DNA of 64,000 bases from a virus, in IMG/VR virus record IMGVR_UViG_3300045012_000181, positions 1 to 64,000 of that record; one strand, 5' to 3'. The translations under genes and the position numbers were made by a program. Below the pieces are notes generated by a model. It made no database searches. It had not been told where the DNA came from and saw nothing but the letters and a program-made list of their open reading frames with translations. This document shows, piece by piece, positions 1-64,000 of the stretch (its first letter is position 1; each line of letters opens with the position of its first letter).

Positions 1-726
1 TTCCTCCTGTGTTAGACCGTCTTGGAGCATCTTGGCGATGGCCCTATCGGTGCCATCCAGGCTTTTTAACCACTCGTCAAATAACAGGCGCTTCTCCGCG
101 GTGAGCTCCTTAGAGGCCCCCAGGGTATTTTCATCCAACTCCACGTGTCTGAAGTGGCCCTTGGAGGTTTTCCATAATCTGAGGGCATCCTGAACATTGG
201 TGCGCACGATTATTGTTACGAAGGTCTTAAAATTGGTGCGTGTACTGTCGAAGTCCTTGAGGCGTTGCCAGATTTCTAAGAGGCTCTCGGAGATGGCATC
301 TTCAATATTTGAGAAGGTGAAGTCATCCGGAGCATTCCGGCGCACCAGGGCTTGGGCGAAGCGCTTCAGGGCCTCGTAGAAATCATCCTCATGAAGACTG
401 CCGGCCTTATAGCGCTCATAGGCCTCGTCTACACCCAAGGTCTTTCGGCGGCGGACTTCGAGCATGTGGGCCTTTCGAGAGAGCATTTCCGAGGCGACAT
501 CCTCTTGGAGCTCCCCGGCATCCACGGCCCGGTCCAAGGCGTATTCCAACTCATTTATGCAGCTTCGGAAGCGTTCAGAGGGGCTGTGCTGAGAGGCCCA
601 TTCCTCCTGAGAAAAATTCACTTGGCCATATTCCAGGAATCGGATACCGATACAGTGCGGTTTGTCAAACAAGACGGTGCCTTTACCCCATTGGGGGTGT
701 ATTACGGTGGAGCCTGAGGGGAGCAT
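1..726 (-). CDS. Sigma-70-like RNA polymerase sigma factor, 3' end cut off by window
   Basis: Reading leftwards from ATG at 726, with AAAGGA seven bases upstream, 242 residues are visible and the frame runs off the window edge. Residues about 4-40 (GSTVIHPQWGKGTVLF) resemble the Tudor-like RNA-polymerase-binding module at the C-terminus of PcrA/UvrD. Residues about 120-190 contain ISESLLEIWQRLKDF and FKTFVTIIVRTNVQDALR, which match sigma region 2. From about 213 (EKRLLFDEWLKSLDGTDRAI) a region 4 helix-turn-helix begins and is truncated. The likely role is redirecting host RNA polymerase to phage promoters. It is the last gene visible in the long minus-strand region. Sigma identity is fairly sure; the Tudor-like assignment is inference. 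Confidence 0.75.
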   Translation of the reverse strand, partial: MLPSGSTVIHPQWGKGTVLFDKPHCIGIRFLEYGQVNFSQEEWASQHSPSERFRSCINELEYALDRAVDAGELQEDVASEMLSRKAHMLEVRRRKTLGVDEAYERYKAGSLHEDDFYEALKRFAQALVRRNAPDDFTFSNIEDAISESLLEIWQRLKDFDSTRTNFKTFVTIIVRTNVQDALRLWKTSKGHFRHVELDENTLGASKELTAEKRLLFDEWLKSLDGTDRAIAKMLQDGLTQEE

Positions 727-883
727 GCGGGTCCTTTAGGTGGGATGTCTCAGAGGTGGGATTGCGGTAGTAACTGAGGTTGCGAATTTTCTCTAGCGGA
801 ATAAAACCGGCCTTGCGCAGGCAGATATGACCCCGCCTGTCACAGGGCTTCCAGTGGTCATCGAATTTGTAACCGGAACGCAT
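683..883 (-). CDS. Small hypothetical protein (66 aa)
   Basis: ATG at 883 overlaps the stop of the upstream gene in a TAATG junction, which decides this start over a longer in-frame option. The product contains a C-x7-C pair (CDRRGHIC) and is basic. Its 3' end overlaps the sigma-factor start by 44 bases, which is long for this genome, so either this end or the sigma start may be misjudged. Function is not recognised. Confidence 0.5.
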   Translation of the reverse strand: MRSGYKFDDHWKPCDRRGHICLRKAGFIPLEKIRNLSYYRNPTSETSHLKDPHAPLRLHRNTPPMG

Positions 884-1089
884 TATAACGAAGATGTGCG
901 CCCCGGTGGGGAAGTGCGTGTGTAGGTGCATGGAATTGGCGCCTCCGTAAGCCTCCCGCCACAGATACTACAGGTTCCGGCGTCGCCGCCTAGGGCCTCA
1001 AATATGTATTGGTCATACCACTGGTGCTGTATGCGGCAAAGCAAGTTGCGAGCGGCCAGTTTTAGGAGGGGGTCTTCAACCAAGGTCAT
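883..1089 (-). CDS. Small zinc-finger-like protein (68 aa)
   Basis: The product has a CSICGG knuckle at about residues 41-46 and a basic tail, suggesting a small metal-binding protein. It overlaps both neighbours slightly, as is typical here. It is one of many short CxxC proteins in the minus-strand region; the exact function is unknown. Confidence 0.55.
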   Translation of the reverse strand: MTLVEDPLLKLAARNLLCRIQHQWYDQYIFEALGGDAGTCSICGGRLTEAPIPCTYTRTSPPGRTSSL

Positions 1090-1282
1090 CTCCGCAATTT
1101 AGGCAGTGCATGTCCGGTTCCCATCCACCAGGGTTATAGAACACCACACCCCCCGGGTGGCCTTTGGATCGGCACTTAATGACACGGAGACGCCAAAAAG
1201 GCTCGTCGTTGTATCGAACGCCTTTCATGGGCCCTAGCAGGTAGCGCCACCAGTCGCGTGTTAGCCAGTAAGGTAGGTACAT
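1076..1282 (-). CDS. Small zinc-ribbon-like phage protein (68 aa)
   Basis: The protein ends in HPGGVVFYNPGGWEPDMHC followed by LNCGDDLG, a pattern I recognise from short conserved proteins of many phages. The distal CxxC and an upstream Cys/His could bind zinc. It overlaps the next gene by 14 bases. The role is unknown; the family is common in phage early regions. Confidence 0.65.
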   Translation of the reverse strand: MYLPYWLTRDWWRYLLGPMKGVRYNDEPFWRLRVIKCRSKGHPGGVVFYNPGGWEPDMHCLNCGDDLG

Positions 1283-1283
1283 T

Positions 1284-1466
1284 TCAGTCGGCGTAGGCGT
1301 CTTCTAAAACGGCTTGGTAGCACTTTTTGCAAACGCGGGCGTTCTCGTACATGTAGCCGCCCATTTCGGGTCCGCGGGGGTCGGGCACGGTGCGGTATAC
1401 CCTGTATTTCGCCGGATGTTTCTTACAGAATTCGCAGCGAGGTTTTCTCTTCACTTGTTGAACCAA
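1284..1466 (-). CDS. Small Cys4 zinc-finger protein (60 aa)
   Basis: Two CxxC knuckles (CEFCKKHPAKY near residue 11 and CKKCYQ near residue 46) separated by about 30 residues predict a treble-clef or ribbon zinc finger. It overlaps the upstream gene start by 16 bases. Function is not recognised. Confidence 0.65.
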   Translation of the reverse strand: MVQQVKRKPRCEFCKKHPAKYRVYRTVPDPRGPEMGGYMYENARVCKKCYQAVLEDAYAD

Positions 1467-1669
1467 TGCACATAACCATAGCCGTTATTCAGCACATGGC
1501 CGGCCAGGGCCTCGGAGGGCTTTGCGGGGGCCTCGTGGTCGTAGTGCGTGGGCGTGCCATAATATCCGGAACCGTCATCGTCGACGAAATAGCCCTTGCG
1601 TACGGCCTCCACGAATTCCTTCACGGGCATGAGCTCCGTTATGCTGGCGTTGAAGGGATGTAGTTTCAT
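1451..1669 (-). CDS. Hypothetical protein (72 aa)
   Basis: A short acidic protein with an aromatic, glycine-rich centre (DDDGSGYYGTPTHYD). It starts at an ATG overlapping the stop of the gene upstream (ATGA) and ends inside the following gene. No family is recognised. Confidence 0.6.
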   Translation of the reverse strand: MKLHPFNASITELMPVKEFVEAVRKGYFVDDDGSGYYGTPTHYDHEAPAKPSEALAGHVLNNGYGYVHWFNK

Positions 1670-1935
1670 AGATTGGGGTAACTCGGGCGCAGGTGGCGTT
1701 CCAGTCCTCGGCGAAACAACTCCCGGCGAATCTGCTGCTGTCCCCTCTGAGAGCGCGTTCGGGAGAGCATTCGGGCAATGTTTATAAGGTGCTTGTCCGA
1801 GAGCTCCTGGAGGGGCGTAAGGGAACCGTCCTTGGAGCGCCAGGCATTGGCCGTGCAGAGGAAGCCCTCTCGGGGCCTTCGGGGCTTGGACCTACTGGAG
1901 CGGTGCCACCAGGTTTCGAGTTCTTGGGTGTCCAT
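1666..1935 (-). CDS. Hypothetical phage protein (89 aa)
   Basis: A basic protein with a central motif (LQELSDKHLINIARMLSR) of the kind seen in short conserved phage proteins; the predicted structure is helical. It is the first gene downstream of the inverted-repeat intergenic region at 1936-2115. Function unknown. Confidence 0.65.
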   Translation of the reverse strand: MDTQELETWWHRSSRSKPRRPREGFLCTANAWRSKDGSLTPLQELSDKHLINIARMLSRTRSQRGQQQIRRELFRRGLERHLRPSYPNL

Positions 1936-1959
1936 TGTGTATTAGCTGTGTAAAGGGCC

Positions 1960-2098
1960 TACTAGCCGACACTTTAAGGCGAGCTATTTCCAAACGCGCA
2001 GCGGCTCGCACCAGGTTGAGAGGTCGGAAAACTCAGAGCCTGGATTTCTTCACTGGGTCTGGCCTCTTATTGGCTCGCCAAAAGAGTGTCGGCTAGTA
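1960..2098. repeat. Inverted repeat in an intergenic region (arms about 25 bp, spacer about 88 bp)
   Basis: The left arm (1960-1984) read on the minus strand is GCTCGCCTTAAAGTGTCGG plus CTAGTA. The right arm (2073-2098) on the plus strand is GCTCGCCAAAAGAGTGTCGG plus CTAGTA. The arms match at about 22 of 26 positions and could pair into a long stem. The whole gap 1936-2115 lacks a credible gene. The same core, GCTCGC-5to7nt-GTGTCGG, recurs three times near 50 kb. It could be a transcriptional operator, a processing signal or a recombination site. Confidence 0.75.
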
Positions 2099-2115
2099 AG
2101 ATTGAAAAATTGTTG

Positions 2116-2394
2116 TTAAACAACCTGCCCCATCGAGCGCGGCTCCTGATTTTTGAAGCTACAAAGCCTTATGAGCTCCTGGCGCTTGACCTTCAGACCC
2201 AGCCAGCAGGCCCTGTGCATCCACTTGTGCTCGAAGCCCGTGTACTTGGCCCAACCATATTCCCACTTGTCCATGTCCGGGAGCCAGTAGACGGCCTCCC
2301 GAAGTTGTTGGAAGGACATGGGCTCCTGACAGGCCTCACAAAGCGCGACGTTGTAGTCTACGGCTGGATATCGGCGTCGGTGGCGTTTAGACAT
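2116..2394 (-). CDS. Hypothetical protein with CxxC motif (92 aa)
   Basis: Starts MSKRHRRRYP and carries CEACQEPMSF at about residue 19 with a later HRACW, a possible C2HC zinc site. It is basic overall. Its start overlaps the DHH phosphoesterase stop by eight bases. Function unknown. Confidence 0.6.
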   Translation of the reverse strand: MSKRHRRRYPAVDYNVALCEACQEPMSFQQLREAVYWLPDMDKWEYGWAKYTGFEHKWMHRACWLGLKVKRQELIRLCSFKNQEPRSMGQVV

Positions 2395-3364
2395 TGGTTC
2401 TCCCTAGGATTTCATCAAGGGTCTTGCGGGCCTCTGGCAGAGGCAGCTGAAATCCCGCGGCATTGCGATGTCCACCTCCGTTGAAGGCCTTGGCTATCTC
2501 GGAGACATCCATGTTACCGTTCCCACGCAGTGAGAACTGCACAACACCATCCCCGCGTTCAAACCATGTCAGGCTGACGCCGTGGGCTTTGGCCAGTTCG
2601 TTACCAACCTCAGAACAGTTCAAATAGGGGACGTTGAGAACGGCTGTATTGAAACTACGCAGCACGCCCACCCGGGCGTGCTTCACGGCCTCCCGCACAT
2701 AGTGTTCTACGTGCGATAGAGCGCCAACACCCAGCTGTATAGCTCGGGCCTGATCGAAGCCCTGTTGGTCCAGCGTGTCCCAGGCCTCCTTGGTGTGCGG
2801 GAGGGTCATGAGGTAGGCGTTGATTTCCCGGGAGTGCGAAAGTTTCCAGTTCCACAAATCCCGGTCCTCTACATAGTTTACGTACCACGGGCGTTCTTGG
2901 AACTTCTCACCATAAGGTCCCATGGAGTCCTTGCCAAACAGAAAGTCCCAGGCCAATCCGGCCCCACTGCGAGCCATGTCAAAAGTGGCATAAGGAGCGC
3001 CCTCCAAAACCGTCTGCGCGGTCCTGTGATGATCCAGAATTCGAAAAGACTTGGCCAGATTCGCCATCCTATCATTCTGCTCGCGAGTACGCCACGAGAA
3101 GTCCACCACCAGAACATTGCGGCCTTCTACGGCTTCATAGGGAGGTTCCAGGCCGTGGTCCCGAGCCAGTAACTGCGCATTGGGATATCTCTTGGCGGCC
3201 ACGAAGGCCGCACACCAGCCATCGGGACAGGCATTGTGGTAGATAATCAAGCCCACTTGAGGCTCTTTTCCTACCAAAGGGTCGCACTTAGGACAAGTGC
3301 CTTCGCCCTCGCGTCTAAACTTGCCCACGCCGGCACCGCAATGCTCACAAAATTCGCTCACCAA
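2387..3364 (-). CDS. DHH/DHHA1-family phosphoesterase with N-terminal zinc ribbon
   Basis: At 325 aa this matches the DHH superfamily that hydrolyses oligoribonucleotides or signalling nucleotides (NrnA type). Residues 6-27 hold two CxxC pairs (zinc ribbon). Then come the DHH-domain motifs: NACPDGWCAAF near 44, VVDFSW near 90 and DHHRTAQ near 111, which coordinate two metal ions. The C-terminal DHHA1 motif GGGHRNAAG is near 297. The zinc ribbon is unusual for a stand-alone NrnA-like enzyme. A role in nucleotide recycling, or in removing cyclic-nucleotide defence signals, is inference. Confidence 0.85.
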   Translation of the reverse strand: MVSEFCEHCGAGVGKFRREGEGTCPKCDPLVGKEPQVGLIIYHNACPDGWCAAFVAAKRYPNAQLLARDHGLEPPYEAVEGRNVLVVDFSWRTREQNDRMANLAKSFRILDHHRTAQTVLEGAPYATFDMARSGAGLAWDFLFGKDSMGPYGEKFQERPWYVNYVEDRDLWNWKLSHSREINAYLMTLPHTKEAWDTLDQQGFDQARAIQLGVGALSHVEHYVREAVKHARVGVLRSFNTAVLNVPYLNCSEVGNELAKAHGVSLTWFERGDGVVQFSLRGNGNMDVSEIAKAFNGGGHRNAAGFQLPLPEARKTLDEILGRTNV

Positions 3365-3585
3365 GCCTCCATATCCCAGTCCTCGTCTGTAGCTGGCGCC
3401 AAAGTCCAGTCCTTACCCCGGATGCTGCTAAGAAGCAGAATTTCACACATAGGCCCCTGGGGCGTCTGGATATCAGCCAAGGGTGAGATGGCCGACCAAG
3501 CAGATGGCCCACCGGGTACGGCGCCCATTTTCAACAAGACCTCCTTGCCCCGTCGGACCTCCAGATACAGTTCAATAGGTTGCAT
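3358..3585 (-). CDS. Hypothetical protein (75 aa)
   Basis: The start at 3585 (MQPIELYLEV) fits a short overlap with the preceding stop better than the longer in-frame option. The product is beta-rich and acidic at its end. Its stop overlaps the DHH gene start. Not recognised. Confidence 0.5.
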   Translation of the reverse strand: MQPIELYLEVRRGKEVLLKMGAVPGGPSAWSAISPLADIQTPQGPMCEILLLSSIRGKDWTLAPATDEDWDMEAW

Positions 3586-3760
3586 CGAAGGTGCCCTCGC
3601 TCTCGCTGTCCCACTTCCACAGTTCCAGCTGTTGGATGTAGTCAAATCCTACATCAAAGCCGTCCTTCATGAGCTCTTCGTAGACCGCCGTCCACTTGTG
3701 TTGAGCGGCCTGTTGTAGCAGTTGTTCGTAGGCCTGTTCTTGGGTGAGTTCCTGCATCAT
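3572..3760 (-). CDS. Hypothetical protein (62 aa)
   Basis: A helical, Gln-rich N-terminus (QEQAYEQLLQQAAQH) is followed by an acidic aromatic tail. Preceded by a strong GGAGG ribosome binding site that overlaps the end of the previous small gene. Function unknown. Confidence 0.6.
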   Translation of the reverse strand: MMQELTQEQAYEQLLQQAAQHKWTAVYEELMKDGFDVGFDYIQQLELWKWDSESEGTFDATY

Positions 3761-3761
3761 G

Positions 3762-3860
3762 CTATCCTCCTAGTGCCGCAATCAGCCACATAATAGACAT
3801 GTCCACAATGTCGTCCTCATCGGGTGCTTCTAAAGGGCTGGATTCCGTGGGCGCGTCCAC
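3762..3860 (-). CDS. Very small acidic protein (32 aa)
   Basis: GTG at 3860 lies right after the metallophosphoesterase stop, with GGGAG six bases upstream. It encodes VDAPTESSPLEAPDEDDI followed by a hydrophobic helix. A longer open frame upstream is only the shadow of the phosphoesterase gene. Function unknown. Confidence 0.5.
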   Translation of the reverse strand: MDAPTESSPLEAPDEDDIVDMSIMWLIAALGG

Positions 3861-3861
3861 T

Positions 3862-4432
3862 TCAGTCTCCCAGGCCCGTGGCCAAATACTTCTTAGGATG
3901 GTCCACGAACTTATCAAACTCGACAGGGTAATAGCCCGTGTACTCGATGGCCAACAGGCGCTGCCACTCATGGCGAAGTTTGATGGGTGGCAAAGATGAG
4001 CGTTCTTCAAGTTTATTGCCGTCAACATCTCGAATGTGAAAGCCGTGCCAGATGTTATGTAGATGCCCGTGGATATTGAGCTTGCAGCCGTCGGCCAGAC
4101 TCGTTGAGGGCTCGTGCGTGAGCCAGCAATTGCGGAACTTCATGCCATCACAAGCGAAATCGAATCCGGCCGTCATCCACCTATCGCAGGACCATTGCCT
4201 GTCGTGGTTGCCGCGCACAAGGGCCTTGCGCCCCGGCAGGCTCTTGAGGATGTCCTCGATATCGTGCTTCTTGTGCAGGATGACATCACCAAGGTGGATT
4301 ACGAGGTCTTCGGGCTTGACGGTGGCCTTCCAATTGGCGAGAATGCGTTCCGTAAAATCAGCCGGGCGATCACAATACGTCGCAATATTGGCGTGATTAA
4401 AGATGCGTGTCAGTTATGAGATAAACCTGCAC
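3862..4432 (-). CDS. Calcineurin-like metallophosphoesterase read through an apparent +1 frameshift
   Basis: From GTG at 4432 (AAAGGAG upstream) the first frame reads VQVYLITDTHL and then stops at TAA (4397-4399). The +1 frame continues at once as NHANIATYCDRP and carries the rest of the fold: LVIHLGDVI, RGNHDRQW and NIHGHLHN. The family motif is normally one string (DTHFxHxNI), so the two frames join exactly at CTT TAA T. That is the same architecture as the bacterial prfB +1 site (CTT TGA C). Either translation shifts here or a single base is in error. The product would be about 190 aa, a metal-dependent phosphodiesterase or phosphatase. Confidence 0.75.
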
Positions 4433-4441
4433 GGAACTCCT

Positions 4442-5746
4442 TTAGGTATCAAGATATTGTTCGGCGGCTTTATACTTCCGTAGGCTCTCTGGGGTTCGCC
4501 CAATCACGTGCAAGTCGAAAAAGTCACAGCGCTCCCAGCCCCTCTTGCAGGCATTCATGTTGGCGGGCCACCAGTTTTGTTTCCGGTGCTCTTCTATACG
4601 GTCGGCCACATAATTCACGTTTCGAATGGCCTCGGCTAGCGCATCCGGTGTGCTGCTAATATCATCGATGCGATAGAAGATAGTGGGGCGTCGGGCCTTA
4701 GGGCTCTGTCGACTAACCACGTCGACCGTAAGGCGGGACACACGCTGTTCCGGGTACAGCGCGCCAAGTGCGTACAGATAAATTTTCGCTTGAGTGCGTC
4801 CGGACCAATCCTCGCGAGTGTTGTAGCCCTGTCGGGACTCCGTTTTGGTGTCAAACGGCCCGATAGTCCCATCAGGGTATCGAACCACTGCGTCAAGCTT
4901 AACGACGAGTTCGTGTTGGGTGAAGGTTGTTCCGCATTGCTGGCAGGTTCGTTGGTCGGTGCCCAAGTCGGGTCGAGATTCTCCCTGACCAGCGCATTGT
5001 GGGCAAGGCCGCCGTAGGGGTATGGCATGTGTGCGCTCGGATTCGAGGTATTCGAGGTCTTTGACCCAATGGGCCTCGTAGGCCGCGAGTGTGGATTGCG
5101 CTTCGGCTTCGAGGCTTTCGTCGGCGGATTCGGGTCCGGGCTGGAAATATCCTTCGGGAAGTTGAACCCTCCGAGATCCCAGTTCTCCGCTTGGAGGAGC
5201 TTGACTTGTTCCGGATGTAGGACTATCTTGGGCACTGCTGGCGGAGGGGGCATGGGCGTCCATTTCACGTTGTAGGTGGGCCATTCCGGCGGCGTCTCCG
5301 TGTCGTAGCTGAACTTCATGACTTGGCCCAACTCCCCCGGATGGGGATTCGCTGGCTTGGGCGGGCTGGGTGGGTGTAGGGTCCTCCAACCGGCCTTGTA
5401 AGAGCTCCAGCCCTGTTCGGTGTGGCGCTTTAGCTCCTCCCGGGTCAACTCCACTTTGTCTCCCGGTAGATGTGGTTGAGGGTCCAAGGGGGCGTAATCC
5501 CAGTCGTACCAGTCGGCGCTCGTGGAGGAGCTGGTGGAATCGGGTGCCGAAGTCGATGCCTTCGGACTCTCGGACGAGTCGGATACCGCGGGGGGCGTTG
5601 TTGAGGATTGGGAGGGTTTGGGCTCCGGCTCCATCCACCCCCATTTGGATAAGTTGTACCAGGTCATCGTTCGGGGCCTCGTATCGCTCAAAGTAAAGTT
5701 GCCCACACTTCATGTAGGCAGTAAACATGCTATTGTCGATACGCAC
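4442..5746 (-). CDS. PD-(D/E)XK nuclease of the Cas4/RecB type, with a middle section that reads better in another frame
   Basis: The 434-aa frame has the Cas4/RecB landmarks: FGTRFHQLLHE near residue 67, VVKLDAVVRYPDGT then FDTKTES (the D...DxK pair) near 295, and an RTQAKIYLYAL motif after it. There is a Cys near 14 and a C-x7-C near the C-terminus that might hold an Fe-S cluster. A zinc ribbon (CPQC...CQQC) is inserted before the catalytic strand. Residues about 80-195 are Ser/Pro/Gly/Gln-rich and unlike a fold, while the +1 frame over about 5165-5530 gives VELTREELKRHTEQGW and similar protein-like text. Two compensating frameshifts are likely. Role: 5'-3' exonuclease or recombination. Confidence 0.75.
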   Translation of the reverse strand: MRIDNSMFTAYMKCGQLYFERYEAPNDDLVQLIQMGVDGAGAQTLPILNNAPRGIRLVRESEGIDFGTRFHQLLHERRLVRLGLRPLGPSTTSTGRQSGVDPGGAKAPHRTGLELLQGRLEDPTPTQPAQASESPSGGVGPSHEVQLRHGDAAGMAHLQREMDAHAPSASSAQDSPTSGTSQAPPSGELGSRRVQLPEGYFQPGPESADESLEAEAQSTLAAYEAHWVKDLEYLESERTHAIPLRRPCPQCAGQGESRPDLGTDQRTCQQCGTTFTQHELVVKLDAVVRYPDGTIGPFDTKTESRQGYNTREDWSGRTQAKIYLYALGALYPEQRVSRLTVDVVSRQSPKARRPTIFYRIDDISSTPDALAEAIRNVNYVADRIEEHRKQNWWPANMNACKRGWERCDFFDLHVIGRTPESLRKYKAAEQYLDT

Positions 5747-6137
5747 GTTTTAACCTCTTCATTTCTAGGACGAGGCGTGCGCGTTGCTGCAATTCCCTTG
5801 AGGTTAGTTTGGTATTCTTTTTGTGTACGCCCTTCCTAAATTGGAAAGCCAAAAGGACTTGGGGCTTCTTTATAACGCAATGCGGAAGTACTGCTCTCAA
5901 AAATAGCTCGGCCGTCTTGTTGGTGACAGTCCAGACAAACACACGACTATCGGGCTTGAAATGTACACTACCGCGAAAGCGGTATTTGAACATTTTAAGA
6001 ACGCCCTCATGTTGATTAGCAACGGAGACAGACAGAGTGTACTCGCGATTGCGACCGTTTCTAAAGTTTCTAGAATGCAGGCTTACACAACCTTCTCCAT
6101 CGAACAAACCGGCCAAGTAACGGATATCCGGCTTCAC
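5730..6137 (-). CDS. LAGLIDADG homing endonuclease, single motif
   Basis: GTG at 6137 overlaps the stop of the preceding gene (GTGA), giving about 135 aa. YLAGLFDGEGCVSL is the LAGLIDADG-type helix with the catalytic acidic residue. TLSVSVANQHEGVL and VIKKPQVLLAFQF follow, as in the family. One motif per chain implies a homodimer. It is freestanding rather than inside an obvious intron, and sits in front of the Cas4-like gene. A mobile gene; target site unknown. Confidence 0.85.
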   Translation of the reverse strand: MKPDIRYLAGLFDGEGCVSLHSRNFRNGRNREYTLSVSVANQHEGVLKMFKYRFRGSVHFKPDSRVFVWTVTNKTAELFLRAVLPHCVIKKPQVLLAFQFRKGVHKKNTKLTSRELQQRARLVLEMKRLKRAYRQ

Positions 6138-6415
6138 GGTATCACCTGCACTTTGGTGACGCACCCACGGGGCAGGATTAGCAAATCCATCAAGCCCAGT
6201 GTGCTATCCAGCGGGCCCATGGGGCTAATGGTGTGCGCCAGTGTGAGCGCCTCCGGTCCAACTCCAACCAACACGCCATAAGAGATTTGCAAGCGCGGTG
6301 AGCTATCCACGCCTTCGCCCTCGTGTAGCCAGTGCCAGCCCTTTAGCGAAGTGGTATCAAGCCATTCCACACGGACTGCGGTATTCAAAGCAGGCAACTT
6401 CACAGAGGATTTCAA
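6134..6415 (-). CDS. Hypothetical protein (93 aa)
   Basis: A beta-rich protein containing VRVEWLDTTSLKGWHWL, a pattern seen in short phage proteins. Its stop overlaps the homing endonuclease start. No enzymatic motif is visible. Confidence 0.6.
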   Translation of the reverse strand: MKSSVKLPALNTAVRVEWLDTTSLKGWHWLHEGEGVDSSPRLQISYGVLVGVGPEALTLAHTISPMGPLDSTLGLMDLLILPRGCVTKVQVIP

Positions 6416-6451
6416 TACGGGGCTCCAGTACTGCGGGGATTTTTAGCGAGG

Positions 6452-6477
6452 AAAAGGCAGACTTTGCCCGGTCTGCC
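6452..6477 (-). terminator. Rho-independent terminator
   Basis: On the minus strand GGCAGAC pairs with GTCTGCC (seven base pairs, eight-base loop) and is followed by TTTTCC. It lies just downstream of the 6519-7400 gene. The same stem plus the flanking AGCGGG recurs at 50804-50828. Confidence 0.7.
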
Positions 6478-6518
6478 AGCGGGAAGGAAGGTGAGGCCGA
6501 TGCAACTACAACTACACT

Positions 6519-7400
6519 CTAGGAAAGTACGCCCTTGCTGAAATCGGGCATCCAGTCCTTGAAAATATTCAAGTCGAAATTGTGCGGACACTTTTGCACG
6601 TCGGTGAGCAGTTTGCGCACCGTGCCCCGAGCCTCAAAATTGTGACCCAGTTTGTAGTCCTCGGCGCTGTAGAAACGCTTCCAGCCGTTGGGGAAGGGCG
6701 TCCCACGGGGCAACCAGCCCACGGTCAGATAGCTCTTTCGCTCGCCGGCGTCGTGCGCCTTAATGGCCGCCAGGCCAGCCCGACCATCTACACCGCAATT
6801 GTTGAGCCCAACGGAATCAGCGGGTGAGCCAATGTTCTTGGGCCCCGAAGGGCCTTGGACCTTCCACCAGACATGTTCGTAGTGCTCGTGGCGGTCGGGT
6901 ATTCCGGGATGGCAACGTTCCTTGCTCGTCGCGGCCTTATAGCCCGGATGTAATTGGCAGCTATCCTCCAGCAACTGAAAGCCCCGGCTCTTCAAGAGGC
7001 AGGCATTCTGGTACTGCGAGAAATAGGTGGGCGTGGTGCTCAGGATGACGCAATCCTTCAAATCCGCCAAGGTGGCATCCAAGGCACGTTCCTGAAAGGC
7101 CTGCGAGCGCACCAGACTTCGGGGCCATTGCGCCTTGGCGTAGCCCCGCGCCTTGAGCTGATGGACTTGCTGGCGGGCCCAAATCTCGCCGAAGCCCACA
7201 AAATATCCCAGATACCAGACGCCCTCGCAGAGCTTGCTGACATTCTGTCTCTGGTCCACGTAGGATATATAGAGTCCTTCCAACTCGTCCACGGTGGGCT
7301 CCTGGGATTCTGGTGGTGTCGGTACAGCCGGAACGGCCTTGGTGGTATTATATGCGATACCGCCGAGATTGAAATATCCCGTACTGACGTTCAGACGCAT
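6519..7400 (-). CDS. Hypothetical protein (293 aa)
   Basis: No known fold is recognised. It contains a Pro/Glu linker near residues 25-40, then mixed alpha/beta sequence with PTYFSQYQNACLLKSRGFQL and a basic centre. It ends KCPHNFDLNIF plus DWMPDFSKG. The next gene (7405-8241) is similar in size, tryptophan-rich and also ends in KCPH, so the two may be distant paralogues. Spacing of four bases suggests co-translation. Confidence 0.65.
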   Translation of the reverse strand: MRLNVSTGYFNLGGIAYNTTKAVPAVPTPPESQEPTVDELEGLYISYVDQRQNVSKLCEGVWYLGYFVGFGEIWARQQVHQLKARGYAKAQWPRSLVRSQAFQERALDATLADLKDCVILSTTPTYFSQYQNACLLKSRGFQLLEDSCQLHPGYKAATSKERCHPGIPDRHEHYEHVWWKVQGPSGPKNIGSPADSVGLNNCGVDGRAGLAAIKAHDAGERKSYLTVGWLPRGTPFPNGWKRFYSAEDYKLGHNFEARGTVRKLLTDVQKCPHNFDLNIFKDWMPDFSKGVLS

Positions 7401-7404
7401 GCTC

Positions 7405-8241
7405 TCAGACCTCCAGCGGATGTGGGCATTTTTCTTGCGAGGTGTCTAGTTTCCCGAGATTCGTGGCCCAACTCAGACCGCCGTATTCCAGAAACGCATT
7501 CCAGCCCTTGGGCCACTTTTTGTCCTGCTCTTGCGCGGCAATGCAAAAGAACTCCTCATCCAGTTCCTTACCGCACTCCGGCAGACCGAAGCCCATGGCT
7601 ATCCCACAGCTCTTGCTCAGACGACCCCAGTTGGGGCACCAGCGCGGCGTACCGCCCACATTCTTGATACTTCGGCCGCCCATGTAGTTGATGTGCCACA
7701 AGGAGCCCAGCGAGCCCTTGGTCAAATCCACGTCGCCCGTGGTGGCCTTCAAATCACGGAATTTGGCGGAGAAGTCAAATTCCACGGCCTTTTTCCGCCC
7801 GGGCACGATTGTGTAGAAGGCATGAATCCACTTGTGGAAGCCATCCTTGGACTCCCAAGCCGGGGCCTTGGGATTGCCCGAAGTGCCGTGCTTGGAGCCC
7901 GGGCCCTTGTAGGATTCCCAGCCGCCCCAAACGCGATTGAGGGCACATCCCGGAACCTGTTTCCAGCCAGCGGCCTTCAGGGCCACGAGCCACTTGCCAT
8001 ACGTGCCCTCCAGGGGATTTCCGGCGAAGTAAATTCCGGGTTTGGCGTCCTCCATCGTGAGCTGGATGCTCTTAACGGCGCCCTCCAGTGTAAGAGCCTG
8101 GGGCATATAACCACTGGCCTGTTTGAGGCCCTCCAGTTCCGAGGGCATGAAAATCTGAGGAGTGAAATAGCGCACGTCGCCCACGCCATCACCCCAAGGG
8201 TACACCACCAGTTTGGTGGGTTCCATGGCCTTTAGAGTCAT
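7405..8241 (-). CDS. Hypothetical protein (278 aa)
   Basis: Unrecognised Trp- and Gly-rich protein with FTPQIFMPSELEGLKQ near residue 26 and WPKGWNAFLEYGGLSWATN near the end. KPGIYFAGNPLEGTYGKWL suggests a beta/alpha domain. Its C-terminal KCPHPLEV echoes the neighbouring 293-aa protein. Start ATG at 8241 overlaps the upstream stop. Confidence 0.65.
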   Translation of the reverse strand: MTLKAMEPTKLVVYPWGDGVGDVRYFTPQIFMPSELEGLKQASGYMPQALTLEGAVKSIQLTMEDAKPGIYFAGNPLEGTYGKWLVALKAAGWKQVPGCALNRVWGGWESYKGPGSKHGTSGNPKAPAWESKDGFHKWIHAFYTIVPGRKKAVEFDFSAKFRDLKATTGDVDLTKGSLGSLWHINYMGGRSIKNVGGTPRWCPNWGRLSKSCGIAMGFGLPECGKELDEEFFCIAAQEQDKKWPKGWNAFLEYGGLSWATNLGKLDTSQEKCPHPLEV

Positions 8242-8426
8242 TTTAATTTTCCTTTCTGTTTGAGCCTTCTGGGAATGGTTTCCGTGCGCCCCGAAAGGCC
8301 TTCGTTGTAAGGACTTCGGTTGACGGCCACAAGATAGTCCTCGGTATTGCCCAGACAGACCGTTACGGTGGCATTGCGCAAATAGACAACTATTTCCTCA
8401 TCGTTGATTTCGATTTGCGCCCGCAC
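8238..8426 (-). CDS. Hypothetical protein (62 aa)
   Basis: A short beta-type N-terminus (IEINDEEIVVYLRNATVTV) and a very basic C-terminus (RRLKQKGKLK). Overlaps the downstream gene by four bases. Function unknown. Confidence 0.6.
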   Translation of the reverse strand: MRAQIEINDEEIVVYLRNATVTVCLGNTEDYLVAVNRSPYNEGLSGRTETIPRRLKQKGKLK

Positions 8427-8642
8427 TTAATTGAGCCTCCGCAGGGTATAGTCCATCCGGGGTTGGGCCACGTGTCGCAACTGGCCCACTAATACGGTAT
8501 ACTTCCCGCCCCAGCGTTGGTTGGCCCGGAGGGCCTTGCGAACTGCGGCACTACGCGTCCGGGCCATAAAAGAGGCCCAGCTATTATTCGAGCGCTCGGA
8601 CAGTTCCTGACCCGAGCCCTTGCAGACTACGGCTATGTACAT
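8427..8642 (-). CDS. Hypothetical basic protein (71 aa)
   Basis: ATG at 8642 follows AAGGAGCAACAAAAA, so this internal start is preferred over an upstream in-frame one. The sequence (MYIAVVCKGSGQEL then many Arg) looks like a small nucleic-acid-associated protein. Function unknown. Confidence 0.6.
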   Translation of the reverse strand: MYIAVVCKGSGQELSERSNNSWASFMARTRSAAVRKALRANQRWGGKYTVLVGQLRHVAQPRMDYTLRRLN

Positions 8643-8658
8643 TTTTTGTTGCTCCTTT

Positions 8659-8799
8659 TTAGAACCACCAGTTGAAATCTTCGCCCCACAATCGCCTAGC
8701 GCAGCGAGCACAAATACCAGCTTCCGCCGCTATCTTCAACGGTATGGGAAAATCGCAGACGCAAAGGCCTAGGACATATTTTCTGAACAGTTTACGCAT
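8659..8799 (-). CDS. Small CxxC protein (46 aa)
   Basis: ATG at 8799 begins just after the amidoligase stop. It encodes MRKLFRKYVLGLCVCDF with a second CARCARRLW pair, together a possible Cys4 zinc site. It ends just before the ribosome binding site of the next gene. Function unknown. Confidence 0.6.
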   Translation of the reverse strand: MRKLFRKYVLGLCVCDFPIPLKIAAEAGICARCARRLWGEDFNWWF

Positions 8800-8804
8800 G
8801 GCTT

Positions 8805-9809
8805 CTAGCGCTCCAAGGGATTGTCCCGTCGCCAGCGCGGTTTGAAATCACTACTGGGATCGGCCTGAATTTCCTCGAAGCCCCGGCCCTCTATGAATCG
8901 ACTGAGAATCCAGGCATCCACATCTCCCTCGATGTGTTCGTCCAGCCACGCCAGAAAACCTGTCTTAAGGGCCTGTTTGGAGGGCCACTCCACCGTACTG
9001 GGTCGAGCAGCCGCCAGTTTATATGTGGTGAGCGCTGCCAAGGCCTGCCCCGGTTTGTCCAGCCAGCTGGGCGCACACCGATACTCCACGTGCCCGTTGC
9101 ATTCCCGGACGGCATCGCCGCCGTTTTGGTGACCGTATTTATAGGGCTGGTTTAGCGAGAGCTGCAGCCTTCGAGTGTTTTCCTTGTGCGGCAGGATGTC
9201 CAAATTCAGCAGGCCCGTTGTGACGGCGTTCAGGGCCGCTCTTTGCGAGGGATTAAAACCCCCGATTCCAAAATGCACGTGCCCGCCCAGGGTGTCCAGG
9301 TCGTTGTCCTGAACTGCGGGCTGGACCGGGGTCCCATAGACGGCATTCTGTTGCTGTTGTTGCACGTAGGCCTGTTGACCGGCATTGCTGGCCTGCTGGA
9401 GCGTAAGGCCATATTGCGGCTGGTTGAAGTGCGCAATCCAGGCCTGCAGGGTCGTTGGGTTGGCATGGCCCTGATGTTTCTTGGCACCCAGCGCCCCGCT
9501 CTTCCACTTGAACTTCTCAACCTTATCCAATTCCTGTTGCCGCAGGAGCTTCCAGATATTTATGCACACCACGTAGGCACTCGGGCTTGGAGCCGGCCGG
9601 ACCTCCCAAACCCGGCCATTGTGGTCGCTTCCAATGGAGCCCGCGGCCTTGGAGGTATTGACGGCCAACGGACCCGAATTAGGCACCACCACATCCGGCG
9701 GCGTCATGACGGCCCATTCCGGGTCGGCGCCCAGCAACCAAGGATTTACAACGTCCTTGAGATATTTGGAGGGCAGGTTGTGTTCTCTGAGAGGAATTTC
9801 GTCTGACAA
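8805..9809 (-). CDS. phiEco32-type COOH-NH2 ligase (amidoligase), copy 1
   Basis: At 334 aa it shows the glutamine-synthetase-fold amidoligase signature: LLGADPEWAV near residue 25 (metal-binding Glu), DHNGRVWEVRPAPSPSA near 62 and LGGHVHFGIGGF near 174, followed by a conserved Arg region (EYRCAPSWLD). This family joins a carboxyl to an amine using ATP and was predicted to make peptide-like modifications in phiEco32-like phages. A Gln-rich stretch (QQAYVQQQQQNAVYG) is an odd insertion. It is one of three such proteins in the window (see 15913 and 25597). Confidence 0.85.
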   Translation of the reverse strand: MSDEIPLREHNLPSKYLKDVVNPWLLGADPEWAVMTPPDVVVPNSGPLAVNTSKAAGSIGSDHNGRVWEVRPAPSPSAYVVCINIWKLLRQQELDKVEKFKWKSGALGAKKHQGHANPTTLQAWIAHFNQPQYGLTLQQASNAGQQAYVQQQQQNAVYGTPVQPAVQDNDLDTLGGHVHFGIGGFNPSQRAALNAVTTGLLNLDILPHKENTRRLQLSLNQPYKYGHQNGGDAVRECNGHVEYRCAPSWLDKPGQALAALTTYKLAAARPSTVEWPSKQALKTGFLAWLDEHIEGDVDAWILSRFIEGRGFEEIQADPSSDFKPRWRRDNPLER

Positions 9810-9843
9810 GTTTCACCTCTGGTATTGTTAGAATGCCAAAATT

Positions 9844-10137
9844 CTAGTAAGAATGTCCGCCGGGGTGGTCCAGGGCCCCGTTGCCATCCCAGTTGGATTT
9901 CAGACGGGCCTTGGCCACCTGGCAGTTCTCCAGGATGCACTTCCTGCAACAGCGCACCAGTATGCCCCGCCAGTTGACCCAGCAACAGGGCCTCGTGCCG
10001 TGCTCGTTGCACACCACCTGCGAGCCCGAGAGCTTACTGGGGCCGTTTCGATTCAGGCGCTCAAAGCCAATCTTGACTTCGGGCCAGATGGGCACGAGCT
10101 TGCCATCCTTCTCGACTTTCCAAGCCGTGTTTTTCAT
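9844..10137 (-). CDS. Hypothetical Cys-rich protein (97 aa)
   Basis: Seven cysteines in the middle (CNEHGTRPCC, VRCCRKC and more) predict a metal-binding domain. Stop and start overlaps tie it to the RNA ligase gene upstream. Function unknown. Confidence 0.6.
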   Translation of the reverse strand: MKNTAWKVEKDGKLVPIWPEVKIGFERLNRNGPSKLSGSQVVCNEHGTRPCCWVNWRGILVRCCRKCILENCQVAKARLKSNWDGNGALDHPGGHSY

Positions 10138-11090
10138 TGCGAGGCCTCCGTCGTTGTGGCTTTCTCCAGGGCCTTCTCCAGCAACTTCTGTTTGTAGTAC
10201 TCCGGGAAGCCTCGCAGCACTCCGCGCTCCACATCGTTATAGAACTCCTTCATCAGCCGTTTACTGATGAAATCGTGGTGTTCCATACCGAAGTCCTTCT
10301 TGACTGCACCAATAAGGTAGCCAATATCTTTGGCCTCACCCACCAGCTGGCCTTCATCGCGGGCGTGCTGGATGGCCTTTTCCCAGACGGCCTCTTTGTT
10401 GAAGGTCGCGATTATGCGGTCAATTATGTTGCCTTGCTTCTGCTGGTCCCAGTTGGCCGCGTTCTGTTCCTTGAAGTCATCGGCCACAATCTTGGCCGCG
10501 AGCATCTTGCCGAAGCCATCACAGCGCCCGTAATTCTTTATGACGACGCCCTCTATTCTGGGTCCGCCCAGAAAGCTCTCCCGATTGGCCCAGTTCTCCG
10601 TGTAAAATTTAAGGGCCTCATGCATCGTCAATGTGCCCTCGAAGAGCGTGGGCGCAACCTCCAAGGACCACTTGGCGGCCAGATGGGCCACCTGTCGAGG
10701 CGCCAAGTACATCTCCGAACCGTCCTTCTCGGAAATGTCCCAGATGACCACGTTACCCACCGGGACGCGCTTGTAACTTAGGGTGTTGTGGTGGGGCTTG
10801 TCCAGGCATTCTCCACGAATAACCATGCCTTCGGGAATGGTACCAGTTTGGAAGACCAAATCGGCCGTGCGGACTGCGGCCTTGAACATACCTTCCTGGT
10901 TGCCTCCGTATCCAATCTGCTGGCCCTTGGAGCGGCAGTGCAATTCGCCGTTCAAGTTGCCGAAACTAAACTGCGAACCATCGACCTTCTCTTGAACAAC
11001 GACGGCCCCGGTGAAGAGACCCTGGGCCTGCATGTGCGAGAGTGCCCAAACCTTACTGTAACCGGATAGTTGTGCCACGGTCAGCTCCAA
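10134..11090 (-). CDS. T4 Rnl2-like RNA ligase
   Basis: 318 aa with the nucleotidyltransferase ligase motifs: QEKVDGSQFSFG near residue 33 (motif I, adenylated Lys), GMVIRGECLDKP near 87, IEGVVIKNYG near 177 (motif IV) and GKMLAAKIV near 192 (motif V). It seals nicks in duplex RNA through an AMP-lysine intermediate. The C-terminal 100 residues are helical, as in Rnl2-like ligases. With RtcB and Ro60 elsewhere in the window it forms a set of RNA repair functions. Confidence 0.85.
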   Translation of the reverse strand: MELTVAQLSGYSKVWALSHMQAQGLFTGAVVVQEKVDGSQFSFGNLNGELHCRSKGQQIGYGGNQEGMFKAAVRTADLVFQTGTIPEGMVIRGECLDKPHHNTLSYKRVPVGNVVIWDISEKDGSEMYLAPRQVAHLAAKWSLEVAPTLFEGTLTMHEALKFYTENWANRESFLGGPRIEGVVIKNYGRCDGFGKMLAAKIVADDFKEQNAANWDQQKQGNIIDRIIATFNKEAVWEKAIQHARDEGQLVGEAKDIGYLIGAVKKDFGMEHHDFISKRLMKEFYNDVERGVLRGFPEYYKQKLLEKALEKATTTEASQ

Positions 11091-11914
11091 ATTCCCAAGC
11101 GCAGGCGCGGTTTGGCCTTCTTGTCCGGTTCAACTGCGATTTCGGCCTTGGAGGTCTTATTTGTGGTCTTCTCGGGAGCGTTGTACCAGTCGTCCCCGAC
11201 GGGCTCCAGGCTATCGCGCTTGAATTTCTTTGGAGCAGGGGCTTTTTGCTTCTGAGAGGCCTTGGCCTTATCGAGTTTTGCCACCATGTGCTCATAGAAC
11301 GAGCCGGGAATTGGCGTCGTACTATCAGGCGGTTGGATTTTCCAAGGCGGGGGCGCAGAGGCGTTAAGCAAGACCTCGGTTGCGAATTGCAGGGAGCCCG
11401 CGCCTGCGAGACCCGAACCATACAGCACCTGTGAGGCCCCGGAGGTTATGGCCGGTGCTACTGCTGCAGGGCCCTTGGAGGCCTTCCAGCCCCAACTCCG
11501 GGGATTGCTTAGCGAGTGCTTCCAGCGCCTGTTACGGCTCTCGCGAAAGATCCTCAACTGGCAATAACTCTTGACGTGCTGGGGCAGATTTTCCCATAGC
11601 CATTGCGCCCGGTCCAGCAGGCCCTTGAAGGCCAGTGGGCGTTCGGGCGGCGCAAGGGCAGGCTTCGGACCCAACAGATACTGGCGCTCCGTGCCAAAGG
11701 GTCCGATACGCAGGCCCTTCTTGACGAAGGCCGGTTTACCCAGTCGTATCCACTCATTCTGATCCACCCAGCCCTGTGGTACGGGCGGGGTCGCCGTTCC
11801 AGGCGGGCTATTTTTGGCCAGGGCTTCCATTGCGCGCAGGGCCCGTAGGCCCACATGCGCCGTATGAGGGCCCTCCAGTTCGCAGTGGAACAGAATTCTT
11901 ATCCTATTCGACAC
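11081..11914 (-). CDS. Hypothetical protein (277 aa)
   Basis: Residues 1-130 look folded (RILFHCELEGPHTAHVG; QHVKSYCQLRIFRESRNRRW). The remainder is a Pro/Ala/Lys-rich, probably disordered tail. It lies between the ATP-grasp group and the RNA ligase. No family is recognised. Confidence 0.6.
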   Translation of the reverse strand: MSNRIRILFHCELEGPHTAHVGLRALRAMEALAKNSPPGTATPPVPQGWVDQNEWIRLGKPAFVKKGLRIGPFGTERQYLLGPKPALAPPERPLAFKGLLDRAQWLWENLPQHVKSYCQLRIFRESRNRRWKHSLSNPRSWGWKASKGPAAVAPAITSGASQVLYGSGLAGAGSLQFATEVLLNASAPPPWKIQPPDSTTPIPGSFYEHMVAKLDKAKASQKQKAPAPKKFKRDSLEPVGDDWYNAPEKTTNKTSKAEIAVEPDKKAKPRLRLGIWS

Positions 11915-12047
11915 CCCAAAGCTCCTTGGTTAGAAATTTGCCACCAAACACGCCTTCAACCCACCAAAGCCCGGACTGGCAGGTGGCCTGAACCTGAAAG
12001 ACTTCAAACCAGTTTCCGCTTAACCGATCGCGTGCGTAGGCCTTCAT
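11904..12047 (-). CDS. Small hypothetical protein (47 aa)
   Basis: ATG at 12047 overlaps the stop of the preceding gene (ATGA). It encodes MKAYARDRLSGNWFEVF plus a Gly/Trp-rich end, and stops inside the next gene start. The beta-rich pattern suggests a small barrel. Function unknown. Confidence 0.6.
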   Translation of the reverse strand: MKAYARDRLSGNWFEVFQVQATCQSGLWWVEGVFGGKFLTKELWGVE

Positions 12048-12211
12048 AAATCACGGTCTCCGATAAGATGCCTACTTCGCCAACGTAGTAAGTGCTTCCG
12101 GCAGAAGAATAAAGTGCACCTGCCAACGCCCTTTATGTAGACGTGATGAACCTTCACACTGGGGTGCCAGCCGCAATCCAGTACACAGCAATGGGGTTCA
12201 TTCCCCAACAT
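12044..12211 (-). CDS. Small zinc-finger protein (55 aa)
   Basis: ATG at 12211 overlaps the ATP-grasp stop. Cysteines at about 8, 9, 13, 32 and 37 (CCVLDCGWHP, CTLFFCRKHLL) with histidines form a compact zinc-binding pattern. IKGVGRC is reminiscent of other phage zinc proteins with a YIKGVGR motif. Function unknown. Confidence 0.65.
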   Translation of the reverse strand: MLGNEPHCCVLDCGWHPSVKVHHVYIKGVGRCTLFFCRKHLLRWRSRHLIGDRDL

Positions 12212-12953
12212 TCTTGTCACCATTGCGCCGTGGGCAGCCCAGTCTTTGCCAGTTCCGGATTTTCTCGGCCAGCGATTTGAGTCCGGCCCGGTCTGCTGAT
12301 TCGGCGCCAGGAGCTGTATTCAGCTCCAACAAATAAAACGCTCCATCAACGCCCTTGAGCACATCCACCGCTCCGAAGTCCAGTCCCAACACATCGCAGG
12401 CCTTACTGGCAATCTCCCGCAGGCCCTCGGGCACCAGGGCGCTGTTCATGAGCAAGAAGGCATATCCATTCCGGTGATTTGCGCCCACACGATTACGCCG
12501 GAGGGCCTCTTCGGGCCTTACGAGGCGCTTCTGATAGGTGGCCAGATGTCTCCGGCGATAGACCCAACAGCGATATTCCGTGGCCCGGGGAACATAACGC
12601 GTGTAGAAATCCGACTTGCTAAATATCTCGGCCATCTCCGGTTCCATGATAAGTTTGATGTCCGTGCCGCCATGGTGTTTGAAATTTCGTCCAAGGACCG
12701 GGAAGTCTTCAGCTGCACTGGGCAGTTGGGTAAAGAAGGGCACCGTAAGAAGACCCCCGGCCTTGAACTTCTGGAGCTGCTGGAGTTTGTTGGCCAGACT
12801 TGCTCGCGCATTAAGTGTTGGTTCTGCGCCATTGTGGCCCACACCCCAGCAGACTACCCCCGTACGAGAAGCGCCCTGAGCGCTTCCGACGAGTTCCCGC
12901 AGAAGACTGCCAGTCTTCTCGCAGCCCGCGGCGAATTTGAATTGCAAAGACAT
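12198..12953 (-). CDS. ATP-grasp ligase
   Basis: 251 aa. Motifs of the ATP-grasp fold include a Lys-rich P-loop-like strand, EYRCWVYRRRHLATYQKR, and the metal-binding GAFYLLELNTAPGA near residue 208 (E..NtaPG), as in phage ATP-grasp proteins related to peptide ligases. It would activate a carboxylate as acyl-phosphate for attack by an amine. It is next to the class II glutamine amidotransferase and between two amidoligases, supporting a shared pathway of amide-bond formation. Confidence 0.8.
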   Translation of the reverse strand: MSLQFKFAAGCEKTGSLLRELVGSAQGASRTGVVCWGVGHNGAEPTLNARASLANKLQQLQKFKAGGLLTVPFFTQLPSAAEDFPVLGRNFKHHGGTDIKLIMEPEMAEIFSKSDFYTRYVPRATEYRCWVYRRRHLATYQKRLVRPEEALRRNRVGANHRNGYAFLLMNSALVPEGLREIASKACDVLGLDFGAVDVLKGVDGAFYLLELNTAPGAESADRAGLKSLAEKIRNWQRLGCPRRNGDKNVGE

Positions 12954-12954
12954 T

Positions 12955-13146
12955 CTATTCCTCCCCGATATTTAGTATAATTTTTAGCTGACTGGTCAGC
13001 AGAAAGTGTCCCAAACGGCCTGCCCATGTTCTACGGCACTGCCCACAAGGTAGCATACGCCAAGGCATGAAGAGCAAGAAAATATAATCCAGCATCTCAA
13101 GGGCGTTCGAAAAGATACCCAGCAGGCAGATTCTAAGGTGTCTCAT
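12955..13146 (-). CDS. Hypothetical protein with hydrophobic helix (63 aa)
   Basis: The start at 13146 (MRHLRICLLGIF) overlaps the upstream stop by ATGA. The N-terminal 30 residues are hydrophobic, possibly one membrane segment, followed by CGQC. Function unknown. Confidence 0.55.
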   Translation of the reverse strand: MRHLRICLLGIFSNALEMLDYIFLLFMPWRMLPCGQCRRTWAGRLGHFLLTSQLKIILNIGEE

Positions 13147-13373
13147 AGTCGGCAGATGCCATTTCCCGCCCCGCACACCGTACAGCGATAACCGATCTTG
13201 CCGTCCTTGTTGCAGGGGTTATGGACACGCATTCCAGCGCCATAACGCTGGTCCTGAAAGGCGCTCACACAAAGCATGAACTTGCTGCTGTAGATACTTG
13301 GAGACTGGCCCGTTAGGCCAAAGTTCACGTTCCCACCACCACAACGCTTGATTACCTGGTCCAGTTTGGACAC
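13143..13373 (-). CDS. Small Cys-rich protein (76 aa)
   Basis: A possible zinc ribbon at the C-terminus (CNKDGKIGYRCTVCGAGNGIC). The N-terminus is glycine-rich. The start at 13373 follows GGGAGGTTCTAA, a ribosome-binding arrangement reused through this genome. Function unknown. Confidence 0.6.
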   Translation of the reverse strand: MSKLDQVIKRCGGGNVNFGLTGQSPSIYSSKFMLCVSAFQDQRYGAGMRVHNPCNKDGKIGYRCTVCGAGNGICRL

Positions 13374-13388
13374 TTAGAACCTCCCTTG

Positions 13389-13589
13389 TCAGTCGTCGCC
13401 CAAGCCAAAATGCATGAACAGAAAAATTAACGACACCAGCCCGATTATTCCACAAATCACCACGGAATGTGTAACGCGCATGAGGCTGATGAAACGCGTA
13501 AGGGCCTCCGTGAGGAAGCCCGTTGATAGCGCCGTCAGGAGGAATGTGCTGGTGCGGTCTTCGCCTCTAGTCACAGGGATGTGCTCCAT
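13389..13589 (-). CDS. Small membrane protein (66 aa)
   Basis: One or two hydrophobic segments (SVVICGIIGLVSLIFLFMHF) near the C-terminus. The start overlaps the cupin stop by about 20 bases. Function unknown. Confidence 0.5.
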   Translation of the reverse strand: MEHIPVTRGEDRTSTFLLTALSTGFLTEALTRFISLMRVTHSVVICGIIGLVSLIFLFMHFGLGDD

Positions 13590-14028
13590 GCTCCAAAAAG
13601 TATTTGTTGGCTCGTTTAATGCGGCCCTTCACCCAGAAGCCCCACTTCTGCAATTTGGGCCCCGTAACCAGCAGGCTCCAACAACCGCCCTTGGATACCT
13701 CAACGTAGTGCAGCCACTCCTTGGGACGGAATCGAATGGACCTAACTCTCAGGCGTTCACGCCAAATCGGGCCCACATCCGTATAGGAGCCCTTAAGAAT
13801 ACAAGTCACGAAGGCCCAAGGATGATTGTGGAAGTACCTGCTATCGTCGCTGTGCAACCAGTGATGAAGCCTTACAGAAAACCAAGGCGTCTCTAAATAC
13901 CACCGGCGATTGTAGACGCCCGTGGCGCATCGGAGTTCCTCGGCCCAGCGGATTGCGAATCTGGTACGCGGGGGTGGAGTCGAACCGACCTGCCCCTCAG
14001 TTATCATCTGAGTGCTCTCGCTAACCAT
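13567..14028 (-). CDS. Cupin-like small-molecule-binding protein
   Basis: Contains RWYLETPWFSVRLHHWL, SDDSRYFHNHPWAF and LKGSYTDV, then a second half ending in TGPKLQKWGFW: the two-motif cupin pattern of phage sugar-epimerase-like proteins with metal-binding His residues. The first in-frame ATG lies inside the tRNA-Ile gene, and the first 20 or so residues are simply translated tRNA, so the true start is uncertain (no in-frame ATG after the tRNA). Function could be carbohydrate or nucleotide-sugar binding. Confidence 0.65.
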   Translation of the reverse strand: MVSESTQMITEGQVGSTPPPRTRFAIRWAEELRCATGVYNRRWYLETPWFSVRLHHWLHSDDSRYFHNHPWAFVTCILKGSYTDVGPIWRERLRVRSIRFRPKEWLHYVEVSKGGCWSLLVTGPKLQKWGFWVKGRIKRANKYFLEHGAHPCD

Positions 14029-14063
14029 GATTTCTCATAGCGCTCCCGTTGAGCTACCCGCGT
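13962..14063 (-). tRNA. tRNA-Ile(GAT) with a hairpin insertion in the D loop
   Basis: The acceptor stem ACGCGGG/CCCGCGT is perfect and followed by A and an encoded CCA. The anticodon arm is CTCAG-ATGATAA-CTGAG (anticodon GAT). The D arm reads GCTCAACGGGAG then about 26 extra bases and resumes AGAGCA. The extra bases form their own hairpin (CGCTA/TAGCG around ATGA-GAAA-TCAT, a GAAA tetraloop). The T stem has one extra C (GGTCGG/CCACC); deleting it restores perfect pairing. Total 102 nt instead of about 76. It may be a functional but decorated tRNA or a decaying one. Confidence 0.8.
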
Positions 14064-14072
14064 ATTGAAAAC

Positions 14073-15167
14073 TCAATTAATACTCATAGAGGCATCCGGC
14101 GCCCCGGCCAGATTGGTATTGCAGCTCTCGCAGGCCAATTGGGCAATGCTTGCAAGCTGGCGGTCCTGTGCGCTGAGTTCCACATGCTTGTTGCACTTCA
14201 CATTAGGGCAGATTACGAACTCGAACAGTTGCGGGTCGCTCTCGTCGCCCGTCGCCGCAGCCGCGGCCTGTATGGGCACCAAACTGTTCACACCCGTGAA
14301 GGTCTTTTCCGTACGTGCGGCCATCAGGGCGCGCTCTTTGCGGTCATGGAAGGAGGTGTTCTTGGAATACTTGGTGTACCCGCCATGGCCCTTGCCATTG
14401 CACTTGAACACGTCGTGCTCCTCCAGGCCCTGTGGGCCGATGATCCATCCGGTCTCGTTGGGCATGGCCACGAAAGACAAATCCGGTGCATGCACCTGCA
14501 TGCTGATGTTGTGCAACTTGATCCAGGGCTTGAGGGCCTTGTGCAGGGCCTCTTTGTTTGAGGCGAAGGCAATGGTATCCCTTGTGGCCCCGATTACCAG
14601 GGGATTGCTATCGCGCAATAACAGGAGCTTGCCCGGGCTGTTCCGGTGGATGGCCGCAACGGCGGCCGTGCCCTCTGCGAGCTGCATTTCCCTGATGAGG
14701 CCCTTGTCGATGCAACCATAGTTGTCTATGAGCGCCCGCAGGGCATCGGAATCCGTGGCGCAAGACCTCTGGAAGGCCGGAAGCTTTTTGTTGCTCTCAA
14801 ACAGCCCATCATCATTGCGAATCATGCCGTTGTGCACGACCAGACTGGCGATCGTGGGCTGCGCAAAGAGCGGATGGTTGTTGGCGATGACCAGCGGTGA
14901 GCCCTTGGTGTAGGCCCGCGTGTGACAGAGCATGATGCGCGTGTGCTCCGAGAGATTCTTATCGGCCCACTTGTGGAAATCCTCGGAGGCCGTGGCGACC
15001 CAGGCCGGACTGGCGCTCTTCCAGGCGAAGACCTTGCCATCCGCATTCATCAACGCAAACCCCGTGGCGTCCGTCCCGCGGGTTTGCAATTCGCAGGCCA
15101 TCTCCTGCAGTTGCCACTTTCGAATGGGGCGTTTGCCCAATCTGTAAATTCCGCCGATCCCGCACAT
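14073..15167 (-). CDS. Class II glutamine amidotransferase (Ntn hydrolase)
   Basis: 364 aa beginning MCGIGGIY with the catalytic Cys2. RGTDATGFALMN near residue 32, LCHTRAYTKG near 81, NNHPLF near 95 and VVHNGMIRND near 110 are class II glutaminase motifs. The domain releases ammonia from glutamine. The C-terminal 100 residues are Ala/Gln-rich with a CPNVKC...CESC zinc pattern. No synthetase domain is fused, so partners in trans (the ATP-grasp or amidoligase proteins nearby) are likely. The phiEco32-like amidoligase cluster includes such a protein. Confidence 0.85.
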   Translation of the reverse strand: MCGIGGIYRLGKRPIRKWQLQEMACELQTRGTDATGFALMNADGKVFAWKSASPAWVATASEDFHKWADKNLSEHTRIMLCHTRAYTKGSPLVIANNHPLFAQPTIASLVVHNGMIRNDDGLFESNKKLPAFQRSCATDSDALRALIDNYGCIDKGLIREMQLAEGTAAVAAIHRNSPGKLLLLRDSNPLVIGATRDTIAFASNKEALHKALKPWIKLHNISMQVHAPDLSFVAMPNETGWIIGPQGLEEHDVFKCNGKGHGGYTKYSKNTSFHDRKERALMAARTEKTFTGVNSLVPIQAAAAATGDESDPQLFEFVICPNVKCNKHVELSAQDRQLASIAQLACESCNTNLAGAPDASMSIN

Positions 15168-15170
15168 TAG

Positions 15171-15431
15171 CTATCTCCTTTTTCTTTTGGAATCTTGTCG
15201 GGCCCACCAGCCGTTGACTTCACAGCGATGTTCCAATTTCTGAAGAATTTCTTCATAGAGGCACTCGTTTGCCGGGTAGCCTTCCATGAGTGGGATTAGC
15301 CAATTCAAATCCTCTGCCGAGAATGTTCCCAAATCTTTTTTGGCAAAGGCCCTCTGTAGGCGCTCCAACCTGTCGTTCCTGTCGATTGACTCGCGCCATG
15401 TACTGGACATTTCGCTGGCATAATGACCCAT
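15171..15431 (-). CDS. Hypothetical helical protein (86 aa)
   Basis: Highly charged and helical (RNDRLERLQRAFAKKDLG; AEDLNWLIPLMEGY), ending in a basic KRKRR tail. It starts directly before the 15432 gene stop with no gap. Function unknown. Confidence 0.6.
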   Translation of the reverse strand: MGHYASEMSSTWRESIDRNDRLERLQRAFAKKDLGTFSAEDLNWLIPLMEGYPANECLYEEILQKLEHRCEVNGWWARQDSKRKRR

Positions 15432-15644
15432 TTAGGACTCCTCCAGAACCCACAAAAGGGCCTCAATCTGGCCCTCCACACTTGAAATCGTATTCCCCAG
15501 AATCCGGCGGCGTTCGGCGTCCGACAGCCCGCCCAGAAGGCGCTTGGTCTCGGAATCCGAATACTTGGCCAACCGGGTCTTCCAGTGCTCCAGGTCGCTC
15601 TGTAATTCGCCCAGGTACTTGCGCAGTTGGGTTTCGCTCTTCAT
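15432..15644 (-). CDS. Hypothetical coiled-coil protein (70 aa)
   Basis: Heptad-like sequence (LRKYLGELQSDLEHWKTRL) and a second helix rich in Glu/Leu. Likely a short coiled coil. Function unknown. Confidence 0.6.
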   Translation of the reverse strand: MKSETQLRKYLGELQSDLEHWKTRLAKYSDSETKRLLGGLSDAERRRILGNTISSVEGQIEALLWVLEES

Positions 15645-15647
15645 ACG

Positions 15648-15911
15648 CTAGCCCTCCACGGCCGCATAGCGCAGACGAAAGGGCTTCTTGAGTAGTCGTT
15701 TGTGCTTCCGGCACGCCATAAATTGCCAGCCGTGGATTAACCCGGCATCCGCGTATTCGACGGGCTGTTTGCAAGAGCCCTTATAGGGCCAGCCATCCAT
15801 GATACATCGAGATTTGTAGCAACAGCCCTTGGCCGCACGCCCCTTAATAAAACCACCTATGTTTTGCATTTTGGGACCCAGTGGCTCCGATTTTAGTGCG
15901 AGTAAGCGCAT
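15648..15911 (-). CDS. Hypothetical Cys-rich protein (87 aa)
   Basis: The start at 15911 (MRLLALKSEPL) overlaps the amidoligase stop by two bases and is preferred to a longer frame. Five cysteines (GCCYKSRC, GSCKQ, ACRKHK) suggest metal binding. C-terminus basic. Function unknown. Confidence 0.55.
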   Translation of the reverse strand: MRLLALKSEPLGPKMQNIGGFIKGRAAKGCCYKSRCIMDGWPYKGSCKQPVEYADAGLIHGWQFMACRKHKRLLKKPFRLRYAAVEG

Positions 15912-15912
15912 G

Positions 15913-17451
15913 TTAGAGGCCGGCCCGCTCCAGAAGTATTTTGGGCCCACTGGGACCCTCCAGAGCCTTGAGCCGGGCCTTCCATAAGTCGTAACTGTTG
16001 TTGCGCACGCCCTCCAAGCTCCAGATGGGCAAGGCACCGCTCTCAACAATGATGGTCCGGGCCTTCAGGAACAGTTCCAGACTGAAATCCTTGGTAGCGC
16101 CCAGTTGGATGTTGCCGGGTTCCGTGCTTATAACCGCGACGCAGCGGGCCTCGGAGAGCTTCTCCAGCAGACCCGAACGCTTGATGGCCTTGGACATATT
16201 CACTGGGAACCTGAAGGCCGCGCCCTTGTGACCACAGTTGGTGAATTGCAGGGGCTGGTTTTTGTGCATAACGAGGCCCATACAAAACTCCCCAAGGCCC
16301 GGTGCCAGTTTGGTGTCCACCTGGCTGATGCAGTGCAAGTAGCCCTCGGGCAATTCAGAGGGCCAGGTAGGTTTCAGCGGGCCCGTTTCCGGTGGTCGGT
16401 CCTCAAACATCGAGCAAGCCAATTCACGCTCTTCGGTGTCTAGAGATGGTACGGTCTCGGGCTGCACCAAGGGCAGACTCTCGACTGCGCCCGTGCGGTC
16501 CAGCGGTCCCCGAGGATATACGCCCCAGGCGCTCTTGAAGTCCATGCCCGAGGCGTGCCCGGGCCAGCCCCGGCGGTTCAAAATGGCAAAGGCCAATCGC
16601 GCATCGTCGTCGAGCGGGCTGTAATACGCCAGGATAAGCCTAAGCTGGCCGCGAGCCTGTTCAGCGCTGAGGCTGGCATCGGCCTCAGACAGAGGCGCCA
16701 CCAAATCCGGAAAGGCAACAACGAGCTTTGCCAATACAAGGTTAAAGTACGCCAGCCAAGGCCCATCAATCCAGCTGGGTAGCGTGCGATATTCGTAGCC
16801 ATGCGGCTGCTTGCGCACATCGCCCAGTGCGCCGTAGGGCTGACCCGCAGGTGCGCCCTGAGCCTGCCGAACACGCAGGCGGCCTTCCTCTTTGTCAAAC
16901 AGGCCAGCCACGAACTGCAAATGCGTAAGTCTATCAAGACAAGCGACCTCTCTTTCACGCAATTTTTCGCGTTTGCGCCCGAAGTGCACATGTCCGCCCA
17001 GGCCATCGCCCTCGTAGTAGCCGCCGGAACGCCAGCTGTAGCCCAGCGTGGGCGGATGGTACAAAACCATCCAGCGCATGGCCAGCCACATCGAGGTTAG
17101 CACCGAAAGGGCACTCCGGCTGGGATGCGGGCGCAGTTCACAAAGGCGGCCGTTGTTGTCCGCACCGAAGGCCGGTCCGGCCTTCAGGCCCAGTGCTCGG
17201 GCATCGCAGCGCTGCAGGCCATCATGGAACACAAACTCCGGATCGGCTCCGAGCATGAAGTGATTGACCAAACGGCCCTCTACGGGCAGCGGACCGTCGG
17301 GCGCCTTATAGAGCCTTCTGTACCAGCGCTCCAGGCGTTGTGGCGGAAGTTGTTGCTGCCATGGCGCGGGAACATCCGAAGCTCGGGTCCAGCCCTTGAG
17401 GAGCGCTTCTCTTAAAAGCTCAGACCTTAATTTTTGCAGCTCTACGCTCAT
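15913..17451 (-). CDS. phiEco32-type amidoligase (copy 2) with an extra C-terminal domain
   Basis: 512 aa. Residues about 65-300 have the amidoligase signature: FMLGADPEFVF near 67, DNNGRLCELRPHPSRSA near 98 and GLGGHVHFGRKRE near 152, then YEYRTLPSW. Residues about 360-512 form an additional alpha/beta domain (YLHCISQVDTKLAPG; RCVAVISTEPGNIQLG) that copies 1 and 3 lack. It may select the amine or carboxyl partner. The family ligates COOH to NH2 with ATP. The end overlaps the next gene's Cys-rich protein. Confidence 0.82.
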   Translation of the reverse strand: MSVELQKLRSELLREALLKGWTRASDVPAPWQQQLPPQRLERWYRRLYKAPDGPLPVEGRLVNHFMLGADPEFVFHDGLQRCDARALGLKAGPAFGADNNGRLCELRPHPSRSALSVLTSMWLAMRWMVLYHPPTLGYSWRSGGYYEGDGLGGHVHFGRKREKLREREVACLDRLTHLQFVAGLFDKEEGRLRVRQAQGAPAGQPYGALGDVRKQPHGYEYRTLPSWIDGPWLAYFNLVLAKLVVAFPDLVAPLSEADASLSAEQARGQLRLILAYYSPLDDDARLAFAILNRRGWPGHASGMDFKSAWGVYPRGPLDRTGAVESLPLVQPETVPSLDTEERELACSMFEDRPPETGPLKPTWPSELPEGYLHCISQVDTKLAPGLGEFCMGLVMHKNQPLQFTNCGHKGAAFRFPVNMSKAIKRSGLLEKLSEARCVAVISTEPGNIQLGATKDFSLELFLKARTIIVESGALPIWSLEGVRNNSYDLWKARLKALEGPSGPKILLERAGL

Positions 17452-17656
17452 CTAGGATTCCTTTGCGATAGACGCTTTCCAGCAGGTTGTAAGTCCACAA
17501 TTCGGCGCTGCCTATATCATCGGGCTTGTCGTTGGACAGGAACATTTTGTCCACGTACCTGACGGCCAGCTTGAGCAAGTGCGGTTGGAATTCTGGGCCA
17601 TATTGCTCAAATTCATCTTGAGCTATCTTGCGTCTTGGAAGGACAGGGCGTCTCAA
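17420..17656 (-). CDS. Hypothetical helical protein (78 aa)
   Basis: TTG at 17656 overlaps the previous stop (TTGA). Basic N-terminus (MRRPVLPRRK) and a helical body (HLLKLAVRYVDKMFLSND). Its 3' end overlaps the amidoligase start by 32 bases. Function unknown. Confidence 0.55.
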   Translation of the reverse strand: MRRPVLPRRKIAQDEFEQYGPEFQPHLLKLAVRYVDKMFLSNDKPDDIGSAELWTYNLLESVYRKGILDERRAAKIKV

Positions 17657-17805
17657 TTGTGTATCTCCGGTGCGTGCTCTTCACAGTACCAGCACGTAGC
17701 TGCGTGCTTAAACAAACGTCTCAACCACAGGTAGTAACGGCTTCGTCTACCGCAATGGCAACAACGGCGTCTGGTTTTGTGTGCACGCCATTGTCTTATG
17801 CTCAT
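17653..17805 (-). CDS. Small Cys4 zinc-finger protein (50 aa)
   Basis: ATG at 17805 overlaps the upstream stop (ATGA). RRRCCHCGRR and ATCWYCEEHAPE give two CxxC knuckles about 24 residues apart within a strongly basic protein, consistent with nucleic-acid binding. Function unknown. Confidence 0.65.
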   Translation of the reverse strand: MSIRQWRAHKTRRRCCHCGRRSRYYLWLRRLFKHAATCWYCEEHAPEIHN

Positions 17806-18122
17806 GCGTTGATAAACCCCCACTTTCGTAACTGCGCCTGTGTGGTGAAGTGCTTGATACGGTTGAAGATACGGGTTGCTACGTTCTTACTGGGCTGGTC
17901 ATAGTCCAATCCAAAGTCGTCGTTGCCCCAAACACACACCCGCCACAGGCCATCCGTCAGGTGTATAAGGCTAACACGAACGGCTTCGTGGTAGAGAGGG
18001 TTATAGTAGGCCGGGTTGGAAGGTTGTTGCAGAGGAGCCATCGCTGGATACCAGTCCTCGTTGGTCTTCACGAACTTTGTGAACTTCTCGAAGGGGTGAT
18101 TGAGTTTCAGTGCGATGTTCAT
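17802..18122 (-). CDS. Hypothetical protein (106 aa)
   Basis: ATG at 18122 (MNIALKLNHPF) follows GGGAGGATTATTGCAG. The body VRVSLIHLTDGLWRVCVWGNDD looks like a small beta-sheet domain. It overlaps the 3' end of the deformylase gene by 122 bases in another frame, which is exceptional in this genome. Function unknown. Confidence 0.65.
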   Translation of the reverse strand: MNIALKLNHPFEKFTKFVKTNEDWYPAMAPLQQPSNPAYYNPLYHEAVRVSLIHLTDGLWRVCVWGNDDFGLDYDQPSKNVATRIFNRIKHFTTQAQLRKWGFINA

Positions 18123-18645
18123 CTGCAATAATCCTCCCATAATCCGTAATCAAAACGCCCAAATTGTGGTCCACCTCGTGCTGGATGGTATAGGAGCCCT
18201 CTGAGCTATCGAAGATGCGCTCCTGTTGATGGCCCTGCTCATCCCAATAACGTACCCTTACGACGGAATACCTCTGGACCTCCAGGGGCTTCTCCAGCCT
18301 CACACTCCCACAATTGGAGCGCACATAGCGCAAAGGCCCGCCAAACTCCAGTATCTCGGGATTAATCATGATGTGGCAGCGCGCCCCCGGGGTTCCGCGG
18401 TTCACCACCACGCCCACGATGTTGAAGGGCAGCGCCAGGTTGGCGCCACTTGTACCGTAAGGGCGGCTGTAGCCCTCCAGTTCGGAAAGCGCCACCGAGC
18501 GCAAATATTCACAGCACTCCAACACGATGTGGCGATAGCGCAGCGAGGTTTGGAAGAGCCGCATGCTCACCGGGAGCAACCGGGAGCGCAGATAGATGCG
18601 GTCCTCATCGCGCTGGATATAGGTTAGGAAGTCGTCTACGTGCAT
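18001..18645 (-). CDS. def: Peptide deformylase
   Basis: 214 aa with the three deformylase motifs in order: GTSGANLALPF near residue 85 (motif 1, divergent), SNCGSVRLEKP near 129 (motif 2, Cys metal ligand) and IQHEVDHNLGV near 173 (motif 3, HExxH). It removes formyl groups from nascent N-terminal Met; phage copies are known. There is an N-terminal extension of about 60 residues. The last 40 residues beyond TDYGRI overlap a good-looking gene in another frame, so the real protein may end earlier or one frame may hold an error. Confidence 0.85.
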   Translation of the reverse strand: MHVDDFLTYIQRDEDRIYLRSRLLPVSMRLFQTSLRYRHIVLECCEYLRSVALSELEGYSRPYGTSGANLALPFNIVGVVVNRGTPGARCHIMINPEILEFGGPLRYVRSNCGSVRLEKPLEVQRYSVVRVRYWDEQGHQQERIFDSSEGSYTIQHEVDHNLGVLITDYGRIIADEHRTETQSPLREVHKVREDQRGLVSSDGSSATTFQPGLL

Positions 18646-18869
18646 CTGGGTTCATCCTCTTTGAGAACCTCTCCGGCGGGTCTGTCGGTGTAGTAGTCGG
18701 CATCCTCCAGCGCCGTAACGCTTACGATATCACTGCAGGGATATATGGGATGCACGGTATCGCGTTTGATAATCGTGCAGGTACTGGCATCCGGGCCGTC
18801 CTTGAGCGCTCGGTCCAGCTTGTTCAGGAGCGTTTGGAGATTTCGGCGAGTCAGGTATAGTCGGATCAT
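18636..18869 (-). CDS. Hypothetical conserved phage protein (77 aa)
   Basis: TRRNLQTLLNKLDRALKDG is followed by STCTIIKRDT, a pattern seen in short phage proteins that often sit near deformylase or nucleotide genes. It overlaps the deformylase start by ten bases. Function unknown. Confidence 0.65.
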   Translation of the reverse strand: MIRLYLTRRNLQTLLNKLDRALKDGPDASTCTIIKRDTVHPIYPCSDIVSVTALEDADYYTDRPAGEVLKEDEPRCT

Positions 18870-19111
18870 AAGATTTTATAGCGTTCGATATCCATGAGGA
18901 ACTTGGGCTTAATGCGCTTGAGCTTAACACCCGAGGCCCTAAGAATTCTAAGAGCCGTTTCTTTTCTACTTCTCTCGGCCCTACGAGTGCCTTGCGAGCG
19001 AGAACACACCTCACAGCTTTCGGCATGTCCGCAGAGACATCCACCGGGGTCGTGGTTAACAATTTCCAGCAGGAAATTCTGCCACTCCTTGTAGGTCTTG
19101 TTGAGGCGCAC
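18866..19111 (-). CDS. Hypothetical Cys-rich basic protein (81 aa)
   Basis: GTG at 19111 overlaps the upstream TAG stop (TAGTG), deciding the start. CLCGHAESCEVC is a likely zinc site, followed by an Arg/Lys-rich helix. Function unknown. Confidence 0.6.
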   Translation of the reverse strand: MRLNKTYKEWQNFLLEIVNHDPGGCLCGHAESCEVCSRSQGTRRAERSRKETALRILRASGVKLKRIKPKFLMDIERYKIL

Positions 19112-19314
19112 TAGCGGATTTCCCTTTTCTTGATTCGGCGAATCTGGCACTCGGCCAGCGGATACGAACAACCGGCCACTACGTAGCTCCAGCCGTGCTT
19201 CTTGGTGTAATTCTCCACGCGCACGATGAAATCCGGCTCGCTAACCGGCCCACTTCCATCATCTATGACCATCACCAGCTGGCCCCTTCGGAAGAGCGGA
19301 TGCGTTTTAGCCAT
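19111..19314 (-). CDS. Hypothetical SH3-like protein (67 aa)
   Basis: The start at 19314 (MAKTHPLFRRGQL) gives a compact beta-barrel-like sequence (LVMVIDDGSGP, FIVRVENYTKKHGWSYVVAG). It resembles the other RGQLV-type proteins at 26781 and 30993. Function unknown. Confidence 0.6.
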   Translation of the reverse strand: MAKTHPLFRRGQLVMVIDDGSGPVSEPDFIVRVENYTKKHGWSYVVAGCSYPLAECQIRRIKKREIR

Positions 19315-19561
19315 CTCGGCCCGTCCAGTAGAAGGTGTCTTCCAGGGCATCGTAGATTGTCATGGCGTCCTGGGGATTCTCGAACTCCTGGGCTTGATGC
19401 TCGGAAACGTATATGAAGTTATGCCCGCACCAGTTCCTGAGGGCCTGCCAGAACCTGGTGTCGGGATTTTGTTGACAGTAGGCCACAAACGAGGCCAAGA
19501 CCTTGCTGTTCCGGCTGGTACCCAGTTGGACCTGCAGGCGTTTTCGAAGGCTTTCGCTCAA
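19307..19561 (-). CDS. Hypothetical conserved phage protein (84 aa)
   Basis: Contains ASFVAYCQQNPDTRFWQALR and NWCGHNFIYVS, a pattern recognisable in many phage early proteins. It overlaps both neighbours. Function unknown. Confidence 0.7.
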   Translation of the reverse strand: MSESLRKRLQVQLGTSRNSKVLASFVAYCQQNPDTRFWQALRNWCGHNFIYVSEHQAQEFENPQDAMTIYDALEDTFYWTGRDG

Positions 19562-20217
19562 AATGGCACCGCCTTGAATTCAGGGTCCTCAGGTGCTTCT
19601 GGAGGCTCGGGCAGCTGCGCGCCCACAACCACGCCATCCTCCACGACCATCGGGGCGGGTTTTGGACGCCGAAGCTTCTTGGCAAACTGCTTCAGATACC
19701 ACTCGTAATAGGCATCCAGCTCTTCCACCTTAAGGGTCTTCTTCTGACTATAGAGGCGCATACCGCCTACGCGCTTGATGTGCAGCGGGCGCACGAAGGC
19801 CTCTATGATCTCAACCTGCGGAGGCGGGATGTGCGGATGGTAGGCCGTGAAGGCCCCGCAGCCCACGGCTTGCTTGGCGCGATTGTGCTTCTGTGTGACG
19901 TAGCCCAATAGGCCTCCGCGGTCAAAAGTGGCCTGAAACATGTCAAAAATCAACACACCGGGCTGGCGGGCCTTCTGCATGAAATTGCGCGCCTCCAGGG
20001 CCCGTAGTCTATTGGGCTTGCCGATGTAGTGGTGTGTCTGGAAGCCCTCGAATTTCATGTGCCCCTGCGCATCATGGCCCAAATTCACCAGCTTGATGTA
20101 CCAGGCCACTCTTGTCGGGAAAAGTTTCCCGGGCATGGGCAGCGGTCGACGGGCGGCCTCCAGTTTGGGCGCCTTATCCACCAGGCGCTTGATGTGCTGC
20201 AGGGTGAAATATCGCAT
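19558..20217 (-). CDS. Hypothetical protein (219 aa)
   Basis: Alpha/beta protein with GVLIFDMFQATFDRGGLLGY near residue 86 and a Pro/Glu-rich C-terminal tail. No catalytic motif is certain. It is in the same overlapping gene string as the HisRS-like protein. Confidence 0.6.
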   Translation of the reverse strand: MRYFTLQHIKRLVDKAPKLEAARRPLPMPGKLFPTRVAWYIKLVNLGHDAQGHMKFEGFQTHHYIGKPNRLRALEARNFMQKARQPGVLIFDMFQATFDRGGLLGYVTQKHNRAKQAVGCGAFTAYHPHIPPPQVEIIEAFVRPLHIKRVGGMRLYSQKKTLKVEELDAYYEWYLKQFAKKLRRPKPAPMVVEDGVVVGAQLPEPPEAPEDPEFKAVPF

Positions 20218-20234
20218 CTAGAATATCCTCTCTG

Positions 20235-21038
20235 TTAGCAGGGCGTGCCCCATGTGGCCTCTTCGTCCAATTCGTCCTGTGGGGGCAACTCGCCAAAGGG
20301 CCCCTTGGAACCCGCTTGCAATTGCGCCTTCAGGGCCCACTGCCTGTACTGCTGAAAACCCTGCAGCTGCACATTGAAATTGAACTTCCAGCGCGAATAG
20401 CAGTTGCTGTCATCGCACATGGGAATGCCCCAGTGCGCATTGGAGGTCTCCTGCTTGCAGGCAAAACAGTAACGTTGGGTCTTGCTGGACAACTTGGCAT
20501 ATCTATAGAGCGCAGTCAGGTGCAATTTGCAGGAGCTCTTGTTGTGATGTTCGAGCATCTTGTCTCGCCCCCGGAACAGTACCTGACACCAACGGCAGGT
20601 GCCCTCGTTGAGCGCGGAATAGTTCAAAGAGAAGCCCTTCCAATAGCGGTAATCATCATTGATGAGATTGCCCTTGGGCACCAGGCTCTTCTGTGAGACC
20701 TGTTGTTGGGACTTCTGGAGCTGGCCCTTGCGGCGCGATTTGGCGATGGCCTTGTCGAAGATGGCCTGTTCATCCGCGGTCTTGGGCCGGTAGTGCGCCG
20801 GCAAGGGACTGTAGCCCCCGGAATCCCAAGAGGGCCTAGCCGGGCTGAAGGGCACGATATGGCTACCGTGGATGACTTCTCGCTTGCCACCTCGGGGACG
20901 ATGGCCACCACGCTTCTTGATGGCCTGTAGTGCCCAGGCGGGCGGATCAATCTCACCGAATTTAAAACTGTCGAAAACCGGGAACTCCGTCAGGAAATCC
21001 CTCTCGTCCAAATCAAAAGGCTTGGGATGTCGGGGCAC
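20235..21038 (-). CDS. Hypothetical protein with zinc-binding motifs (267 aa)
   Basis: CRWCQVLFRGRDKMLEHH near residue 165 and CFACKQ...CDDSNCY near 211 look like two zinc fingers. The first half is Pro/Gly/Lys-rich. Its start lies inside the end of the HisRS-like gene, so the two are probably co-translated. Function unknown. Confidence 0.6.
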   Translation of the reverse strand: MPRHPKPFDLDERDFLTEFPVFDSFKFGEIDPPAWALQAIKKRGGHRPRGGKREVIHGSHIVPFSPARPSWDSGGYSPLPAHYRPKTADEQAIFDKAIAKSRRKGQLQKSQQQVSQKSLVPKGNLINDDYRYWKGFSLNYSALNEGTCRWCQVLFRGRDKMLEHHNKSSCKLHLTALYRYAKLSSKTQRYCFACKQETSNAHWGIPMCDDSNCYSRWKFNFNVQLQGFQQYRQWALKAQLQAGSKGPFGELPPQDELDEEATWGTPC

Positions 21039-21651
21039 TTAGATTCTCCTGTCGCACCAGCAGTAATCGGTCCAAGCCAATGGCCCAGCCTTGACCCTCG
21101 GCGTACGGGCCCCCTCCGGCCACTTGCAAGCCCCCGGCCCAGACCTCGAAGCCCTTCTGGGTGTAGTAGGCCTGACCACGTTCCACTTCCAAGCGCCATT
21201 CCCAGTTCTTCAGACCTAACTGGTCTAAACACAGCGCCAACAAATTTCGTAACTCCGCCGGGGATGTGATGGCAGGCATCTCCTCGATGCCAAACTGCCA
21301 GAATTCCCTCCAGCGTCCGCGTTGGGGCCGGTCATAGCGGTAACAACGCTGGCAGTACCAGAGTCTAAGAGGCTTGGGCAGTCTTTGGTCGCCAACCCAG
21401 TGTTCTCGGAATTGCTGCCTTAGAACCGCGGTGACCTCGGGCAACAAAACCTCCCGTCGGCCCGAGCGTTCGGTACTTAATTCAAAGGCCCGGTTGTCGC
21501 CAATTTGGCCCTGAAAGAGTTCCAAACTCTGTAGTGAGCTGACCACCGCGGGCTCGAAGCTGGCCTTCTCAACTACCAGACGAAGTTGAGTCTGGGCATC
21601 CAGCAGTTCCCGGGCCTCGGGGCCCATTAACAAGCGAGTACCTCGAACCAT
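21013..21651 (-). CDS. Stand-alone HisRS-like class II aminoacyl-tRNA synthetase core
   Basis: 212 aa with class II core motifs: VRGTRLLMGPEARELL (HisRS-like motif 1 region), YRYDRPQRGRWREFWQFGIE near residue 105 (motif 2, ATP-binding Arg) and GGGPYAEGQGWAIGLDRLLL near 180 (motif 3). It lacks the anticodon-binding domain and is half the size of HisRS, so it is a HisZ-like or aminoacyl-ligase-like paralogue. It might charge or activate an amino acid for the amidoligase pathway; that is inference. Confidence 0.8.
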   Translation of the reverse strand: MVRGTRLLMGPEARELLDAQTQLRLVVEKASFEPAVVSSLQSLELFQGQIGDNRAFELSTERSGRREVLLPEVTAVLRQQFREHWVGDQRLPKPLRLWYCQRCYRYDRPQRGRWREFWQFGIEEMPAITSPAELRNLLALCLDQLGLKNWEWRLEVERGQAYYTQKGFEVWAGGLQVAGGGPYAEGQGWAIGLDRLLLVRQENLSAPTSQAF

Positions 21652-21660
21652 CCAGAACTC

Positions 21661-21891
21661 CTAAGGGGCCTGATGGCCTACTATTTTCCAACAGCCATTG
21701 CGCGGGTGGTACCAGACCCAGTATTCCAGCACGTCTACAACATTCCAGCCGGGATTGGCGAAGGCGCTCTGGGGGTCCACCCAGAATCTGCGCCGGATGG
21801 GTTTTTCCAACGCGAAATGCGCTCTCTCATGCGTGCAGGGCACACAGAGGCCGCATTTACTGCACCGATAGGCCTCTATACAAGCGCACAT
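21661..21891 (-). CDS. Small zinc-finger protein (76 aa)
   Basis: MCACIEAYRCSKCGLCVPC holds six N-terminal cysteines followed by a His-containing helix. The C-terminus is Trp-rich. Function unknown. Confidence 0.6.
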   Translation of the reverse strand: MCACIEAYRCSKCGLCVPCTHERAHFALEKPIRRRFWVDPQSAFANPGWNVVDVLEYWVWYHPRNGCWKIVGHQAP

Positions 21892-21897
21892 GGCATT

Positions 21898-22149
21898 CTA
21901 GCGGCGGTCCAGCCAAGGCAGGGGCTCGGGCAGCCGACGAACACTCGAAACCACCGAGAGCGAGTCCATGTCGATGATGAGGAGCGGGGCCTCGTTCAAG
22001 TAGGCATTACTGCTTTGGGTCTTGAGGAAGACCTCCATGCCCTTCTTGGCGTCCTCCAAGGTTTTGAAGGCATACTGACTTCCAGGGACATTACCACCAT
22101 GAGCCATGAAGCAACCACTATTTGTCGTCGGGGCTATTGCAATAAACAT
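21898..22149 (-). CDS. Hypothetical protein (83 aa)
   Basis: A small alpha/beta protein (AFKTLEDAKKGMEVFLKTQ) following GGAGACTCTAG. It is the last clear gene before the gene-poor, hairpin-rich stretch to its right. Function unknown. Confidence 0.6.
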   Translation of the reverse strand: MFIAIAPTTNSGCFMAHGGNVPGSQYAFKTLEDAKKGMEVFLKTQSSNAYLNEAPLLIIDMDSLSVVSSVRRLPEPLPWLDRR

Positions 22150-22194
22150 CTAGAGTCTCCTTGGGCTTCTAAATTGCGGGCCAGCAGGCGCATT

Positions 22195-22293
22195 CTATAG
22201 AGCATCCAGAGTGCCTAGGCGGAACTCACCGCCCCCGCGGGCCCTTTTACGGCTTGCGCGTACAACATCTTCCATAAGATTTTTAGGGCCCAT
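22195..22293 (-). CDS. Possible 32-aa peptide
   Basis: ATG at 22293 opens MGPKNLMEDVVRASRKRARG and ends LGTLDAL. A GGGG stretch sits upstream but is poorly spaced. It could be chance. Confidence 0.3.
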   Translation of the reverse strand: MGPKNLMEDVVRASRKRARGGGEFRLGTLDAL

Positions 22294-22827
22294 GCATGCG
22301 TGCCCCTATGTTGCACACGCCTGCAACTACAGGCCCACCATAAGATTCAGCTCGGACCCGAGTTTGGGCGCGCTACCCAAACATGGTCGGAGCCTTCTTG
22401 TGGTCGCCCTACGTTTCCTTGGGATATAGGAAGACAAGGCATTGTGGCACTTATGTGCGGGGCTCTGAATCAGAGTAACTCCCCACACGGGCCTGACAGC
22501 TATTTGTTCGCTGCCCACCGAATAGCGGGCTTTGGAGTACGACGAAGGGGTACAACACCCCTCCGGCATGACCCGCTTCCGGAACTAACAACGAACGCTT
22601 CGTGGTCCTCGGAAGAGCACGTCTTCTACGAGGACAATCGCACTATAATCGAGCCCGCTAGGAATCCTGAGACTCCTGCTTGGACGGCTCTTAGCACAAG
22701 TGCGATATCGGACCTTGATGACAGCGGTTTTTGTAACGGCTCCCGCTGGAGCATGTGGAGTCATGTGCGTTGGTTCACCCGGGGTGTTTTCGGGACCCTC
22801 AGGTGAATTTCTTTAGAAACAGGCGCT
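22294..22827 (-). ncRNA. Candidate large structured RNA, region 1 (about 530 nt without a gene)
   Basis: No frame here looks coding. Strong hairpins are packed along it: 22350-22393 (GCTC/GAGC, GACC/GGTC and TTTGGG/CCCAAA stacked), 22455-22488, 22524-22577 (with GGGGT/ACCCC at 22547-22561), 22605-22635 (GTCCTCG/CGAGGAC plus GAAGA/TCTTC), 22661-22676 and 22722-22748 (CAGCGG/CCGCTG). This density resembles the giant ornate RNAs (GOLLD, ROOL) of phages. The minus strand is assumed because all neighbours are minus. Boundaries are approximate. Confidence 0.55.
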
Positions 22828-23142
22828 CTACCTCACCAGCTTCTTGGCCCAGAGCGTGACCTTGTTGCCCGAGTTGGGGTTGGTGAAGGTGAAGACCTTT
22901 TTGAATTTGTGAAATTTGAGGGCTCGTACAGCGGCCGACTGGGCCGGAATCGTTGTGGCAATGAGCCCACCAGGGGTGAATTCGTCGCCATACATCTCGT
23001 TGTTGCTGGCCAGATCTTGGCGCTCTTGTGCCAAGGCCTCCAGATGATTTTGGATACTCTGTTTAATGGTCCGGTAGGACCCGTTAAAGTTGCCCAGTTC
23101 ATTCATGGCGCAACAGTGCTCGAAATTGTTCAGGTACGACAT
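22828..23142 (-). CDS. Hypothetical conserved phage protein (104 aa)
   Basis: Starts MSYLNNFEHCCAMNELGNF, has a helical centre (QNHLEALAQERQDLASNN) and a basic beta C-terminus. It sits alone between the two gene-free structured stretches. An internal ATG (MNELGNF) is an alternative start. Function unknown. Confidence 0.65.
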   Translation of the reverse strand: MSYLNNFEHCCAMNELGNFNGSYRTIKQSIQNHLEALAQERQDLASNNEMYGDEFTPGGLIATTIPAQSAAVRALKFHKFKKVFTFTNPNSGNKVTLWAKKLVR

Positions 23143-23154
23143 CCCGTAGTCCTC

Positions 23155-23826
23155 CTATAAGGAATTGAAAACAAAGAATTTCTGGGCCGTAGAATCGCAC
23201 GAGGGTATCCAGGTTGCTCGGCACCATCAGGCGCTTCCTTATCGTTGTAACCGCTCTCAGTCCGAAGCCGCTGCTACGCAGCGTAAAAGTCACCAACCAA
23301 GCCACAAGGGCCGGGATTTACAGTTTTTTACGTCGCGCAGCGACGGCCCCGAGGGGGCCCGCTGGTAACACGCCCGCATGAATAAAACATCCGTCGTCAA
23401 GTGCCAAGCGGACTCCCGGGAGGGCTCCAGTTACGGAGAATGCCCGTTCATCCTTCGTGGCAAACATCCCCCGCGGTGCCAAACGGACCGGGTGAATCCA
23501 ACAGAGGCTTCGTAGGCCTCTGCCGTGTTGCTTATAGGTGGCCCATCTGGCACTACGGGAATGCAACAAGGGACTTCCACGCGAAAAAGGAGGCCCGGAG
23601 GCCAGCTTAGACGCATTAAACTACCCCAGCTACCCCGCATCTGGCGGGGCGGTGTTTCAACAATGGAACCGCCTAGTGGCCCAGTTCATCGCCACGGAAG
23701 CACCGGATTCTTGCGAATCAAATGCCGGGCCCAGAAGGGCCCACCCAAGACGATGCGTCAACTGCGACCCCAATGTTTCTGCGGCCCAGGCTCGTTCAGA
23801 CGCTATAAGGGCGTCTGTGAAATTCG
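23155..23826 (-). ncRNA. Candidate large structured RNA, region 2 (about 670 nt without a gene)
   Basis: Gene-free and dense in near-perfect hairpins: 23269-23283 (CGCTGC/GCAGCG), 23331-23345 (CGTCGC/GCGACG), 23345-23359 (GGCCCC/GGGGCC), 23503-23521 (AGAGGC/GCCTCT), 23633-23649 (CCCCGC/GCGGGG), 23706-23719, 23727-23742 (GGGCCC/GGGCCC) and 23798-23816 (AGACGC/GCGTCT). On the minus strand the 23706 hairpin is GATTC-GCAA-GAATC, a GNRA tetraloop, which supports minus-strand transcription. Together with region 1 it flanks a single 104-aa gene. Confidence 0.6.
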
Positions 23827-24315
23827 TTATAGAGTTTTGCCCATTACAAGAACGGTGTGCCCTGTCCGCTTGTTCTTGAATTTGGACAATTCTTCCCATT
23901 TGTGGTCACTGAGAATGGCAATCTCGGGTTTGTTGTCCGCGAGTACAGTGGCCTGAGCGTAAGTGTAACCGGCTTTGCGGGCGGCTTCTTCACGCAACTC
24001 CAACAACAGGCCTCCAAGCCCACGCTTCTGGAAGTCCGTGGCAACGCTACAGTGGTAAAAGACGGCCACCCCGCAACAGCCCGGCAACTCGCTCACTGAG
24101 AACTGAGAAATCTGGGCGTACTTTCCTGCCCCGTATGTGGCTAGTACGAAGGTATCTTCCTTGGTAACTTCAATGATAGGTTCACTTCCAACAATCTTAC
24201 GAATATCATCTCGGAAGCTCGCTGCTGCAGCAGCCACGGCCTGATTCCGCGAGAGACTGTATTCCCTCACGGTCGTGGCCTTGGCCATTGGTTTGTAGCT
24301 GTTGTCGTCGCCCAT
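23827..24315 (-). CDS. GNAT-family N-acetyltransferase
   Basis: ATG at 24315 follows AAGGAGAAAACA. The 162-aa product has the GNAT core: CGVAVFYHCSVATDFQKRGLGG (acetyl-CoA-binding Q/RxxGxG/A variant KRGLGG) then LLELREEAARKAGYTYAQA. The C-terminus is basic. The substrate is unknown. Its position in the amidoligase-rich region suggests a tailoring role. Confidence 0.8.
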   Translation of the reverse strand: MGDDNSYKPMAKATTVREYSLSRNQAVAAAAASFRDDIRKIVGSEPIIEVTKEDTFVLATYGAGKYAQISQFSVSELPGCCGVAVFYHCSVATDFQKRGLGGLLLELREEAARKAGYTYAQATVLADNKPEIAILSDHKWEELSKFKNKRTGHTVLVMGKTL

Positions 24316-24337
24316 TGTTTTCTCCTTGAAATAGAAA

Positions 24338-24730
24338 TCAACCACCAAACATCCCACCACCGTGGCCGTACCAGTCCTTGGACTGCGCCGGAGTCATGGC
24401 CTGGCCGCGGTTCTTACGCCACAGCGCAGATTTCGTGCAGGCCTGCAGCCCACAAGTCCACACATTGTCCTTCTCATCCCACTTGACAGCGGGATAGCCG
24501 CATTCGCAAATGCGGTTTAGGAATATATAACCCAGGCCCTGACAAAAATCACAAGCGGGCATGGCGCTTCTGTAGTAGCCCTTAAAGCGCCCCCGAGGGT
24601 GTTTGCCGTTGGGCCCTTGGCCCATTTGATTGTCCGGGCGGTCTGCCAAACCGGGCGTCCGGGTGCAGTTGGGACAGGGGCGCATATGCGCGATGTTTTC
24701 CTGAATGTCTTTGAGCGGGGCCTTACTCAT
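24338..24730 (-). CDS. DnaJ-type zinc-finger-like protein (130 aa)
   Basis: Four cysteine knuckles: CPNC near residue 19, CDFCQGLGYIF near 60 (CxxCxGxG of DnaJ type), CECG near 74 and CGLQAC near 92. Gly/Gln-rich C-terminus. Probably a scaffold or RNA-associated zinc protein. Confidence 0.65.
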   Translation of the reverse strand: MSKAPLKDIQENIAHMRPCPNCTRTPGLADRPDNQMGQGPNGKHPRGRFKGYYRSAMPACDFCQGLGYIFLNRICECGYPAVKWDEKDNVWTCGLQACTKSALWRKNRGQAMTPAQSKDWYGHGGGMFGG

Positions 24731-24873
24731 CTAGTGCTCCGGATATCTTCGTGTACCGTGTTGGCAAACCACGCGCCTATAATCATAACCGTGCACAGAC
24801 GCCAGTTGCCCTCACCGGCAAACACCAATGCACAGCCCGTACAGAAGCCACTAAGGCCCCGCCAGTATGTCAC
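24727..24873 (-). CDS. Small membrane protein (48 aa)
   Basis: GTG at 24873 overlaps the cyclotransferase stop (GTGA) and its own stop overlaps the next start. One hydrophobic segment around GFCTGCALVFAG and LCTVMIIGAWF. Function unknown. Confidence 0.55.
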   Translation of the reverse strand: MTYWRGLSGFCTGCALVFAGEGNWRLCTVMIIGAWFANTVHEDIRSTR

Positions 24874-25265
24874 GTGGCAACCCCGGGCCACCGCCCATGC
24901 GGCAATTTGCGCGCCCAACTGTAGGGCAGGCGGTCCAGGCCCTCGTAGACCCAGCAGCTCAAGGGCGCAACCATGCCTGCAGTTCCAGAGCCATCTTGGC
25001 CCCAGTGGTATGCCAAGATTTTAGTTCTTTTGTACAGAAGCTCATACCAATCTTGTAGGTCCAGAACGCCTCGACTAACCTCGTAGATTTCACCATGAAC
25101 AATGTGCTCGGAATCCCGTCGGAGTAAAGGGAAATCCATCCCTGGACCCCTGAACTGGAACAACTGCCCTTTAACAACGGCCTTGGTTATGTACTTGGAA
25201 CCAAAAAGGCGCCAGTGGTTGCGCTGGTTGCGCATCAGGGTGCCATAAACCATTAGAAGGCTCAT
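24870..25265 (-). CDS. Gamma-glutamylcyclotransferase (AIG2-like), copy 1
   Basis: 131 aa starting MSLLMVYGTLMRNQRNH: the YGTLxxN substrate loop of the GGCT fold. Then GQLFQFRGPGMDFPLLRRD, HGEIYEVS and LDLQDWYE match the fold; the catalytic Glu would be in the HGEIYEV strand region. It cyclises gamma-glutamyl amines to 5-oxoproline. A second copy lies at 31618. Such enzymes are part of the phiEco32-like amidoligase sets and may release or edit gamma-glutamyl products. Confidence 0.82.
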   Translation of the reverse strand: MSLLMVYGTLMRNQRNHWRLFGSKYITKAVVKGQLFQFRGPGMDFPLLRRDSEHIVHGEIYEVSRGVLDLQDWYELLYKRTKILAYHWGQDGSGTAGMVAPLSCWVYEGLDRLPYSWARKLPHGRWPGVAT

Positions 25266-25597
25266 CCCAAATCTCCCTTGGCTTTTTGCACGGCTCTAAA
25301 CAACCTAGTGAAGACCTTTGAGGGCTTGCCTTTTACAGATGCCAACATGGCCTCGCTTGCGCGCAGCAGTTCAGGTGCTGCAATCCTCAGGTGGCTGTTC
25401 GCTTCTAGCTTTTCCCTGTACATCGTCATATTGGGGTTGCTTAAGTGGTCGAAAATTTCCCGCAGAATATTTCCGCAGCCCAAACAGGGTTGGTGGCAGG
25501 CCATGTTGGCCAAGTAGACCAAACAAGCCGTACGCAGTTCCAATAATTCCAAGGCGCTGTCGCGTTCCGCCTCGGCGCTTGTCAGCTCGTCACACAT
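25262..25597 (-). CDS. Hypothetical helical protein (111 aa)
   Basis: The start at 25597 (MCDELTSAEAERD) coincides with the stop of the amidoligase. Mainly helical, with MACHQPCLGCGNI, a possible metal site. Function unknown. Confidence 0.6.
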   Translation of the reverse strand: MCDELTSAEAERDSALELLELRTACLVYLANMACHQPCLGCGNILREIFDHLSNPNMTMYREKLEANSHLRIAAPELLRASEAMLASVKGKPSKVFTRLFRAVQKAKGDLG

Positions 25598-26781
25598 CAG
25601 CCTAGGTCTTTCCACGCGGGCACCTGTGTCCACAGCCCGCCCACCTGCCAGTCCTGTACGACATCCAAGCCCCAGCCCCCGATGACCTTGTCCAGCCCGC
25701 CCTCAATGGCCGCCCAGAAGGCCTTCTCGGAACCGTACATCAAGCGCGCCCACTGGGTGTAAAACTCCCGGTTAAGTTTCATGAAGTCCTTGGCGCTGCG
25801 CACATCGCCGTAATTGATGGTATCCCGGATGCTCTGTTCGCGGTCCGCGCCTACGAAGATGCCCCGAAATCGGGCCCGGCCAATATTCAAGGCATGTCGA
25901 GCCAAGTCGAACACCAGCATGAAAGCCCTGGGATGCATCAGCCAAAAGTTCGATAGCGTCCGGTACTCCAGCCCATGTGGCGGCAGGCGAAATTCCCCGG
26001 CCAGACCGTAGTATCTGCGCCTGATAAAGTGGTCATAATTCTGCGCCAGGGCCACACAGGGAATGCCCAGCAGGGCATCCAGGGTCTTAACCAGATAGCG
26101 GATGTTCTCGATTTCGCGCTCTTCCTCCGGCAACTCAAAATGCACATGCCCCCCGGCGAAACGCCAGTTGAGGCAGCGGGGACGCTCCACACGCCGACCA
26201 CTGGAACCGTAGGCATTCCGGCTGGGGTCGCAACCCAGTGAGACGTGGGCCTCCGAGGCCAGCTGGAGCATGATGGGCGGAACACGCCAGACGCTCTGTG
26301 GGGCGATGTTGAGGCCCTTCTGGGCGAGGGCCTGCAGTTGCCGGCCAATCTGCTGGGCCAAGATGGCATGGCACTTGATTTTGTGGGCCTTGCAGCTCGC
26401 CGTGCACCACTTATAACAGGCCTTCGGGTCCACGGTGGTTTCGGCCTGAAAGCCATCCCAGAATAGGCCATCCGTGGTGCCATGCTTGTCCGGCAGGAAG
26501 TCAAAAGCCGGAACAACTTGGCGTTCGCCATTCAGGCGCAGGAAAAATTCCGGATCGGTGCCCATAACGGGCTCCACGCCATAACAAGTATCGATGCCTT
26601 CAACGGCCGCCGTCAAAGAAGGCACACGGGGCGTCAGCCCGGCCCTAACGGGACCAGACTTAACCCTGATGGGTCTGAGGCCCTTCTCGGCGAAGAGCAT
26701 GTCCTTCTTTAAGAACCATACATCTTGGCCGTAGCGCTGGCCCAATTTGGGCCCTTGTGGGGAATTTCGTGCCAGGTCCAT
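25597..26781 (-). CDS. phiEco32-type amidoligase, copy 3
   Basis: 394 aa: GTDPEFFLRL near residue 75, DGFQAETTVDPKAC near 107 and AGGHVHFELPEEE near 208 followed by LEYRTLSNFWL. These are the metal and nucleotide sites of the glutamine-synthetase-like amidoligase fold. The tail AAIEGGLDKVIGGWGLD is glycine-rich. It sits with a gamma-glutamylcyclotransferase, which supports a gamma-glutamyl or peptide amide product. Confidence 0.82.
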   Translation of the reverse strand: MDLARNSPQGPKLGQRYGQDVWFLKKDMLFAEKGLRPIRVKSGPVRAGLTPRVPSLTAAVEGIDTCYGVEPVMGTDPEFFLRLNGERQVVPAFDFLPDKHGTTDGLFWDGFQAETTVDPKACYKWCTASCKAHKIKCHAILAQQIGRQLQALAQKGLNIAPQSVWRVPPIMLQLASEAHVSLGCDPSRNAYGSSGRRVERPRCLNWRFAGGHVHFELPEEEREIENIRYLVKTLDALLGIPCVALAQNYDHFIRRRYYGLAGEFRLPPHGLEYRTLSNFWLMHPRAFMLVFDLARHALNIGRARFRGIFVGADREQSIRDTINYGDVRSAKDFMKLNREFYTQWARLMYGSEKAFWAAIEGGLDKVIGGWGLDVVQDWQVGGLWTQVPAWKDLG

Positions 26782-27191
26782 TAGTAGGCGTGACCCCCTT
26801 CGGGTGGTGGAATGTTAAGGCCCGGAGCCTGAGCCTCTAGGGTTTGGGGTTGGGCCTCGGGTGGGTTGCTGTCGCCTTCCAATTCGGTTTTGGTCAGCTC
26901 CCGGCATTTCTTCTCGGGATAGGTAACGAAAGTCGTGGGCGAGTTCTTGCTATGCCCGTAATGCCAGCCATTTTCCTTCAGTTCCAGGCTCAGAACGGTG
27001 AAGTAGATGGCCGGTTGCTCGCGCATCCAGGGGTTCTTCTGACCCGCGAAGGCCACCAGTTGGCCCAGTTTGAATTTCGGGGGCTTGGGCCGGTAGCGCT
27101 CCACCTCGTCTTCCAATTCCAACACACGGCGCAATAGTTCATCCCTGCTGGCCGTTTCAAATTTGTTTGGTGAAAGTTTAGCGTTCTTCAT
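26781..27191 (-). CDS. Hypothetical protein with coiled coil and SH3-like domain (136 aa)
   Basis: A short coiled coil (DELLRRVLELEDEVERY), then FKLGQLVAFAG... resembling an SH3-like barrel, and a Pro-rich disordered tail. It shares this layout with the next gene, suggesting paralogy. Function unknown. Confidence 0.6.
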   Translation of the reverse strand: MKNAKLSPNKFETASRDELLRRVLELEDEVERYRPKPPKFKLGQLVAFAGQKNPWMREQPAIYFTVLSLELKENGWHYGHSKNSPTTFVTYPEKKCRELTKTELEGDSNPPEAQPQTLEAQAPGLNIPPPEGGHAY

Positions 27192-27774
27192 CGGTTAGGG
27201 CCTTCAAACCTTCCTCAAATTGCCATCCAATATTCTGTACCTTGTACTCCCATATGGATGGACTAATGGCATTAACCTTCCTATCAAAAATCTTGAGGAA
27301 CTGGCCGCCCCAGTGCACAACTTGGCCCACGCGGAATTTGGGCTCAGACGGGCGGAGCTTCTCCAATTCCTTTAGGCGTTCGTCCAGTTCTTCGGTCTTA
27401 ACATCGAGTAACTCCGTGGCCTCTTTGAGGTCCTCTTGGGCCTTGCGTTCTTGAGCTACCAAGCCCTTCACGGCCTGAATTAGGGGAACGTGCAGGAAGC
27501 GTATTGGCAATTGCAGCCGAATTTGTACTAACTGTTCTTCGTGCTCTTTCTTGAGGGCGTCTTTCGTGCACGTGGTAGAGCTCTCTCGCCTTAGGGCCTC
27601 ATTCTTCTCCTTGAGGGCCTCGGCCAGCATTGTGGATTGCCTAGAGAGCTTCTCGCGCAGCCCGCTAATTTCATTTATGGCGGCACGATACAAGACCTCC
27701 ATGTCGGGCGCCTGATTGACGTGGAAGTTGAGTAATTCCACGAGTACAGGATAATTAGGGGATGGCGTTCTCAT
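27178..27774 (-). CDS. Hypothetical coiled-coil protein with SH3-like C-terminus (198 aa)
   Basis: Long coiled coil from about residue 30 to 145 (LREKLSRQSTMLAEALKEKN; ERKAQEDLKEATELLDVK), then FRVGQVVHWGGQFLKIFD, an SH3-like barrel as in the preceding gene. Function unknown. Confidence 0.6.
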   Translation of the reverse strand: MRTPSPNYPVLVELLNFHVNQAPDMEVLYRAAINEISGLREKLSRQSTMLAEALKEKNEALRRESSTTCTKDALKKEHEEQLVQIRLQLPIRFLHVPLIQAVKGLVAQERKAQEDLKEATELLDVKTEELDERLKELEKLRPSEPKFRVGQVVHWGGQFLKIFDRKVNAISPSIWEYKVQNIGWQFEEGLKALTDEER

Positions 27775-27953
27775 TTACTTTCACACTCCTTGCACACTCT
27801 CAACTCCACCCGTCCACGGGGCATGGCCGCCCTATGACAATGCCTGCACCTAAAGAACCCCGGGTGGTTGTTGTCGGGTTCCAAAGTGGACATGCGACAA
27901 TATTCGCAACTACTCCCCAGAGACTTCTGGCACTTCCGGCACTGTCGAATCAC
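27771..27953 (-). CDS. Small zinc-finger protein (60 aa)
   Basis: GTG at 27953 is chosen so that all four knuckles are kept: CRKCQKS, CEYCRMS, CRHCHRA and CKECESK. Two zinc ions are plausible (rubredoxin-like knuckles). It overlaps the upstream gene by 43 bases; an ATG at 27893 is the alternative start. Confidence 0.55.
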   Translation of the reverse strand: MIRQCRKCQKSLGSSCEYCRMSTLEPDNNHPGFFRCRHCHRAAMPRGRVELRVCKECESK

Positions 27954-28476
27954 TCTTGCACCCCTTGTGGTATGTACACTTGTTCTGGCCGTAGTCGCGT
28001 TCTGAAACAATTCTTAGACCGCCTGGAACGGCCTCCAAACCGTACTTATAATACCGATCCACGTCCTTAAGGTACTCCGCTTGGGTGTAGTTGTTATCAA
28101 AAAACTCCCTCACTATGTGCACTCGGGGCCACCAGGGCTCAAACAACTCTTGGAAACACTCAATCGTCAGATGCACAAGAAACATCTCCGCCACATACAA
28201 AGCTTCCTTATCCCACCAACCTTTTTCCTTTGTCCAGAAGTCCCTATTGGCCTTGCCGCGCTTGTACAGGCCAAATTTTGGATCTGGGCAGGTGGCATTT
28301 TCGCCGTAGGTCTCGAATCTAAAGATGGCCTCCTCGGGAGTGTCGTACGTCGTGAGGGGGTTGGGATTGAAGGCACCAATCCCCGCCGGCAGGCCGTCCA
28401 TGGGCGTACTACAATGGGCCCACTCCAGATAGTTCTCAAGTCTCTTCTGGTAGCGCGCCGTTAGGCGGAACGTCAA
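27910..28476 (-). CDS. Hypothetical protein (188 aa)
   Basis: Starts MTFRLTARYQKRLENYL; mostly helical, aromatic-rich (FELFEPWWPRVHIV type sequence) with two C-terminal cysteines. No motif recognised. Overlaps neighbours on both sides. Confidence 0.6.
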   Translation of the reverse strand: MTFRLTARYQKRLENYLEWAHCSTPMDGLPAGIGAFNPNPLTTYDTPEEAIFRFETYGENATCPDPKFGLYKRGKANRDFWTKEKGWWDKEALYVAEMFLVHLTIECFQELFEPWWPRVHIVREFFDNNYTQAEYLKDVDRYYKYGLEAVPGGLRIVSERDYGQNKCTYHKGCKSDSTVPEVPEVSGE

Positions 28477-28966
28477 CGGGCCCTCCTTCGGAAATCATGG
28501 CGTCAATCAGTTGGTCTATCGCAGTCCTCGTGGCAATGCCCGCAGCAGCTGGGTTCGGGCCTTCTGACGGGACAGAGGCAGTCGTCGACGAATTCGTCAG
28601 TGACGAGGCCGGTTCGGATGTTGATGTTCCCGACTCGGGGGCCTTTATAGCCTCTGGCGCAGGTTTTACAAGCACCGGTCCCTTGACATCTGTCGCACAT
28701 ACCAGCTCCTTTTCGGCCAGCTCAAGGGCCAGCAGGGCGCTCTCGGCCTCGGCCCATTGGAAATCACAGCCCTCTCGGCCGCACTCCGTCACCACGGAAT
28801 ACCTATCGCCAAAGGCCGCGTAACAGCCACAGGAGGCCCAGACCACAATCAAGTCCGGCAGGCTCTGATGGCGCTCGGCCACGTAGCCCTCTTGATGTGT
28901 TGGAGCGGGCATCTTATCGGAGAGTTGTGCGGCCTGGGAAATGCGGGCCTTCTCGGTGGCGTTCAC
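28436..28966 (-). CDS. Hypothetical protein (176 aa) with an embedded overlapping gene
   Basis: The N-terminal half (to about residue 90) looks folded, with ASCGCYAAF and TECGREGCDF cysteines. The second half is Ser/Thr/Pro/Ala-rich and covers a credible zinc-finger gene in another frame (28503-28700). Either this is a true overlap with a disordered tail or the frame ends earlier. Confidence 0.5.
   Translation of the reverse strand: MNATEKARISQAAQLSDKMPAPTHQEGYVAERHQSLPDLIVVWASCGCYAAFGDRYSVVTECGREGCDFQWAEAESALLALELAEKELVCATDVKGPVLVKPAPEAIKAPESGTSTSEPASSLTNSSTTASVPSEGPNPAAAGIATRTAIDQLIDAMISEGGPVDVPPNGALPEET
28503..28700 (-). CDS. DnaJ-like zinc-finger protein in an alternative frame (65 aa)
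   Basis: MCDRCQGTGACKTCARGYKG has the CxxCxGxG knuckle, and CLCPVRRPEPSCCGHC closes the site. The pattern is too regular for a shadow frame. It overlaps entirely with the low-complexity half of the 28436-28966 frame. Confidence 0.6.
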   Translation of the reverse strand: MCDRCQGTGACKTCARGYKGPRVGNINIRTGLVTDEFVDDCLCPVRRPEPSCCGHCHEDCDRPTD

Positions 28967-29181
28967 TAGGAGGGTTCCTCCATGTGCGCGACCTCAACCA
29001 CCAGTTTGAGTTTGTCCTCGGCCCAACCTCTATATATGCGCGCATCCCTTTGAAGATCCTCGATTAGGGCCATTCGGGCCTTTCGAAAACTGGGATAGCC
29101 CGAACCGCTGGATAGGCTTTCACCGGGCTGCAACTTGTCTATACGAGGCGGTGTGCTAACAAAATACCAAATCTCCTTCAC
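28966..29181 (-). CDS. Hypothetical protein (71 aa)
   Basis: A short beta/alpha protein (YPSFRKARMALIEDLQ) with an acidic C-terminus. Coupled by ATGA to the gene upstream. Function unknown. Confidence 0.6.
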   Translation of the reverse strand: MKEIWYFVSTPPRIDKLQPGESLSSGSGYPSFRKARMALIEDLQRDARIYRGWAEDKLKLVVEVAHMEEPS

Positions 29182-29567
29182 GGTTTGGACTCTCCTTTGG
29201 GCTCCGACTCCATAAACTGCAACAAACTACACTTCAGGCATTGCCAGGTTCGCGCATCCATTTGCTCGAACTGCCCATCACAGCTATTCGAGGCCTCCAG
29301 CGAAAGGGGATTGATGTGGCTGCCAAAGTCCTTCTGCACCCGGGGCTTAACTACGGGGGCCTTGTAAATCCATTTTTCGGGCCAGTAGGTGGAGTAGCCA
29401 ATGGGCTTTGGATAGGTCCTCGGTGGCAACGGGCGCTCGGGCTCTTCGGGCCTCCAGGGCTCATCTATGCCGAGAACCCAATTCCAGAACGCGTCCGAGC
29501 GCAAAACCATACTCAGCCAGTAGAGCACCAAAAAGATACCGCACACCCACAGGAGGAATTCCAGCAT
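29178..29567 (-). CDS. Membrane-anchored protein with zinc knuckle (129 aa)
   Basis: An N-terminal transmembrane helix (EFLLWVCGIFLVLYWLSMVL), then a Pro-rich linker and a C-terminal pair WQCLKCSLL with an upstream Cys. Likely inner-membrane anchored. Function unknown. Confidence 0.6.
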   Translation of the reverse strand: MLEFLLWVCGIFLVLYWLSMVLRSDAFWNWVLGIDEPWRPEEPERPLPPRTYPKPIGYSTYWPEKWIYKAPVVKPRVQKDFGSHINPLSLEASNSCDGQFEQMDARTWQCLKCSLLQFMESEPKGESKP

Positions 29568-29573
29568 AGGCCT

Positions 29574-30494
29574 CTACTCCCCCGAGGACTCCAGAATGAT
29601 GGCCTTGACGTGCGCCGCGGCTTCGGCCATTTCGGCGTTGATGGGCTCGGGCCCGTAGCGAGGATCGGTTTCGTCCCCGCCATCCAGTAGGGTGGCCAGC
29701 GCGGAAGAGCTGGGCTTGGCCGCGGCTCGCAGGGCCTTCTGACTAACGCCGCAGGTCTTGCAGGTCCACCACAGATGCGGACCGCTCTTATCATTGTCCG
29801 CGCGATGCACGGCGGCGGTCATCGTACCGGCACAAGAGGGCGTGAGCGTACAGGTCCGGGAGCTGGCCGGTATGAGACGAATCTTGGCCCGAGGTGCTTC
29901 CGCGGAAGGATGTCGTTTGCCCATTTTGTTCTCCAAGTCGGCCGGAGCCAGGAAATTTCTGGTCTTGCAGAAGGTACAGTACTGCGTGCCTGGTTCGGCA
30001 TAGGTTATGCAGCCCAGTAGGTTATCTCGGTTGAGACAGTAACCGCTCTCAATTTTCTTGAGCCTGTAGGCCTCTCCGCCCGTGGGCGCCGTCATCTTAT
30101 CCAAGCAGCCCTCGCAGCCGTCATCAACGGTGGCCTCGGCCACGCAGCAATAACAGCAGAGCTTGGCCATGAGTTTCCAATCCTTGCCCAAGTAATATTG
30201 CACATGGTTATCGCAGGCCACGAGGTCTTCATCGCGCGCCAGCGGGCTCTTGGAGGCCTCCAGACGGATTTTGTGTCTGTGCGGGTGCATGGGCGGATAG
30301 CAAGACTTGGTGCCGTCCATACCGATGGCTCCGCAAACGCATCGCCTTTTAATCGCGCCAACCATGCTTTCTCCTATAGAATTCCCAGCTCTGGCCTGGG
30401 CCTTGTCGTCCAGCCACTTCTCCACATCCCCGAAGTTCTTGAAATTCAGGCAGTCCTGGCCGAGCGGAGCGCCAAAATACAGGCGGGTTTTCAC
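29574..30494 (-). CDS. Hypothetical Cys-rich protein (306 aa)
   Basis: GTG at 30494. Many Cys/His groups: RRCVCGAIG, CCYCCVAEATVDDGCEGC, YCTFCKTRNF and WTCKTCGVS, suggesting several zinc ribbons in a row. A possible alternative start is MVGAIKRRC. It may act as a multi-zinc-finger adaptor. Function unknown. Confidence 0.6.
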   Translation of the reverse strand: MKTRLYFGAPLGQDCLNFKNFGDVEKWLDDKAQARAGNSIGESMVGAIKRRCVCGAIGMDGTKSCYPPMHPHRHKIRLEASKSPLARDEDLVACDNHVQYYLGKDWKLMAKLCCYCCVAEATVDDGCEGCLDKMTAPTGGEAYRLKKIESGYCLNRDNLLGCITYAEPGTQYCTFCKTRNFLAPADLENKMGKRHPSAEAPRAKIRLIPASSRTCTLTPSCAGTMTAAVHRADNDKSGPHLWWTCKTCGVSQKALRAAAKPSSSALATLLDGGDETDPRYGPEPINAEMAEAAAHVKAIILESSGE

Positions 30495-30496
30495 CT

Positions 30497-31006
30497 CTAG
30501 AACCCGGAATCGCCGCCGGAACTGGAACCGCTATCAAAGGAGGAGCCGCTGTCGAACGAGCTACCGCTATCGGAAGAACAGCCAGAACTGTCCGACGAAC
30601 TTGACGTGTCGGAGGGCGCATCCCAACTTCCACCGGCCCCGCCTCCACCACTTTCGCCGCCGCCGAAGCCCTGAAAGGTTGGTGTATCATCGGAGCTATC
30701 CGGAGTGGGGTTACTTGCTGGAGATGTCATGGAGCCTAAAAGTTCACCCACTACAAAACCCCCAACCATGGCTGGCAGCACGCCATCGTCATCGTCGGAA
30801 CGCCGGGGCTTCGAAGGCACGGGGTCCACAAGGTACCTGCGCAGCTTGCTATGAGGCTTTGGCGCAGGTGGCACAACGGGTGCATGGATATGCGGTGCAT
30901 GCACGTGGTGCGCATGAGGGGCGTGCAGGTGCGGTGGTTGAATGCCCGGATGTGTTGCGGGAACAACCACAGCGGGCTTTTTCTTGAAGATATCAAATGG
31001 CCACAT
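30497..31006 (-). CDS. Low-complexity His- and Gly/Ser-rich membrane-associated protein (170 aa)
   Basis: ATG at 31006 follows GGGAGGTTCTAAAG. MWPFDIFKKK is followed by a His/Pro/Ala stretch, a hydrophobic glycine segment (AMVGGFVVGELLGSM) and an acidic Gly/Ser-rich tail of SDSG repeats. Similar in style to bacterial low-complexity C-terminal tails. Function unknown. Confidence 0.55.
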   Translation of the reverse strand: MWPFDIFKKKPAVVVPATHPGIQPPHLHAPHAHHVHAPHIHAPVVPPAPKPHSKLRRYLVDPVPSKPRRSDDDDGVLPAMVGGFVVGELLGSMTSPASNPTPDSSDDTPTFQGFGGGESGGGGAGGSWDAPSDTSSSSDSSGCSSDSGSSFDSGSSFDSGSSSGGDSGF

Positions 31007-31298
31007 CTTTAGAACCTCCCAGAGATTCCTTAAACTTGTGCGGTACGTCCTGTCCACAGCATTGACAACGACCACGGCGCTTCACTAACTTCAACAAGTT
31101 CTCAGGCCACCAAGCCGAGTAGCCAAAGCCCTTGACGACTAGGGCATAGTCAGGTGGCAGGCCATCAGTACGCCCATACTCGTCTCTGTAGGAGTACTGT
31201 ACAATAGCCAGTTTGCCTTCCCCATGGAAGTGCGCCATATCGGACGGTAGGTGTTTGGCAATGCGTACTAAATCGCCCTTGAAGAACTTTTGGCGCAC
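30993..31298 (-). CDS. SH3-like protein with zinc knuckle (101 aa)
   Basis: FKGDLVRIAKHLPSDMAHF and YALVVKGFGYSAWWPENLL form a small-barrel pattern known in phage and bacterial proteins. It ends with RCQCCGQDV. Function unknown. Confidence 0.65.
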   Translation of the reverse strand: MRQKFFKGDLVRIAKHLPSDMAHFHGEGKLAIVQYSYRDEYGRTDGLPPDYALVVKGFGYSAWWPENLLKLVKRRGRCQCCGQDVPHKFKESLGGSKDVAI

Positions 31299-31300
31299 GT

Positions 31301-31420
31301 TTAGAACCTCTCTTGTTTCTGGTAGTGTTCAGTCAGGCAGTTGTAAACCACCCCGATTAGCGCCGCGAACGCAATTCCACCTACTAGGAGCTCCGGGATG
31401 TGTTCAACAAACCAGCTCAC
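31301..31420 (-). CDS. Small membrane protein (39 aa)
   Basis: GTG at 31420 follows AGGAGGTTCCGAA. One transmembrane helix (LLVGGIAFAALIGVVYN). Function unknown. Confidence 0.6.
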   Translation of the reverse strand: MSWFVEHIPELLVGGIAFAALIGVVYNCLTEHYQKQERF

Positions 31421-31431
31421 TTCGGAACCTC

Positions 31432-31614
31432 CTATTGCGAATTCGCACTGGGACACAGGCCCTGTTTATAACAGCGCGCCTCACAGGCCCTATCTTGGGG
31501 ACAACGGTTGTTGCACAGGTTGGCGTCGTGGACACTGAAGACAATCAACAGTAGCCATCCCGCCAGTAGCACCAAAAAGATTGCCACACCCTTCATGAAA
31601 TTCTGGAAGCTCAA
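31432..31614 (-). CDS. Small membrane protein with Cys-rich periplasmic tail (60 aa)
   Basis: N-terminal transmembrane helix (AIFLVLLAGWLLLIVFSV), then five cysteines within 25 residues (LCNNRCPQDRACEARC, GLC). Disulfide-bonded outer part likely. Possibly a lysis or superinfection function; not demonstrable. Confidence 0.6.
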   Translation of the reverse strand: MSFQNFMKGVAIFLVLLAGWLLLIVFSVHDANLCNNRCPQDRACEARCYKQGLCPSANSQ

Positions 31615-31617
31615 GGC

Positions 31618-32022
31618 CTACTTCCAATCCTTAACGTTATAGTTACCGTCCGGTATGCGCCTATCGGCGCTGTGCAATTTGCGCTGGTAAAAATAGGCCT
31701 GACATTCGCCAAAGTTGGGCGTCTGGATGGGCTCACGTTTGTACATCCAGGGGTGGCCCTCTATGGAGTCAAGGCGCGCCAAGAGGGCATCTCCGACTTC
31801 GTAGACTTCGCCTTGAACTACGTCCTCCGGGCCTTCGGCCGGGCGCAATGCCGGATAGGAGCCCAAGTGATAAAGCTGGCCGGGGAAAGTCGTCTCGCCC
31901 AAGAAGCGGGCGCTCTGCATGTTGTGTGCCAATTTTCCGCCCTTTTTTAGCGAGCCGTAGACACAGATTCTTACTCCTGTCCTTGAGGGATTGGCCAGAA
32001 ATTCGGGACTTTGTGTTTCCAT
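31618..32022 (-). CDS. Gamma-glutamylcyclotransferase, copy 2
   Basis: ATG at 32022 (AGAGGAGAAC upstream) is preferred to a longer frame that runs into rtcB. 134 aa: VRICVYGSLKKGGKLAHN (YGxLxxG loop), GQLYHLGSYPALRPAEG and VQGEVYEVGDALLARLD with the catalytic Glu, ending in AYFYQR. Typical GGCT fold and length. It differs clearly from copy 1, so each may have its own substrate. Confidence 0.85.
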   Translation of the reverse strand: METQSPEFLANPSRTGVRICVYGSLKKGGKLAHNMQSARFLGETTFPGQLYHLGSYPALRPAEGPEDVVQGEVYEVGDALLARLDSIEGHPWMYKREPIQTPNFGECQAYFYQRKLHSADRRIPDGNYNVKDWK

Positions 32023-32032
32023 GTTCTCCTCT

Positions 32033-33205
32033 CTAGTCTTTGTAGGGATCTCTGATGTCCGGACCGGCCATCGCAACCCCGACCGGGACAAGTTGATGCA
32101 GAATTTTGATGCTATCACCGTGTTCGGCCAGCACCTCAGGCAGCCTTTTGTAGCAATCCGGGCTCTCGTCCAACCCGGCTCCCCGCAGTTCCACATGGGC
32201 CTTTTGGAGCCAACCGTCCATCATTTCCTTCGTGACCTTACCAGCACGCAGGACCGCACCGGTCTTCCGATGCACCTTGCCGGCGGCCTCCCGACGGCCC
32301 ATAACACGTCCGGCGCCATGCACGGTGCTATAGAGCGAATACTGGGCCTCCTCGTTCTGCACGCCCTCCAAAATTACGCTGCGTTCGCCCATCGTGCCGC
32401 CTACAAAGCCCCTCTGACCGGGAAAGGCCGGAGTGGCGCCTTTCCGTACAACCCACAGGTCCTCTCCGCCATGCGTCTCGCGCCAAGCGAAATTGTGGTG
32501 GTTGTGTACCTCTTCCAAAATCTTGGCACCTAAAATCAAGGCGACTTTCTGACAGACCCAATCCCTGCCAGCGTAGGCATACTCTCCGGCCAGCTGCATG
32601 CACTGCAAGTATTCCGCGCCCAGCGGACCCTCAACGGGTATCACACAGGGTTCCACGTCCATACCATCTTTGGCTCCGGCTTTGTTCAGAAACCAAGTTG
32701 CGGTCTTGTGACCCAGCCCTCTAGAACCGAAGTGCACGCCCACCCAGACCCTATCCTGTTCATCCGTAAACAAGTCCACATAATGGTTGCCCGAGCCTAC
32801 AGTTCCGAGCTGGTCGGATGCCATCTTCTTCAGGGGCGCGATGGCCTCACAGGACCAAGCCGGACTATCGAACAGCGCGTGGTCTACAGATTCAGCGTTC
32901 TGGCGGCCAATGCCAAAGGCAATATTTTTCCACACATCATCCATGATTTGCCTGATGCCCGCTCGAAGCGCACTCCCGGGCATATCTGTTAAAACGGCCT
33001 TGTTACCGCAGGCGATATCGAAGCCCACGCCAGACGGCGAGATGCTGGCCTTGTAGGCCACCACGCCGCCGATTGGCACGGCATACCCAAAATGCCCATC
33101 CGCCATGAGGGCGGCTTTGTCGGCCGTTCGGGCACACGTGCGGATCTGCTTCAGGGTGTTTTCATCGTGCTTGCCCCAGATGGGAATGCCTTCAACGATG
33201 TTCAC
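32033..33205 (-). CDS. rtcB: RtcB-type RNA-splicing ligase
   Basis: 390 aa. Motifs in order: ALMADGHFGYAVPIGGV near residue 33, GFDIACGNKAVL near 59 (metal-binding Asp and Cys), VHFGSRGLGHKTA near 157, VHNHHNFAWRE near 234, RKGATPAFPGQRGFVGGTMG near 250 and STVHGAGRVMGRREA near 287 with the guanylated His. It joins 2',3'-cyclic phosphate or 3'-phosphate to 5'-OH ends using GTP and Mn. In enterobacteria rtcB is in one operon with Ro60 (rsr) and Y RNA genes; here both occur in one phage. Confidence 0.93.
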   Translation of the reverse strand: MNIVEGIPIWGKHDENTLKQIRTCARTADKAALMADGHFGYAVPIGGVVAYKASISPSGVGFDIACGNKAVLTDMPGSALRAGIRQIMDDVWKNIAFGIGRQNAESVDHALFDSPAWSCEAIAPLKKMASDQLGTVGSGNHYVDLFTDEQDRVWVGVHFGSRGLGHKTATWFLNKAGAKDGMDVEPCVIPVEGPLGAEYLQCMQLAGEYAYAGRDWVCQKVALILGAKILEEVHNHHNFAWRETHGGEDLWVVRKGATPAFPGQRGFVGGTMGERSVILEGVQNEEAQYSLYSTVHGAGRVMGRREAAGKVHRKTGAVLRAGKVTKEMMDGWLQKAHVELRGAGLDESPDCYKRLPEVLAEHGDSIKILHQLVPVGVAMAGPDIRDPYKD

Positions 33206-33960
33206 TGTTTCTCCAGCAGTTCGATATAGGTACTTAAAAGATGGTTTAGAATCAAATCTAGCCCAAAGGGCGCCTTCAGGCGCACCCGGTTGTTCACATG
33301 CGAGAAGGGCGGCGCCGTGGGCAGATTGGGAATCACATCCCAGGGGTTCTCGTACCGACGGGTAGTTGGGGCCGAGCCCAAATCATACCAGTGCGTCCAG
33401 TCGGCATCTCCAACTCGGGGACTGCCGAACGTAACGCTACTCAAATCAAAATCACTGAAAGCACTGTTTTGCGCCAAGAAGTCCAGATGGTCCACTAGGA
33501 TTGTTCCAAGTGCGCCTCCGAGACTGTGCCCCGCTACCACAACGGCATCCACCTGCTGGCTCTCCAAGAGACTGCGCACGTAATCCGCCAAGGTTACGGA
33601 TTTGGCCGCGGGGCTATTCTTGGCCAGTTGGAGGCTCTTGTAGACCTCCAAAAAGCCCGCATGCACCAGGCCATGCCCCCAAGGACACGGTACAGGAAGG
33701 GCTGTGGCGTCGTCCAGCCACTCCAGCAGCCTTCGGGGGTCCGTGCCCCTTAAGCACACGATGAGCGCTTTGTCCTGTTGGGCCAGGAATCCAAAGCTTA
33801 CCTCCAGAACATTTGGGGGCAAATCCGCTCCGCGAATCTCCTGCAGAAAATTACAGCCCAGGGTTTTGATGGCTGCGAATTGCTCAGGTCCGTATGCGCC
33901 AGGAATACCCGCTACTTGAACCAGACGGGCCAACGTCAGGTCATTGAGAGTGTTTGGCAT
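33202..33960 (-). CDS. Class 3 lipase-like alpha/beta hydrolase
   Basis: The start at 33960 (MPNTLNDLTL; AGGA upstream) gives 252 aa. KALIVCLRGTDPRRLLEWLDD (oxyanion region), GLVHAGFLEVYKSL, VVVAGHSLGGALGTIL (nucleophile Ser in GxSxG), FGSPRVGD (Asp region) and a C-terminal HVNNRV (His) follow the fungal-type lipase family. No signal peptide, so it acts in the cell or is released by lysis. Uncommon in phages; cell-envelope lipid is a possible target. Confidence 0.8.
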   Translation of the reverse strand: MPNTLNDLTLARLVQVAGIPGAYGPEQFAAIKTLGCNFLQEIRGADLPPNVLEVSFGFLAQQDKALIVCLRGTDPRRLLEWLDDATALPVPCPWGHGLVHAGFLEVYKSLQLAKNSPAAKSVTLADYVRSLLESQQVDAVVVAGHSLGGALGTILVDHLDFLAQNSAFSDFDLSSVTFGSPRVGDADWTHWYDLGSAPTTRRYENPWDVIPNLPTAPPFSHVNNRVRLKAPFGLDLILNHLLSTYIELLEKQ

Positions 33961-33971
33961 TCTTGGCATTC

Positions 33972-34100
33972 CTACCGGCCCCTTACGAAGGCCCTGAAGG
34001 CCCTTATGCACGTGGCCAGCCCAACGAAGGCCAGCACCCAGACCACCCCACAGGCCGTCCACAGATACCAAGGAATATAGATACCGCCAGCGTCCGACAT
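33972..34100 (-). CDS. Small membrane protein (42 aa)
   Basis: ATG at 34100 follows AGGAGGCTCTT. A transmembrane helix (LWTACGVVWVLAFVGLATC) and an Arg-rich end (RAFRAFVRGR). A longer frame from the lipase gene covers it only as shadow. Function unknown. Confidence 0.6.
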   Translation of the reverse strand: MSDAGGIYIPWYLWTACGVVWVLAFVGLATCIRAFRAFVRGR

Positions 34101-34109
34101 AAGAGCCTC

Positions 34110-34292
34110 CTATTGGTGGTACTTGTTGATTACGTTCTGAATGCGCTTCTTGAGGGCTTCCAGCTCAGTTGGTGATTTGGCCTCGAACAGCACCTTGCTG
34201 ACGTAGACCACGCCGTGCCTCTGAAGAAGCTGCAGAATTTCGTCCACGATTTCAACAGAGATGGCGGTCGATAATTTGTCGGATGCGCTCAA
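34110..34292 (-). CDS. Hypothetical helical protein (60 aa, start uncertain)
   Basis: TTG at 34292, or a shorter GTG version at 34247, encodes DEILQLLQRHGVVYVSKVLFEAK and a helical C-terminus (ELEALKKRIQNVI). The TTG version overlaps the neighbour by 41 bases; the GTG start nearly abuts its stop. Function unknown. Confidence 0.5.
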   Translation of the reverse strand: MSASDKLSTAISVEIVDEILQLLQRHGVVYVSKVLFEAKSPTELEALKKRIQNVINKYHQ

Positions 34293-34422
34293 GGATGGCC
34301 CCCCGGTCGTATTCGTCCATTAAATCACCGTTGTCTCGTGTCATGGACCACTCGTTCGTATCCGCGCCCAGACCAACGATGTGCTCAGCAATTTCCTGTG
34401 CGGCCTTCTGGGAATCCGTCAT
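34252..34422 (-). CDS. Hypothetical acidic protein (56 aa)
   Basis: ATG at 34422 overlaps the stop of the membrane gene upstream (ATGA). MTDSQKAAQEIAEHIVGLG and a helical, acidic C-terminus with LMDEYDRGAILERIRQII. Function unknown. Confidence 0.6.
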   Translation of the reverse strand: MTDSQKAAQEIAEHIVGLGADTNEWSMTRDNGDLMDEYDRGAILERIRQIIDRHLC

Positions 34423-34640
34423 GGTCGTGTATTCTTAATCAAGCAGCCCAACATATAGATTGCCATTAATCCGGCTGGCAGCAAGATTGCCGGTACGAGG
34501 CCCATTAATATACAAATATACAAATCGCCTCGCGAATCCGGCCAATAACCTTCGGAAATCCTGTAAACCGGCGCTCCAATAAGGGCCAAGAGGGTTAGTG
34601 TAATTAAGATGACGCCCAATCCCAACAGGAAACAAATCAC
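34419..34640 (-). CDS. Membrane protein with two transmembrane segments (73 aa)
   Basis: GTG at 34640 follows GGGAGGATCT, which decides the start over longer frames. Segments VICFLLGLGVILITLTLLAL and CILMGLVPAILLPAGLMAI are hydrophobic. Holin-like size, but no proof. Frames upstream (34641-34755) contain only a possible 15-aa peptide. Confidence 0.6.
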   Translation of the reverse strand: MICFLLGLGVILITLTLLALIGAPVYRISEGYWPDSRGDLYICILMGLVPAILLPAGLMAIYMLGCLIKNTRP

Positions 34641-34755
34641 AGATCCTCCCAATCCCCGGAACCTCCAGAATTCGCCAGCCACAACGAACCCAAAAGGGCC
34701 CAACCTCAAATGAACAGCGAGCCACAAGTGAGAATCACGAAGCCCTCGGGCATGG

Positions 34756-35034
34756 CTAGGACACTCCTACAACGGTTAAATTCGTGGGTGGGGCCAATCC
34801 TCCAGTGGGCGTTCGTGTGATGGCCCCGGTTTGGATACTCACAACGGCGCCTAATGGGACCTCATGGCCCACGCTATCGAAGGCATACAGCTGGCCCGTG
34901 GAGGGGTTACAGCCGATGCCCTCAGGATACACACCGTCCACCCTGAAGCTCACATAGGCCAGCGTGGTGCCATCCGAGAGCTCCAGGGTGCAATCAAAGG
35001 AGCCATCCGCGTTGGGCACGTTGTTGCAGCCCAT
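34756..35034 (-). CDS. Hypothetical beta-rich protein (92 aa)
   Basis: Starts MGCNNVPNADGSFDCTLEL; contains GIGCNPSTGQLYAFDSVGHEV and ends in an Fn3-linker-like PPTNLTVVGVS, similar to the ends of Fn3 proteins of the late region (PPTNLQVASVS at 62236). Possibly a surface or decoration protein although on the minus strand. Confidence 0.6.
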   Translation of the reverse strand: MGCNNVPNADGSFDCTLELSDGTTLAYVSFRVDGVYPEGIGCNPSTGQLYAFDSVGHEVPLGAVVSIQTGAITRTPTGGLAPPTNLTVVGVS

Positions 35035-35037
35035 GAT

Positions 35038-35478
35038 TTAGACTGAGGGCTGGACTGCTGGAGAGGCCTTCGTGGTCGATGGAACACAGGCCGGTGCGAC
35101 CAAGAGGCCCACACGCCTGCGAAAATTGGCCGAGCGCTCCTTGGGCCTTCGAACCTTCAGCCAGTAGGCCTTCCAAATGGCCTCTCGGGCCTCGCGGGGC
35201 ACCTGTTCCAGGGCTCTCGTGAGGGCCAGCCGGCTGGCCACGGACTTGACAAAATTGTCTTTCTTGCTGCACAGGGCTTCGCCCTTCAGGCCCGTGACGC
35301 AGTGCTTAGGCTCCGAAGTGCCCACGACGCAGATTCCCGTATGTACAAGTGCTCGCGTTACCACGTCCCAACTGCGACGTTTCCTACGGGACAGCTTGCT
35401 GTCATCCTCCAAAAACTCATGGTGGATATGGATGTACCAGTGTTGGGCCTTCTCGCCTTCACCTATTTCTAGGATCAT
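35038..35478 (-). CDS. Hypothetical basic protein (146 aa)
   Basis: Begins with a beta part (QHWYIHIHHEFLEDDS) and then a Lys/Arg-rich helical region (REAREAIWKAYWLKVRRPKE). Function unknown. Confidence 0.6.
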   Translation of the reverse strand: MILEIGEGEKAQHWYIHIHHEFLEDDSKLSRRKRRSWDVVTRALVHTGICVVGTSEPKHCVTGLKGEALCSKKDNFVKSVASRLALTRALEQVPREAREAIWKAYWLKVRRPKERSANFRRRVGLLVAPACVPSTTKASPAVQPSV

Positions 35479-35492
35479 GAATGGTCTCCTTT

Positions 35493-35774
35493 TTAGATTC
35501 CCAAGAGCCTACGTTCCTCTGGGGTAAGCTTTTTGAGGGCCTTCTTGCGCATGGAGAGCCTGTCGGCCTCCTCCCGCTCACGCTTGAGGCACTCGCGGTC
35601 CTTTAGTTCATGCTCTTTAATCCAATTCCGGGTCTCCTTGCTCAAATTATTAATAGGGTAAATGCGGCTGCCATCTATGTAACCAGACAATTCGCAGGCC
35701 ACCCGGGTTACACGCTCCAGTTCCACACGAAGACGGTCCGCGTCTTCGGCGTCGTAATCAGACCTACAAGGCAT
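35493..35774 (-). CDS. Hypothetical conserved phage protein (93 aa)
   Basis: The start at 35774 (MPCRSDYDAEDADRLRVELE) matches the usual beginning of short phage proteins (MPCRSDY). A helical body with Cys and a charged C-terminus (KKALKKLTPEERRLLGI). Function unknown. Confidence 0.7.
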   Translation of the reverse strand: MPCRSDYDAEDADRLRVELERVTRVACELSGYIDGSRIYPINNLSKETRNWIKEHELKDRECLKREREEADRLSMRKKALKKLTPEERRLLGI

Positions 35775-35775
35775 C

Positions 35776-36006
35776 TCAGCACCTCGAAAATAGCGTAAGG
35801 AATTCCAACTTAGTGCGAGCGTAATCGCCGGGGAAGGCATTCTCACCATGCTTAGTTGCAGCGCTCTGTGTGGCTTCGTATAGACCTAAGGCATCAATGG
35901 GTTTCTGCGTCAACTCCCATTGTACACGGCTGTCGTTTACAATAGCGTCCGTTGTGTTTTGGTCGATGCCCGAGCCCGCAAGCCACAAAACCAGATTAGT
36001 TTTCAT
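35776..36006 (-). CDS. Hypothetical protein (76 aa)
   Basis: MKTNLVLWLAGSGIDQNT then helical, acidic-to-basic text. Coupled to the NAMPT gene stop by ATGA. Function unknown; co-translation suggests a link to the NAD genes. Confidence 0.6.
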   Translation of the reverse strand: MKTNLVLWLAGSGIDQNTTDAIVNDSRVQWELTQKPIDALGLYEATQSAATKHGENAFPGDYARTKLEFLTLFSRC

Positions 36007-37451
36007 GTTCGTACGCGCTTTCGAATGGTATCGAAGTCCTCTCGAATCAACAACTTACCGTTGCTAAAAATCTTCTGGAAGGCACAGTTGTTAAGGGCTG
36101 CGGGCAACTGTTCATCTACGACATAAAGACCATCGGCCTTGCTGCTGTAAACAGCCGGAATGCCCTTCAAGGAGGCCTTGCTAAAACCGCCTTCGGCCGT
36201 AACGGGCTTCTTGAAAATATCCAGAATTTTGCCCGAACGCCTGACCGCAGTGGCCTTCATGGCGAATCCGTAGGTATCACGGGTGACGTATTCATAGGTA
36301 TAGGAACCTATTCCGAATACGATGTTAAACGGGCTCAGGCCCATCTTCACACAGCCCTCTAGAATGGCATCCGCACGCTCCAATGAGATGCCGTCGCCGT
36401 AAATCAAACCGGCTTTGTTGATGTGTCCGGCGCCGTCCGTGCCCAGCGCCCGGCGTAGCAGCTCTAAGGCCCCATAAGCCGCAGGGTGCGTGCCATAGGG
36501 TGCGTCGGAGTCGCCCAGCATGATCTTAACAGGGTCTCCGCTGTCCGGACGGATTACAACCTTGCCGTCCCGTGCGAGGATTTCCTTGCGCAGGGCCGGA
36601 ATGTACTCCATGAGAACCTTCCAAAGGTCCCAAGTATCCGATACGATGCTAACAATTCCAGTGGGATAGGTCTCCGTTATGAGACGCCTGAAGGTCTCGA
36701 ATTCACCATCCATACCACCGGCGCACATCACAGAATGTTCAGTGGCAGGGACGCTCCCACCACAGCTCAAGGGGGCATCATAGAATTCCCTAGCGGCCAG
36801 AATCGCGGGTATGGTATCCGTGCCGTTGAAGCTCAATAGATGACCCATACCGGAGAACATGGCGTCCTCCAACCCACTCATACCCCGATAGGAGAAATCG
36901 TGGCCCTGCCAATCCACGAAACTCAGGTCCTTCTCGCCAAAATTCCGGGCGTGCTTGATGAACAGTTCCCGGAAGCGGGCTGCTGTAGTTGCGGAGGTGG
37001 TGGACTTCCAGAGCGCATTAGATAACGCGGTCTCAAGAAAATTCGGAAGCCAATAGGCGCTATCATTGGTATTGGTTATGACAAGCATGGGCACGCCCAG
37101 CGGAACACGGGAGCCCTCCGGCAAGGCCCAAATATCCAGCGGAAGGTAGCCCAGTTCCCAGAGCCTTCTTATGTGGTCCAGTTTGGGCTCTTTGAGGCCC
37201 AATGTGGCCAGCACGAATTCCCTGTATTGTTCCGCTATAAGACTCCAACTCTGTTCAAAAAATGCCGGCTTCCAGCGCATGAGATTGTTCTGGATGAAGG
37301 CCCTTGCACCGAACCAGCGCACGTCCTTCTCGCCGGGTATTCGCGAACTGCGGGCCGTCCAGTTGGACCAGACCTGTTGCGTATCGGTGGGATATTGCTC
37401 CCAATGGTGAAGCTTATAAAAATCCGCGTGGTAAAGCGGTGAAGGGTTCAT
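36003..37451 (-). CDS. nadV: Nicotinamide phosphoribosyltransferase-like enzyme (NAMPT/NadV, or NARP1 Namat)
   Basis: 482 aa, full NAMPT length. Landmarks: KLHHWEQYPTDTQ near residue 12, DWQGHDFSYRGMSG near 185, SVPATEHSVM near 239 with the catalytic His, VVIRPDSGDPVK near 305 (ribose-phosphate binding) and FGIGSYTYEYVTRD near 383. The known reaction is nicotinamide + PRPP to NMN. Paired directly with a PRPP-synthetase-like gene. In NARP1 phages the same pair instead makes NAD+ from ADP-ribose (Adps + Namat). Which activity applies cannot be told by eye. Confidence 0.9.
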   Translation of the reverse strand: MNPSPLYHADFYKLHHWEQYPTDTQQVWSNWTARSSRIPGEKDVRWFGARAFIQNNLMRWKPAFFEQSWSLIAEQYREFVLATLGLKEPKLDHIRRLWELGYLPLDIWALPEGSRVPLGVPMLVITNTNDSAYWLPNFLETALSNALWKSTTSATTAARFRELFIKHARNFGEKDLSFVDWQGHDFSYRGMSGLEDAMFSGMGHLLSFNGTDTIPAILAAREFYDAPLSCGGSVPATEHSVMCAGGMDGEFETFRRLITETYPTGIVSIVSDTWDLWKVLMEYIPALRKEILARDGKVVIRPDSGDPVKIMLGDSDAPYGTHPAAYGALELLRRALGTDGAGHINKAGLIYGDGISLERADAILEGCVKMGLSPFNIVFGIGSYTYEYVTRDTYGFAMKATAVRRSGKILDIFKKPVTAEGGFSKASLKGIPAVYSSKADGLYVVDEQLPAALNNCAFQKIFSNGKLLIREDFDTIRKRVRT

Positions 37452-37454
37452 AGA

Positions 37455-38315
37455 CTAGTCTCTCCCACAGTTGTTGCACTCGCAATCGCACTCTTCGGAT
37501 TCGGGCATCTGGATACTGTATTCCGAGGTGAAGACCTGCTTGAAGTGCTTCAGCAACACGGCCCTGCCCTTGGAGAAAATTCCATGGCTCACGTACAAAT
37601 ACAGTTTCAAGTCGGGATTGATTTTTAAGAGCGCCTTAGCCAACCCAATAAAGGTTCCGCCGCCGTCGCAGATGTCGTCTATAATGAGGGCCTTCTTGGC
37701 GCGCTCCACTTGCGGCAGGTCCTCCCACCACACACTGAAGCCGCTGAGTTTGCCCGTCTTGGCATCCCGTTGCTTTCGACAGCAGGCCGTGGGCAAGCTA
37801 TAACGCAGGATGTCATAACGCTTATCTGAGCCTTCATCCGGCAAAATCAATACGAGGTCCCTACGACCCAGTTTCCTTATGATGGGCTGAATTTGGTCGC
37901 ATTGTCTATCCGTGGGATTGAGGTTGGCCAGATTTTCAAACAAATTGTGCGCCACGCCACTGTGCACATCAAAAGTCCAAACCACGCTGAAGTTCAAATT
38001 GTTAATCAACCGGGCCCAAACACCCAGGCCATGACTATCCCCGCCCACGAATCGACGGTCCGCACGGGCATAGGGCATGTAGGGCAGGAATAGACTGGAA
38101 CGCCAGAATCCGCCGGCGTGCTCAAGGGCGTCCTTGAGTTGGGCCAGTTCTATGATATCCGGGATGGGGTTGCAGATAATCTCAAACTCGTCTTTGCCCT
38201 TCACAGCGGCCAGCCCTTTGGCCGTTAGCCGGACTTGGATTTCGCCAGCTGGATAGTGGATTACGCTGTAGAGCACGCCCCGGTCTTGGGGGATTTTGAG
38301 GGTGAGTTTTTTCAC
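37455..38315 (-). CDS. prs: Ribose-phosphate pyrophosphokinase-like enzyme (Prs, or NARP1 Adps)
   Basis: 286 aa. YPAGEIQVRLTAKGL near residue 21, LPYMPYARADRRFVGGD near 75 (ATP/flexible loop region), VWTFDVHSGVAHNLFENL near 110, and the PRPP loop IIDDICDGGGTFIGLAKAL near 218. Slightly shorter than bacterial Prs. C-terminus is Cys-rich (CDCECNNCG), unusual for Prs. Four bases from the NAMPT gene, so translation is coupled. It makes PRPP for NAMPT, or phosphorylates ADP-ribose as Adps. Confidence 0.88.
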   Translation of the reverse strand: MKKLTLKIPQDRGVLYSVIHYPAGEIQVRLTAKGLAAVKGKDEFEIICNPIPDIIELAQLKDALEHAGGFWRSSLFLPYMPYARADRRFVGGDSHGLGVWARLINNLNFSVVWTFDVHSGVAHNLFENLANLNPTDRQCDQIQPIIRKLGRRDLVLILPDEGSDKRYDILRYSLPTACCRKQRDAKTGKLSGFSVWWEDLPQVERAKKALIIDDICDGGGTFIGLAKALLKINPDLKLYLYVSHGIFSKGRAVLLKHFKQVFTSEYSIQMPESEECDCECNNCGRD

Positions 38316-38968
38316 CAGCCAGCCTCCAACTTGTCATGTGGCACGTAGACTTGTACCTGCGAGCGCACTTCGTTTTTAGGTGGACGCTCGTTACCCAATG
38401 TTAGGCGTACGAAGGCTCTCCAACCATCCTTGGTCGCGGGCATACCTCTGTGAAATGTCATACTATCGAATTCGTAAAGACCCTCGGAATACGCAGTGGC
38501 CGCATGCCCTGAATATACATCCTTAGGAAGGTCGTTTATGAGAGTGTTATAGAAACCGTACACAGGACCGGACCCCTTTGGTTCGGGCATCTGCAAGGGG
38601 AAATCCAAAAATTCCGTGAGGCTGGCATCACCGTAGAGCACCATGAAATGTCGGGAGTTGTGTGCCGGCCAAAGATTAGCCAAATCCGGCTGTCCGCCAG
38701 TTGGTCGGTAGAAATCATCACAGTGCCAACCCGGTATGCAAGGATACCAGCCCTTCTTTAGCATGGTGACTTTCACATCCAGACTTTGGTACTTGAAGGA
38801 AAAGGGGTTCACGGGCAGGTGGCTTATGAAGTCCCATAGGAGCGGAGCCTTTTTTAGGGCGAAGGCCACATCTGCCCTATAAAGCATGGGCATGGTGCGA
38901 ATTTGCTCCTGTGTTAGGAAGAAGAGCTTGCGGTTGTGATAGGTGAATTTGTTGGAAAACTCAATCAT
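38312..38968 (-). CDS. Possible 2OG-Fe(II) oxygenase-like protein (218 aa)
   Basis: ATG at 38968 overlaps the upstream stop (ATGA). GWHCDDFYRP (H-x-D candidate), MVLYGDASLTEFLDF and YEFDSMTFHRGMPATKDGWR (distal His and Arg) are arranged like the double-stranded beta-helix metal site. The family is not certain. It follows the NAD gene pair and may share its transcript. Confidence 0.45.
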   Translation of the reverse strand: MIEFSNKFTYHNRKLFFLTQEQIRTMPMLYRADVAFALKKAPLLWDFISHLPVNPFSFKYQSLDVKVTMLKKGWYPCIPGWHCDDFYRPTGGQPDLANLWPAHNSRHFMVLYGDASLTEFLDFPLQMPEPKGSGPVYGFYNTLINDLPKDVYSGHAATAYSEGLYEFDSMTFHRGMPATKDGWRAFVRLTLGNERPPKNEVRSQVQVYVPHDKLEAGW

Positions 38969-39198
38969 TGAAAGTTCACCGGCCCCCAAGGGCATCGAAT
39001 TTTGTCCTGAACCCATCCCAGTCCTATTACTGCATAGATGCCACCAAAGGCCAATAGAAAAAGTGGTCCCCACAGGGGCGAAAGCAGCGCAACCAATATC
39101 ACGCGCATCCAGTAACCGCAAGCAGAAGGCACACGGAAGGAGTTTGTGGTAAAATTCCGCCAAATCCAATAGTGCCAGCTTTGTTTGGAGATGTTCAT
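38965..39198 (-). CDS. Membrane protein (77 aa)
   Basis: A basic N-terminus then two hydrophobic stretches (MRVILVALLSPLWGPLFLLA and FGGIYAVIGLGWV). Function unknown. Confidence 0.55.
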   Translation of the reverse strand: MNISKQSWHYWIWRNFTTNSFRVPSACGYWMRVILVALLSPLWGPLFLLAFGGIYAVIGLGWVQDKIRCPWGPVNFQ

Positions 39199-39227
39199 TT
39201 TTGTGGCTCAACCGCTCAAGGAACTCC

Positions 39228-39584
39228 TTAGGATTTCCTAACCAACGTCGAAATCACCGCCACCAGAAACACTCCCACGGCCAGCACGCAGAAAATATCA
39301 CCCAGACTGTAGCGCGCCCAGTCATCGCCATAGACATCAGCCAGGAACTTTAGGTGCGTCTGCGGCGTCAGAACCACATGCAGATGGTCCGAAGGCGGTA
39401 TGAAGGGTCGAAATCCACGCATATCCACGGGCATGTGACCATCGTTGGCCGCGATTACCAGGCCGTTCATCAAACCAGCCAAAGCAGCCAGAGCCGTAGC
39501 CACGCCCGGGGCCCATCGGCGCTTACGCCACAGATACCAGGTGGCTCCGAGGGCCAGCAGGGTGGCCAATATTTCGCTAGTCAT
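39228..39584 (-). CDS. DUF5317-like membrane protein (118 aa)
   Basis: Two or three membrane segments surround NDGHMPVDMRGFRP and HVVLTPQTHLKFLADVY, then YSLGDIFCVLAVGVFLV. This matches the DUF5317 pattern (xNGxMP, T-xLxxLxD, SxGDxxL). Cellular role unknown. Its start is immediately downstream of a strong terminator-like hairpin. Confidence 0.7.
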   Translation of the reverse strand: MTSEILATLLALGATWYLWRKRRWAPGVATALAALAGLMNGLVIAANDGHMPVDMRGFRPFIPPSDHLHVVLTPQTHLKFLADVYGDDWARYSLGDIFCVLAVGVFLVAVISTLVRKS

Positions 39585-39615
39585 AATAAGAGGGCCGGGT
39601 TCCGAGGCCCGGCCC
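39583..39615 (-). terminator. Rho-independent terminator after the Ro60 gene
   Basis: On the minus strand GGGCCGGG pairs with CCCGGCCC and is followed by TCTTATTATG. It ends the Ro60 transcript and abuts the start of the DUF5317 gene. A second small hairpin (CGCCC/GGGCG) lies between it and the Ro60 stop. Confidence 0.65.
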
Positions 39616-39686
39616 AGTAGAGACGGCCTTCTTAGGTACTGGCGGAGACTCTTGTTTTACGCCCAGTGGGCGAATTTTCCCACGCT

Positions 39687-41081
39687 TTAGTCGCGGGAAG
39701 CCTGCTTTTCTGTAGTCTGGATGTAGTTCAGCACGGCCTCAGACCAACCATCCACGTGGGTCCATGGGCCATATCCAATGCCGTTCTTGTACGACGCGAC
39801 ATTGATAAAATAACCCTGTTTGGGCATGCCATTGTAGGATGGGTTTCGGATGGCCTGGTGGCTCTGCTCATCCGTAATCACGACGATGCGGTCGTAGGAT
39901 TCCTTCTGCGCAAGCGCCAAGGCATCATCGGTGTGCGTGGCGTTGTGCGAGGTGGCGTTCTGGATGGCATCCCTCAGAGCAAAACCCCTCCGAGCCGGCA
40001 CCAACACGGGGTTCACGGAGTAGCTGATTACGAGGGCCTCCTCACAAATCTCTCGCAAAAGAATGGCTAGCGCACAGGCCGCGTCCGAGCGGTCCATGTC
40101 GGATTTCGCGGAGATTTTGGCGCCGTACATCGAGCCACTGTTGTCCACCACGATGCAGGTCTTACCGGGGAGCTTTTCGAAGCCCTCCAGAGAGCGCAAC
40201 ATGGCCTTCTCCAGCTCGGGTTCCCACTGCGGTACATATCGAGCGGCCGCCACGAACCTGAAGGGCAGGATGCGGTCGGTTTTCATTTCCAGCAAAGAGC
40301 CCCGGATGAGCTTCTCGGAGACACCGGCCTCTTTCATGTTGCGCAAATTGCGAATAAGGGCCAGTCCACCGAGCTTGTTCTCCGTAAGGAGGCGCTCCCA
40401 AGATTCCCGTTTGGCTTCGCCCTTACCGGCAGACAACTCAACCTCCCAAGTATCAGGAGTGGCCAGCTTGCCGTCAATCAGGCGCTTCCACAGTTGGGCC
40501 TGCGGCAGACCATCGCGTTCGGCCTTGGACATTCCCACACCCCAGCCCTCAGGTCGCGGATGCACAAGGAACAACACATCCCGTAGTTTGATGGCATTAT
40601 CGCGATTCCACTTCGCAAGCTGATATTCATTAAACTTCTGAAATGCCCTTTGGAGGCCCTTTTGGAGCTGGTGGGAAAGCCTGTTGAGTTTCTTGGTTCC
40701 GGTGCGCTCCCGACTGTAGATACTTAGAATCTCGGCCAGCTCGTCCGCACGCTGGATGATGCAGGCCACCAAATCCGCAACGACGTGCCTGTGCGTCTTG
40801 TGCTTGGCGCATTCCACAGCCAACAGCAGTGGAACATGGCGCAGATGCATGCGCTCACGGGCCTCGATGGCGATTTGCGCCACGGTCTCAGCGGGGACCT
40901 TAGGTACGAGCTCGCAGATGCGGGCCGCGATAGAGACGCCGCTTTCATAGAATTCGGATTCCCATAGCAGGCAGCTCATCACGCTTCGACGCAACTCCTG
41001 CTCAGGCGTGGCGTGCTGGTAGGCCGTTGCGCCTTCGAATGTGAGCTTCTTGGGACGCAGTTCCTTTTTATTTAGGTTCAT
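39687..41081 (-). CDS. rsr: Ro60 orthologue (TROVE domain + vWA), Y RNA-binding protein
   Basis: 464 aa, start ATG after AAGGAGAGCAC. The TROVE part has YQHATPEQELRRSVMSCLLW near residue 20, ARERMHLRHVPLLLAVECAK near 93 and FNEYQLAKWNRDNAIKLRDV near 155, as in bacterial Rsr. The vWA part has CIVVDNSGSMYGAKISAK near 312 (MIDAS DxSxS), RSDAACALAILLR and IVVITDEQSHQ (distal Asp). It is a ring of HEAT-like repeats that binds Y RNAs on its outer surface and 3' ends of misfolded RNAs in its cavity. Five predicted Y RNAs lie just upstream (41100-42519). Confidence 0.93.
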   Translation of the reverse strand: MNLNKKELRPKKLTFEGATAYQHATPEQELRRSVMSCLLWESEFYESGVSIAARICELVPKVPAETVAQIAIEARERMHLRHVPLLLAVECAKHKTHRHVVADLVACIIQRADELAEILSIYSRERTGTKKLNRLSHQLQKGLQRAFQKFNEYQLAKWNRDNAIKLRDVLFLVHPRPEGWGVGMSKAERDGLPQAQLWKRLIDGKLATPDTWEVELSAGKGEAKRESWERLLTENKLGGLALIRNLRNMKEAGVSEKLIRGSLLEMKTDRILPFRFVAAARYVPQWEPELEKAMLRSLEGFEKLPGKTCIVVDNSGSMYGAKISAKSDMDRSDAACALAILLREICEEALVISYSVNPVLVPARRGFALRDAIQNATSHNATHTDDALALAQKESYDRIVVITDEQSHQAIRNPSYNGMPKQGYFINVASYKNGIGYGPWTHVDGWSEAVLNYIQTTEKQASRD

Positions 41082-41099
41082 GTGCTCTCCTTAAAAAAT

Positions 41100-41184
41100 G
41101 CCCGGGAATCAAGCGAATGCGGTTATGCCTGTTAGGGCATTCTCATTTTCAGTAAGAAGTAACCGCACTCTAACGTCACCGAGC
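41100..41184 (-). ncRNA. Y RNA gene 1 (nearest Ro60)
   Basis: Basal helix GCTCGG/CCGGGC (41179-41184 with 41100-41105); internal loop 5' TGACGTTA and 3' GCTTGATTC; then an 11-bp helix GAGTGCGGTTA/TAACCGCATTC, a TACTTC motif and a head containing TGCC/GGCA. ATTTTTT follows the basal helix. The loop sequences differ slightly from the other four RNAs while pairing is kept. Its 5' arm overlaps the end of the 41176-41430 gene, and it ends just before the Ro60 ribosome binding site. Confidence 0.75.
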
Positions 41185-41430
41185 CCTTACACGGTCTGGA
41201 ATATGCAACTGCAATAGCTTCACAACCTCTACAAGTTCGTAGTCACTAGTATGTGGGTAGTGTCCATGGCCGATGTCGCGAACGTATTCCACGGAGCGCA
41301 TCTGCGCCATTGTGGGATTGCGTTTTAACAGGTCCGTCAATGACAACTCTCTAACGTGTTCAGCTATACCGTAAACAAAATCTGTTTCGTTAGCCTCTCT
41401 GCCGCGCTTTACATACTCCTGAGGTGTCAC
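41176..41430 (-). CDS. Hypothetical protein inside the Y RNA array (84 aa)
   Basis: GTG at 41430 follows GGAGGCCCG. VKRGREANETDFVYGIAEHV and LLKRNPTMAQMRSVEYVRDI: helical with charged residues. Lying between Y RNA genes and Ro60, it may belong to the same system. No family recognised. Confidence 0.6.
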   Translation of the reverse strand: MTPQEYVKRGREANETDFVYGIAEHVRELSLTDLLKRNPTMAQMRSVEYVRDIGHGHYPHTSDYELVEVVKLLQLHIPDRVRAR

Positions 41431-41445
41431 CGGGCCTCCAAAAAT

Positions 41446-41549
41446 ACACGGGCATCAGGCGAACTCAGAAATTGTGGGGTTTGAACCCACCACCGGCCCT
41501 TGCGGGCCAGTTCTTGACCAGAAGTATCTGAAGTTCTACGGCACCGTGT
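41446..41549 (-). ncRNA. Y RNA gene 2, with a tRNA T-arm-like hairpin
   Basis: Basal helix ACACGG/CCGTGT; loop TGCCGTA and GCCTGATGC; upper helix GAACTTCAGA/TCTGAGTTC with one bulged T; then TACTTC. The head holds GGCCC-GCAA-GGGCC (41495-41508) and a perfect T-arm-like hairpin GTGGG-TTCAAAC-CCCAC (41474-41490). ATTTTTGG follows. It lacks an anticodon and acceptor end, so it is not a tRNA. Confidence 0.8.
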
Positions 41550-41669
41550 TCAAAATTAAAGCCGGAAGGGCAGCGACGTTTCTACGGCATTGGAGGATAC
41601 CACCTATTCGATGGTAGACGTTATTCACCCGCGCCACCCATCCGGTTGGTACTTTGTTGCAACAAAAAT

Positions 41670-41803
41670 CGAGGAGCATCAGACGATTGGGGTGTCTTTT
41701 TGACAGGCGCTCTCCCAACTGAGCTACGGTCTTGCGACCGACGGGGCTCGAACCCGCGACATCCTGTTTTACATGAAGTATCCCGCAATCTACGGCATCC
41801 TCG
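41670..41803 (-). ncRNA. yrlA: Y RNA gene 3, YrlA-like with a permuted tRNA-mimic head
   Basis: Basal helix CGAGGA/TCCTCG; loop TGCCGTA and GTCTGATGC; helix GATTGCGGG/CCCCAATC with one bulged C; TACTTC. The head is a tRNA turned inside out: stem ACAGG/CCTGT, a canonical T arm (41741-41757, loop TTCGAGC), a stem CGGTC-GCAA-GACCG where an acceptor would be, then TA and a D arm GCTC-AGTTGGGA-GAGC (41709-41724). This is the arrangement of bacterial YrlA effector modules. ATTTTTG follows. Adjacent to Ro60, so a Y RNA assignment is strong. Confidence 0.88.
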
Positions 41804-41814
41804 TTGAACTCAAA

Positions 41815-41880
41815 GGTGGCGCAACAGGCACCCAAGGAGTTTTCATCCATTAGAAGTATCCATGGGTTACGGCAGCCACC
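41815..41880 (-). ncRNA. Y RNA gene 4, minimal
   Basis: The shortest member (66 nt): basal helix GGTGGC/GCCACC; loop TGCCGTA and GCCTGTTGC; helix ACCCATGGA/TCCTTGGGT with one T-T mismatch; then TACTTC and a loop of about 20 nt. It carries only the Ro-binding part with almost no head. No long T-run is present; it directly precedes gene 3 in the transcript. Confidence 0.75.
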
Positions 41881-41894
41881 CGGAGCGTAGCTCC

Positions 41895-42040
41895 GTTAAA
41901 ACCATCCGTCGCATAAAAATCATGGGCACAACGTCTCCCGATTAGTGCTCTCCCGCTTCGGAGCTGTCGGATGCGCCCTGCGGGCTGTGTTCTTTGACGC
42001 AGCCAACGACCTGTAGTACGGCCCCGGTCGCCTCGGAATT
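41895..42040 (-). ncRNA. Possible sixth, divergent Y RNA
   Basis: Contains GGCCGTA near 42020, a D-arm-like GCTC-CGAAGCGGGA-GAGC near 41950, a T-arm-like hairpin with CGTCAAAG near 41990 and a CATGATTTTTATGC end. An interrupted helix (CTACAGGTC with GACGTTGTG) may close it, but the conserved internal loop is incomplete. It fits between the 42040 gene stop and Y RNA gene 4. Tentative. Confidence 0.4.
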
Positions 42041-42330
42041 TAACGCTGCACAACGACTTGCGAGGCCTTCTGAGTTTCCAGGGCCTTACGAATCTCAGTG
42101 CTCATATACTGCAGGGCCTTGGCTTCGGCCTCAAACTTAGCGGCCTTGACTTCAGAGGCCTGTTGGTCAGCGGTGCGTTGCTCGGCCAGTTTCTCGCGTT
42201 GCAACTCCACATTCAGGGCGTGTTCGGCCCGACGCATGACATTGCCGTGCAACGTACAGACCATGCTGGCCAGCGCAATGCTCGCTGTCATTCCAAATGC
42301 GCCCAGCATAATACAAGGTGTTATGTCCAT
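42040..42330 (-). CDS. Membrane-anchored coiled-coil protein (96 aa)
   Basis: ATG at 42330 follows GAGGAGAAAACC. One hydrophobic segment (MLGAFGMTASIALASMVC), then a coiled coil (REKLAEQRTADQQASEVKAA). It lies inside the Y RNA array, between genes 4/6 and 5. Function unknown. Confidence 0.6.
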   Translation of the reverse strand: MDITPCIMLGAFGMTASIALASMVCTLHGNVMRRAEHALNVELQREKLAEQRTADQQASEVKAAKFEAEAKALQYMSTEIRKALETQKASQVVVQR

Positions 42331-42434
42331 GGTTTTCTCCTCAAAATCGAGCGCCTTTTGGTTCTCTGTTCTACATATCAACCCGGCCCGGCGCTTAACA
42401 GGCGCTTTCGGACGCTCTACCAACTCAAAATCAA

Positions 42435-42519
42435 CGCAGGGCATCAATCGTCTGGAGCGGTGCCTCCTTGACGGAGGCGCTTCTTAACGGGAAGTAGCTC
42501 CAGGCATACGGCACCTGCG
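42435..42519 (-). ncRNA. Y RNA gene 5
   Basis: Basal helix CGCAGG/CCTGCG; loop TGCCGTA and ending TTGATGC; helix CTGGAGC/GCTCCAG; TA; CTTC-CCGTTAA-GAAG hairpin; and a head GCCTCC-GTCAA-GGAGGC. It is the first member of the array in the direction of transcription. Downstream, 42340-42430 holds further hairpin-forming sequence (GCGC-CTGTTAA-GCGC and a direct repeat GATTTTGAG) that I could not assign. Confidence 0.75.
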
Positions 42520-42527
42520 CTTTAGAA

Positions 42528-42644
42528 TCAAAATTTGTTCCAGAACCAAGTCAAGGCACGCCTCACCAGCGTATAGAGGCCCCAGAGTGCCAGCAGTAGC
42601 AAGCCCGTGCAGAAACCAAGGGCTTTCACGCCTTCCTGAGACAT
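42528..42644 (-). CDS. Small membrane protein (38 aa)
   Basis: ATG at 42644 overlaps the upstream stop (TAATG). One transmembrane helix (CTGLLLLALWGLYTLV) and an aromatic basic end. It ends just before Y RNA gene 5. Function unknown. Confidence 0.6.
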   Translation of the reverse strand: MSQEGVKALGFCTGLLLLALWGLYTLVRRALTWFWNKF

Positions 42645-43054
42645 TAGTGCTTCACCGGACTGGGAACCGTATTCGCGGAGATGTCAAAGAGCACTTCATC
42701 CACTACGTATTCCCTGCCCCCGGGGCAAAGGGCCTTGGTCGCGGTCACCACAACATCCGGGCTGAGAATGGCCGCTTTTCGAATAACAGTGCATTGCAGC
42801 AGCCCAAGTGGGGGATTGTCCGAGCCTTTCAGGCGGCCCATGCCCAACGTTGGCGTCATGAGGGGCTTGAAGTATGCGTGCCCTTCGCGTTCGCGCTCCA
42901 TATTGAACCAAACTTTCCCGATAACAATTTCCTGGCCGGGGAAGTCCAGCACCTGTCCAACACGCCATTGTCCTCCTAGAGGCGCATCAGCACACAAGAT
43001 GGCGCTGCCGGTTAACAAGAGGGCCCCAGTCCAAAGTGCTCGCAGGTTGTGCAT
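42644..43054 (-). CDS. Secreted or periplasmic protein (136 aa)
   Basis: MHNLRALWTGALLLTGSAIL followed by CADAPLGG looks like a signal peptide, possibly with a lipobox-like cysteine. The remainder is a beta-rich domain (QWRVGQVLDFPGQEIVIGKV). Function unknown. Confidence 0.6.
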   Translation of the reverse strand: MHNLRALWTGALLLTGSAILCADAPLGGQWRVGQVLDFPGQEIVIGKVWFNMEREREGHAYFKPLMTPTLGMGRLKGSDNPPLGLLQCTVIRKAAILSPDVVVTATKALCPGGREYVVDEVLFDISANTVPSPVKH

Positions 43055-43184
43055 CTAATTTCTCCCTCAATAAAGTTCTACAACAGGCCTTACAGATAAT
43101 CCTTCCGTGCGTGGGCAAATGGCTTTCTTGGATGTCTTCGGTTGAGGTCCCTTGGCACAGCAGGCACTTGTAATGGAAAAGCAC
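42987..43184 (-). CDS. Small zinc-finger protein (65 aa)
   Basis: YKCLLCQGTS and IICKACCRTLL give two CxxC knuckles 22 residues apart. The 3' end overlaps the signal-peptide gene by 68 bases, longer than usual, so the C-terminus is uncertain. Confidence 0.5.
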   Translation of the reverse strand: MLFHYKCLLCQGTSTEDIQESHLPTHGRIICKACCRTLLREKLDAQPASTLDWGPLVNRQRHLVC

Positions 43185-43185
43185 G

Positions 43186-43389
43186 CTAATTCAAGCCCCA
43201 AGTCAGTAGTAGTGTCAGGCAAATCGTAGTACCCAAAGTCAACAATCCTCCGCAGAAGCAAATAAATACGGTGCCTACAAAATCCTCCCGAATGTCACAG
43301 GCCGCGGCGAAGGTCCCAAGCGCACTAGCACCGAGGATTAGTGTTCCCAGAACCAGCCAAATCGTGCCCAGTACGTGCCAGAAGTTCAT
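43186..43389 (-). CDS. Membrane protein (67 aa)
   Basis: Two hydrophobic segments (VLGTIWLVLGTLILGASALG; FICFCGGLLTLGTTICLTLL). Function unknown. Confidence 0.6.
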   Translation of the reverse strand: MNFWHVLGTIWLVLGTLILGASALGTFAAACDIREDFVGTVFICFCGGLLTLGTTICLTLLLTWGLN

Positions 43390-43430
43390 AGCAGTCTCAC
43401 TGGTGTTTGGGCTTCAGATACGTAGCAATC

Positions 43431-43502
43431 TCACAGAGCTTCCAATAACAGACCGTCAGCATGCAGCAGAGGAAACCCAGACAGAATCGAATTATGTTCA
43501 TG
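43431..43502 (-). CDS. Possible tiny membrane peptide (23 aa)
   Basis: ATG at 43502 overlaps the upstream stop (ATGA). Encodes MNIIRFCLGFLCCMLTVC and ends YWKAL. The hydrophobic character and coupling argue for translation, but it is very short. Confidence 0.4.
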   Translation of the reverse strand, partial: HEHNSILSGFPLLHADGLLLEAL

Positions 43503-43992
43503 GCAGCTCCAGAACATCCCTAGACGGAATGGAAACCCTTTGTCTATAAACCCAACGAATTCGCGGAACGCCAGCGGGTCTTCGGTGCAGGCAATGCAAA
43601 TTGTGAAAAATCACAATTTCGTAGGGCCTAGGCTGGTATATTTCGTCCTCGTGTTTCCTGAACGCTGCCACACCATGTTGGTTGGTCCACTTGATTTCCG
43701 TTGGGTGATTCGAGGCCCAGAGCACGATGGCGCAATCAGGCTTGGAGCCCTCTTGTAAATCGCCATCGTAATGAAATGACTCGGCCTGATTTGTTTTGAA
43801 CGTACGACGCCGCACCTCAGCGTGCAAGACCTTGCTGACCCAATTACGCCCCGTGAGTTCAAGCGGTCCATGAACTGGATCATAATGCGGAAGGAGCCCA
43901 AGCTCGCACGTCAGGTCCGTGAGCTCTCGCCCAACAGTGCTGGCTCGCCATTTGGAGGGCTTGTATGTGCCAAGAACCAAGTAGGGTTTCAC
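43498..43992 (-). CDS. 2OG-Fe(II) oxygenase-like protein (164 aa)
   Basis: GTG at 43992 overlaps the lipoprotein stop (GTGA). ESFHYDGDL (H-x-D) near residue 90, CAIVLWASNHPTEI, and FHNLHCLHRRPAGVPRIRWV (distal His and Arg) form the iron and 2-oxoglutarate sites of the jelly-roll dioxygenases common in phages. Substrate unknown. Confidence 0.65.
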   Translation of the reverse strand: MKPYLVLGTYKPSKWRASTVGRELTDLTCELGLLPHYDPVHGPLELTGRNWVSKVLHAEVRRRTFKTNQAESFHYDGDLQEGSKPDCAIVLWASNHPTEIKWTNQHGVAAFRKHEDEIYQPRPYEIVIFHNLHCLHRRPAGVPRIRWVYRQRVSIPSRDVLELP

Positions 43993-44318
43993 TTGACCTC
44001 CAAATCCAACCTTTTCACTACAAGGAAATTCTTCCACGTGCCGGCCTCTTTGGAGGCGCTCTCGTAGACAAACTGCCCATGCAGGCCCTTCCAGACGGGC
44101 GGCACACCATCCATTAGATGCACCGTGAATAGTGCATGCTCCTCAGTCTCTATAATCACATAAGAGCCCTGTGAGCCGTCGCGCACGACGATTTCGCGCA
44201 CGTAGCCCTGCGTGCTGATCCAGTAGCCCATAGGGGCTGGAGGCTTGGGCTGACTCTGGGGCCCATCGTCACAGCCACCTAGAAGCAGGGCCCCTAGTGC
44301 TAACAGTGGAAATTTCAT
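43989..44318 (-). CDS. Predicted lipoprotein (109 aa)
   Basis: MKFPLLALGALLLGGCDDG is a signal peptide with a lipobox (LLGGC). The mature part is beta-rich (GYVREIVVRDGSQGSYVIIE). Phage lipoproteins often act in superinfection exclusion or lysis; that is inference. Confidence 0.7.
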   Translation of the reverse strand: MKFPLLALGALLLGGCDDGPQSQPKPPAPMGYWISTQGYVREIVVRDGSQGSYVIIETEEHALFTVHLMDGVPPVWKGLHGQFVYESASKEAGTWKNFLVVKRLDLEVK

Positions 44319-44375
44319 AGAACTGTTATCCCGCCTTCGCCATTGGCCATCAGGAACTCTGTGATGTCTTTGAGC

Positions 44376-44558
44376 CTATCCCGCGGCCTTCTGGCAAGTC
44401 AAGGCGGCCTCTGTTTCAAACCGCTTGGCCGAACTCAACTGGGATTCTTTGTTGATGCGACTCTGGACGGCGAATTGCAGACTTTGTTTCTCGTTGGCCA
44501 GCGTGCGCTTGGCCGAGTAGAACTCCGCAGCCAAAATGTCTCGAACGGTTTTGTTCAT
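44376..44558 (-). CDS. Hypothetical helical protein (60 aa)
   Basis: The start at 44558 (MNKTVRDILAAEFY) overlaps the previous stop. Heptad-like helices (KRTLANEKQSLQFAVQSRI). Just after its stop another frame (RLKDITEFLMANGEGG) looks protein-like up to 44319, so a frameshift near the 3' end is possible. Confidence 0.55.
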   Translation of the reverse strand: MNKTVRDILAAEFYSAKRTLANEKQSLQFAVQSRINKESQLSSAKRFETEAALTCQKAAG

Positions 44559-44659
44559 CTGCGTACCATTTGCCCCACAAGCCAGCGAATCGAGCGAAAC
44601 AGACCCGTCAGCGCGATACTGAGGCACAACAGCAGGCCCAGTAGACTCAAGAAGAACAC
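44555..44659 (-). CDS. Small membrane protein (34 aa)
   Basis: GTG at 44659 follows AAGGAGCGCTCCTA. FFLSLLGLLLCLSIALTGLF is a transmembrane helix with a basic end. Adjacent to another 34-aa membrane protein; such tandem pairs can be spanin- or holin-like. Function unknown. Confidence 0.55.
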   Translation of the reverse strand: MFFLSLLGLLLCLSIALTGLFRSIRWLVGQMVRR

Positions 44660-44763
44660 TAGGAGCGCTCCTTGGGATGATAAAGTCGGTAAATCAAACT
44701 GACGGCCAAGTAGTCCAAGCCTATGAAGGCCAGAACGCTCAGAACCACCGCGATGGCCTTCAC
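44659..44763 (-). CDS. Small membrane protein (34 aa)
   Basis: GTG at 44763 overlaps the upstream stop (GTGA). AIAVVLSVLAFIGLDYLAV is a transmembrane helix followed by a basic tail (RLYHPKERS). Function unknown. Confidence 0.55.
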   Translation of the reverse strand: MKAIAVVLSVLAFIGLDYLAVSLIYRLYHPKERS

Positions 44764-45122
44764 AAGAGGCCCAGCTTGCGCTCACGGCGCTGGCGCTGCC
44801 AAATCTCATGGTAAAACATCAAGCCCTTCTGCGCCATGATGGCCTCGTTCATATCACAGCAAAGCATGCACACTTCACCAATACTGGAGGGCCATCCGCA
44901 CTGTGTGCAGACCTTGGGTTTGTAGGAGCGATTTCGGGCGGCTATCAAGAAGGCCTGTTCCTGCGTCAGGTGGTGCGAACGATGGTCCCTTAGCCAATGC
45001 AATGTAAGGGGCCAATCGTCCTTTACGACCTCGGAAGCACCGCAGCCCGAACAGTAGCTGCGCAGACCACTCACCACCACGAAGAAGTCCAGCTTGCGGC
45101 CGCAGGTGCAGGTGGTGCTCAA
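44760..45122 (-). CDS. Zinc-ribbon protein (120 aa)
   Basis: CTCGRKLDF with CSGCGASEV is one knuckle pair, and CTQCGWPSSIGEVCMLCC the second. A helical C-terminus rich in Arg. Likely nucleic-acid or protein-interaction zinc protein. Confidence 0.6.
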   Translation of the reverse strand: MSTTCTCGRKLDFFVVVSGLRSYCSGCGASEVVKDDWPLTLHWLRDHRSHHLTQEQAFLIAARNRSYKPKVCTQCGWPSSIGEVCMLCCDMNEAIMAQKGLMFYHEIWQRQRRERKLGLL

Positions 45123-45577
45123 TGGTGCACCACCACGTTATTCGGAAGCGGCTCCATCAAATGCGCCACTTGCAGGAGCCAACTCAGGCGGCCATTTCCA
45201 CAGCCCAATCTCGGAACATGGAATGTTACTTGGGGATGATTTTTGGATTCTTCCATGAGAAATCTAATACTCATAATCACCAAATCCACATCGGCCTTTT
45301 CGTACCAGTTGTGCTTCACAGGCAAGATTAGGAAGGTGTTTTGGAAGCCCAATATGCTAAGACTTTGCGTTGTCAATCGACCGGGCACGTTACCCTTGGC
45401 TTTCAGGTGCTGACCCAGCAACAACGGTAAATCCGGGTGCATCTGGGCCGCTGTCAGGGCACAACCCCGACCCATGACGCCTCGGCCATCGCGCTTTATG
45501 AAACCATTGGTACTGATTCCCACCAAGTGCCCCGGCTCGTTGAGTTGCGCAAACAAATCCTCGCAGCGTTCAATCAT
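45119..45577 (-). CDS. Macro-domain protein (predicted ADP-ribose binding)
   Basis: 152 aa. VGISTNGFIKRDGRGVMGRG and CALTAAQMHPDL near the N-terminus, FLILPVKHNWYEKADVDLVI in the middle and VPRLGCGNGRLSW near residue 125 match the macro-domain phosphate/ribose loops of phage Appr-1''-p-type proteins. It could bind or hydrolyse ADP-ribose derivatives, which links it to the NAD genes at 36-38 kb; direct evidence is lacking. Confidence 0.75.
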   Translation of the reverse strand: MIERCEDLFAQLNEPGHLVGISTNGFIKRDGRGVMGRGCALTAAQMHPDLPLLLGQHLKAKGNVPGRLTTQSLSILGFQNTFLILPVKHNWYEKADVDLVIMSIRFLMEESKNHPQVTFHVPRLGCGNGRLSWLLQVAHLMEPLPNNVVVHH

Positions 45578-45801
45578 TCCTCGATACTCCCAGGTGTAAA
45601 ACGTTTATCGCCTTGGCCCCAGTTGCGGGTGCGGTAGCGTAGTTCCCAATAATCGGCATTGGGTCCCACACTCAACCAACTGTAGACTGTAGCCGCAAAA
45701 GCCAACAGGCCCCAAAACAGGTTAATCTCTGTCATTATGACGCCTGCGCACATCAAGGCGGCGAATATTCCCGGAGCGGCTCTTAGCATGTTGTGTGTCA
45801 T
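45574..45801 (-). CDS. Membrane protein (75 aa)
   Basis: Two hydrophobic segments (GIFAALMCAGVIMTEINLF; GLLAFAATVYSWLSV) and a polar C-terminus. Function unknown. Confidence 0.6.
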   Translation of the reverse strand: MTHNMLRAAPGIFAALMCAGVIMTEINLFWGLLAFAATVYSWLSVGPNADYWELRYRTRNWGQGDKRFTPGSIEE

Positions 45802-46013
45802 GCCTCAATCGCCTTCGGGGCCCTCTTGGGCTTCAGGGCCTCCAGGCGTTGGAACTCCTCAGCTCGGCGCTTGTTGGCTCCATGCGTCGTTACGTGCCCA
45901 CAGTGTTGGCACTTGTTGGAGCCCTCAGGGAACACGTGCTTTCGACGCTGGGAGCTCAAACGGCCCTCTTGTCGGGATTTGCAAGCCACCTTACTGCACG
46001 ACTCGCTTTCCAA
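45798..46013 (-). CDS. Small basic zinc-finger protein (71 aa)
   Basis: CSKVACKSRQ and CQHCGHVTTH provide Cys/His ligands. Strongly basic C-terminus (ALKPKRAPKAIEA). Function unknown. Confidence 0.55.
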   Translation of the reverse strand: MESESCSKVACKSRQEGRLSSQRRKHVFPEGSNKCQHCGHVTTHGANKRRAEEFQRLEALKPKRAPKAIEA

Positions 46014-46203
46014 AGTGTCTGTGTTGGCTCTCTATTAGAGGCTCAGCCGGAGTCAGGACGTGGTCTTGGCCATCGCGCTCGATGCTGTAGCGATAAGTGC
46101 CCCGCAGGCCCTGAATTTGCACCAGTTCACCTACTTTCAGACCGGCTTTTGCGAGCCATCCGCCGGATTTGGGATCCGTATTGAAATAGGGAATTGTTCT
46201 CAT
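45991..46203 (-). CDS. Small SH3-like protein (70 aa)
   Basis: The start at 46203 (MRTIPYFNTDPKSGGWL) overlaps the upstream stop. LKVGELVQIQGLRGTYRYSI is a small-barrel pattern. Function unknown. Confidence 0.6.
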   Translation of the reverse strand: MRTIPYFNTDPKSGGWLAKAGLKVGELVQIQGLRGTYRYSIERDGQDHVLTPAEPLIESQHRHFGKRVVQ

Positions 46204-46418
46204 TTTACGACCTCTCCTACAAATTCTGCCATTATGCGCCGCAGTTTCTTCACACAGGCCGCGCAAAACAGGCGATAATTGCCCATGAAGGGCATGTAAT
46301 AGATTTGTTCGAAGCTGGTTTCTTTTATATCCTTATCCTGTACGGCTTGGCCCTTGTAGGGGATATGCGTAAATAGGGCACAATGTTCGCATGTCAATAG
46401 CACCTGCAATTTGCTCAC
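46200..46418 (-). CDS. Small CxxC protein (72 aa)
   Basis: GTG at 46418 follows GGAGGATTT and overlaps the previous stop (GTGA). CEHCALFTHIP and LFCAACVKKLR form a Cys4 site. A much longer frame upstream is not supported. Function unknown. Confidence 0.6.
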   Translation of the reverse strand: MSKLQVLLTCEHCALFTHIPYKGQAVQDKDIKETSFEQIYYMPFMGNYRLFCAACVKKLRRIMAEFVGEVVK

Positions 46419-46516
46419 AAATCCTCCAGGCGCTCTCGAATAGTCTGCCAGAGCACATACAGAATTACAAAGAGCGTTATCGAGAGCGGCGTCACTAGGA
46501 TCATGTTCAATAGCAT
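46415..46516 (-). CDS. Small membrane protein (33 aa)
   Basis: ATG at 46516 follows AGGAGGAATCC. MILVTPLSITLFVILYVLW is a transmembrane helix with a charged end (RERLEDL). Function unknown. Confidence 0.6.
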   Translation of the reverse strand: MLLNMILVTPLSITLFVILYVLWQTIRERLEDL

Positions 46517-46531
46517 GGATTCCTCCTGATT

Positions 46532-46566
46532 CTAAAGATGGCCCCTGTCGGGTTAAGTCAGAGGCC
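46532..46566 (-). terminator. Hairpin, probable terminator of the 46609-47463 gene
   Basis: On the minus strand GGCCTCTG pairs with CAGGGGCC (46559-46566 with 46540-46547) and is followed by ATCTTTAG. The T-run is short, so partial read-through into the next small genes is likely. Confidence 0.5.
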
Positions 46567-46608
46567 ATCCGGGGTGACAACGTGGTGTACGGCACACGGA
46601 GGACTGGA

Positions 46609-47463
46609 CTAAATTGTTCGGCGACCTTCAAAGCCGGGCTCATCCCATACGTCGATGTAGCAACCGATGCCCTTGTAATCGGCCACCAGAAAAGGGTCCG
46701 GTGCAGGCGGAGGCAGGTATTTTTCCGTTTGGAGTTCCTTTTTCTCAACCGTCAACTCCTGCACGGAAAAGGTCACTTCAGGCAGGGCCTTCTTCAGGGA
46801 AACCATGCGCTGAATGGCAAAGGCCGGAATGGCGGCTTTGTAGCCATCGTTATAGTTCTCGCCTGTGTCGTGTACTTGATGTGATGTCCAACTGGCTTGA
46901 ATTTCTAGGGCCTTTTTGTACCGCAAAAACATCAGAACGCTCCAGATGGCCAAGGGAACCGCGGGCCAAGCCATTATGTGACTGGCCTGTGTTAGGCTCA
47001 TGTACTTGAAGAGCTCGACACTGTTATGGCCATTCCATCCCCAACCCGCGTGGTAACCCCCGAAATGCAGGACCGCGCAAACGGCTGACACGCCAACGGA
47101 GGCCAGCCAAGTAGGCCAACCCAAAACAGATACAGTATCGTGGCCGTCCCACTCACGTTTGTTGGAAGTGTGCATGAAGCGAGTTATGGTAAGGCTTTCG
47201 CCCCTGTGGGCCTTCTTGAGCATTTGGGCCTTATATTGCTCCACACTTTGAATTGTGAAGGGTTCGATATCCACCTCAGCCAGGGCCTTGGCCAGTACGG
47301 CCTCATTCAAAGAGCCTTTGCGGATTTGTTCGGCCTCTAGCAGGGCTTTGGGTCTGTAACCGATTAACTTGGCGGCCTCTTGCAAAAGCGCGGCATCCCA
47401 ACCTTCTTGCACTTGCAGGGGCCTGAAAGGCGCTCTTACGAGGGCCTGTGTTGCAGTACTCAT
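46609..47463 (-). CDS. Membrane protein with two or three transmembrane segments (284 aa)
   Basis: Residues 1-95 are helical and soluble; then WPTWLASVGVSAVCAVLHF and HIMAWPAVPLAIWSVLMFL are membrane helices, followed by a helical, charged C-terminus. It stands apart with its own leader and terminator. Function unknown. Confidence 0.6.
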   Translation of the reverse strand: MSTATQALVRAPFRPLQVQEGWDAALLQEAAKLIGYRPKALLEAEQIRKGSLNEAVLAKALAEVDIEPFTIQSVEQYKAQMLKKAHRGESLTITRFMHTSNKREWDGHDTVSVLGWPTWLASVGVSAVCAVLHFGGYHAGWGWNGHNSVELFKYMSLTQASHIMAWPAVPLAIWSVLMFLRYKKALEIQASWTSHQVHDTGENYNDGYKAAIPAFAIQRMVSLKKALPEVTFSVQELTVEKKELQTEKYLPPPAPDPFLVADYKGIGCYIDVWDEPGFEGRRTI

Positions 47464-47640
47464 GTTTTATTCCTGTTCTCCCAGACGTTTTGTACGCGCA
47501 CGTCTAAGACTTTAGAAGCACCTTGGGTGCTTTAGCCCATGCGCCTTCCCGGGGTACATGGGCCAAAGAATCCAACTGTGTGGAGTGCTTTTTCCGTTTT
47601 AGAGTTTTCTGCTCAAGCCCTTTGAACCTTTCTTTTGAAT
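47464..47640 (-). promoter_or_regulatory. Structured leader of the 284-aa membrane protein gene
   Basis: No gene in this gap. Minus-strand hairpins: GCCCATG/CATGGGC, GCACC-CAA-GGTGC, and AGACGT/ACGTCT close to the start codon. This suggests an untranslated leader with its own promoter; no clear -35/-10 pair was identified. Confidence 0.45.
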
Positions 47641-47790
47641 TTAACTACATCCCTTAGAACCGGGATTTCGTTTGGAGCCGCCAAGAGCCAGCCCCAGAAT
47701 GAATAAAAGGCCCGCTGCACCGATGCCCCAGATAATAAGGCCATGCCAGTAGAGCCACTGGATAGCCGGGGATTCCGGATGGGCGTTCAT
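47641..47790 (-). CDS. Small membrane protein (49 aa)
   Basis: ATG at 47790 overlaps the upstream stop (ATGA). GLIIWGIGAAGLLFILGLAL is a transmembrane helix with a basic end. Function unknown. Confidence 0.6.
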   Translation of the reverse strand: MNAHPESPAIQWLYWHGLIIWGIGAAGLLFILGLALGGSKRNPGSKGCS

Positions 47791-48404
47791 AACTTAATGC
47801 CCCATATGCTCTCCAAACGCAGGCGCACCTCAGCCGCAAGGGCCTCTATTTGGTCCTCCGGCACGGCATAGGCCCTCAAGTGACCCGCTATGTCGTTGAC
47901 CAATCGGCCATCTTCCTTGCCAATGCTCTCAGGCAACGTGAGGATGTCCTCATAATGCGGTCTAAAATCGGGTCCCCACTTCTCCTGCCCGGAGGCCTTG
48001 GGGAATATACCGCCCCTACGACCCACGGATTGTCCCCGGAAGCCCCGAACGTGTGTCTCGAAATTTCGGAGGATTTGTTTGACGGCCCAGCGGGCATGCT
48101 GTCTGTAGGCCTTCTCGCAGTGCAATTGTGAGATGCCTTCGTAGTACTCCGAAACCTGTCGTAGAAACTCCTCGTGGCCCAGTTCTTCGTACATGAAACC
48201 GGGATTCTGGAATAGTGGGGGTTCAATCCAGTGCAGGGGCGCTCGCCATCCCCTCAAGAAGGCCCCTCTGGAGGCCGTCAAGAGCTTTCCGGCGGCTTGC
48301 TTGGCCAAATCCCTCTTGGACAACTTTGGTGGCCGAATTATAAGGGCATCCATAGGCCAGTAGCCCTCTTTGTTGAAAAACTCCTGCCGTTCTTGCGGGG
48401 TCAT
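47787..48404 (-). CDS. Hypothetical protein (205 aa)
   Basis: The start at 48404 (MTPQERQEFFNKEG) overlaps the upstream gene. Helical, with many aromatic residues (ELGHEEFLRQVSEYYEGI). No motif recognised. Confidence 0.6.
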   Translation of the reverse strand: MTPQERQEFFNKEGYWPMDALIIRPPKLSKRDLAKQAAGKLLTASRGAFLRGWRAPLHWIEPPLFQNPGFMYEELGHEEFLRQVSEYYEGISQLHCEKAYRQHARWAVKQILRNFETHVRGFRGQSVGRRGGIFPKASGQEKWGPDFRPHYEDILTLPESIGKEDGRLVNDIAGHLRAYAVPEDQIEALAAEVRLRLESIWGIKL

Positions 48405-48697
48405 GGGCGCACCCCCCATATGGATTGTTTGGACTGATTGGTCTTGCGGTTACCCGGACAGGGCCGCTGACCGCGCTTGCTGTATTCACGGATGGGACCA
48501 CCAAGCCGGGCCTCCTCCTTGTGCCCACCAAAGAAGGCCAGCAGTTGCACCTCGGCGTGCTTGAAGATGCGATGGATTCTATTGGCTTGGACATTTCCGG
48601 GGTTGGTTATGCCCCCGGCTCTTATCCAATCCACTACGATGCTCTTTAGCAGGCTCAGTCGAGCCAGCCCATATGTCACATCAACGGTGCCTTGCAT
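48401..48697 (-). CDS. Hypothetical basic protein (98 aa)
   Basis: GLARLSLLKSIVVDWIRAGG and a Lys/Arg-rich C-terminus (REYSKRGQRPCPGNRK). Preceded by AAAGGAGAGCGCAA. Function unknown. Confidence 0.6.
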   Translation of the reverse strand: MQGTVDVTYGLARLSLLKSIVVDWIRAGGITNPGNVQANRIHRIFKHAEVQLLAFFGGHKEEARLGGPIREYSKRGQRPCPGNRKTNQSKQSIWGVRP

Positions 48698-48750
48698 TTG
48701 CGCTCTCCTTTCGCAAACTCTAGAATCGGGATTGTTTGTTCGGTGTCTCC

Positions 48751-49596
48751 TTAGGTCAGACCTGTGTAACCAGATTGTGTGGCCGGGATGTGCCTGTCGC
48801 GACGGATTTTACCGTTCGTACCGGCTAGGGCCTTGGTTGTGAATTCCAGTTCCTCGGCCTCATTTCGCAGGCGTTGAACTTCGTCCAGGTACTCCTTCTC
48901 GGTCAGTTCCTCTTCCTCTAGGAGCATGCGTAACCAGCCCCTATAGTCCGGTTGGACCTCATACCGGCGGGCATCCCTTTCGGTCCAAAGGTCTTGGGCC
49001 TTGTCACGTTGGAAGCGGGCTTCCCACTTGTTGAGAGGATTGGTTGTTATTGAGGTGCGACCAAAGGGGTCATCAACTCTTTGAAGAGTTTCCAACCCAG
49101 CTTGGCCTTGGCTCTCCGGGCTGTCGTCTGTGCGAACTTGACCACGGGCCGCTCGCTCCTCAATGTTGCGTTCCCCAGCCCACCAGACATCGGATTTGGC
49201 CTTCTTGTAGCCCTCTTCATGGTCCGCACAAGGCCTATCGGTGGTCTTGCCGCCAACACGGGCCGTCTCTTGATAGCACTTGGGACAGGCCTTGAAGATG
49301 GCCTCCCAAGCCTTTAGATTCGAGAGAAGCTGGCCCGTTCTAAGGAGCTTAAAACGCTCCTTTTGAATCTCATAGGGCCAAGTGTCCTTGCGGCGCATAT
49401 GCCGGCTGGGCCTCTTGTCGTCCACTTGGAAAACATTCTCGGTTTTGATTCTAAGTGCGGTTTCGTAGGTTATAACCTCGTCTAGAACGCTAGCAGGCAA
49501 ATGCCCGTTGGCAATCGCACGGTGCCATTGTTGCTCTTGTTGTTGCCAGTAGAGCGTGTTCCAGGCCAAATCCCTGCGGTCATAGAGTTTGCCCAT
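48751..49596 (-). CDS. Hypothetical helical protein (281 aa)
   Basis: ATG at 49596 follows AAGGAGGCGGCTA. Mostly charged helices, with a central CPKCYQETARVGG...CADHEEG zinc-like site. Long Glu-rich helix near residue 220 (EEEELTEKEYLDEVQRLR). Function unknown. Confidence 0.6.
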   Translation of the reverse strand: MGKLYDRRDLAWNTLYWQQQEQQWHRAIANGHLPASVLDEVITYETALRIKTENVFQVDDKRPSRHMRRKDTWPYEIQKERFKLLRTGQLLSNLKAWEAIFKACPKCYQETARVGGKTTDRPCADHEEGYKKAKSDVWWAGERNIEERAARGQVRTDDSPESQGQAGLETLQRVDDPFGRTSITTNPLNKWEARFQRDKAQDLWTERDARRYEVQPDYRGWLRMLLEEEELTEKEYLDEVQRLRNEAEELEFTTKALAGTNGKIRRDRHIPATQSGYTGLT

Positions 49597-49729
49597 TAGC
49601 CGCCTCCTTAGGGCAGGGTGGTATGGGCGTAGTGGAAACGGCTTCCCCGACACTTTGGTGCGAGCATTTTTGACAGCGGGCCATATTGCGGCAGATGGGC
49701 TGTTTGCAGATGGGACAGCGTTTAGTCAT
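49580..49729 (-). CDS. Small zinc-finger protein (49 aa)
   Basis: ATG at 49729 lies within the last codons of the DUF4326 gene in another frame. RCPICKQPICRNMARCQKC contains three Cys pairs. Its C-terminus overlaps the start of the next gene by 17 bases. One copy of the GCTCGC-GTGTCGG element lies in its frame. Confidence 0.6.
   Translation of the reverse strand: MTKRCPICKQPICRNMARCQKCSHQSVGEAVSTTPIPPCPKEAANGQTL
49647..49665 (-). repeat. Copy 3 of the GCTCGC-N6-GTGTCGG element
   Basis: Reads GCTCGCACCAAAGTGTCGG on the minus strand, inside a small zinc-finger gene. It is nearly identical to copy 5 (50208-50225) although the two are read in different frames, so shared protein sequence does not explain it. 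Confidence 0.7.
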
Positions 49730-49982
49730 TGGCCACCTCTGCTAGTATGTCGGCATGACAGGGTAGCGGAGCGCACCAACAACCAAGAATCTTGCCGCGT
49801 AGCTCTTTCTTGATTTGCGCCATCAGAACTATGTTTTTGTTGAGGTACTCTCGAAATTTGGCTATGACCTCACTTCGGGTGCCGTCTTTCCCGATGGAAA
49901 AGGGGTTCCCGAATTTGCTTGGACGGCCAACGTAGACATCAAATTTGGCTCGTTTACAGTGCACAACCCATTTGGAGGCCAT
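49722..49982 (-). CDS. DUF4326 protein (86 aa)
   Basis: VYVGRPSKFGNPFSIGKDGT near residue 16 and LRGKILGCWCAPLPCHADIL near 60 are the DUF4326 signature, with conserved Cys and His. Common in phages and plasmids. Biochemical role unknown. Confidence 0.85.
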   Translation of the reverse strand: MASKWVVHCKRAKFDVYVGRPSKFGNPFSIGKDGTRSEVIAKFREYLNKNIVLMAQIKKELRGKILGCWCAPLPCHADILAEVAND

Positions 49983-50182
49983 CAGAGCACCCCCGACAAA
50001 TTTCGCTCGCCGTAGAGTGTCGGCCTAAGGGGTTGGACTTCGATGGGATACTGCTTCTGTGATTGTTCCTTGGCTAGCAATGCGGCTTTACAGCGCGCGC
50101 ACTGGTCGATTTTAAGGCCGCAGACTTCCAGATGAAACTGGTCAGCGACCCAACGTATCTGTTGAAGTTCTTGTGTACTCAT
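49982..50182 (-). CDS. Small CxxC protein (66 aa)
   Basis: ATG at 50182 (MSTQELQQIRW) follows AGGAGGTCGGCC and overlaps the previous stop. CGLKIDQCARCKAALL provides Cys ligands. Copy 4 of the repeated element (reverse orientation) lies near its 3' end. Confidence 0.6.
   Translation of the reverse strand: MSTQELQQIRWVADQFHLEVCGLKIDQCARCKAALLAKEQSQKQYPIEVQPLRPTLYGERNLSGVL
50005..50023 (+). repeat. Copy 4 of the GCTCGC-N6-GTGTCGG element
   Basis: Reads GCTCGCCGTAGAGTGTCGG on the plus strand, opposite to copies 3 and 5 that flank it, giving an inverted arrangement like the pair at 1960-2098. Confidence 0.65.
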
Positions 50183-50430
50183 GGCCGACCTCCTAAGGGC
50201 GCGCTGGCCGACACTTTGTGCGAGCCATAGCACAGTTCGACCATACGCCTGTAGGCCATGTAGGCGGGCATACTCAAATCCGCCTCCAGCAGAATAACGC
50301 TCCAGGCCTCATAACGTGCTGCCCGTACGGCCCGTTCGGATTCCCAGTTGCTGGACCGGAAGCCCACAACCGTTTTCAGATAGGCCTTGGCGGCCTGCGT
50401 GTGCTCTCTGGCTGAGGCGGTGGCGCTCAT
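50179..50430 (-). CDS. Hypothetical conserved phage protein (83 aa)
   Basis: RAARYEAWSVILLEADLSMP and AYMAYRRMVELCYGSHKVSAS: a helical protein of a type often found in phage early regions. Overlaps both neighbours. Function unknown. Confidence 0.65.
   Translation of the reverse strand: MSATASAREHTQAAKAYLKTVVGFRSSNWESERAVRAARYEAWSVILLEADLSMPAYMAYRRMVELCYGSHKVSASAPLGGRP
50208..50225 (-). repeat. Copy 5 of the GCTCGC-N5-GTGTCGG element
   Basis: Reads GCTCGCACAAAGTGTCGG on the minus strand at the 3' end of the 50179-50430 gene, about 25 bases before the next gene's ribosome binding site. Confidence 0.65.
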
Positions 50431-50609
50431 TTGAACACCCCTACTTTTAGCGGCGGTACTTCTCGTCCAACTGCGGTCCAGCGCTCGGCCACCATACTCA
50501 CAGCAGACCGAGCATTTTTGCGGCTTTTAAACAGCAATCCGCGAATCGCACGCCAACGTCCATTAGGACGCTTGCGCAATACTGTGTAGCACTTCTTACT
50601 CCTTGACAT
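50427..50609 (-). CDS. Small basic protein (60 aa)
   Basis: ATG at 50609 follows GGGAGAGGTGAAA. SRSKKCYTVLRKRPNGRWRA is strongly basic; a DNA- or RNA-binding role is likely but not identified. Confidence 0.6.
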   Translation of the reverse strand: MSRSKKCYTVLRKRPNGRWRAIRGLLFKSRKNARSAVSMVAERWTAVGREVPPLKVGVFK

Positions 50610-50644
50610 GACATTTTCACCTCTCCCAGTGAAATGAGGCAATT

Positions 50645-50725
50645 CCTAGCGCCCCGCACAAGTGACACAGAGGAGAGTAACCGCGCTATTTAAAGCGCGC
50701 TGTGCCACCTGAGCATGGCGCTAGG
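50645..50725 (-). promoter_or_regulatory. Cloverleaf-sized hairpin region in the leader of the 50427-50609 gene
   Basis: A nine-bp closing stem CCTAGCGCC/GGCGCTAGG spans 81 nt. Inside are CGCGCT/AGCGCG and CACAG/CTGTG stems. An alternative hairpin (GCATGG/CCATGC) competes on one side, so a switch or attenuator is possible. It is not a tRNA: no T loop. Confidence 0.5.
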
Positions 50726-50743
50726 CCATGCCTTAGAACCACC

Positions 50744-50788
50744 AAAAGCACTGGGTTGCCAGTTCAGGCTCGTATAAACGCCCAGTGC
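50744..50788 (-). terminator. Terminator-like hairpin
   Basis: On the minus strand GCACTGGG pairs with CCCAGTGC around a 25-nt loop and is followed by TTTTGG. It lies downstream of the 50845-51252 gene. A second hairpin (50804-50821) matches the terminator stem at 6456-6477. Confidence 0.55.
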
Positions 50789-50844
50789 TCTTGGAGTCCA
50801 AGTGGCAGACATCCGGTCTGCCAGCGGGTGACGTGGAGTAAAAA

Positions 50845-51252
50845 CTAGCCGTTGTTTTCGGCGGGTTCCTTGATTTCCGTCTCCTGAGAAGCCGAACTTC
50901 CGGCCTGTTGAGTCGGTTCGGTCGTTGAAGCGGGATCGGCCATCACAGGAAGCGTTGCGGTATTGCCTTCCGTGAGGACCTCTTCTTCGGTGCCTTCCAA
51001 GTGTTCCTCGATTAGCTCCTCGCCTTCGACAGCGTCGGCGGCTTCAAGGGCCTGTTCTTCGCTAATTAGTTCGGAAGTGGCCTCCTGAGAGACGCCTTCC
51101 GCTGCCGTGGGGTTCGTTTCGTCCTTCATGCTTTTCGCTCCCAGAGAGGGCGGATGAATCGTTGCCAGAGCACCTTGGTGTCTCCGGGCCAGCTTGGCCG
51201 CATGCCGGAGCTTTTTGCCACTCCTCCGCGACTTCGTTGACGGTTGACTCAT
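50845..51252 (-). CDS. Acidic, probably disordered protein (135 aa)
   Basis: ATG at 51252 follows GAGGAGAGGTGAT. A basic start (KSRRSGKKLRHAAKLARRH) is followed by a long Glu/Ala/Thr-rich tail (EALEAADAVEGEELIEEHLE type). DNA-mimic or scaffolding proteins look like this; no identification. Confidence 0.6.
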   Translation of the reverse strand: MSQPSTKSRRSGKKLRHAAKLARRHQGALATIHPPSLGAKSMKDETNPTAAEGVSQEATSELISEEQALEAADAVEGEELIEEHLEGTEEEVLTEGNTATLPVMADPASTTEPTQQAGSSASQETEIKEPAENNG

Positions 51253-51538
51253 ATCACCTCTCCTCAGTGTGATTTAACTGCGTACCAAGCCCCCATTTCA
51301 CAGCACAGGAAGTCGGCCTAGTGGCTTGTCATCCGTGCTGCTCCTGTCTTACGCCGTTTCTCAGCACGAACGACTAGAGCCGAGGCGGACTGTGAACTGG
51401 AGTGCTTGCCTAGTGCGCTCTGAACGTCGGCGTGTACAGCAAGGGAGCACGGAGCGACAGTTTCCAGAGCGCCTAAGGAAAACTCTCAAGTTTTGCAGCG
51501 CCGCCGAAGCGTTAGCGAGAGGCGGCGTACTAGTAGAC
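51253..51538 (-). ncRNA. Structured leader or small RNA, about 285 nt without a gene
   Basis: Minus-strand hairpins: CGCCGCC/GGCGGCG, AAAACT-TGAG-AGTTTT, a long-range GCGCTCTG/CAGAGCGC stem closing a 42-nt domain, and CAGCAC/GTGCTG. The region ends at the ribosome binding site of the 50845-51252 gene. It looks like a folded 5' leader or a separate RNA. Confidence 0.5.
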
Positions 51539-51703
51539 CTAGGCGGCTTTTTCAGTCACAATTGAGATGCCCTGAGGAATCTCCGCAGGATAGAACAACT
51601 CCTCAATCGTGATTTTGGCGCTTTGATCCAGTTCGGTTGTGAGCCTATCAACCAATTCTTGGTCCGTGTCACTTGGGAATTCCACTACCGTAGTGATTTT
51701 CAT
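51539..51703 (-). CDS. Hypothetical protein (54 aa)
   Basis: The start at 51703 follows AAGGAGAGCAC. MKITTVVEFPSDTDQELVDR is beta then helix; acidic. A leader hairpin (CACACT/AGTGTG) sits upstream. Function unknown. Confidence 0.6.
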   Translation of the reverse strand: MKITTVVEFPSDTDQELVDRLTTELDQSAKITIEELFYPAEIPQGISIVTEKAA

Positions 51704-51804
51704 GTGCTCTCCTTCACAACCAAACACACTTTAGAACGTTCCAGTGTGCTTGCCCAAGGACTCCAGTCAATTCGCAGGAGCCCTTAGGGGAAGCATACTA
51801 CAAC

Positions 51805-51963
51805 TCAATTGCTGGGATTCATCCAGATACTATGGCCCTCAGACAGCCAGAACTTGACCATCTTTCTATCACAGAGGATCCATTTGCCCTTCATTGTCTC
51901 CCAGTACTCTAACTGGTTTGTTTTGATGGTGTTAGCGGTCCAACGCACCTTGATTGTGGTCAT
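51805..51963 (-). CDS. Hypothetical protein (52 aa)
   Basis: ATG at 51963 overlaps the upstream stop (TGATGA). MTTIKVRWTANTIKTNQLEY and WILCDRKMVKFWLSEG: small beta protein. Function unknown. Confidence 0.6.
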   Translation of the reverse strand: MTTIKVRWTANTIKTNQLEYWETMKGKWILCDRKMVKFWLSEGHSIWMNPSN

Positions 51964-52115
51964 CAGTTCCAAACCTGGCCTTCGGCCTCTGATAACGTGT
52001 CCAAACAGGCCTCCTGAACTTCAGCGGACCAATCCTCTTCCAAAACGTGCCAAATGGCCCGCTCAAGCATGGAAAACCGCTCCGGCGGACCCATAAGGGC
52101 CTCATCGAGGTTCAT
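51963..52115 (-). CDS. Hypothetical acidic protein (50 aa)
   Basis: The start at 52115 (MNLDEALMGPPERF) overlaps the upstream stop (ATGA). Helical and acidic. Function unknown. Confidence 0.55.
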   Translation of the reverse strand: MNLDEALMGPPERFSMLERAIWHVLEEDWSAEVQEACLDTLSEAEGQVWN

Positions 52116-52237
52116 AGACAGGACACCAGTACGATAAGCGCCCAGAATGCCAGCCCAAACAAGAGCGCTCCACAAGCGCCCCTGAAGGCATCCAATTCAT
52201 CGTGGGGTATCTCTAAACGTCTCCTGACTCTAAGCAT
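52112..52237 (-). CDS. Small membrane protein (41 aa)
   Basis: ATG at 52237 follows AAGGAGAGCCGTT. A basic N-terminus and one transmembrane helix (LLFGLAFWALIVLVSCL). Function unknown. Confidence 0.6.
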   Translation of the reverse strand: MLRVRRRLEIPHDELDAFRGACGALLFGLAFWALIVLVSCL

Positions 52238-52445
52238 AACGGCTCTCCTTCCGTCTGAGCAGCCTTGAACGTGCTGGATGCTCAAGTAGGGCCTTCAGGA
52301 ACGCTCTATTGATTCTAAAGGACTTACTGGAGCACTCAAATTTATTTTCGATTATTTTTAGCGCGCAGGTTGCAAAAAGTCGTTTTCAAACGTACTCTTT
52401 ACGACTTTGAGTCTTCAAGAGCACTACGGACCACCACGGTTCCCA

Positions 52446-52488
52446 ATAAAAATGGCCCCAGAAGCCCTCTTTCGAGAGCCTCCGGGGC
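52446..52488 (-). terminator. Strong Rho-independent terminator
   Basis: A 15-bp imperfect stem (GCCCCGGAGGCTCTC with GAGGGCTTCTGGGGC) closed by a GAAA tetraloop is followed by ATTTTTATT on the minus strand. It ends the 52516-53025 transcript. Between it and 52238 is an AT-rich leader (52300-52445) with a possible promoter (TTGAGT, 16 bases, TAGAAT). Confidence 0.85.
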
Positions 52489-52515
52489 GCAAGTGGTTGA
52501 CTGGAAGGTACTTGT

Positions 52516-53025
52516 CTAGAGTTCCGTGAGAGGCGCCTTGCCCTCTGAGGCCCTCCGGCGATTGACGGCATCCAACAGGGCGGTATTGGACATGGAATCG
52601 CCCTTCTTGATTTCCCGTGTGGCCGTTTGGACCTGGCGTTCCTTACGACGGGCTTCGGCCTGCGCCTGATGAGTCACATCAATGAGCGTGACTCGGAAGC
52701 CCAAGGCCATCGGCACGCCATGCAGCGTGTTGAGCTTGCGGCTCTGTACGGCGCTGAGGTCGATGCTTCGATAGAGCCCCGTTCCCGGTCCCAAATCGAA
52801 GGCGCCCCAAGTCGTTGAAGTGGTCGTCTTGCCTGTCCCAGAGGTTTTGACCTCAAGGGGAATGGCATTGCGCCGGACCAACTCCTGAGCAACCCGCACA
52901 CAGAAGTCCTCAATCGACAAGTCCTCAACGGCCTTCAAGAAGCCATCTTCGGGCATTGCAATCGAGGGCGCGGCAATTACTGGGGCCTTTGTTGCTGGAA
53001 CAGCGTGTTGTGTAACTGGGTCCAT
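52516..53025 (-). CDS. Hypothetical protein (169 aa)
   Basis: An Ala/Pro/Thr-rich N-terminus, then a folded part (FCVRVAQELVRRNAIPLEVK; VPMALGFRVTLIDVTHQAQA) and a charged C-terminus. It has its own leader and terminator, as if expressed separately. Function unknown. Confidence 0.65.
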   Translation of the reverse strand: MDPVTQHAVPATKAPVIAAPSIAMPEDGFLKAVEDLSIEDFCVRVAQELVRRNAIPLEVKTSGTGKTTTSTTWGAFDLGPGTGLYRSIDLSAVQSRKLNTLHGVPMALGFRVTLIDVTHQAQAEARRKERQVQTATREIKKGDSMSNTALLDAVNRRRASEGKAPLTEL

Positions 53026-53163
53026 AACTACCTCCTAGTATTTAACGTCCTTCGGACGGGACAGCGCATTCCCCTTTAGAACCACGTGGCGTTCTGGAAG
53101 GGTTTACAGGCGCTCCCTTAGAACCACCCTTAGAATCAGATGGTTCTACAGTAACGTCTGGAA

Positions 53164-53409
53164 TTATTGGGCTTGTTCCAACTCGGTTACAGAAGGCTTC
53201 AAAACGACAGCCTCTGGTTCAAATGTTACAGGATCTTCAGACGTACCGTCCCAAACATGAATGCGTAGTTTCTTTGCACCACCATCGGCAGCGTAATACT
53301 CAACGAATATCTGAGAGGGCTGCCAACCGGGGTCGCCTTTGAACCCCGAAACGCTGATTTCTAAACCGCCGTCTTCAACTAGGTCTTGTGGACACAGACT
53401 GAGTTTCAT
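53164..53409 (-). CDS. Hypothetical beta-rich protein (81 aa)
   Basis: ISVSGFKGDPGWQPSQIFVE and KKLRIHVWDGTSEDPVTFE suggest a beta-sandwich. Coupled by overlap to the wing-helix protein upstream. Function unknown. Confidence 0.6.
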   Translation of the reverse strand: MKLSLCPQDLVEDGGLEISVSGFKGDPGWQPSQIFVEYYAADGGAKKLRIHVWDGTSEDPVTFEPEAVVLKPSVTELEQAQ

Positions 53410-53744
53410 GCCTGCACCGCCCTCATCCTTTGAACAAGCTCCTGGCCCTTCGGGGTGATGAAGTACTGATTGTTGGAATGGCGCAACCAGCCTGATTCTG
53501 CAAGGTTGGCCATCATGGTTGTGTAGGCACTCAGAGTGCCGCCCTGTGTCATCCAGAACATATAGAGCATTCCGGAGGGCACACCATTAGGCTCTTCGGA
53601 GATTGTCTCCAAGAGGGCCTTAATAAGCAAGATGGCCTTCTGAGTTTGAATTTTGTTACTGGGTGGACAAACCACATGCGTTGTAACTGGTTGACCTTGT
53701 CTGTGTCCCTCAGGGACGGGTTGACCACAGATAGTGCAATTCAT
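53406..53744 (-). CDS. Winged-helix-like regulator with zinc knuckle (112 aa)
   Basis: MNCTICGQPVPEGH at the start is a CxxC...H site. Then helices (AILLIKALLETISEEPNGVP) and LAESGWLRHSNNQYFITPKG, a typical wing of a MarR/PadR-like DNA-binding domain. Early regulator is a reasonable guess. Confidence 0.6.
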   Translation of the reverse strand: MNCTICGQPVPEGHRQGQPVTTHVVCPPSNKIQTQKAILLIKALLETISEEPNGVPSGMLYMFWMTQGGTLSAYTTMMANLAESGWLRHSNNQYFITPKGQELVQRMRAVQA

Positions 53745-53766
53745 AACAGGCTCTCCTTCCTGTATT

Positions 53767-53870
53767 TTAGCAGTCAGGCCAACGCTCGGAGCACGCTAGG
53801 TGCGAGTCTCGTAGGGCACACTGAAACTTCCAAGTCCCAAGGAGCTTTTACTGGAACGTTGGCCTGCTAA
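53767..53870 (-). promoter_or_regulatory. Structured leader upstream of the winged-helix gene
   Basis: A long stem TTAGCAG-GCCAACG pairs with CGTTGGC-CTGA-CTGCTAA and encloses two side hairpins (TTCCA/TGGAA and CTCG-GCAC/GTGC-CGAG). A multi-branch leader of this kind could be a regulatory RNA. A further hairpin (53895-53922, CCTCTTGT/ACAAGAGG) lies before the 53952 gene's end. Confidence 0.5.
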
Positions 53871-53951
53871 CACCAAAAGGCCCCTCATAGCCACCCTCTT
53901 GTTAGAGGATGACTACAAGAGGCCAGTTGGTGCGGTAGACCCCAGGTAAAC

Positions 53952-54242
53952 TTAGGCGGCTTTGGCAGCCAGAGCGGTTAGCTCGGCAATCTTCGCCTCA
54001 AGCTCGACCTTAGACATCTCCGAGGCGGGCTTCGCAAGGGGTTCGGGTATGGTAATCACCAGCTTGATTTTGGTACCGGGCTTACTAGTACCGGCCAATT
54101 TTCTCAGATGCGTTACGGCCTGTTCGAACGTTTCCGGGCCGCCAGTGACTTGCCGGTAGGCATCATTGTCAACCATCTGGCCCTTGTTGAATCCGCGTTC
54201 TGCGACGTGTTTATTGGCAGCAGCGATGGCAAGGTAATACAT
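53952..54242 (-). CDS. Hypothetical protein, first gene of the minus-strand region (96 aa)
   Basis: MYYLAIAAANKHVAERGFNK with a beta strand (KIKLVITIPEPLA) and an Ala/Glu-rich helix at the end. It is the promoter-proximal minus gene, so probably expressed early. Function unknown. Confidence 0.65.
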   Translation of the reverse strand: MYYLAIAAANKHVAERGFNKGQMVDNDAYRQVTGGPETFEQAVTHLRKLAGTSKPGTKIKLVITIPEPLAKPASEMSKVELEAKIAELTALAAKAA

Positions 54243-54540
54243 AATTCACCTCATATGTTACGGGCTGTAGCATGCTATGTTCCTTTGATGCTATCAGTTA
54301 CCGGAAACTGTTTGGACAGAATTTCCGGCACCCTTGCAAAGTGCCTCGCGCGCACCACTCGACGGCGTGTAAGAACATTGGTTTCTAAGAGTTAGGGAGG
54401 GTGTAAATAATTCTTTCCCCCTGCCAAGTTGTTGAAAATCACAGTTTTAGCCCTAAATCCTTTAGAATCAGCGTTTCTTAGTTTCGTCTGTGTTAGTTCT
54501 GTAACAGCTGGGGGTTTTGCTAGAGTTTCGAGGGAGTTTG
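54243..54540. promoter_or_regulatory. Divergent intergenic region between early (minus) and late (plus) genes
   Basis: No gene in 298 nt. Contains a perfect hairpin CCGGAAA-CTGT-TTGG-ACAG-AA-TTTCCGG (54301-54328), a palindrome TAGCATGCTA near 54268 and AT-rich segments. On the plus side, TTGAAA with TAAATC 16 bases later (near 54433-54460) is a weak promoter candidate. The late genes begin at 54541 after GAGGGAG. Confidence 0.6.
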
Positions 54541-54795
54541 ATGGCCGACTACAACACATTTATAGCAGGCTCTGGGGACTTCGAGCTCTCCAAGAGCTTC
54601 TCAGACTACAAGGTCTCCACAGAGACCAAGCCCTCCGGCGGACTGTCTTACAAAATAGCGGCCCGATTTACCTTCGACACCCCAATTGGCGAGGTGATTC
54701 CTTGGTTAGAGGCCGGCGGAACGATTAGTTTCACCCGAGATGGTCAGCCAAAGCGCATAGTACTGGAGACAATAGATGGGACTCAGGGGGCCTAA
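54541..54795 (+). CDS. First late gene, hypothetical protein (84 aa)
   Basis: ATG at 54541 follows GAGGGAGTTTG. DYNTFIAGSGDFELSKSFSD and FTFDTPIGEVIPWLEAGGTI look beta-rich. It overlaps the terminase small subunit start by 20 bases. Function unknown. Confidence 0.6.
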   Translation: MADYNTFIAGSGDFELSKSFSDYKVSTETKPSGGLSYKIAARFTFDTPIGEVIPWLEAGGTISFTRDGQPKRIVLETIDGTQGA

Positions 54796-55252
54796 GGCCC
54801 GAAATCAACAGGACTGGATGGTTCCAGTAGCGGAATTGATGATACAGGAGTTCATGAGCTTCAGTGCGGCGGCCCTGGCACTGGGCGTCAAGTTCGAAAA
54901 CACCGCAGATGAGCGCGGCATCCAGCACTCTGAGGCCTTCCAGAACATTCTGGATGCCCTGAGTTATAGGTTCTATGCCCGAATTGGTGACAATCCGCTT
55001 TTAACTAAGGGCGTACTGGCCGGCACACTGATGACAGCCATACGCCGGCTGGGCGAAATGGATCAGTGGGACAAGGTGGCCATGCCCGGCAAGCTCCTAG
55101 CTGACCTTATGGGCTGGACAGAGAAGGCCCCTGAGAATGAGAAGGTCATTGGGAACTTGACCCAAAGCGATATAGACAAGATTCGGGCCGACCTTAAAGC
55201 TCAAGAGGAACAGGCCAAGACCGTAGTCGTAGTGGATGGCACACCCAATTGA
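54776..55252 (+). CDS. terS: Terminase small subunit
   Basis: 158 aa beginning MGLRGPKARNQQDWMVPV, typical for small terminases. A helix-turn-helix-like part (SAAALALGVKFENTADERG) is followed by coiled helices and a charged tail. It recognises the packaging site and stimulates the large subunit. Located directly before terL with two small genes between. Confidence 0.75.
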   Translation: MGLRGPKARNQQDWMVPVAELMIQEFMSFSAAALALGVKFENTADERGIQHSEAFQNILDALSYRFYARIGDNPLLTKGVLAGTLMTAIRRLGEMDQWDKVAMPGKLLADLMGWTEKAPENEKVIGNLTQSDIDKIRADLKAQEEQAKTVVVVDGTPN

Positions 55253-55449
55253 CAGACGAGGACCAAGAACTGTTAAAGATGGCTCAATTGCCTCTATGGT
55301 CTTGCAAAGGGTCTGCAGAGGAATGCGAAGATAGTTGGATGGCCTTCCTGGGTGCTACTCGTTGGAAGGGCAAATGGATTGGGGTGAATAGCCTACTCAA
55401 CTATGAGTGTAGCGTTTGTGGAGAACTTGGGCATACGTGGTGCATATAG
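55249..55449 (+). CDS. Hypothetical protein (66 aa)
   Basis: TTG at 55249 overlaps the terS stop (TTGA). CKGSAEECEDSWMAFLG and CSVCGELGHTWC contain four cysteines. Function unknown. Confidence 0.55.
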   Translation: MTDEDQELLKMAQLPLWSCKGSAEECEDSWMAFLGATRWKGKWIGVNSLLNYECSVCGELGHTWCI

Positions 55450-55661
55450 ATCTGAAGCACTGTGATGTCTGTGGGAAACCGTGGTTGGGTTATGGCAACG
55501 ATATCTGGGTTGTGTCTAGTAATTCAAACCCCAGACAGTATAGTGGGCACAAACGTTGTATACATCCTGAAGAGCCTGTGAGGGGCTGGAATGTTTTTAA
55601 TACTGATAGCAGCAGTGATTCTGATACGGGCCTTCCTGTTGGAGCCGGCCCCGAGAAGTAG
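55437..55661 (+). CDS. Small CxxC protein (74 aa)
   Basis: GTG at 55437 or 55440 (no clear ribosome binding site). HIDLKHCDVCGKPWLGYG resembles a zinc-binding knuckle, with a distal Cys. Acidic C-terminus. Function unknown. Confidence 0.5.
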   Translation: MVHIDLKHCDVCGKPWLGYGNDIWVVSSNSNPRQYSGHKRCIHPEEPVRGWNVFNTDSSSDSDTGLPVGAGPEK

Positions 55662-55671
55662 GGGTTAGCCC

Positions 55672-57138
55672 GTGAAACTACCTGACGACCCCAAGCTGGC
55701 CTCGGCCATTCTCGACAGTATGGAGAAGAAGCGCCGGGATGAACGCTTTATATCCTACTGGCAGCCCTTCCCCTACCAAAAGAAGGCCTTTGACAAATTC
55801 CGTCCCGGTATCAAGATTCTAGTAGTGGCTGGTGGTAACCGTTCGGGCAAGACCGAGGTGGGCGCCGCCCTGACAATGGCCTTCGCCGAGGGCAAGGAGT
55901 ACTTCCGTGGCGATCCTGCATGGGATTGGGTCAAGGACCTGCCCATCCCAGACAAGCCCCGCCGAAATATCTGGATAGTCGGACTGGACTTCAAACTCCT
56001 CAAGGATGTCATCTGGCGGGAGAAGCTCCTGTCCGGGGCCAACCATCCGGGTTTCTTGCCCAAAGACGACTCCGTTGTCAATGTCCTCGAACGGGACATG
56101 CAAATCGAGTTTACAGACAATACAGCCATCACGGCCAAATCGGCGGATTCCGGTCGAGAGAAGTTTCAGAGCGCCTCGGTTGACCTCATTTGGATAGATG
56201 AGGAGTGCGATGCGGAAATTTTTGATGAATGCTATCAACGCACTGTTGATTGTGGTGGGGTCATTATTGTTACTGTCACACCTCTTATTGACATCAATAG
56301 CGGCGTCAAGACACCGTGGATCTACAACCTCTGGGAGGATATGAAGAATGGCCGGAAAGATATTGCCTTCGTCAACCTCTCAGTCCTCGATAATCCAATC
56401 GTCCCAGAAGCCGAAAAACAGAAACTCCTCGACAAGTGGAAGGGCCATCCGGAAGAGCGGGCCCGTCTTTTCGGTGAGTTCGTCCGACGCGCTGGACTCG
56501 TTTATCCTAACTTCGACCGGAAGGTGCATCTCAAGCGCACCAACCCACCTCCCGATTGGTATACTATCGTTAGCATTGATCCAGCGGCAACTGGACCGAC
56601 GGCTGCGCTGTGGGGACGTGTGGACCCCTCCGGCAACATCCACCTCTATAGAGAATACCTAGAGGCTGATTTACCCGTCTCCGAGCATGTGGCCAACATC
56701 AAGCTTAAGAACCGTGGTGACAAAGTCGACCTCTGGCTACTGGACCCCACATGGGGCTCTCAGCGAACGGCCGAGGCCCACAAAACGGGCCAGCAGCTTT
56801 ATAGAGATGCCGGATTGCCTGTAAGATTGGCCTGTGTAGATAGAGATTTTGGCCGATTAAATCTCTGGGAATATCTTCAGGGTACTGTTTTAGGTCCCGA
56901 GGGCCGGCAGCCCAAACTCTGGATTGACCCCTCTTTGCATGAATTCGTAGAAGAGATAGAACACTACATAGTGGATAGTTACCATTCCGGCCCGCTCAAG
57001 GGTCTGTCTAAGGATAGGCCTCGTAAGCGGGCCGACGATTTGATTAATGCCGCACAGTATATGGCGGCACAAAAGCCCCGGGGCCGTCTAAGAAGCGATC
57101 CCGATCAGGCCCCGCCTTCTGGTGGGAGTTATTTCTAA
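55672..57138 (+). CDS. terL: Terminase large subunit
   Basis: 488 aa from GTG at 55672. Walker A VVAGGNRSGKTEVG near residue 54, Walker B VDLIWIDEECD near 172, then the RNase H-like nuclease: IVSIDPAATGPTAALWG near 304 (first Asp), WLLDPTWGSQ near 359 and KRADDLINAAQY near 460 (distal Asp). It powers DNA packaging and cuts genome ends. Normal length and all key residues present. Confidence 0.95.
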   Translation: MKLPDDPKLASAILDSMEKKRRDERFISYWQPFPYQKKAFDKFRPGIKILVVAGGNRSGKTEVGAALTMAFAEGKEYFRGDPAWDWVKDLPIPDKPRRNIWIVGLDFKLLKDVIWREKLLSGANHPGFLPKDDSVVNVLERDMQIEFTDNTAITAKSADSGREKFQSASVDLIWIDEECDAEIFDECYQRTVDCGGVIIVTVTPLIDINSGVKTPWIYNLWEDMKNGRKDIAFVNLSVLDNPIVPEAEKQKLLDKWKGHPEERARLFGEFVRRAGLVYPNFDRKVHLKRTNPPPDWYTIVSIDPAATGPTAALWGRVDPSGNIHLYREYLEADLPVSEHVANIKLKNRGDKVDLWLLDPTWGSQRTAEAHKTGQQLYRDAGLPVRLACVDRDFGRLNLWEYLQGTVLGPEGRQPKLWIDPSLHEFVEEIEHYIVDSYHSGPLKGLSKDRPRKRADDLINAAQYMAAQKPRGRLRSDPDQAPPSGGSYF

Positions 57139-57177
57139 ATAAAATTTTAAAGCGAGGGGACGTGAGGGACTCACGAG

Positions 57178-57216
57178 TTTAGGCCACTTTTTAGAAAGTC
57201 CCTCCAATGGCCTAAA
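57178..57216 (+). terminator. Hairpin after terL
   Basis: TTTAGGCCA pairs with TGGCCTAAA (nine bp, 21-nt loop) and is followed by AGAAAG. A smaller hairpin CGTGA-GGGAC-TCACG precedes it. There is no strong T-run on the plus strand, so an RNA-processing or weak terminator role is possible. Confidence 0.4.
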
Positions 57217-57293
57217 AGAAAGCAGCCCTCTATTACACGAACACTTCTGTCGCTAGATAAGCTGACAACAATGGGAAGAAAGCACATCAATAC

Positions 57294-58736
57294 TTGTCAC
57301 ACGAAATCACGATTCAATGGGACCCCTCCCCGGGAACCATCTCCGGATATAACGTTTATCGCGGAACCGTAAGTGGAAATGAAAGTAAGATTCCTCTTAA
57401 TGGTGGAACCCTTGTACCGCCAAGCCCTGCTCCGACTTTTGTAGATGTTACAGTTGCAGCGGGCGTCGTATACTATTACGAAATAACCGCAGTTCTTAAT
57501 GGCGTAGAAAGTCTGGATTCGGTGCAGGTAAAGTCTGTGCCCGTCCCGTTTTCTCCCTCCCCTAAGGCCATCACCTTGGGTATCGCTAGTAGCTTTGGCG
57601 TCTTGGCTGGCTCCACAGTCACCAATACTGGTCCTACTAGCGTCATTGGAGATGTGGGCGTCAGTCCTGGAACGAGTATTACAGGCTTCGGTGCACCGGC
57701 CTCTATTACTGGCGTTTTTCATGCCGGCGATTTTGTGGCTGCTGCTGCACAACAGGATCTTACAACGGCCTATAACGCCGCCGCTAGTGCTTTAAATCCC
57801 TCTGGCCTGTTTCCGGGAGTAACCACAAATTACGGGGTTACCTCGGTGGCCACAAGTACTGCGGGCGGAACGGCCCTCTATACAGGGACATTTCCTACTG
57901 GGGGCCTAAACGGCCAAAGCATCACTTTTTCAGGTTTTACGAATGCCTCTAATAATGGCACCTTCTTGGTTTCAGCCAGCACCATCACAACGGTCACGGT
58001 CAATAATAGTTTGGCTACTGCCGAGACCGCTACAGTCGTAGGCGCAGTTACTTCGGGTGGTGGCACAACGGCCGTTACATTGCCCGCGGATATCGGAGGT
58101 ATGACTCTAACGCCCGGTGTCTACAATGTGGCCTCAAGTCTGGCAATCACGGGAAATGCTATCTTGGATGCTCAAGGCAATCAGGATGCTGTTTTCATCT
58201 TTCAGATTGGTTCCACTTTAACAACGGCTGCTGGTAATAGCGGCGTCAGCTTGGCCGGTGGAGCTAGTGCCTCTAACATCTACTGGCAAGTCGGTTCAAG
58301 TGCCACACTGGGTGTGAATACGTCCTTCTCGGGTATCATTATGGCACAGGCCTCGATCACGGCCGGTCATGGTGCAACCATCAATGGCCAGTTACTGGCC
58401 CGAGTGGGTGCCGTCACACTGGACAGCAACGATGTTAGTTTGTTTATTCCAGGTGTCCTCAGGCTCTATGCCAGTAACACCCGATATGATGTTGGTAACA
58501 TCATCTTCGATTGTCCCACACATACCTTCCAAGAAGCCATCATAGGCGGCGTCACGTGTCCATCTTCACCAAGCTTTAATCCCACCATCGGTGGAACAAC
58601 GGCCGATTGCGGAGTGACTTGGTTGACACTGAATCCGCCAGTCGGGACACTCCTTCCACTTCCGCCTTCTCCGCCTAACGTCCCGCCCGTACCACCGGCG
58701 GCTCCTCTCAATCCTCGGATCACTTCCGAGGCCTGA
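57294..58736 (+). CDS. Fn3 + DUF3494 (ice-binding-protein fold) structural protein
   Basis: 480 aa from TTG at 57294. Residues 1-85 are an Fn3 domain (ITIQWDPSPGTISGYNVYRG). From about residue 92 the DUF3494 fold starts (FGVLAGSTVTNTGPTSVIGD, VGVSPGTSITGFG). About 85 residues (around 170-255) are inserted, then it resumes (LTPGVYNVASSLAITGNAIL; VFIFQIGSTLTTAAG; NIYWQVGSSATLGVNTSFSG; GATINGQLLARVGAVTLDSN). A Pro-rich end follows. Such domains form a solenoid beta-helix used for ice or polysaccharide adhesion. Probably displayed on the virion. Confidence 0.85.
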   Translation: MSHEITIQWDPSPGTISGYNVYRGTVSGNESKIPLNGGTLVPPSPAPTFVDVTVAAGVVYYYEITAVLNGVESLDSVQVKSVPVPFSPSPKAITLGIASSFGVLAGSTVTNTGPTSVIGDVGVSPGTSITGFGAPASITGVFHAGDFVAAAAQQDLTTAYNAAASALNPSGLFPGVTTNYGVTSVATSTAGGTALYTGTFPTGGLNGQSITFSGFTNASNNGTFLVSASTITTVTVNNSLATAETATVVGAVTSGGGTTAVTLPADIGGMTLTPGVYNVASSLAITGNAILDAQGNQDAVFIFQIGSTLTTAAGNSGVSLAGGASASNIYWQVGSSATLGVNTSFSGIIMAQASITAGHGATINGQLLARVGAVTLDSNDVSLFIPGVLRLYASNTRYDVGNIIFDCPTHTFQEAIIGGVTCPSSPSFNPTIGGTTADCGVTWLTLNPPVGTLLPLPPSPPNVPPVPPAAPLNPRITSEA

Positions 58737-58905
58737 ATACCCGACGCTCTCGGTAGCGCCAAAAGCGCGACCGGCGTTCTCATAAGTAATCCCTAGAATA
58801 TAGAGGCTTAACAGTATGAGGGCTCTGGAGCACTTCTGGTGCAGGTGGCGGCGTCTTAAACGGCACCGCCACCGGCATCACAGACGTTCGGCAAAAGGAG
58901 AATTA

Positions 58906-59202
58906 ATGCCAGCAACAATTCAAGTAGGTGGTCATGGTGCAACCTTCGTGTTCACGGAGTTCACTGGACCCAATGGCACGGGTTCCATAATTAATCCCGT
59001 TGGCGTAGTGGCCTACACTAGTTCAAATACCGGGGTAGGTACGGTAGATACTTCAGGCAATGTAAGTGCAGTGGCTCCTGGTACTTGTAATATCGTAGGA
59101 ACGGATCCGGGAAATGGCCTCACGGCCTCGGATGTTTTGACGGTTACGGCTTCGAGCATCGTGGCTCAAAGTGCTACTGGTGTCCTGACGGCTAATGCCT
59201 AG
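58906..59202 (+). CDS. Ig-like (BIG2-type) protein (98 aa)
   Basis: ATG at 58906 follows AAAAGGAGAATTA. A BIG2-like sandwich: VVAYTSSNTGVGTVDTSGNV and SAVAPGTCNIVGTDPGNG then LTVTASS. Probably a capsid or tail decoration. The 169 nt upstream hold a GGTGGCGG/CCGCCACC hairpin and no credible gene. Confidence 0.75.
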   Translation: MPATIQVGGHGATFVFTEFTGPNGTGSIINPVGVVAYTSSNTGVGTVDTSGNVSAVAPGTCNIVGTDPGNGLTASDVLTVTASSIVAQSATGVLTANA

Positions 59203-59276
59203 TTTTTAGTCATAGAACGCAAAAGGTGGGGGCCTCTAAACAGGCTCCCCTCTTAATGAAGCTAAGTGGAGGAAAG

Positions 59277-59462
59277 ATGTTCGAATTCGCAATTTTGTTT
59301 AGTCTCAAAAGCTACGCCATCGTCATCGCAGCCAGTGCTGTGGGTGGGGGCGTGTTGGGTTTTCTATTCGGGAATAAGGTGGAAGCAAAGGCCCAGGCTG
59401 AAGTTGCCAAGGCATCATCTGCTGTTAGTGGTATCACCGCAAGCGTTGCAAAAAAGCTGTGA
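59277..59462 (+). CDS. Small membrane protein (61 aa), holin-like size
   Basis: ATG at 59277 follows GGAGGAAAG. One transmembrane helix (YAIVIAASAVGGGVLGFLFG) and a Lys/Ala-rich amphipathic tail. Holin or lysis accessory is possible; not provable. Confidence 0.55.
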   Translation: MFEFAILFSLKSYAIVIAASAVGGGVLGFLFGNKVEAKAQAEVAKASSAVSGITASVAKKL

Positions 59463-59764
59463 AAGTCTCAAACCAAAAGGCACTGGAACTACTGGAGAGC
59501 CTCCCGATGGACAAGGTTTCTAATGAGGCCAACTTCCTTGCGCCCCTGCACATCCGGGGGCGCTCAGTTAGCACGGAATACACCGATCCTGGCAACGTCA
59601 AACTTGAGCAGGCCAAGCGCCGGATTGCTGATGCCCTGGGCGCCGTCGGTCCCACGGACAACAACAATGTCTGGTACGAGGTTCAGTATGATAACAATAC
59701 GGGCGTGCACAAAATCAAGGGCACCCTCTTAAACGATAGCGTGCCCATCAAAGTGGTGAGTTAG
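59459..59764 (+). CDS. Hypothetical protein (101 aa)
   Basis: GTG at 59459 overlaps the upstream stop (GTGA). PLHIRGRSVSTEYTDPGNV and WYEVQYDNNTGVHKIKGTLL: alpha/beta. Function unknown. Confidence 0.65.
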   Translation: MKVSNQKALELLESLPMDKVSNEANFLAPLHIRGRSVSTEYTDPGNVKLEQAKRRIADALGAVGPTDNNNVWYEVQYDNNTGVHKIKGTLLNDSVPIKVVS

Positions 59765-60024
59765 TGGAAAGTCCCGGGGGGATGCACGATGGCGGAGTCG
59801 GAATTGAACCCTGGCAAATCCCCAAGTTCGGCGGTTCAGTCGGGGGCTCGGGCCGAGGAATTGGCCAAGGCGCTGGAGGTACTACTGCCGGTACTACCCA
59901 GGGAATTGGCTCTACAGGTGTTGGCGGAGTTTTCGCTACTGGAGATTGGCCCGGAGAAATGGCGCCTATGTGGCACCGGGGTCTCTACGGTGGATTTGGT
60001 GACAGAACAGGAAGCGCAACCTAA
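59764..60024 (+). CDS. Gly-rich protein (86 aa)
   Basis: GTG at 59764 overlaps the previous TAG stop and its TAA overlaps the next ATG (TAATG), which is why this frame is preferred over another open frame (59789-60052). Gly/Thr-rich repeats (GGTTAGTTQGIGSTGVGG) end in an aromatic GFGDRTG. Possibly a virion component. Confidence 0.5.
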   Translation: MESPGGMHDGGVGIEPWQIPKFGGSVGGSGRGIGQGAGGTTAGTTQGIGSTGVGGVFATGDWPGEMAPMWHRGLYGGFGDRTGSAT

Positions 60025-60188
60025 TGGACCCCACAAACAATCCCAGTCTTAGTATCCGACCCACGCGTTCGGAGATTCGCAAGAGCCAACTGGAAGACCT
60101 AAAGAAGCCCGGCTGGGTTGTAATCCTGCACACCGGTGAAATTATAACAAAGCCCGTAGACCCACAAGTGGAAGAGCCCTCTAAGTGA
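60024..60188 (+). CDS. Hypothetical protein (54 aa)
   Basis: ATG at 60024 couples to the previous stop. SLSIRPTRSEIRKSQLEDL then GWVVILHTGEIITKPVD. Function unknown. Confidence 0.6.
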   Translation: MDPTNNPSLSIRPTRSEIRKSQLEDLKKPGWVVILHTGEIITKPVDPQVEEPSK

Positions 60189-60337
60189 AAACCATCGTGG
60201 CCTTGCAAATTGGGGGCTTTGTGGCCAGTCTGGCTTGTTTGGCCATTCCGCACATACCGCACTGGGCCTTCATAGCGTGCTTTGGTATTCACGTCTTGGG
60301 TGATGTATTGTTTATTCGCAGAGAGGGCCTCCTATGA
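60185..60337 (+). CDS. Small membrane protein (50 aa)
   Basis: GTG at 60185 overlaps the previous stop. Two short hydrophobic segments (ALQIGGFVASLACLAI and FIACFGIHVLGDVLF). Function unknown; the lysis region is a possibility. Confidence 0.6.
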   Translation: MKTIVALQIGGFVASLACLAIPHIPHWAFIACFGIHVLGDVLFIRREGLL

Positions 60338-60501
60338 GTTTGCTTAGTGCATTCGAACAGAACGTCAAGCTAGCGCCCTGGTTGCAGTTCGTGGGCTACA
60401 TGCTGGCCTTTGGCGGGTTGGTTACTCGACATCCCATACTGGCCTATGTGGGCCTAGGCGTGAGCATGGCCGGTTGGTTGTACAAGAAAATCTATCCATG
60501 A
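60334..60501 (+). CDS. Small membrane protein (55 aa)
   Basis: ATG at 60334 overlaps the previous stop (ATGA). LQFVGYMLAFGGLVTRHPIL and AYVGLGVSMAGWLY: two membrane segments. Function unknown. Confidence 0.6.
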   Translation: MSLLSAFEQNVKLAPWLQFVGYMLAFGGLVTRHPILAYVGLGVSMAGWLYKKIYP

Positions 60502-60689
60502 GCGTCGAAATCAGTTTGGAAAATCGTATCGACCCCTTCGCCCCGAAATTTGAGGCCTGTAGCAAATGTGGCGGGAGATTGGCCCTTCGAGTAGAGAATA
60601 TGAGCAACGGCTCCCAGCACACAAGTCAAGTGTGCCGTAAGTGTGGCCATAAGGTTCTGACAGCGCGTGTAAACGTGATAAGGATTTGA
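60498..60689 (+). CDS. Zinc-ribbon protein (63 aa)
   Basis: ATG at 60498 overlaps the previous stop. CSKCGGRLALRVENM and VCRKCGHKVLT give a Cys4 ribbon. Function unknown. Confidence 0.65.
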   Translation: MSVEISLENRIDPFAPKFEACSKCGGRLALRVENMSNGSQHTSQVCRKCGHKVLTARVNVIRI

Positions 60690-60690
60690 G

Positions 60691-60891
60691 ATGCGTGCCT
60701 CTAAAATTCCTGTTGTAAAGGTCTCCCGGGGTGGTGCCGTAGGAACGCCCGAGGACTTTGAAGCCCGGTATGACAAGCTCCGAAAGAAGGGCTCTGGACA
60801 AGTCAATCGGCCGGCGCCGCAGCCCAAACTCAAGCCCTTGGAGAATCCCTCTATGGGAGATCGGATGGCCGACTTTGGCATCGAGGAATAA
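60691..60891 (+). CDS. Hypothetical basic protein (66 aa)
   Basis: MRASKIPVVKVSRGGAVGT then a Lys/Pro-rich stretch and an acidic end (MADFGIEE). Possible virion-associated peptide. Confidence 0.55.
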   Translation: MRASKIPVVKVSRGGAVGTPEDFEARYDKLRKKGSGQVNRPAPQPKLKPLENPSMGDRMADFGIEE

Positions 60892-61129
60892 CAGATTCAA
60901 GAAGGCCCAGGAGCAGGCCTATGGCAGTGCGCAGGTCAATGAGCAGGGTGGTCCGGAGAACCCCTCTCAGATTCCCGTAGAGGAACTGCACAGCCGTTAT
61001 AGGGGCTTCAATGGCCGGGTCTCCACGGATGCCGCTTTCCATGGCGTGCGACGTAAAAACAATAGTCAGAATCCCAGCGTGGCCAAGTCCGAGACCCCTG
61101 AGACCGAGATGAAAAATGGCGAACGGTAA
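60875..61129 (+). CDS. Hypothetical polar protein (84 aa)
   Basis: TTG at 60875 is the only start candidate in the frame near the previous stop. Polar, probably disordered sequence (RFKKAQEQAYGSAQVNEQGG). It shares style with the next gene, suggesting related virion proteins. Confidence 0.45.
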   Translation: MASRNNRFKKAQEQAYGSAQVNEQGGPENPSQIPVEELHSRYRGFNGRVSTDAAFHGVRRKNNSQNPSVAKSETPETEMKNGER

Positions 61130-61352
61130 GAACAATCCCAACAACCCGGCCGTGGCCAAACAACAACCCGCCCCAGCGGACCAACCTTGGAACCGTAGCA
61201 CCATGGAAATTGAGCCCTCGCCCGAAATGGATTCCCAGATCACACCGCAGGGCCGCTACAATGATAGGATTAAAATTTCGCCCATGAACGAACAGGGCGC
61301 CGCCACTAAGAGGGCTGTTAGGGGCTGGCCCGTGGGCCAGAAGAAGGCCTAA
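61116..61352 (+). CDS. Hypothetical Pro/Asn-rich protein (78 aa)
   Basis: MANGKNNPNNPAVAKQQPAP is disordered; RYNDRIKISPMNEQGAATK is basic. Function unknown. Confidence 0.55.
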   Translation: MANGKNNPNNPAVAKQQPAPADQPWNRSTMEIEPSPEMDSQITPQGRYNDRIKISPMNEQGAATKRAVRGWPVGQKKA

Positions 61353-61365
61353 TGGAGGGTGTGTT

Positions 61366-61557
61366 ATGAAAGATTTTACAGCGTTGGAACTCACAGAGAT
61401 ATACACAAAAATTATCGACAGTTCCAGGTTCGCCATGCGTGAAACCACTATCGCGGCTGTATTGGAAGAGCTTTCCAACCGGGGCACCACCCCTGAAGAG
61501 CTTAGTGGACTGGACCGGGCCATTCGCGCCCGAGTACCTCTAGATGCCCGCGCATAA
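61366..61557 (+). CDS. Small helical protein (63 aa)
   Basis: MKDFTALELTEIYTKIIDSS and a second helix (ETTIAAVLEELSNRGT). The end overlaps the next gene by 14 bases. Function unknown. Confidence 0.6.
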   Translation: MKDFTALELTEIYTKIIDSSRFAMRETTIAAVLEELSNRGTTPEELSGLDRAIRARVPLDARA

Positions 61558-61786
61558 GCTTCCAGTTTATCCCAAGGACCATGCAGTCGGGAGCGTCGTG
61601 GCCGAAGGCGGTTCGATGTGCGCCAACTGCGAATACCTACGGGCCAATAATGTCTGCGCCCAGAAACTCTTTGTGCAGTGGAACGGCTCTTCCAAGATTC
61701 CAGCGCCCATCAAAAATTACTGCTGTGACTTTTGGGAAGTCAACCCACGAGTGTTGGATGTCAAGCTTGAGGATGTAGGCCTATGA
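61544..61786 (+). CDS. High-potential-iron-sulfur-like Cys protein (80 aa)
   Basis: MCANCEYLRANNVCAQKLFV and IPAPIKNYCCDFWEV: the C-x2-C...C...C spacing resembles small phage proteins with HiPIP-like motifs (CxNCxY, WxGSxxIPxP, YCCDxW). A metal- or Fe-S-binding role is likely. Confidence 0.65.
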   Translation: MPAHKLPVYPKDHAVGSVVAEGGSMCANCEYLRANNVCAQKLFVQWNGSSKIPAPIKNYCCDFWEVNPRVLDVKLEDVGL

Positions 61787-61887
61787 AGAAACTCCGGCCC
61801 CTGAATTTGCAGGAATGGCACGACAAAATCACAAAAGTTTTGGCCCAAAAAGCCAAGCGCCGGCTCTTAAGCCGGACCCCGAAGTAA
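61783..61887 (+). CDS. Small basic protein (34 aa)
   Basis: ATG at 61783 overlaps the previous stop (ATGA). Encodes MKKLRPLNLQEWHDKITK and a very basic end. Function unknown. Confidence 0.55.
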   Translation: MKKLRPLNLQEWHDKITKVLAQKAKRRLLSRTPK

Positions 61888-61945
61888 CACTGTGGACGAA
61901 GTCCACTTACTCAATAATCGAATAATCGTTATCGAAAGGAATTTA

Positions 61946-62236
61946 ATGTCCCATCAAGTAAATCTAGCTTGGACAGCCAGTACAGACCCCGTCACAGGCT
62001 ATAACGTTCTTCGAGGCACCACGGCTACCGGTCCATTTACCGTCGTGAATAGCACGCCCTTGGCCTCCACTGCAACGACCTACACCGACGTGGGGCCCTT
62101 TCCTAACTTGGGGCCTTTCTTCTATACGGCTCAGTCCCTGAATGGCTCTGAGACTTCGGTCGATAGCAACGTTACCGCTGCGGTGTTTCTTCCCCCCTTG
62201 CCACCGACGAATTTGCAAGTGGCTTCCGTTTCTTAA
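61946..62236 (+). CDS. Fibronectin type III protein (96 aa)
   Basis: ATG at 61946. VNLAWTASTDPVTGYNVLRG, TTYTDVGPFPN and FYTAQSLNGSETSVDSN: a single Fn3 domain. The end PPTNLQVASVS is like an inter-domain linker of tail fibres and matches the minus-strand protein at 34756. Probably a decoration or tail protein. Confidence 0.8.
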   Translation: MSHQVNLAWTASTDPVTGYNVLRGTTATGPFTVVNSTPLASTATTYTDVGPFPNLGPFFYTAQSLNGSETSVDSNVTAAVFLPPLPPTNLQVASVS

Positions 62237-62320
62237 TAGCATGCTCAGTAGCTGGTGTTATTGTAGGTAAATCGGGAGGGCCTCTAAATGGGGCCCTTCT
62301 CATCTAAAGCGTGAGGGCTT

Positions 62321-62515
62321 ATGTCAAGAGAAGTTTATGATAATCCGTGTGATGCCGGAATGCATCGCTACTTTGTTATTACGGATGGCACAGTTGAGGG
62401 TCTGGAGACCATTAAGGTTTATTCCGTTATCGCCTGTACTGTATGTGCTGATAGCAGGCTTTTGGAGCACATCATGGTCAAGGATGCGGACAAGTTAACA
62501 CAAAAAGGAAAATAA
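62321..62515 (+). CDS. Hypothetical Cys-containing protein (64 aa)
   Basis: CDAGMHRYFVITDGTVEGLE and IACTVCADSRLLEH. Similar to short phage proteins with a zinc site. Function unknown. Confidence 0.55.
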   Translation: MSREVYDNPCDAGMHRYFVITDGTVEGLETIKVYSVIACTVCADSRLLEHIMVKDADKLTQKGK

Positions 62516-62521
62516 AACTCC

Positions 62522-63190
62522 ATGAGTTCTCGTCAATCCACAGTTGCCACCAGCGTCAGCCAGAATGCCCTGCAGTATCAGGCGCCTAATGGCTTCGCCG
62601 TTGTTCAAAATGATATCGCTCTGTCTAACCAATCCGGAAATCCGGCTCTTAAAGGCATCGTTAGCGGTTTGGGTACTACGGCGGCCGCCACACAAACCCT
62701 ACCCATCCTTACTTCTTCGGGTGCCAATCATGGCCTCACTAGTTCGGGCACCACGGCCACTTGTACCTTGGGCTCGCCGCATGGCTATGCCATAGGCGCC
62801 GGCAGCATCACGGCTACTGTAAGTGCCAGCAATGCGGCCTATAACGTAACGGGTGCCACCGTGGCCTTCATAAGCCCTTATGCCTTCACCTATACGACTT
62901 CCGGTTCAAATTTGGCCGTCTCGGATGGCGGCACGGTTGTCATCACCACCCCGGCTTGGAGCACCACGCAGAGCGCCAATCAGGGCTTTAGCCCCCTGCC
63001 CGCCGGTACGGCCGTGGGAACCACGGGCCAGCCCTTCTATGGGGGCATCACGGGTACGACCTTTAATAGTGCCACCACGGGCACGATTGAAACTTGGGGC
63101 GATGGTACCTTCTGGGATCTGACCAACAACCGAGCCGTCAGTGTAAATGCCCTGGGTTTTGATCCGGCCTTCCAAGGGCACTCGGCCTAG
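62522..63190 (+). CDS. Probable virion protein, long form (222 aa)
   Basis: STVATSVSQNALQYQAPNG at the start and ETWGDGTFWDLTNNRAVSVN at the end match the next gene, while the middle is a Ser/Thr/Gly-rich beta part (TTATCTLGSPHGYAIGAGSI). It looks like a capsid or tail surface protein with an extra inserted domain. Paralogue of 63221-63508. Confidence 0.65.
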   Translation: MSSRQSTVATSVSQNALQYQAPNGFAVVQNDIALSNQSGNPALKGIVSGLGTTAAATQTLPILTSSGANHGLTSSGTTATCTLGSPHGYAIGAGSITATVSASNAAYNVTGATVAFISPYAFTYTTSGSNLAVSDGGTVVITTPAWSTTQSANQGFSPLPAGTAVGTTGQPFYGGITGTTFNSATTGTIETWGDGTFWDLTNNRAVSVNALGFDPAFQGHSA

Positions 63191-63220
63191 TTCTAAGTCC
63201 AATAAAAAGGAAAATCAAAT

Positions 63221-63508
63221 ATGGCTTCGCGTCTTACAGCAGTTTCAACAAGTGTTAGTCAGAACGGCAACCAGTATGGTGCCGGTCAGGCCGGGGCTTC
63301 TCAGGTGGATATTTTCCTGAGCCCCGTGCCGGCGCTCAATTTGGGTTCGGCCCTTTCAAACGCCATCCTCGGAACAACCATTCGTGGTAATCTTGTCAGT
63401 ACCATCGAGTGCTGGTCTGATGGCGTTGTCTGGGACGTTACAAACACCCGTGCGCTTATTCCCAATTTGGATTACGATCCCAGTTTGCGGATGCGTTCCG
63501 GACTTTAA
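63221..63508 (+). CDS. Probable virion protein, short form (95 aa)
   Basis: TAVSTSVSQNGNQYGAGQAG and ECWSDGVVWDVTNTRALIPN are paralogous to the ends of the preceding 222-aa protein, without its middle domain. Preceded by AAAAAGGAAAATCAAAT. Function unknown, likely structural. Confidence 0.65.
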   Translation: MASRLTAVSTSVSQNGNQYGAGQAGASQVDIFLSPVPALNLGSALSNAILGTTIRGNLVSTIECWSDGVVWDVTNTRALIPNLDYDPSLRMRSGL

Positions 63509-63534
63509 AAATCTAACAATCCTGTGAGGGGAAT

Positions 63535-64000
63535 ATGTCAGAAGAAAGTAAAGCACCAGAATTTATCGGTGAAAGCCTTGAAAGTCTTTCTCCAGTAAAG
63601 AATAAAGTTGGTCTAATACTGGGTTTGCCTTTGGGTCGACAGGTGGTTCGTAGGGAATGGGCGCATGCCATGATGACAATTGGCTGGCCGCTTAACATAA
63701 CCATAATGCATAGCGTGGTTACGGATATGGCCATCTCGGATGCCCGGAACCTAATCTGTAAACAGGCACAAGAGGTTGGCGCCAAGTTTATTTGGTTCGT
63801 TGATGATGATACCGTTGTGCCCTCGGCCAGCATTCGAATGCTCATGTATCAGTTGGAACAGCATCCTGATGTATTGGCCATTGGCGGTATTTATTGTTGC
63901 AAGACCGAACCCACCCAGCCCATGGTCTTTGCGGACTTCGGTGCGGGTTCATACTGGGATTGGACCCTGGGCGAGACCTTCGAGTGCGCGGCCGTTGGAA
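63535..64000 (+). CDS. Glycosyltransferase (GT-A fold), 3' end cut off by window
   Basis: ATG at 63535 follows GAGGGGAAT. Visible 155 residues: KVGLILGLPLGRQVVRREW, DARNLICKQAQEVGAKFIWF and FVDDDTVVPSASIRMLM, where DDD is the metal- and nucleotide-sugar-binding DxD of GT-A enzymes, then LAIGGIYCCKTEP. It could glycosylate virion proteins or host surface. Truncated at the window end. Confidence 0.75.
   Translation, partial: MSEESKAPEFIGESLESLSPVKNKVGLILGLPLGRQVVRREWAHAMMTIGWPLNITIMHSVVTDMAISDARNLICKQAQEVGAKFIWFVDDDTVVPSASIRMLMYQLEQHPDVLAIGGIYCCKTEPTQPMVFADFGAGSYWDWTLGETFECAAVG

What the first reader, a model, noticed from the sequence alone, without database searches (positions are those of the whole stretch)
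41100..42519. Array of at least five Y RNA genes next to a phage Ro60
Seen: five segments (41100-41184, 41446-41549, 41670-41803, 41815-41880, 42435-42519) fold on the minus strand with one architecture. A 6-bp basal helix differs in sequence each time but always pairs. It is followed by an asymmetric loop (5' TGCCGTA or TGACGTTA; 3' CTGATGC-like), an 8-11 bp helix, often with one bulge or mismatch, and TACTTC. Three are followed by an ATTTTT run. Heads are unrelated. Known: Ro60 binds a conserved Y RNA helix with a bulge, and bacterial rsr genes have nearby Y RNAs. Inference: this is a Y RNA family using one Ro-binding handle with different effector heads, a multi-RNA system I do not know from phages.
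Basis: partly seen in the sequence, partly recalled or inferred. Interest (0 to 1): 0.95.

Follow-up and report, generated by a model that had tools for sequence, protein, structure and literature searches.

The report
Phage RNAs that mimic anticodon arms
Next to its Ro60 gene this phage encodes five small RNAs with one shared handle; the other ends of several of them copy parts of transfer RNAs, including the decoding loop, and relatives in many phages and bacteria carry different decoding triplets, which points to a set of tRNA look-alikes whose job can now be tested.

Summary
A descriptor of the shared handle finds exactly these five RNAs in 64 kb. Loci around related Ro60 genes give 297 distinct RNAs on the Ro60 strand. 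A handle alignment picked without using pairing shows strong covariation. The Ro60 assignment is supported by Pfam and fold. By these tests they are Y RNAs; expression and Ro60 binding are untested.

"Heads are unrelated" is wrong: many heads are tRNA pieces. Of 117 first-set heads of 50 nt or more, 88 are read as tRNA only when closed into a circle (linear 0, shuffles 0); held-out 33 of 42. That is the known YrlA permutation; RNA C has it. Not found described: anticodon stem-loops with a 7-nt loop, U33, purine 37, A38 and a variable triplet (59 of 297 against 0.55 in shuffles), sometimes as the whole head. RNA E shows a Phe-GAA loop, RNA A an Asn-GTT loop with C33.

Best guess: Ro60-bound decoys for enzymes that attack tRNA, beside a phage RtcB ligase. 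The structure is well supported; the mechanism is inference, and 182 of 297 RNAs lack the arm.

The parts
42433..42521 (-). RNA A: handle plus head; anticodon-arm-like hairpin CUUC-CCGUUAA-GAAG (Asn GTT register, C at position 33) at 42480-42494, then a GC-rich hairpin
   Evidence: descriptor score 20.3; MFE fold shows the 7-nt hairpin, z -4.5
41814..41881 (-). RNA B: handle plus minimal head, UUC-UAAUGGAU-GAA (8-nt loop)
   Evidence: descriptor score 18.0; fold z -3.3
41670..41803 (-). RNA C: handle plus circularly permuted tRNA head (T-arm, closed acceptor hairpin, D-arm); ATTTTT after it
   Evidence: Rfam YrlA 41705-41765, 33 bits, E 6.9e-5, below gathering score 69; ARAGORN reads the head as tRNA only as a circle; fold z -1.4
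41446..41549 (-). RNA D: handle plus a GC-rich hairpin (class-II-variable-arm-like by eye) and a T-arm-like hairpin with 7-nt loop, no D-arm seen; ATTTTT after it
   Evidence: descriptor score 19.5; fold z -3.4; anticodon region ambiguous
41100..41184 (-). RNA E: handle plus head with anticodon-arm-like hairpin UUCUUA-CUGAAAA-UGAGAA (Phe GAA) at 41140-41158; its T run ends 11 nt before the Ro60 start codon, so it lies in the Ro60 leader region
   Evidence: descriptor score 19.0; MFE fold, z -3.8; sequence
39687..41081 (-). Ro60 (TROVE plus vWA) gene, 464 aa
   Evidence: Pfam TROVE E 1.1e-18, over cut-off; vWA models just below theirs; predicted fold, pLDDT 82.9, matches 9l5y (Ro60 of Thermus phage phiLo) Z 23.4, 1yvp Z 21.1, 2nvo Z 17.8
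32033..33205 (-). RtcB RNA ligase gene, 390 aa, about 6.5 kb downstream on the same strand; possible functional partner
   Evidence: Pfam RtcB E 8.5e-48; PHROG tRNA splicing ligase E 2.8e-67; below the cut-offs of the NCBIfam RtcB models

Best explanation
This is a phage Ro60 ribonucleoprotein cassette. Five Y RNAs share a presumed Ro60-binding handle (helix, bulged U, upper helix, UACUUC). Most heads imitate parts of tRNA: anticodon arms (E, A), a circularly permuted tRNA body (C), a T-arm-like hairpin (D); B is a minimal loop. Proposed action: Ro60 stabilises the RNAs and displays them, so that host enzymes which recognise anticodon loops or the tRNA elbow, above all anticodon nucleases used as phage defence, bind decoys instead of tRNAs; a phage RtcB ligase repairs tRNAs that are cut anyway. 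Shown by computation: handle, association with Ro60 genes, tRNA mimicry, varied anticodons, RtcB in the genome. Inferred: transcription, Ro60 binding, decoy action.
For: Handle and Ro60 linkage: 185 hits on the Ro60 strand, 0 on the other, 0 in 1.43 Mb shuffled at score 15.5; held-out loci 151 against 3 at score 14. Covariation on 45 handles picked without pairing: 89.5% of cells paired against 56.9%, score 0.881 against 0.252, slid versions 0.12-0.20. Permuted tRNA heads: 88 of 117, linear 0, three shuffles 0; held-out 33 of 42, linear 0, one shuffle 0. Anticodon arms: 115 of 297 RNAs have a 7-nt hairpin against 20.6 (max 33) in 200 shuffles, 59 with U33, purine 37 and A38 against 0.55 (max 3). 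MFE folds of 133 short heads: 45 of 119 hairpins have 7-nt loops against 4-10 in five shuffles; 22 have U33, purine 37 and A or C 38 against 0-4, with 14 different triplets. Loop positions 34-36 are the most variable. In 5 of 9 close pairs the triplet differs. RtcB in the same genome. Phage tRNAs are proposed (PMC10264068 passages) and shown (PMC11555353 abstract) to counter tRNA-cutting defences; YrlA was suggested as a competitive inhibitor of an anticodon nuclease (PMC7790460 passage).
Against: No expression or binding data. 182 of 297 RNAs lack the strict arm; among heads with neither T-arm match nor permuted-tRNA call, 78 of 116 viral and 18 of 27 bacterial lack it. In the window B and C do not present one, D is unclear, A has C33. 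Held-out short heads: only 2 of 47 fully canonical, a number that the shuffles reached at most once or more (max 2). Bacterial loci have the same RNAs, so the role is not phage-specific. RtcB is in only 6 of 42 related records, 4 of the 7 named phages and 2 of 35 IMG/VR contigs, which may be fragments. The excess of substitutions in the loop is modest (10 of 71 against 5.6% of sites, p 0.006, nine pairs, related sequences). Some triplets are unusual for tRNA: A34 in 6 of 70 loops with U33 and purine 37. In one pair the only change in 112 nt turns a U into C before an apparent GCA anticodon (position assigned by eye).
Confidence: 0.4

Rival explanations
1. Tether model: as reported for Deinococcus and Salmonella Ro60-Y RNA-PNPase, the heads bind a nuclease and dock it on Ro60 so that structured RNA is degraded during infection. 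tRNA features serve only to bind that effector.
For: PMC8394870, PMC7790460 and PMC4987338 passages describe the Rsr-YrlA-PNPase complex; RNA C has the YrlA-like module; many of the listed arrays of three or more hold one permuted-tRNA RNA plus short ones.
Against: A single effector would not need varied triplets between conserved U33, purine 37 and A38, nor anticodon-arm-only heads.
Confidence: 0.29
2. Leftover model: the handle keeps picking up pieces of tRNA genes by recombination; any stable hairpin will do as a cap, and the anticodon loops are inherited, not selected.
For: Heads come in many partial forms, including an apparently non-permuted tRNA-Cys-like head in CcrColossus (L008 3320, sequence, read by eye); a tRNA-Asn-like fragment lies beside RNA A (sequence); several Ro60 loci hold ordinary tRNA genes; 182 of 297 RNAs lack the arm.
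Against: Short heads keep 7-nt loops with the anticodon-loop signature although the rest of the tRNA is gone; in 5 of 9 close pairs the triplet changes while the loop stays.
Confidence: 0.18
3. Modification model: the RNAs bind host tRNA-modifying enzymes, either to use or to block them.
For: YrlA is reported to be a substrate of DusA and TruB (PMC8394870 passage); anticodon loops are sites of many modifications (general knowledge).
Against: I saw no modifying enzyme linked to the loci, but did not search for one; the triplets do not share one enzyme's target.
Confidence: 0.08
4. Leader model: the hairpins are parts of mRNA leaders, for example RNA E controlling Ro60 translation, and not free RNAs.
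For: The T run of RNA E ends 11 nt before the Ro60 start codon; promoter- and terminator-like matches in the region are at chance level.
Against: The other four are not directly in front of Ro60; C, D and E are followed by T runs; heads mimic tRNA.
Confidence: 0.05

Closest known systems
YrlA, Rfam RF02553 (bacterial Y RNA with tRNA-like module)
   Same: RNA C and 88 of 117 long first-set heads read as circularly permuted tRNAs; the circular permutation of a bacterial Y RNA (PDB 6CU1) against tRNA is in print (PMC11472068 passages).
   Different: Window match 33 bits against a gathering score of 69; no match over gathering in 15 viral and 16 bacterial loci, only sub-threshold ones in 4 of 4 bacterial genomes. 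The YrlA consensus leaves about CUA between upper helix and closing stem, so it holds no anticodon arm (inference).
Ro60-Y RNA RNPs and the rsr-yrlBA-rtcBA RNA-repair operon of Salmonella
   Same: Ro60 gene, several Y RNAs beside it, RtcB in the same genome.
   Different: RtcB lies 6.5 kb away; RtcA and RtcR were not looked for; five RNAs, some with anticodon-arm heads.
Phage tRNA arrays that counter anticodon nucleases (PMC10264068, PMC11555353)
   Same: Phage RNAs with varied anticodons; possible answer to the same host weapon.
   Different: Those are tRNAs that replace or resist; these are handled fragments or permuted forms that should not decode (inference). No canonical tRNA was found in this 125.6-kb record.
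Candidate Y RNAs of Listeria phage CKA15 (PMC12282133)
   Same: Highly transcribed phage regions near an Rsr-like gene (passage).
   Different: Offered there as one of several readings; no head structure in the passages I saw.

Membership tests
Y RNA (Ro60-bound RNA) | gene next to a Ro60 gene | tested here: met
   window; 67 of 90 viral and 37 of 80 bacterial loci at threshold 13.5
Y RNA (Ro60-bound RNA) | paired ends forming a conserved helix with a bulge | tested here: met
   covariation and unpaired U on 45 related handles (none of the five window RNAs is in that alignment); window folds
Y RNA (Ro60-bound RNA) | bound by Ro60 | not testable with these tools
   needs pull-down
YrlA (Rfam RF02553) | score over the family's gathering cut-off | tested here: not met
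   33 bits against 69, RNA C only; sub-threshold YrlA matches at E 0.001 also ring in 7 of 14 control genomes, so this match alone is weak
YrlA (Rfam RF02553) | tRNA-like module: T-arm, closed acceptor hairpin, D-arm, closing stem | tested here: met
   RNA C only (alignment, fold); not seen for A, B, D, E
Ro60 / TROVE protein | TROVE domain over Pfam cut-off | tested here: met
   68.1 bits against 23
Ro60 / TROVE protein | Ro60 fold with vWA domain | tested here: met
   Z 17.8-25.8 to solved Ro60/TROVE proteins; vWA profile scores just under cut-off (26.8 of 27, 25.3 of 27.7)
Rsr of NCBIfam NF041674 | score over the equivalog cut-off | tested here: not met
   14.4 against 900 bits
tRNA anticodon arm | 7-nt loop with U33, purine 37, A38 on a stem of 4 or more pairs | tested here: met
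   RNA E only; RNA A has C33; D is flagged by the strict rule but with two G-U pairs and no U33; B has an 8-nt loop; C no local arm
RNA-repair operon (rsr-yrl-rtcBA) | RtcB with Ro60 and Y RNAs in one transcription unit | tested here: inconclusive
   RtcB present 6.5 kb away on the same strand; transcription unknown; RtcA not tested

The most novel reading that the evidence does not exclude
Ro60 of phages, and of their bacterial relatives, is a display stand for a changeable repertoire of anticodon stem-loop decoys. Each Y RNA in an array offers a different anticodon, and the triplets are exchanged between close relatives under pressure from anticodon-specific nucleases, so that a Ro60 particle acts as a programmable sponge that protects the translation pool.
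Probability: 0.3. Interest if true: 0.95.

Novelty: new variant of a known kind. Interest (0 to 1): 0.79.

Why it matters
What Y RNA heads do beyond tethering PNPase is open. Heads that keep a tRNA anticodon loop with a variable triplet, in phages as far apart as Caulobacter giants and crAss phages, give a concrete and testable role: recognition by enzymes that read anticodon loops. It would tie Ro60, tRNA damage and RtcB repair together and add a possible further phage answer to anticodon nucleases, beside extra tRNAs and tRNA repair. It also shows that the 'tRNA' genes annotated just before the Ro60 genes of CcrColossus, Gurke, Kikimora and 10KY502B lie inside Y RNAs.

Tried and rejected
Chance pattern: rejected. 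A plain Rfam assignment: only a sub-threshold YrlA match for RNA C; sub-threshold YrlA matches also ring in 7 of 14 control genomes. Promoter and terminator scans were at chance level. Do Y loops equal natural tRNA loops? Moderate support only: of 82 distinct loops 19 are identical at 32-38 against 8.9 with shuffled columns (max 19), 25 at 33-38 against 17.6 (max 28), 52 at 34-37 against 39.9 (max 49). Held-out short heads: 16 of 47 with a 7-nt arm against 2.3 (max 8), but only 2 canonical against 0.07 (max 2), not convincing alone. Permuted tRNAs: without trimming the heads ARAGORN finds 54 of 117 (67 with an intron allowed); 88 is the count when up to 156 trims per head are tried, the linear and shuffled controls being given the same trims. 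ARAGORN's anticodon for a permuted head often depends on the trim; for RNA C it was gta and aaa, tgt or gta, so no anticodon is claimed for C or D. The tRNA-Asn-like fragment beside RNA A folds no better than shuffles (185 of 200 as good).

Limits: shuffles of heads were of single letters, not dinucleotides; sequences are related, so counts are not independent, and only exact duplicates were removed. The descriptor was shaped on the window and L001-L014; the anticodon idea came from looking at heads of L001-L174, so only L175-L303 are held out for it. Those came from scans with related queries plus seven phage records I chose, and include contigs already seen; only the 91 sequences not seen before were tested. 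The 297 distinct RNAs leave out opposite-strand hits. Rows dropped: L005, L006 (own genome), L020, L024 (same contigs as L001, L002). Phages more distant than the fetched ones were hardly looked at: phiLo, VanLee and HGTV-1 loci were fetched but not scanned.

Papers: Chen 2014, the Sim and Wolin 2018 review and the YrlA structure paper are not held and were not read; that Chen 2014 reports Y RNAs near Ro60 in many bacteria and phages is recalled, backed only by the passage in PMC12282133. That anticodon arms in Y RNAs are not in print rests on searches in an open-licence library only.
Full report
What is there. On the minus strand upstream of a Ro60 gene (39687-41081; Pfam TROVE) lie five RNAs: A 42433-42521, B 41814-41881, C 41670-41803, D 41446-41549 and E 41100-41184. 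A descriptor of the shared handle finds these five and nothing else in 64 kb. The motif carried by A-D occurs 4 times against 0.04 expected and nowhere else in the 125.6-kb virus record. RNA E ends 18 nt, and its T run 11 nt, before the Ro60 start codon.

The handle is a real, conserved RNA structure. In loci around relatives of the Ro60 protein the descriptor gave 185 hits on the Ro60 strand, none on the other strand and none in 1.43 Mb of shuffled sequence at score 15.5; 166 start within 2 kb upstream of the gene and 13 downstream of it. At score 13.5, 67 of 90 viral loci and 37 of 80 bacterial loci have at least one, 36 and 19 have two or more, with seven each in CcrColossus and CcrPW; 23 and 43 loci have none; the opposite strand then gives 2 hits and shuffled loci 4. 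In 129 loci fetched later it gave 151 against 3 at score 14. The crAss RNAs lie downstream of their Ro60 genes (L013, L303).

To avoid circularity I picked 45 handles by sequence motif alone, without using pairing. 89.5% of cells pair against 56.9% in shuffles, the covariation score is 0.881 against 0.252, and versions slid by 1-3 columns give 0.12-0.20; all 14 pairs change on both sides, but that last measure does not discriminate (32 of 500 shuffles reach it). Another motif-only set gave 39 hits with 35 different basal sequences and 5.54 of 6 pairs against 3.23 with shuffled partners (max 3.74 of 1000); the first five upper pairs 3.87 against 2.84 (max 3.21 of 300). The helix contains an unpaired U followed by two pairs, one of which switches between G-C (39) and C-G (6). 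None of the five window RNAs is in the 45-row alignment, because their loop or helix lengths or 3' motif differ; their folds are.

The heads are often tRNA pieces. RNA C's head matches the tRNA-like module of Rfam YrlA (33 bits, E 6.9e-5, below the gathering score of 69). That match alone is weak, since sub-threshold YrlA matches ring in 7 of 14 control genomes too. The stronger test: of 117 heads with 50 nt or more in the first set, ARAGORN sees a tRNA in 88 when the head is closed to a circle, 0 when read linearly and 0 in three shuffles, with up to 156 trims tried per head in every arm; untrimmed 54, or 67 with an intron allowed, again 0 linear and 0 in five shuffles. Held-out: 33 of 42, 0 linear, 0 in one shuffle. 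The circular permutation itself is known for a bacterial Y RNA (PMC11472068, passages).

What I did not find described is the anticodon arm. The last bases of the conserved UACUUC often form the 5' strand of a hairpin with a 7-nt loop. Among 297 distinct RNAs 115 have it with four or more pairs, against 20.6 in 200 shuffles (max 33), and 59 also have U33, purine 37 and A38, against 0.55 (max 3); held-out alone 35 of 91 against 6.2 (max 14), and 14 against 0.23 (max 2). So 182 of 297 lack it. Folding 133 short heads in their own RNAs gave 119 hairpins, 45 with 7-nt loops against 5, 7, 4, 10 and 5 in five shuffles, and 22 with U33, purine 37 and A or C 38 against 0, 0, 1, 4, 0; these include crAss001 and cr106 RNAs and window RNA E, carry 14 different triplets, and none has A at position 34. 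In the larger strict set 6 of 70 loops with U33 and purine 37 do have A34. In the 80 loops of the first set positions 34-36 have 1.77, 1.96 and 1.84 bits of entropy, and 32, 33, 37, 38 have 1.56, 1.35, 1.30, 1.13; held-out 1.81, 1.89, 1.60 against 1.32, 1.49, 1.30, 1.54. Real tRNAs in the same loci show the same conserved positions. The Rfam YrlA consensus has no room for such an arm (inference from the printed consensus). Rfam's tRNA model, on the other hand, weakly aligns the arm of some Y RNAs to its own anticodon arm (L098, L117).

In the window: E has UUCUUA-CUGAAAA-UGAGAA, a Phe-GAA type arm; A has CUUC-CCGUUAA-GAAG, Asn-GTT type with C33; C has the permuted body; D has a GC-rich hairpin and a T-arm-like hairpin; B has an 8-nt loop. 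So two of five show the arm in their folds, and only E in fully canonical form.

Triplets change between close relatives. RNAs L077 and L088 (97% identical) have loops CTGTTAA and CTGTGGA; L046 and L052 (97%) CTGCGAT and CTGCTAA; CcrColossus and CcrPW (94%) ATCTGGA and ATTAGGA; Xanthomonas phages Olaya and 10KY502B (86%) CTGTTAA and CTTGTAA; L103 and L114 (86%) CTCATAA and CTTGTAA. That is 5 of 9 nearest pairs with an arm; in 4 the loop is unchanged. 10 of 71 substitutions fall in the loop, which is 63 of 1117 sites (p 0.006), eight of them at 34-36 and none at 32-33. This replaces an earlier count with misplaced loops. The sample is small.

Protein side. The predicted Ro60 structure (pLDDT 82.9) matches solved proteins: 9kop Z 25.8, 9l5y (Ro60 of Thermus phage phiLo) Z 23.4, other Ro60 entries Z 18.2-21.8, Deinococcus Rsr Z 17.8. 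The same genome encodes an RtcB ligase at 32033-33205. RtcB was also found in 6 of 42 related records: 4 of 7 named phages (CcrColossus, Bambus, Gurke, a Rhizobium phage) and 2 of 35 IMG/VR contigs. No canonical tRNA was found in the window's record.

Mechanism. Reported elsewhere (passages): Ro60 with YrlA and PNPase degrades structured RNA; the Salmonella operon with RtcB responds to cleaved tRNAs; its authors suggested YrlA might inhibit an anticodon nuclease competitively. Phage tRNAs are proposed (PMC10264068 passages) and shown (PMC11555353 abstract) to counter tRNA-cutting defences. A set of RNAs on a Ro60 handle that keep U33, purine 37 and A38 but vary the triplet fits decoys for anticodon-reading enzymes better than one shared tether. 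Against it: most RNAs lack a clean arm, bacterial loci have the same RNAs, and nothing has been expressed or bound. I put the structural description at about 0.95 and the decoy mechanism at about 0.4.

Novelty. Y RNAs near Ro60, in phages too, and the permuted tRNA module are known, so the array is a variant of a known kind. Anticodon-arm heads with varied triplets and anticodon-arm-only Y RNAs are, within the papers I could search, not described; the main paper of the field (Chen 2014) was not available to me.

Noticed in passing
window 42385-42425 (-): A tRNA-Asn-like fragment (D-arm piece AGTTGGTAGAGCG and GCGC-CTGTTAA-GCGC, seen by eye) lies just downstream of RNA A; it has no handle and folds no better than shuffles. 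Possibly a remnant of a captured tRNA gene.
   Followed up: partly
L011 7342-7687 (Brevundimonas phage Gurke): A permuted tmRNA match (Rfam RF04321, 57.7 bits over 47) in the phage genome downstream of the Ro60 gene.
   Followed up: no
L008 3128-3195, L011 3766-3840, L301 2266-2340, L297 2331-2398: Annotated tRNA genes (Gln, Ser, Ser, Thr) just before phage Ro60 genes that lie within Y RNAs found by the descriptor. Likely misannotations.
   Followed up: yes
L008 3320-3431 and L009 3321-3432: Head that looks by eye like a tRNA-Cys with a reduced D-arm in normal, not permuted, order; the two copies differ by one base in 112, U to C before an apparent GCA anticodon.
   Followed up: no
window 41176-41430 (-) and 42040-42330 (-): Two small open frames lie between the RNAs (84 aa from a GTG after a GGAGG-like site; about 96 aa from ATG); no Pfam or PHROG match for either frame.
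   Followed up: partly
window 36003-38315 (-): Nicotinate/nicotinamide phosphoribosyltransferase and ribose-phosphate pyrophosphokinase-like genes side by side downstream of Ro60, an NAD-salvage pair.
   Followed up: no
L095-L174: 43 of 80 bacterial Ro60 loci have no hit with the descriptor; their Y RNAs, if any, may have a different handle. A few loci have little upstream sequence.
   Followed up: no
Y loops: The Asn-type loop CTGTTAA is the commonest in Y RNAs (16 of 115 loops), against 10 of 265 distinct natural tRNAs in the same loci; not corrected for relatedness.
   Followed up: no
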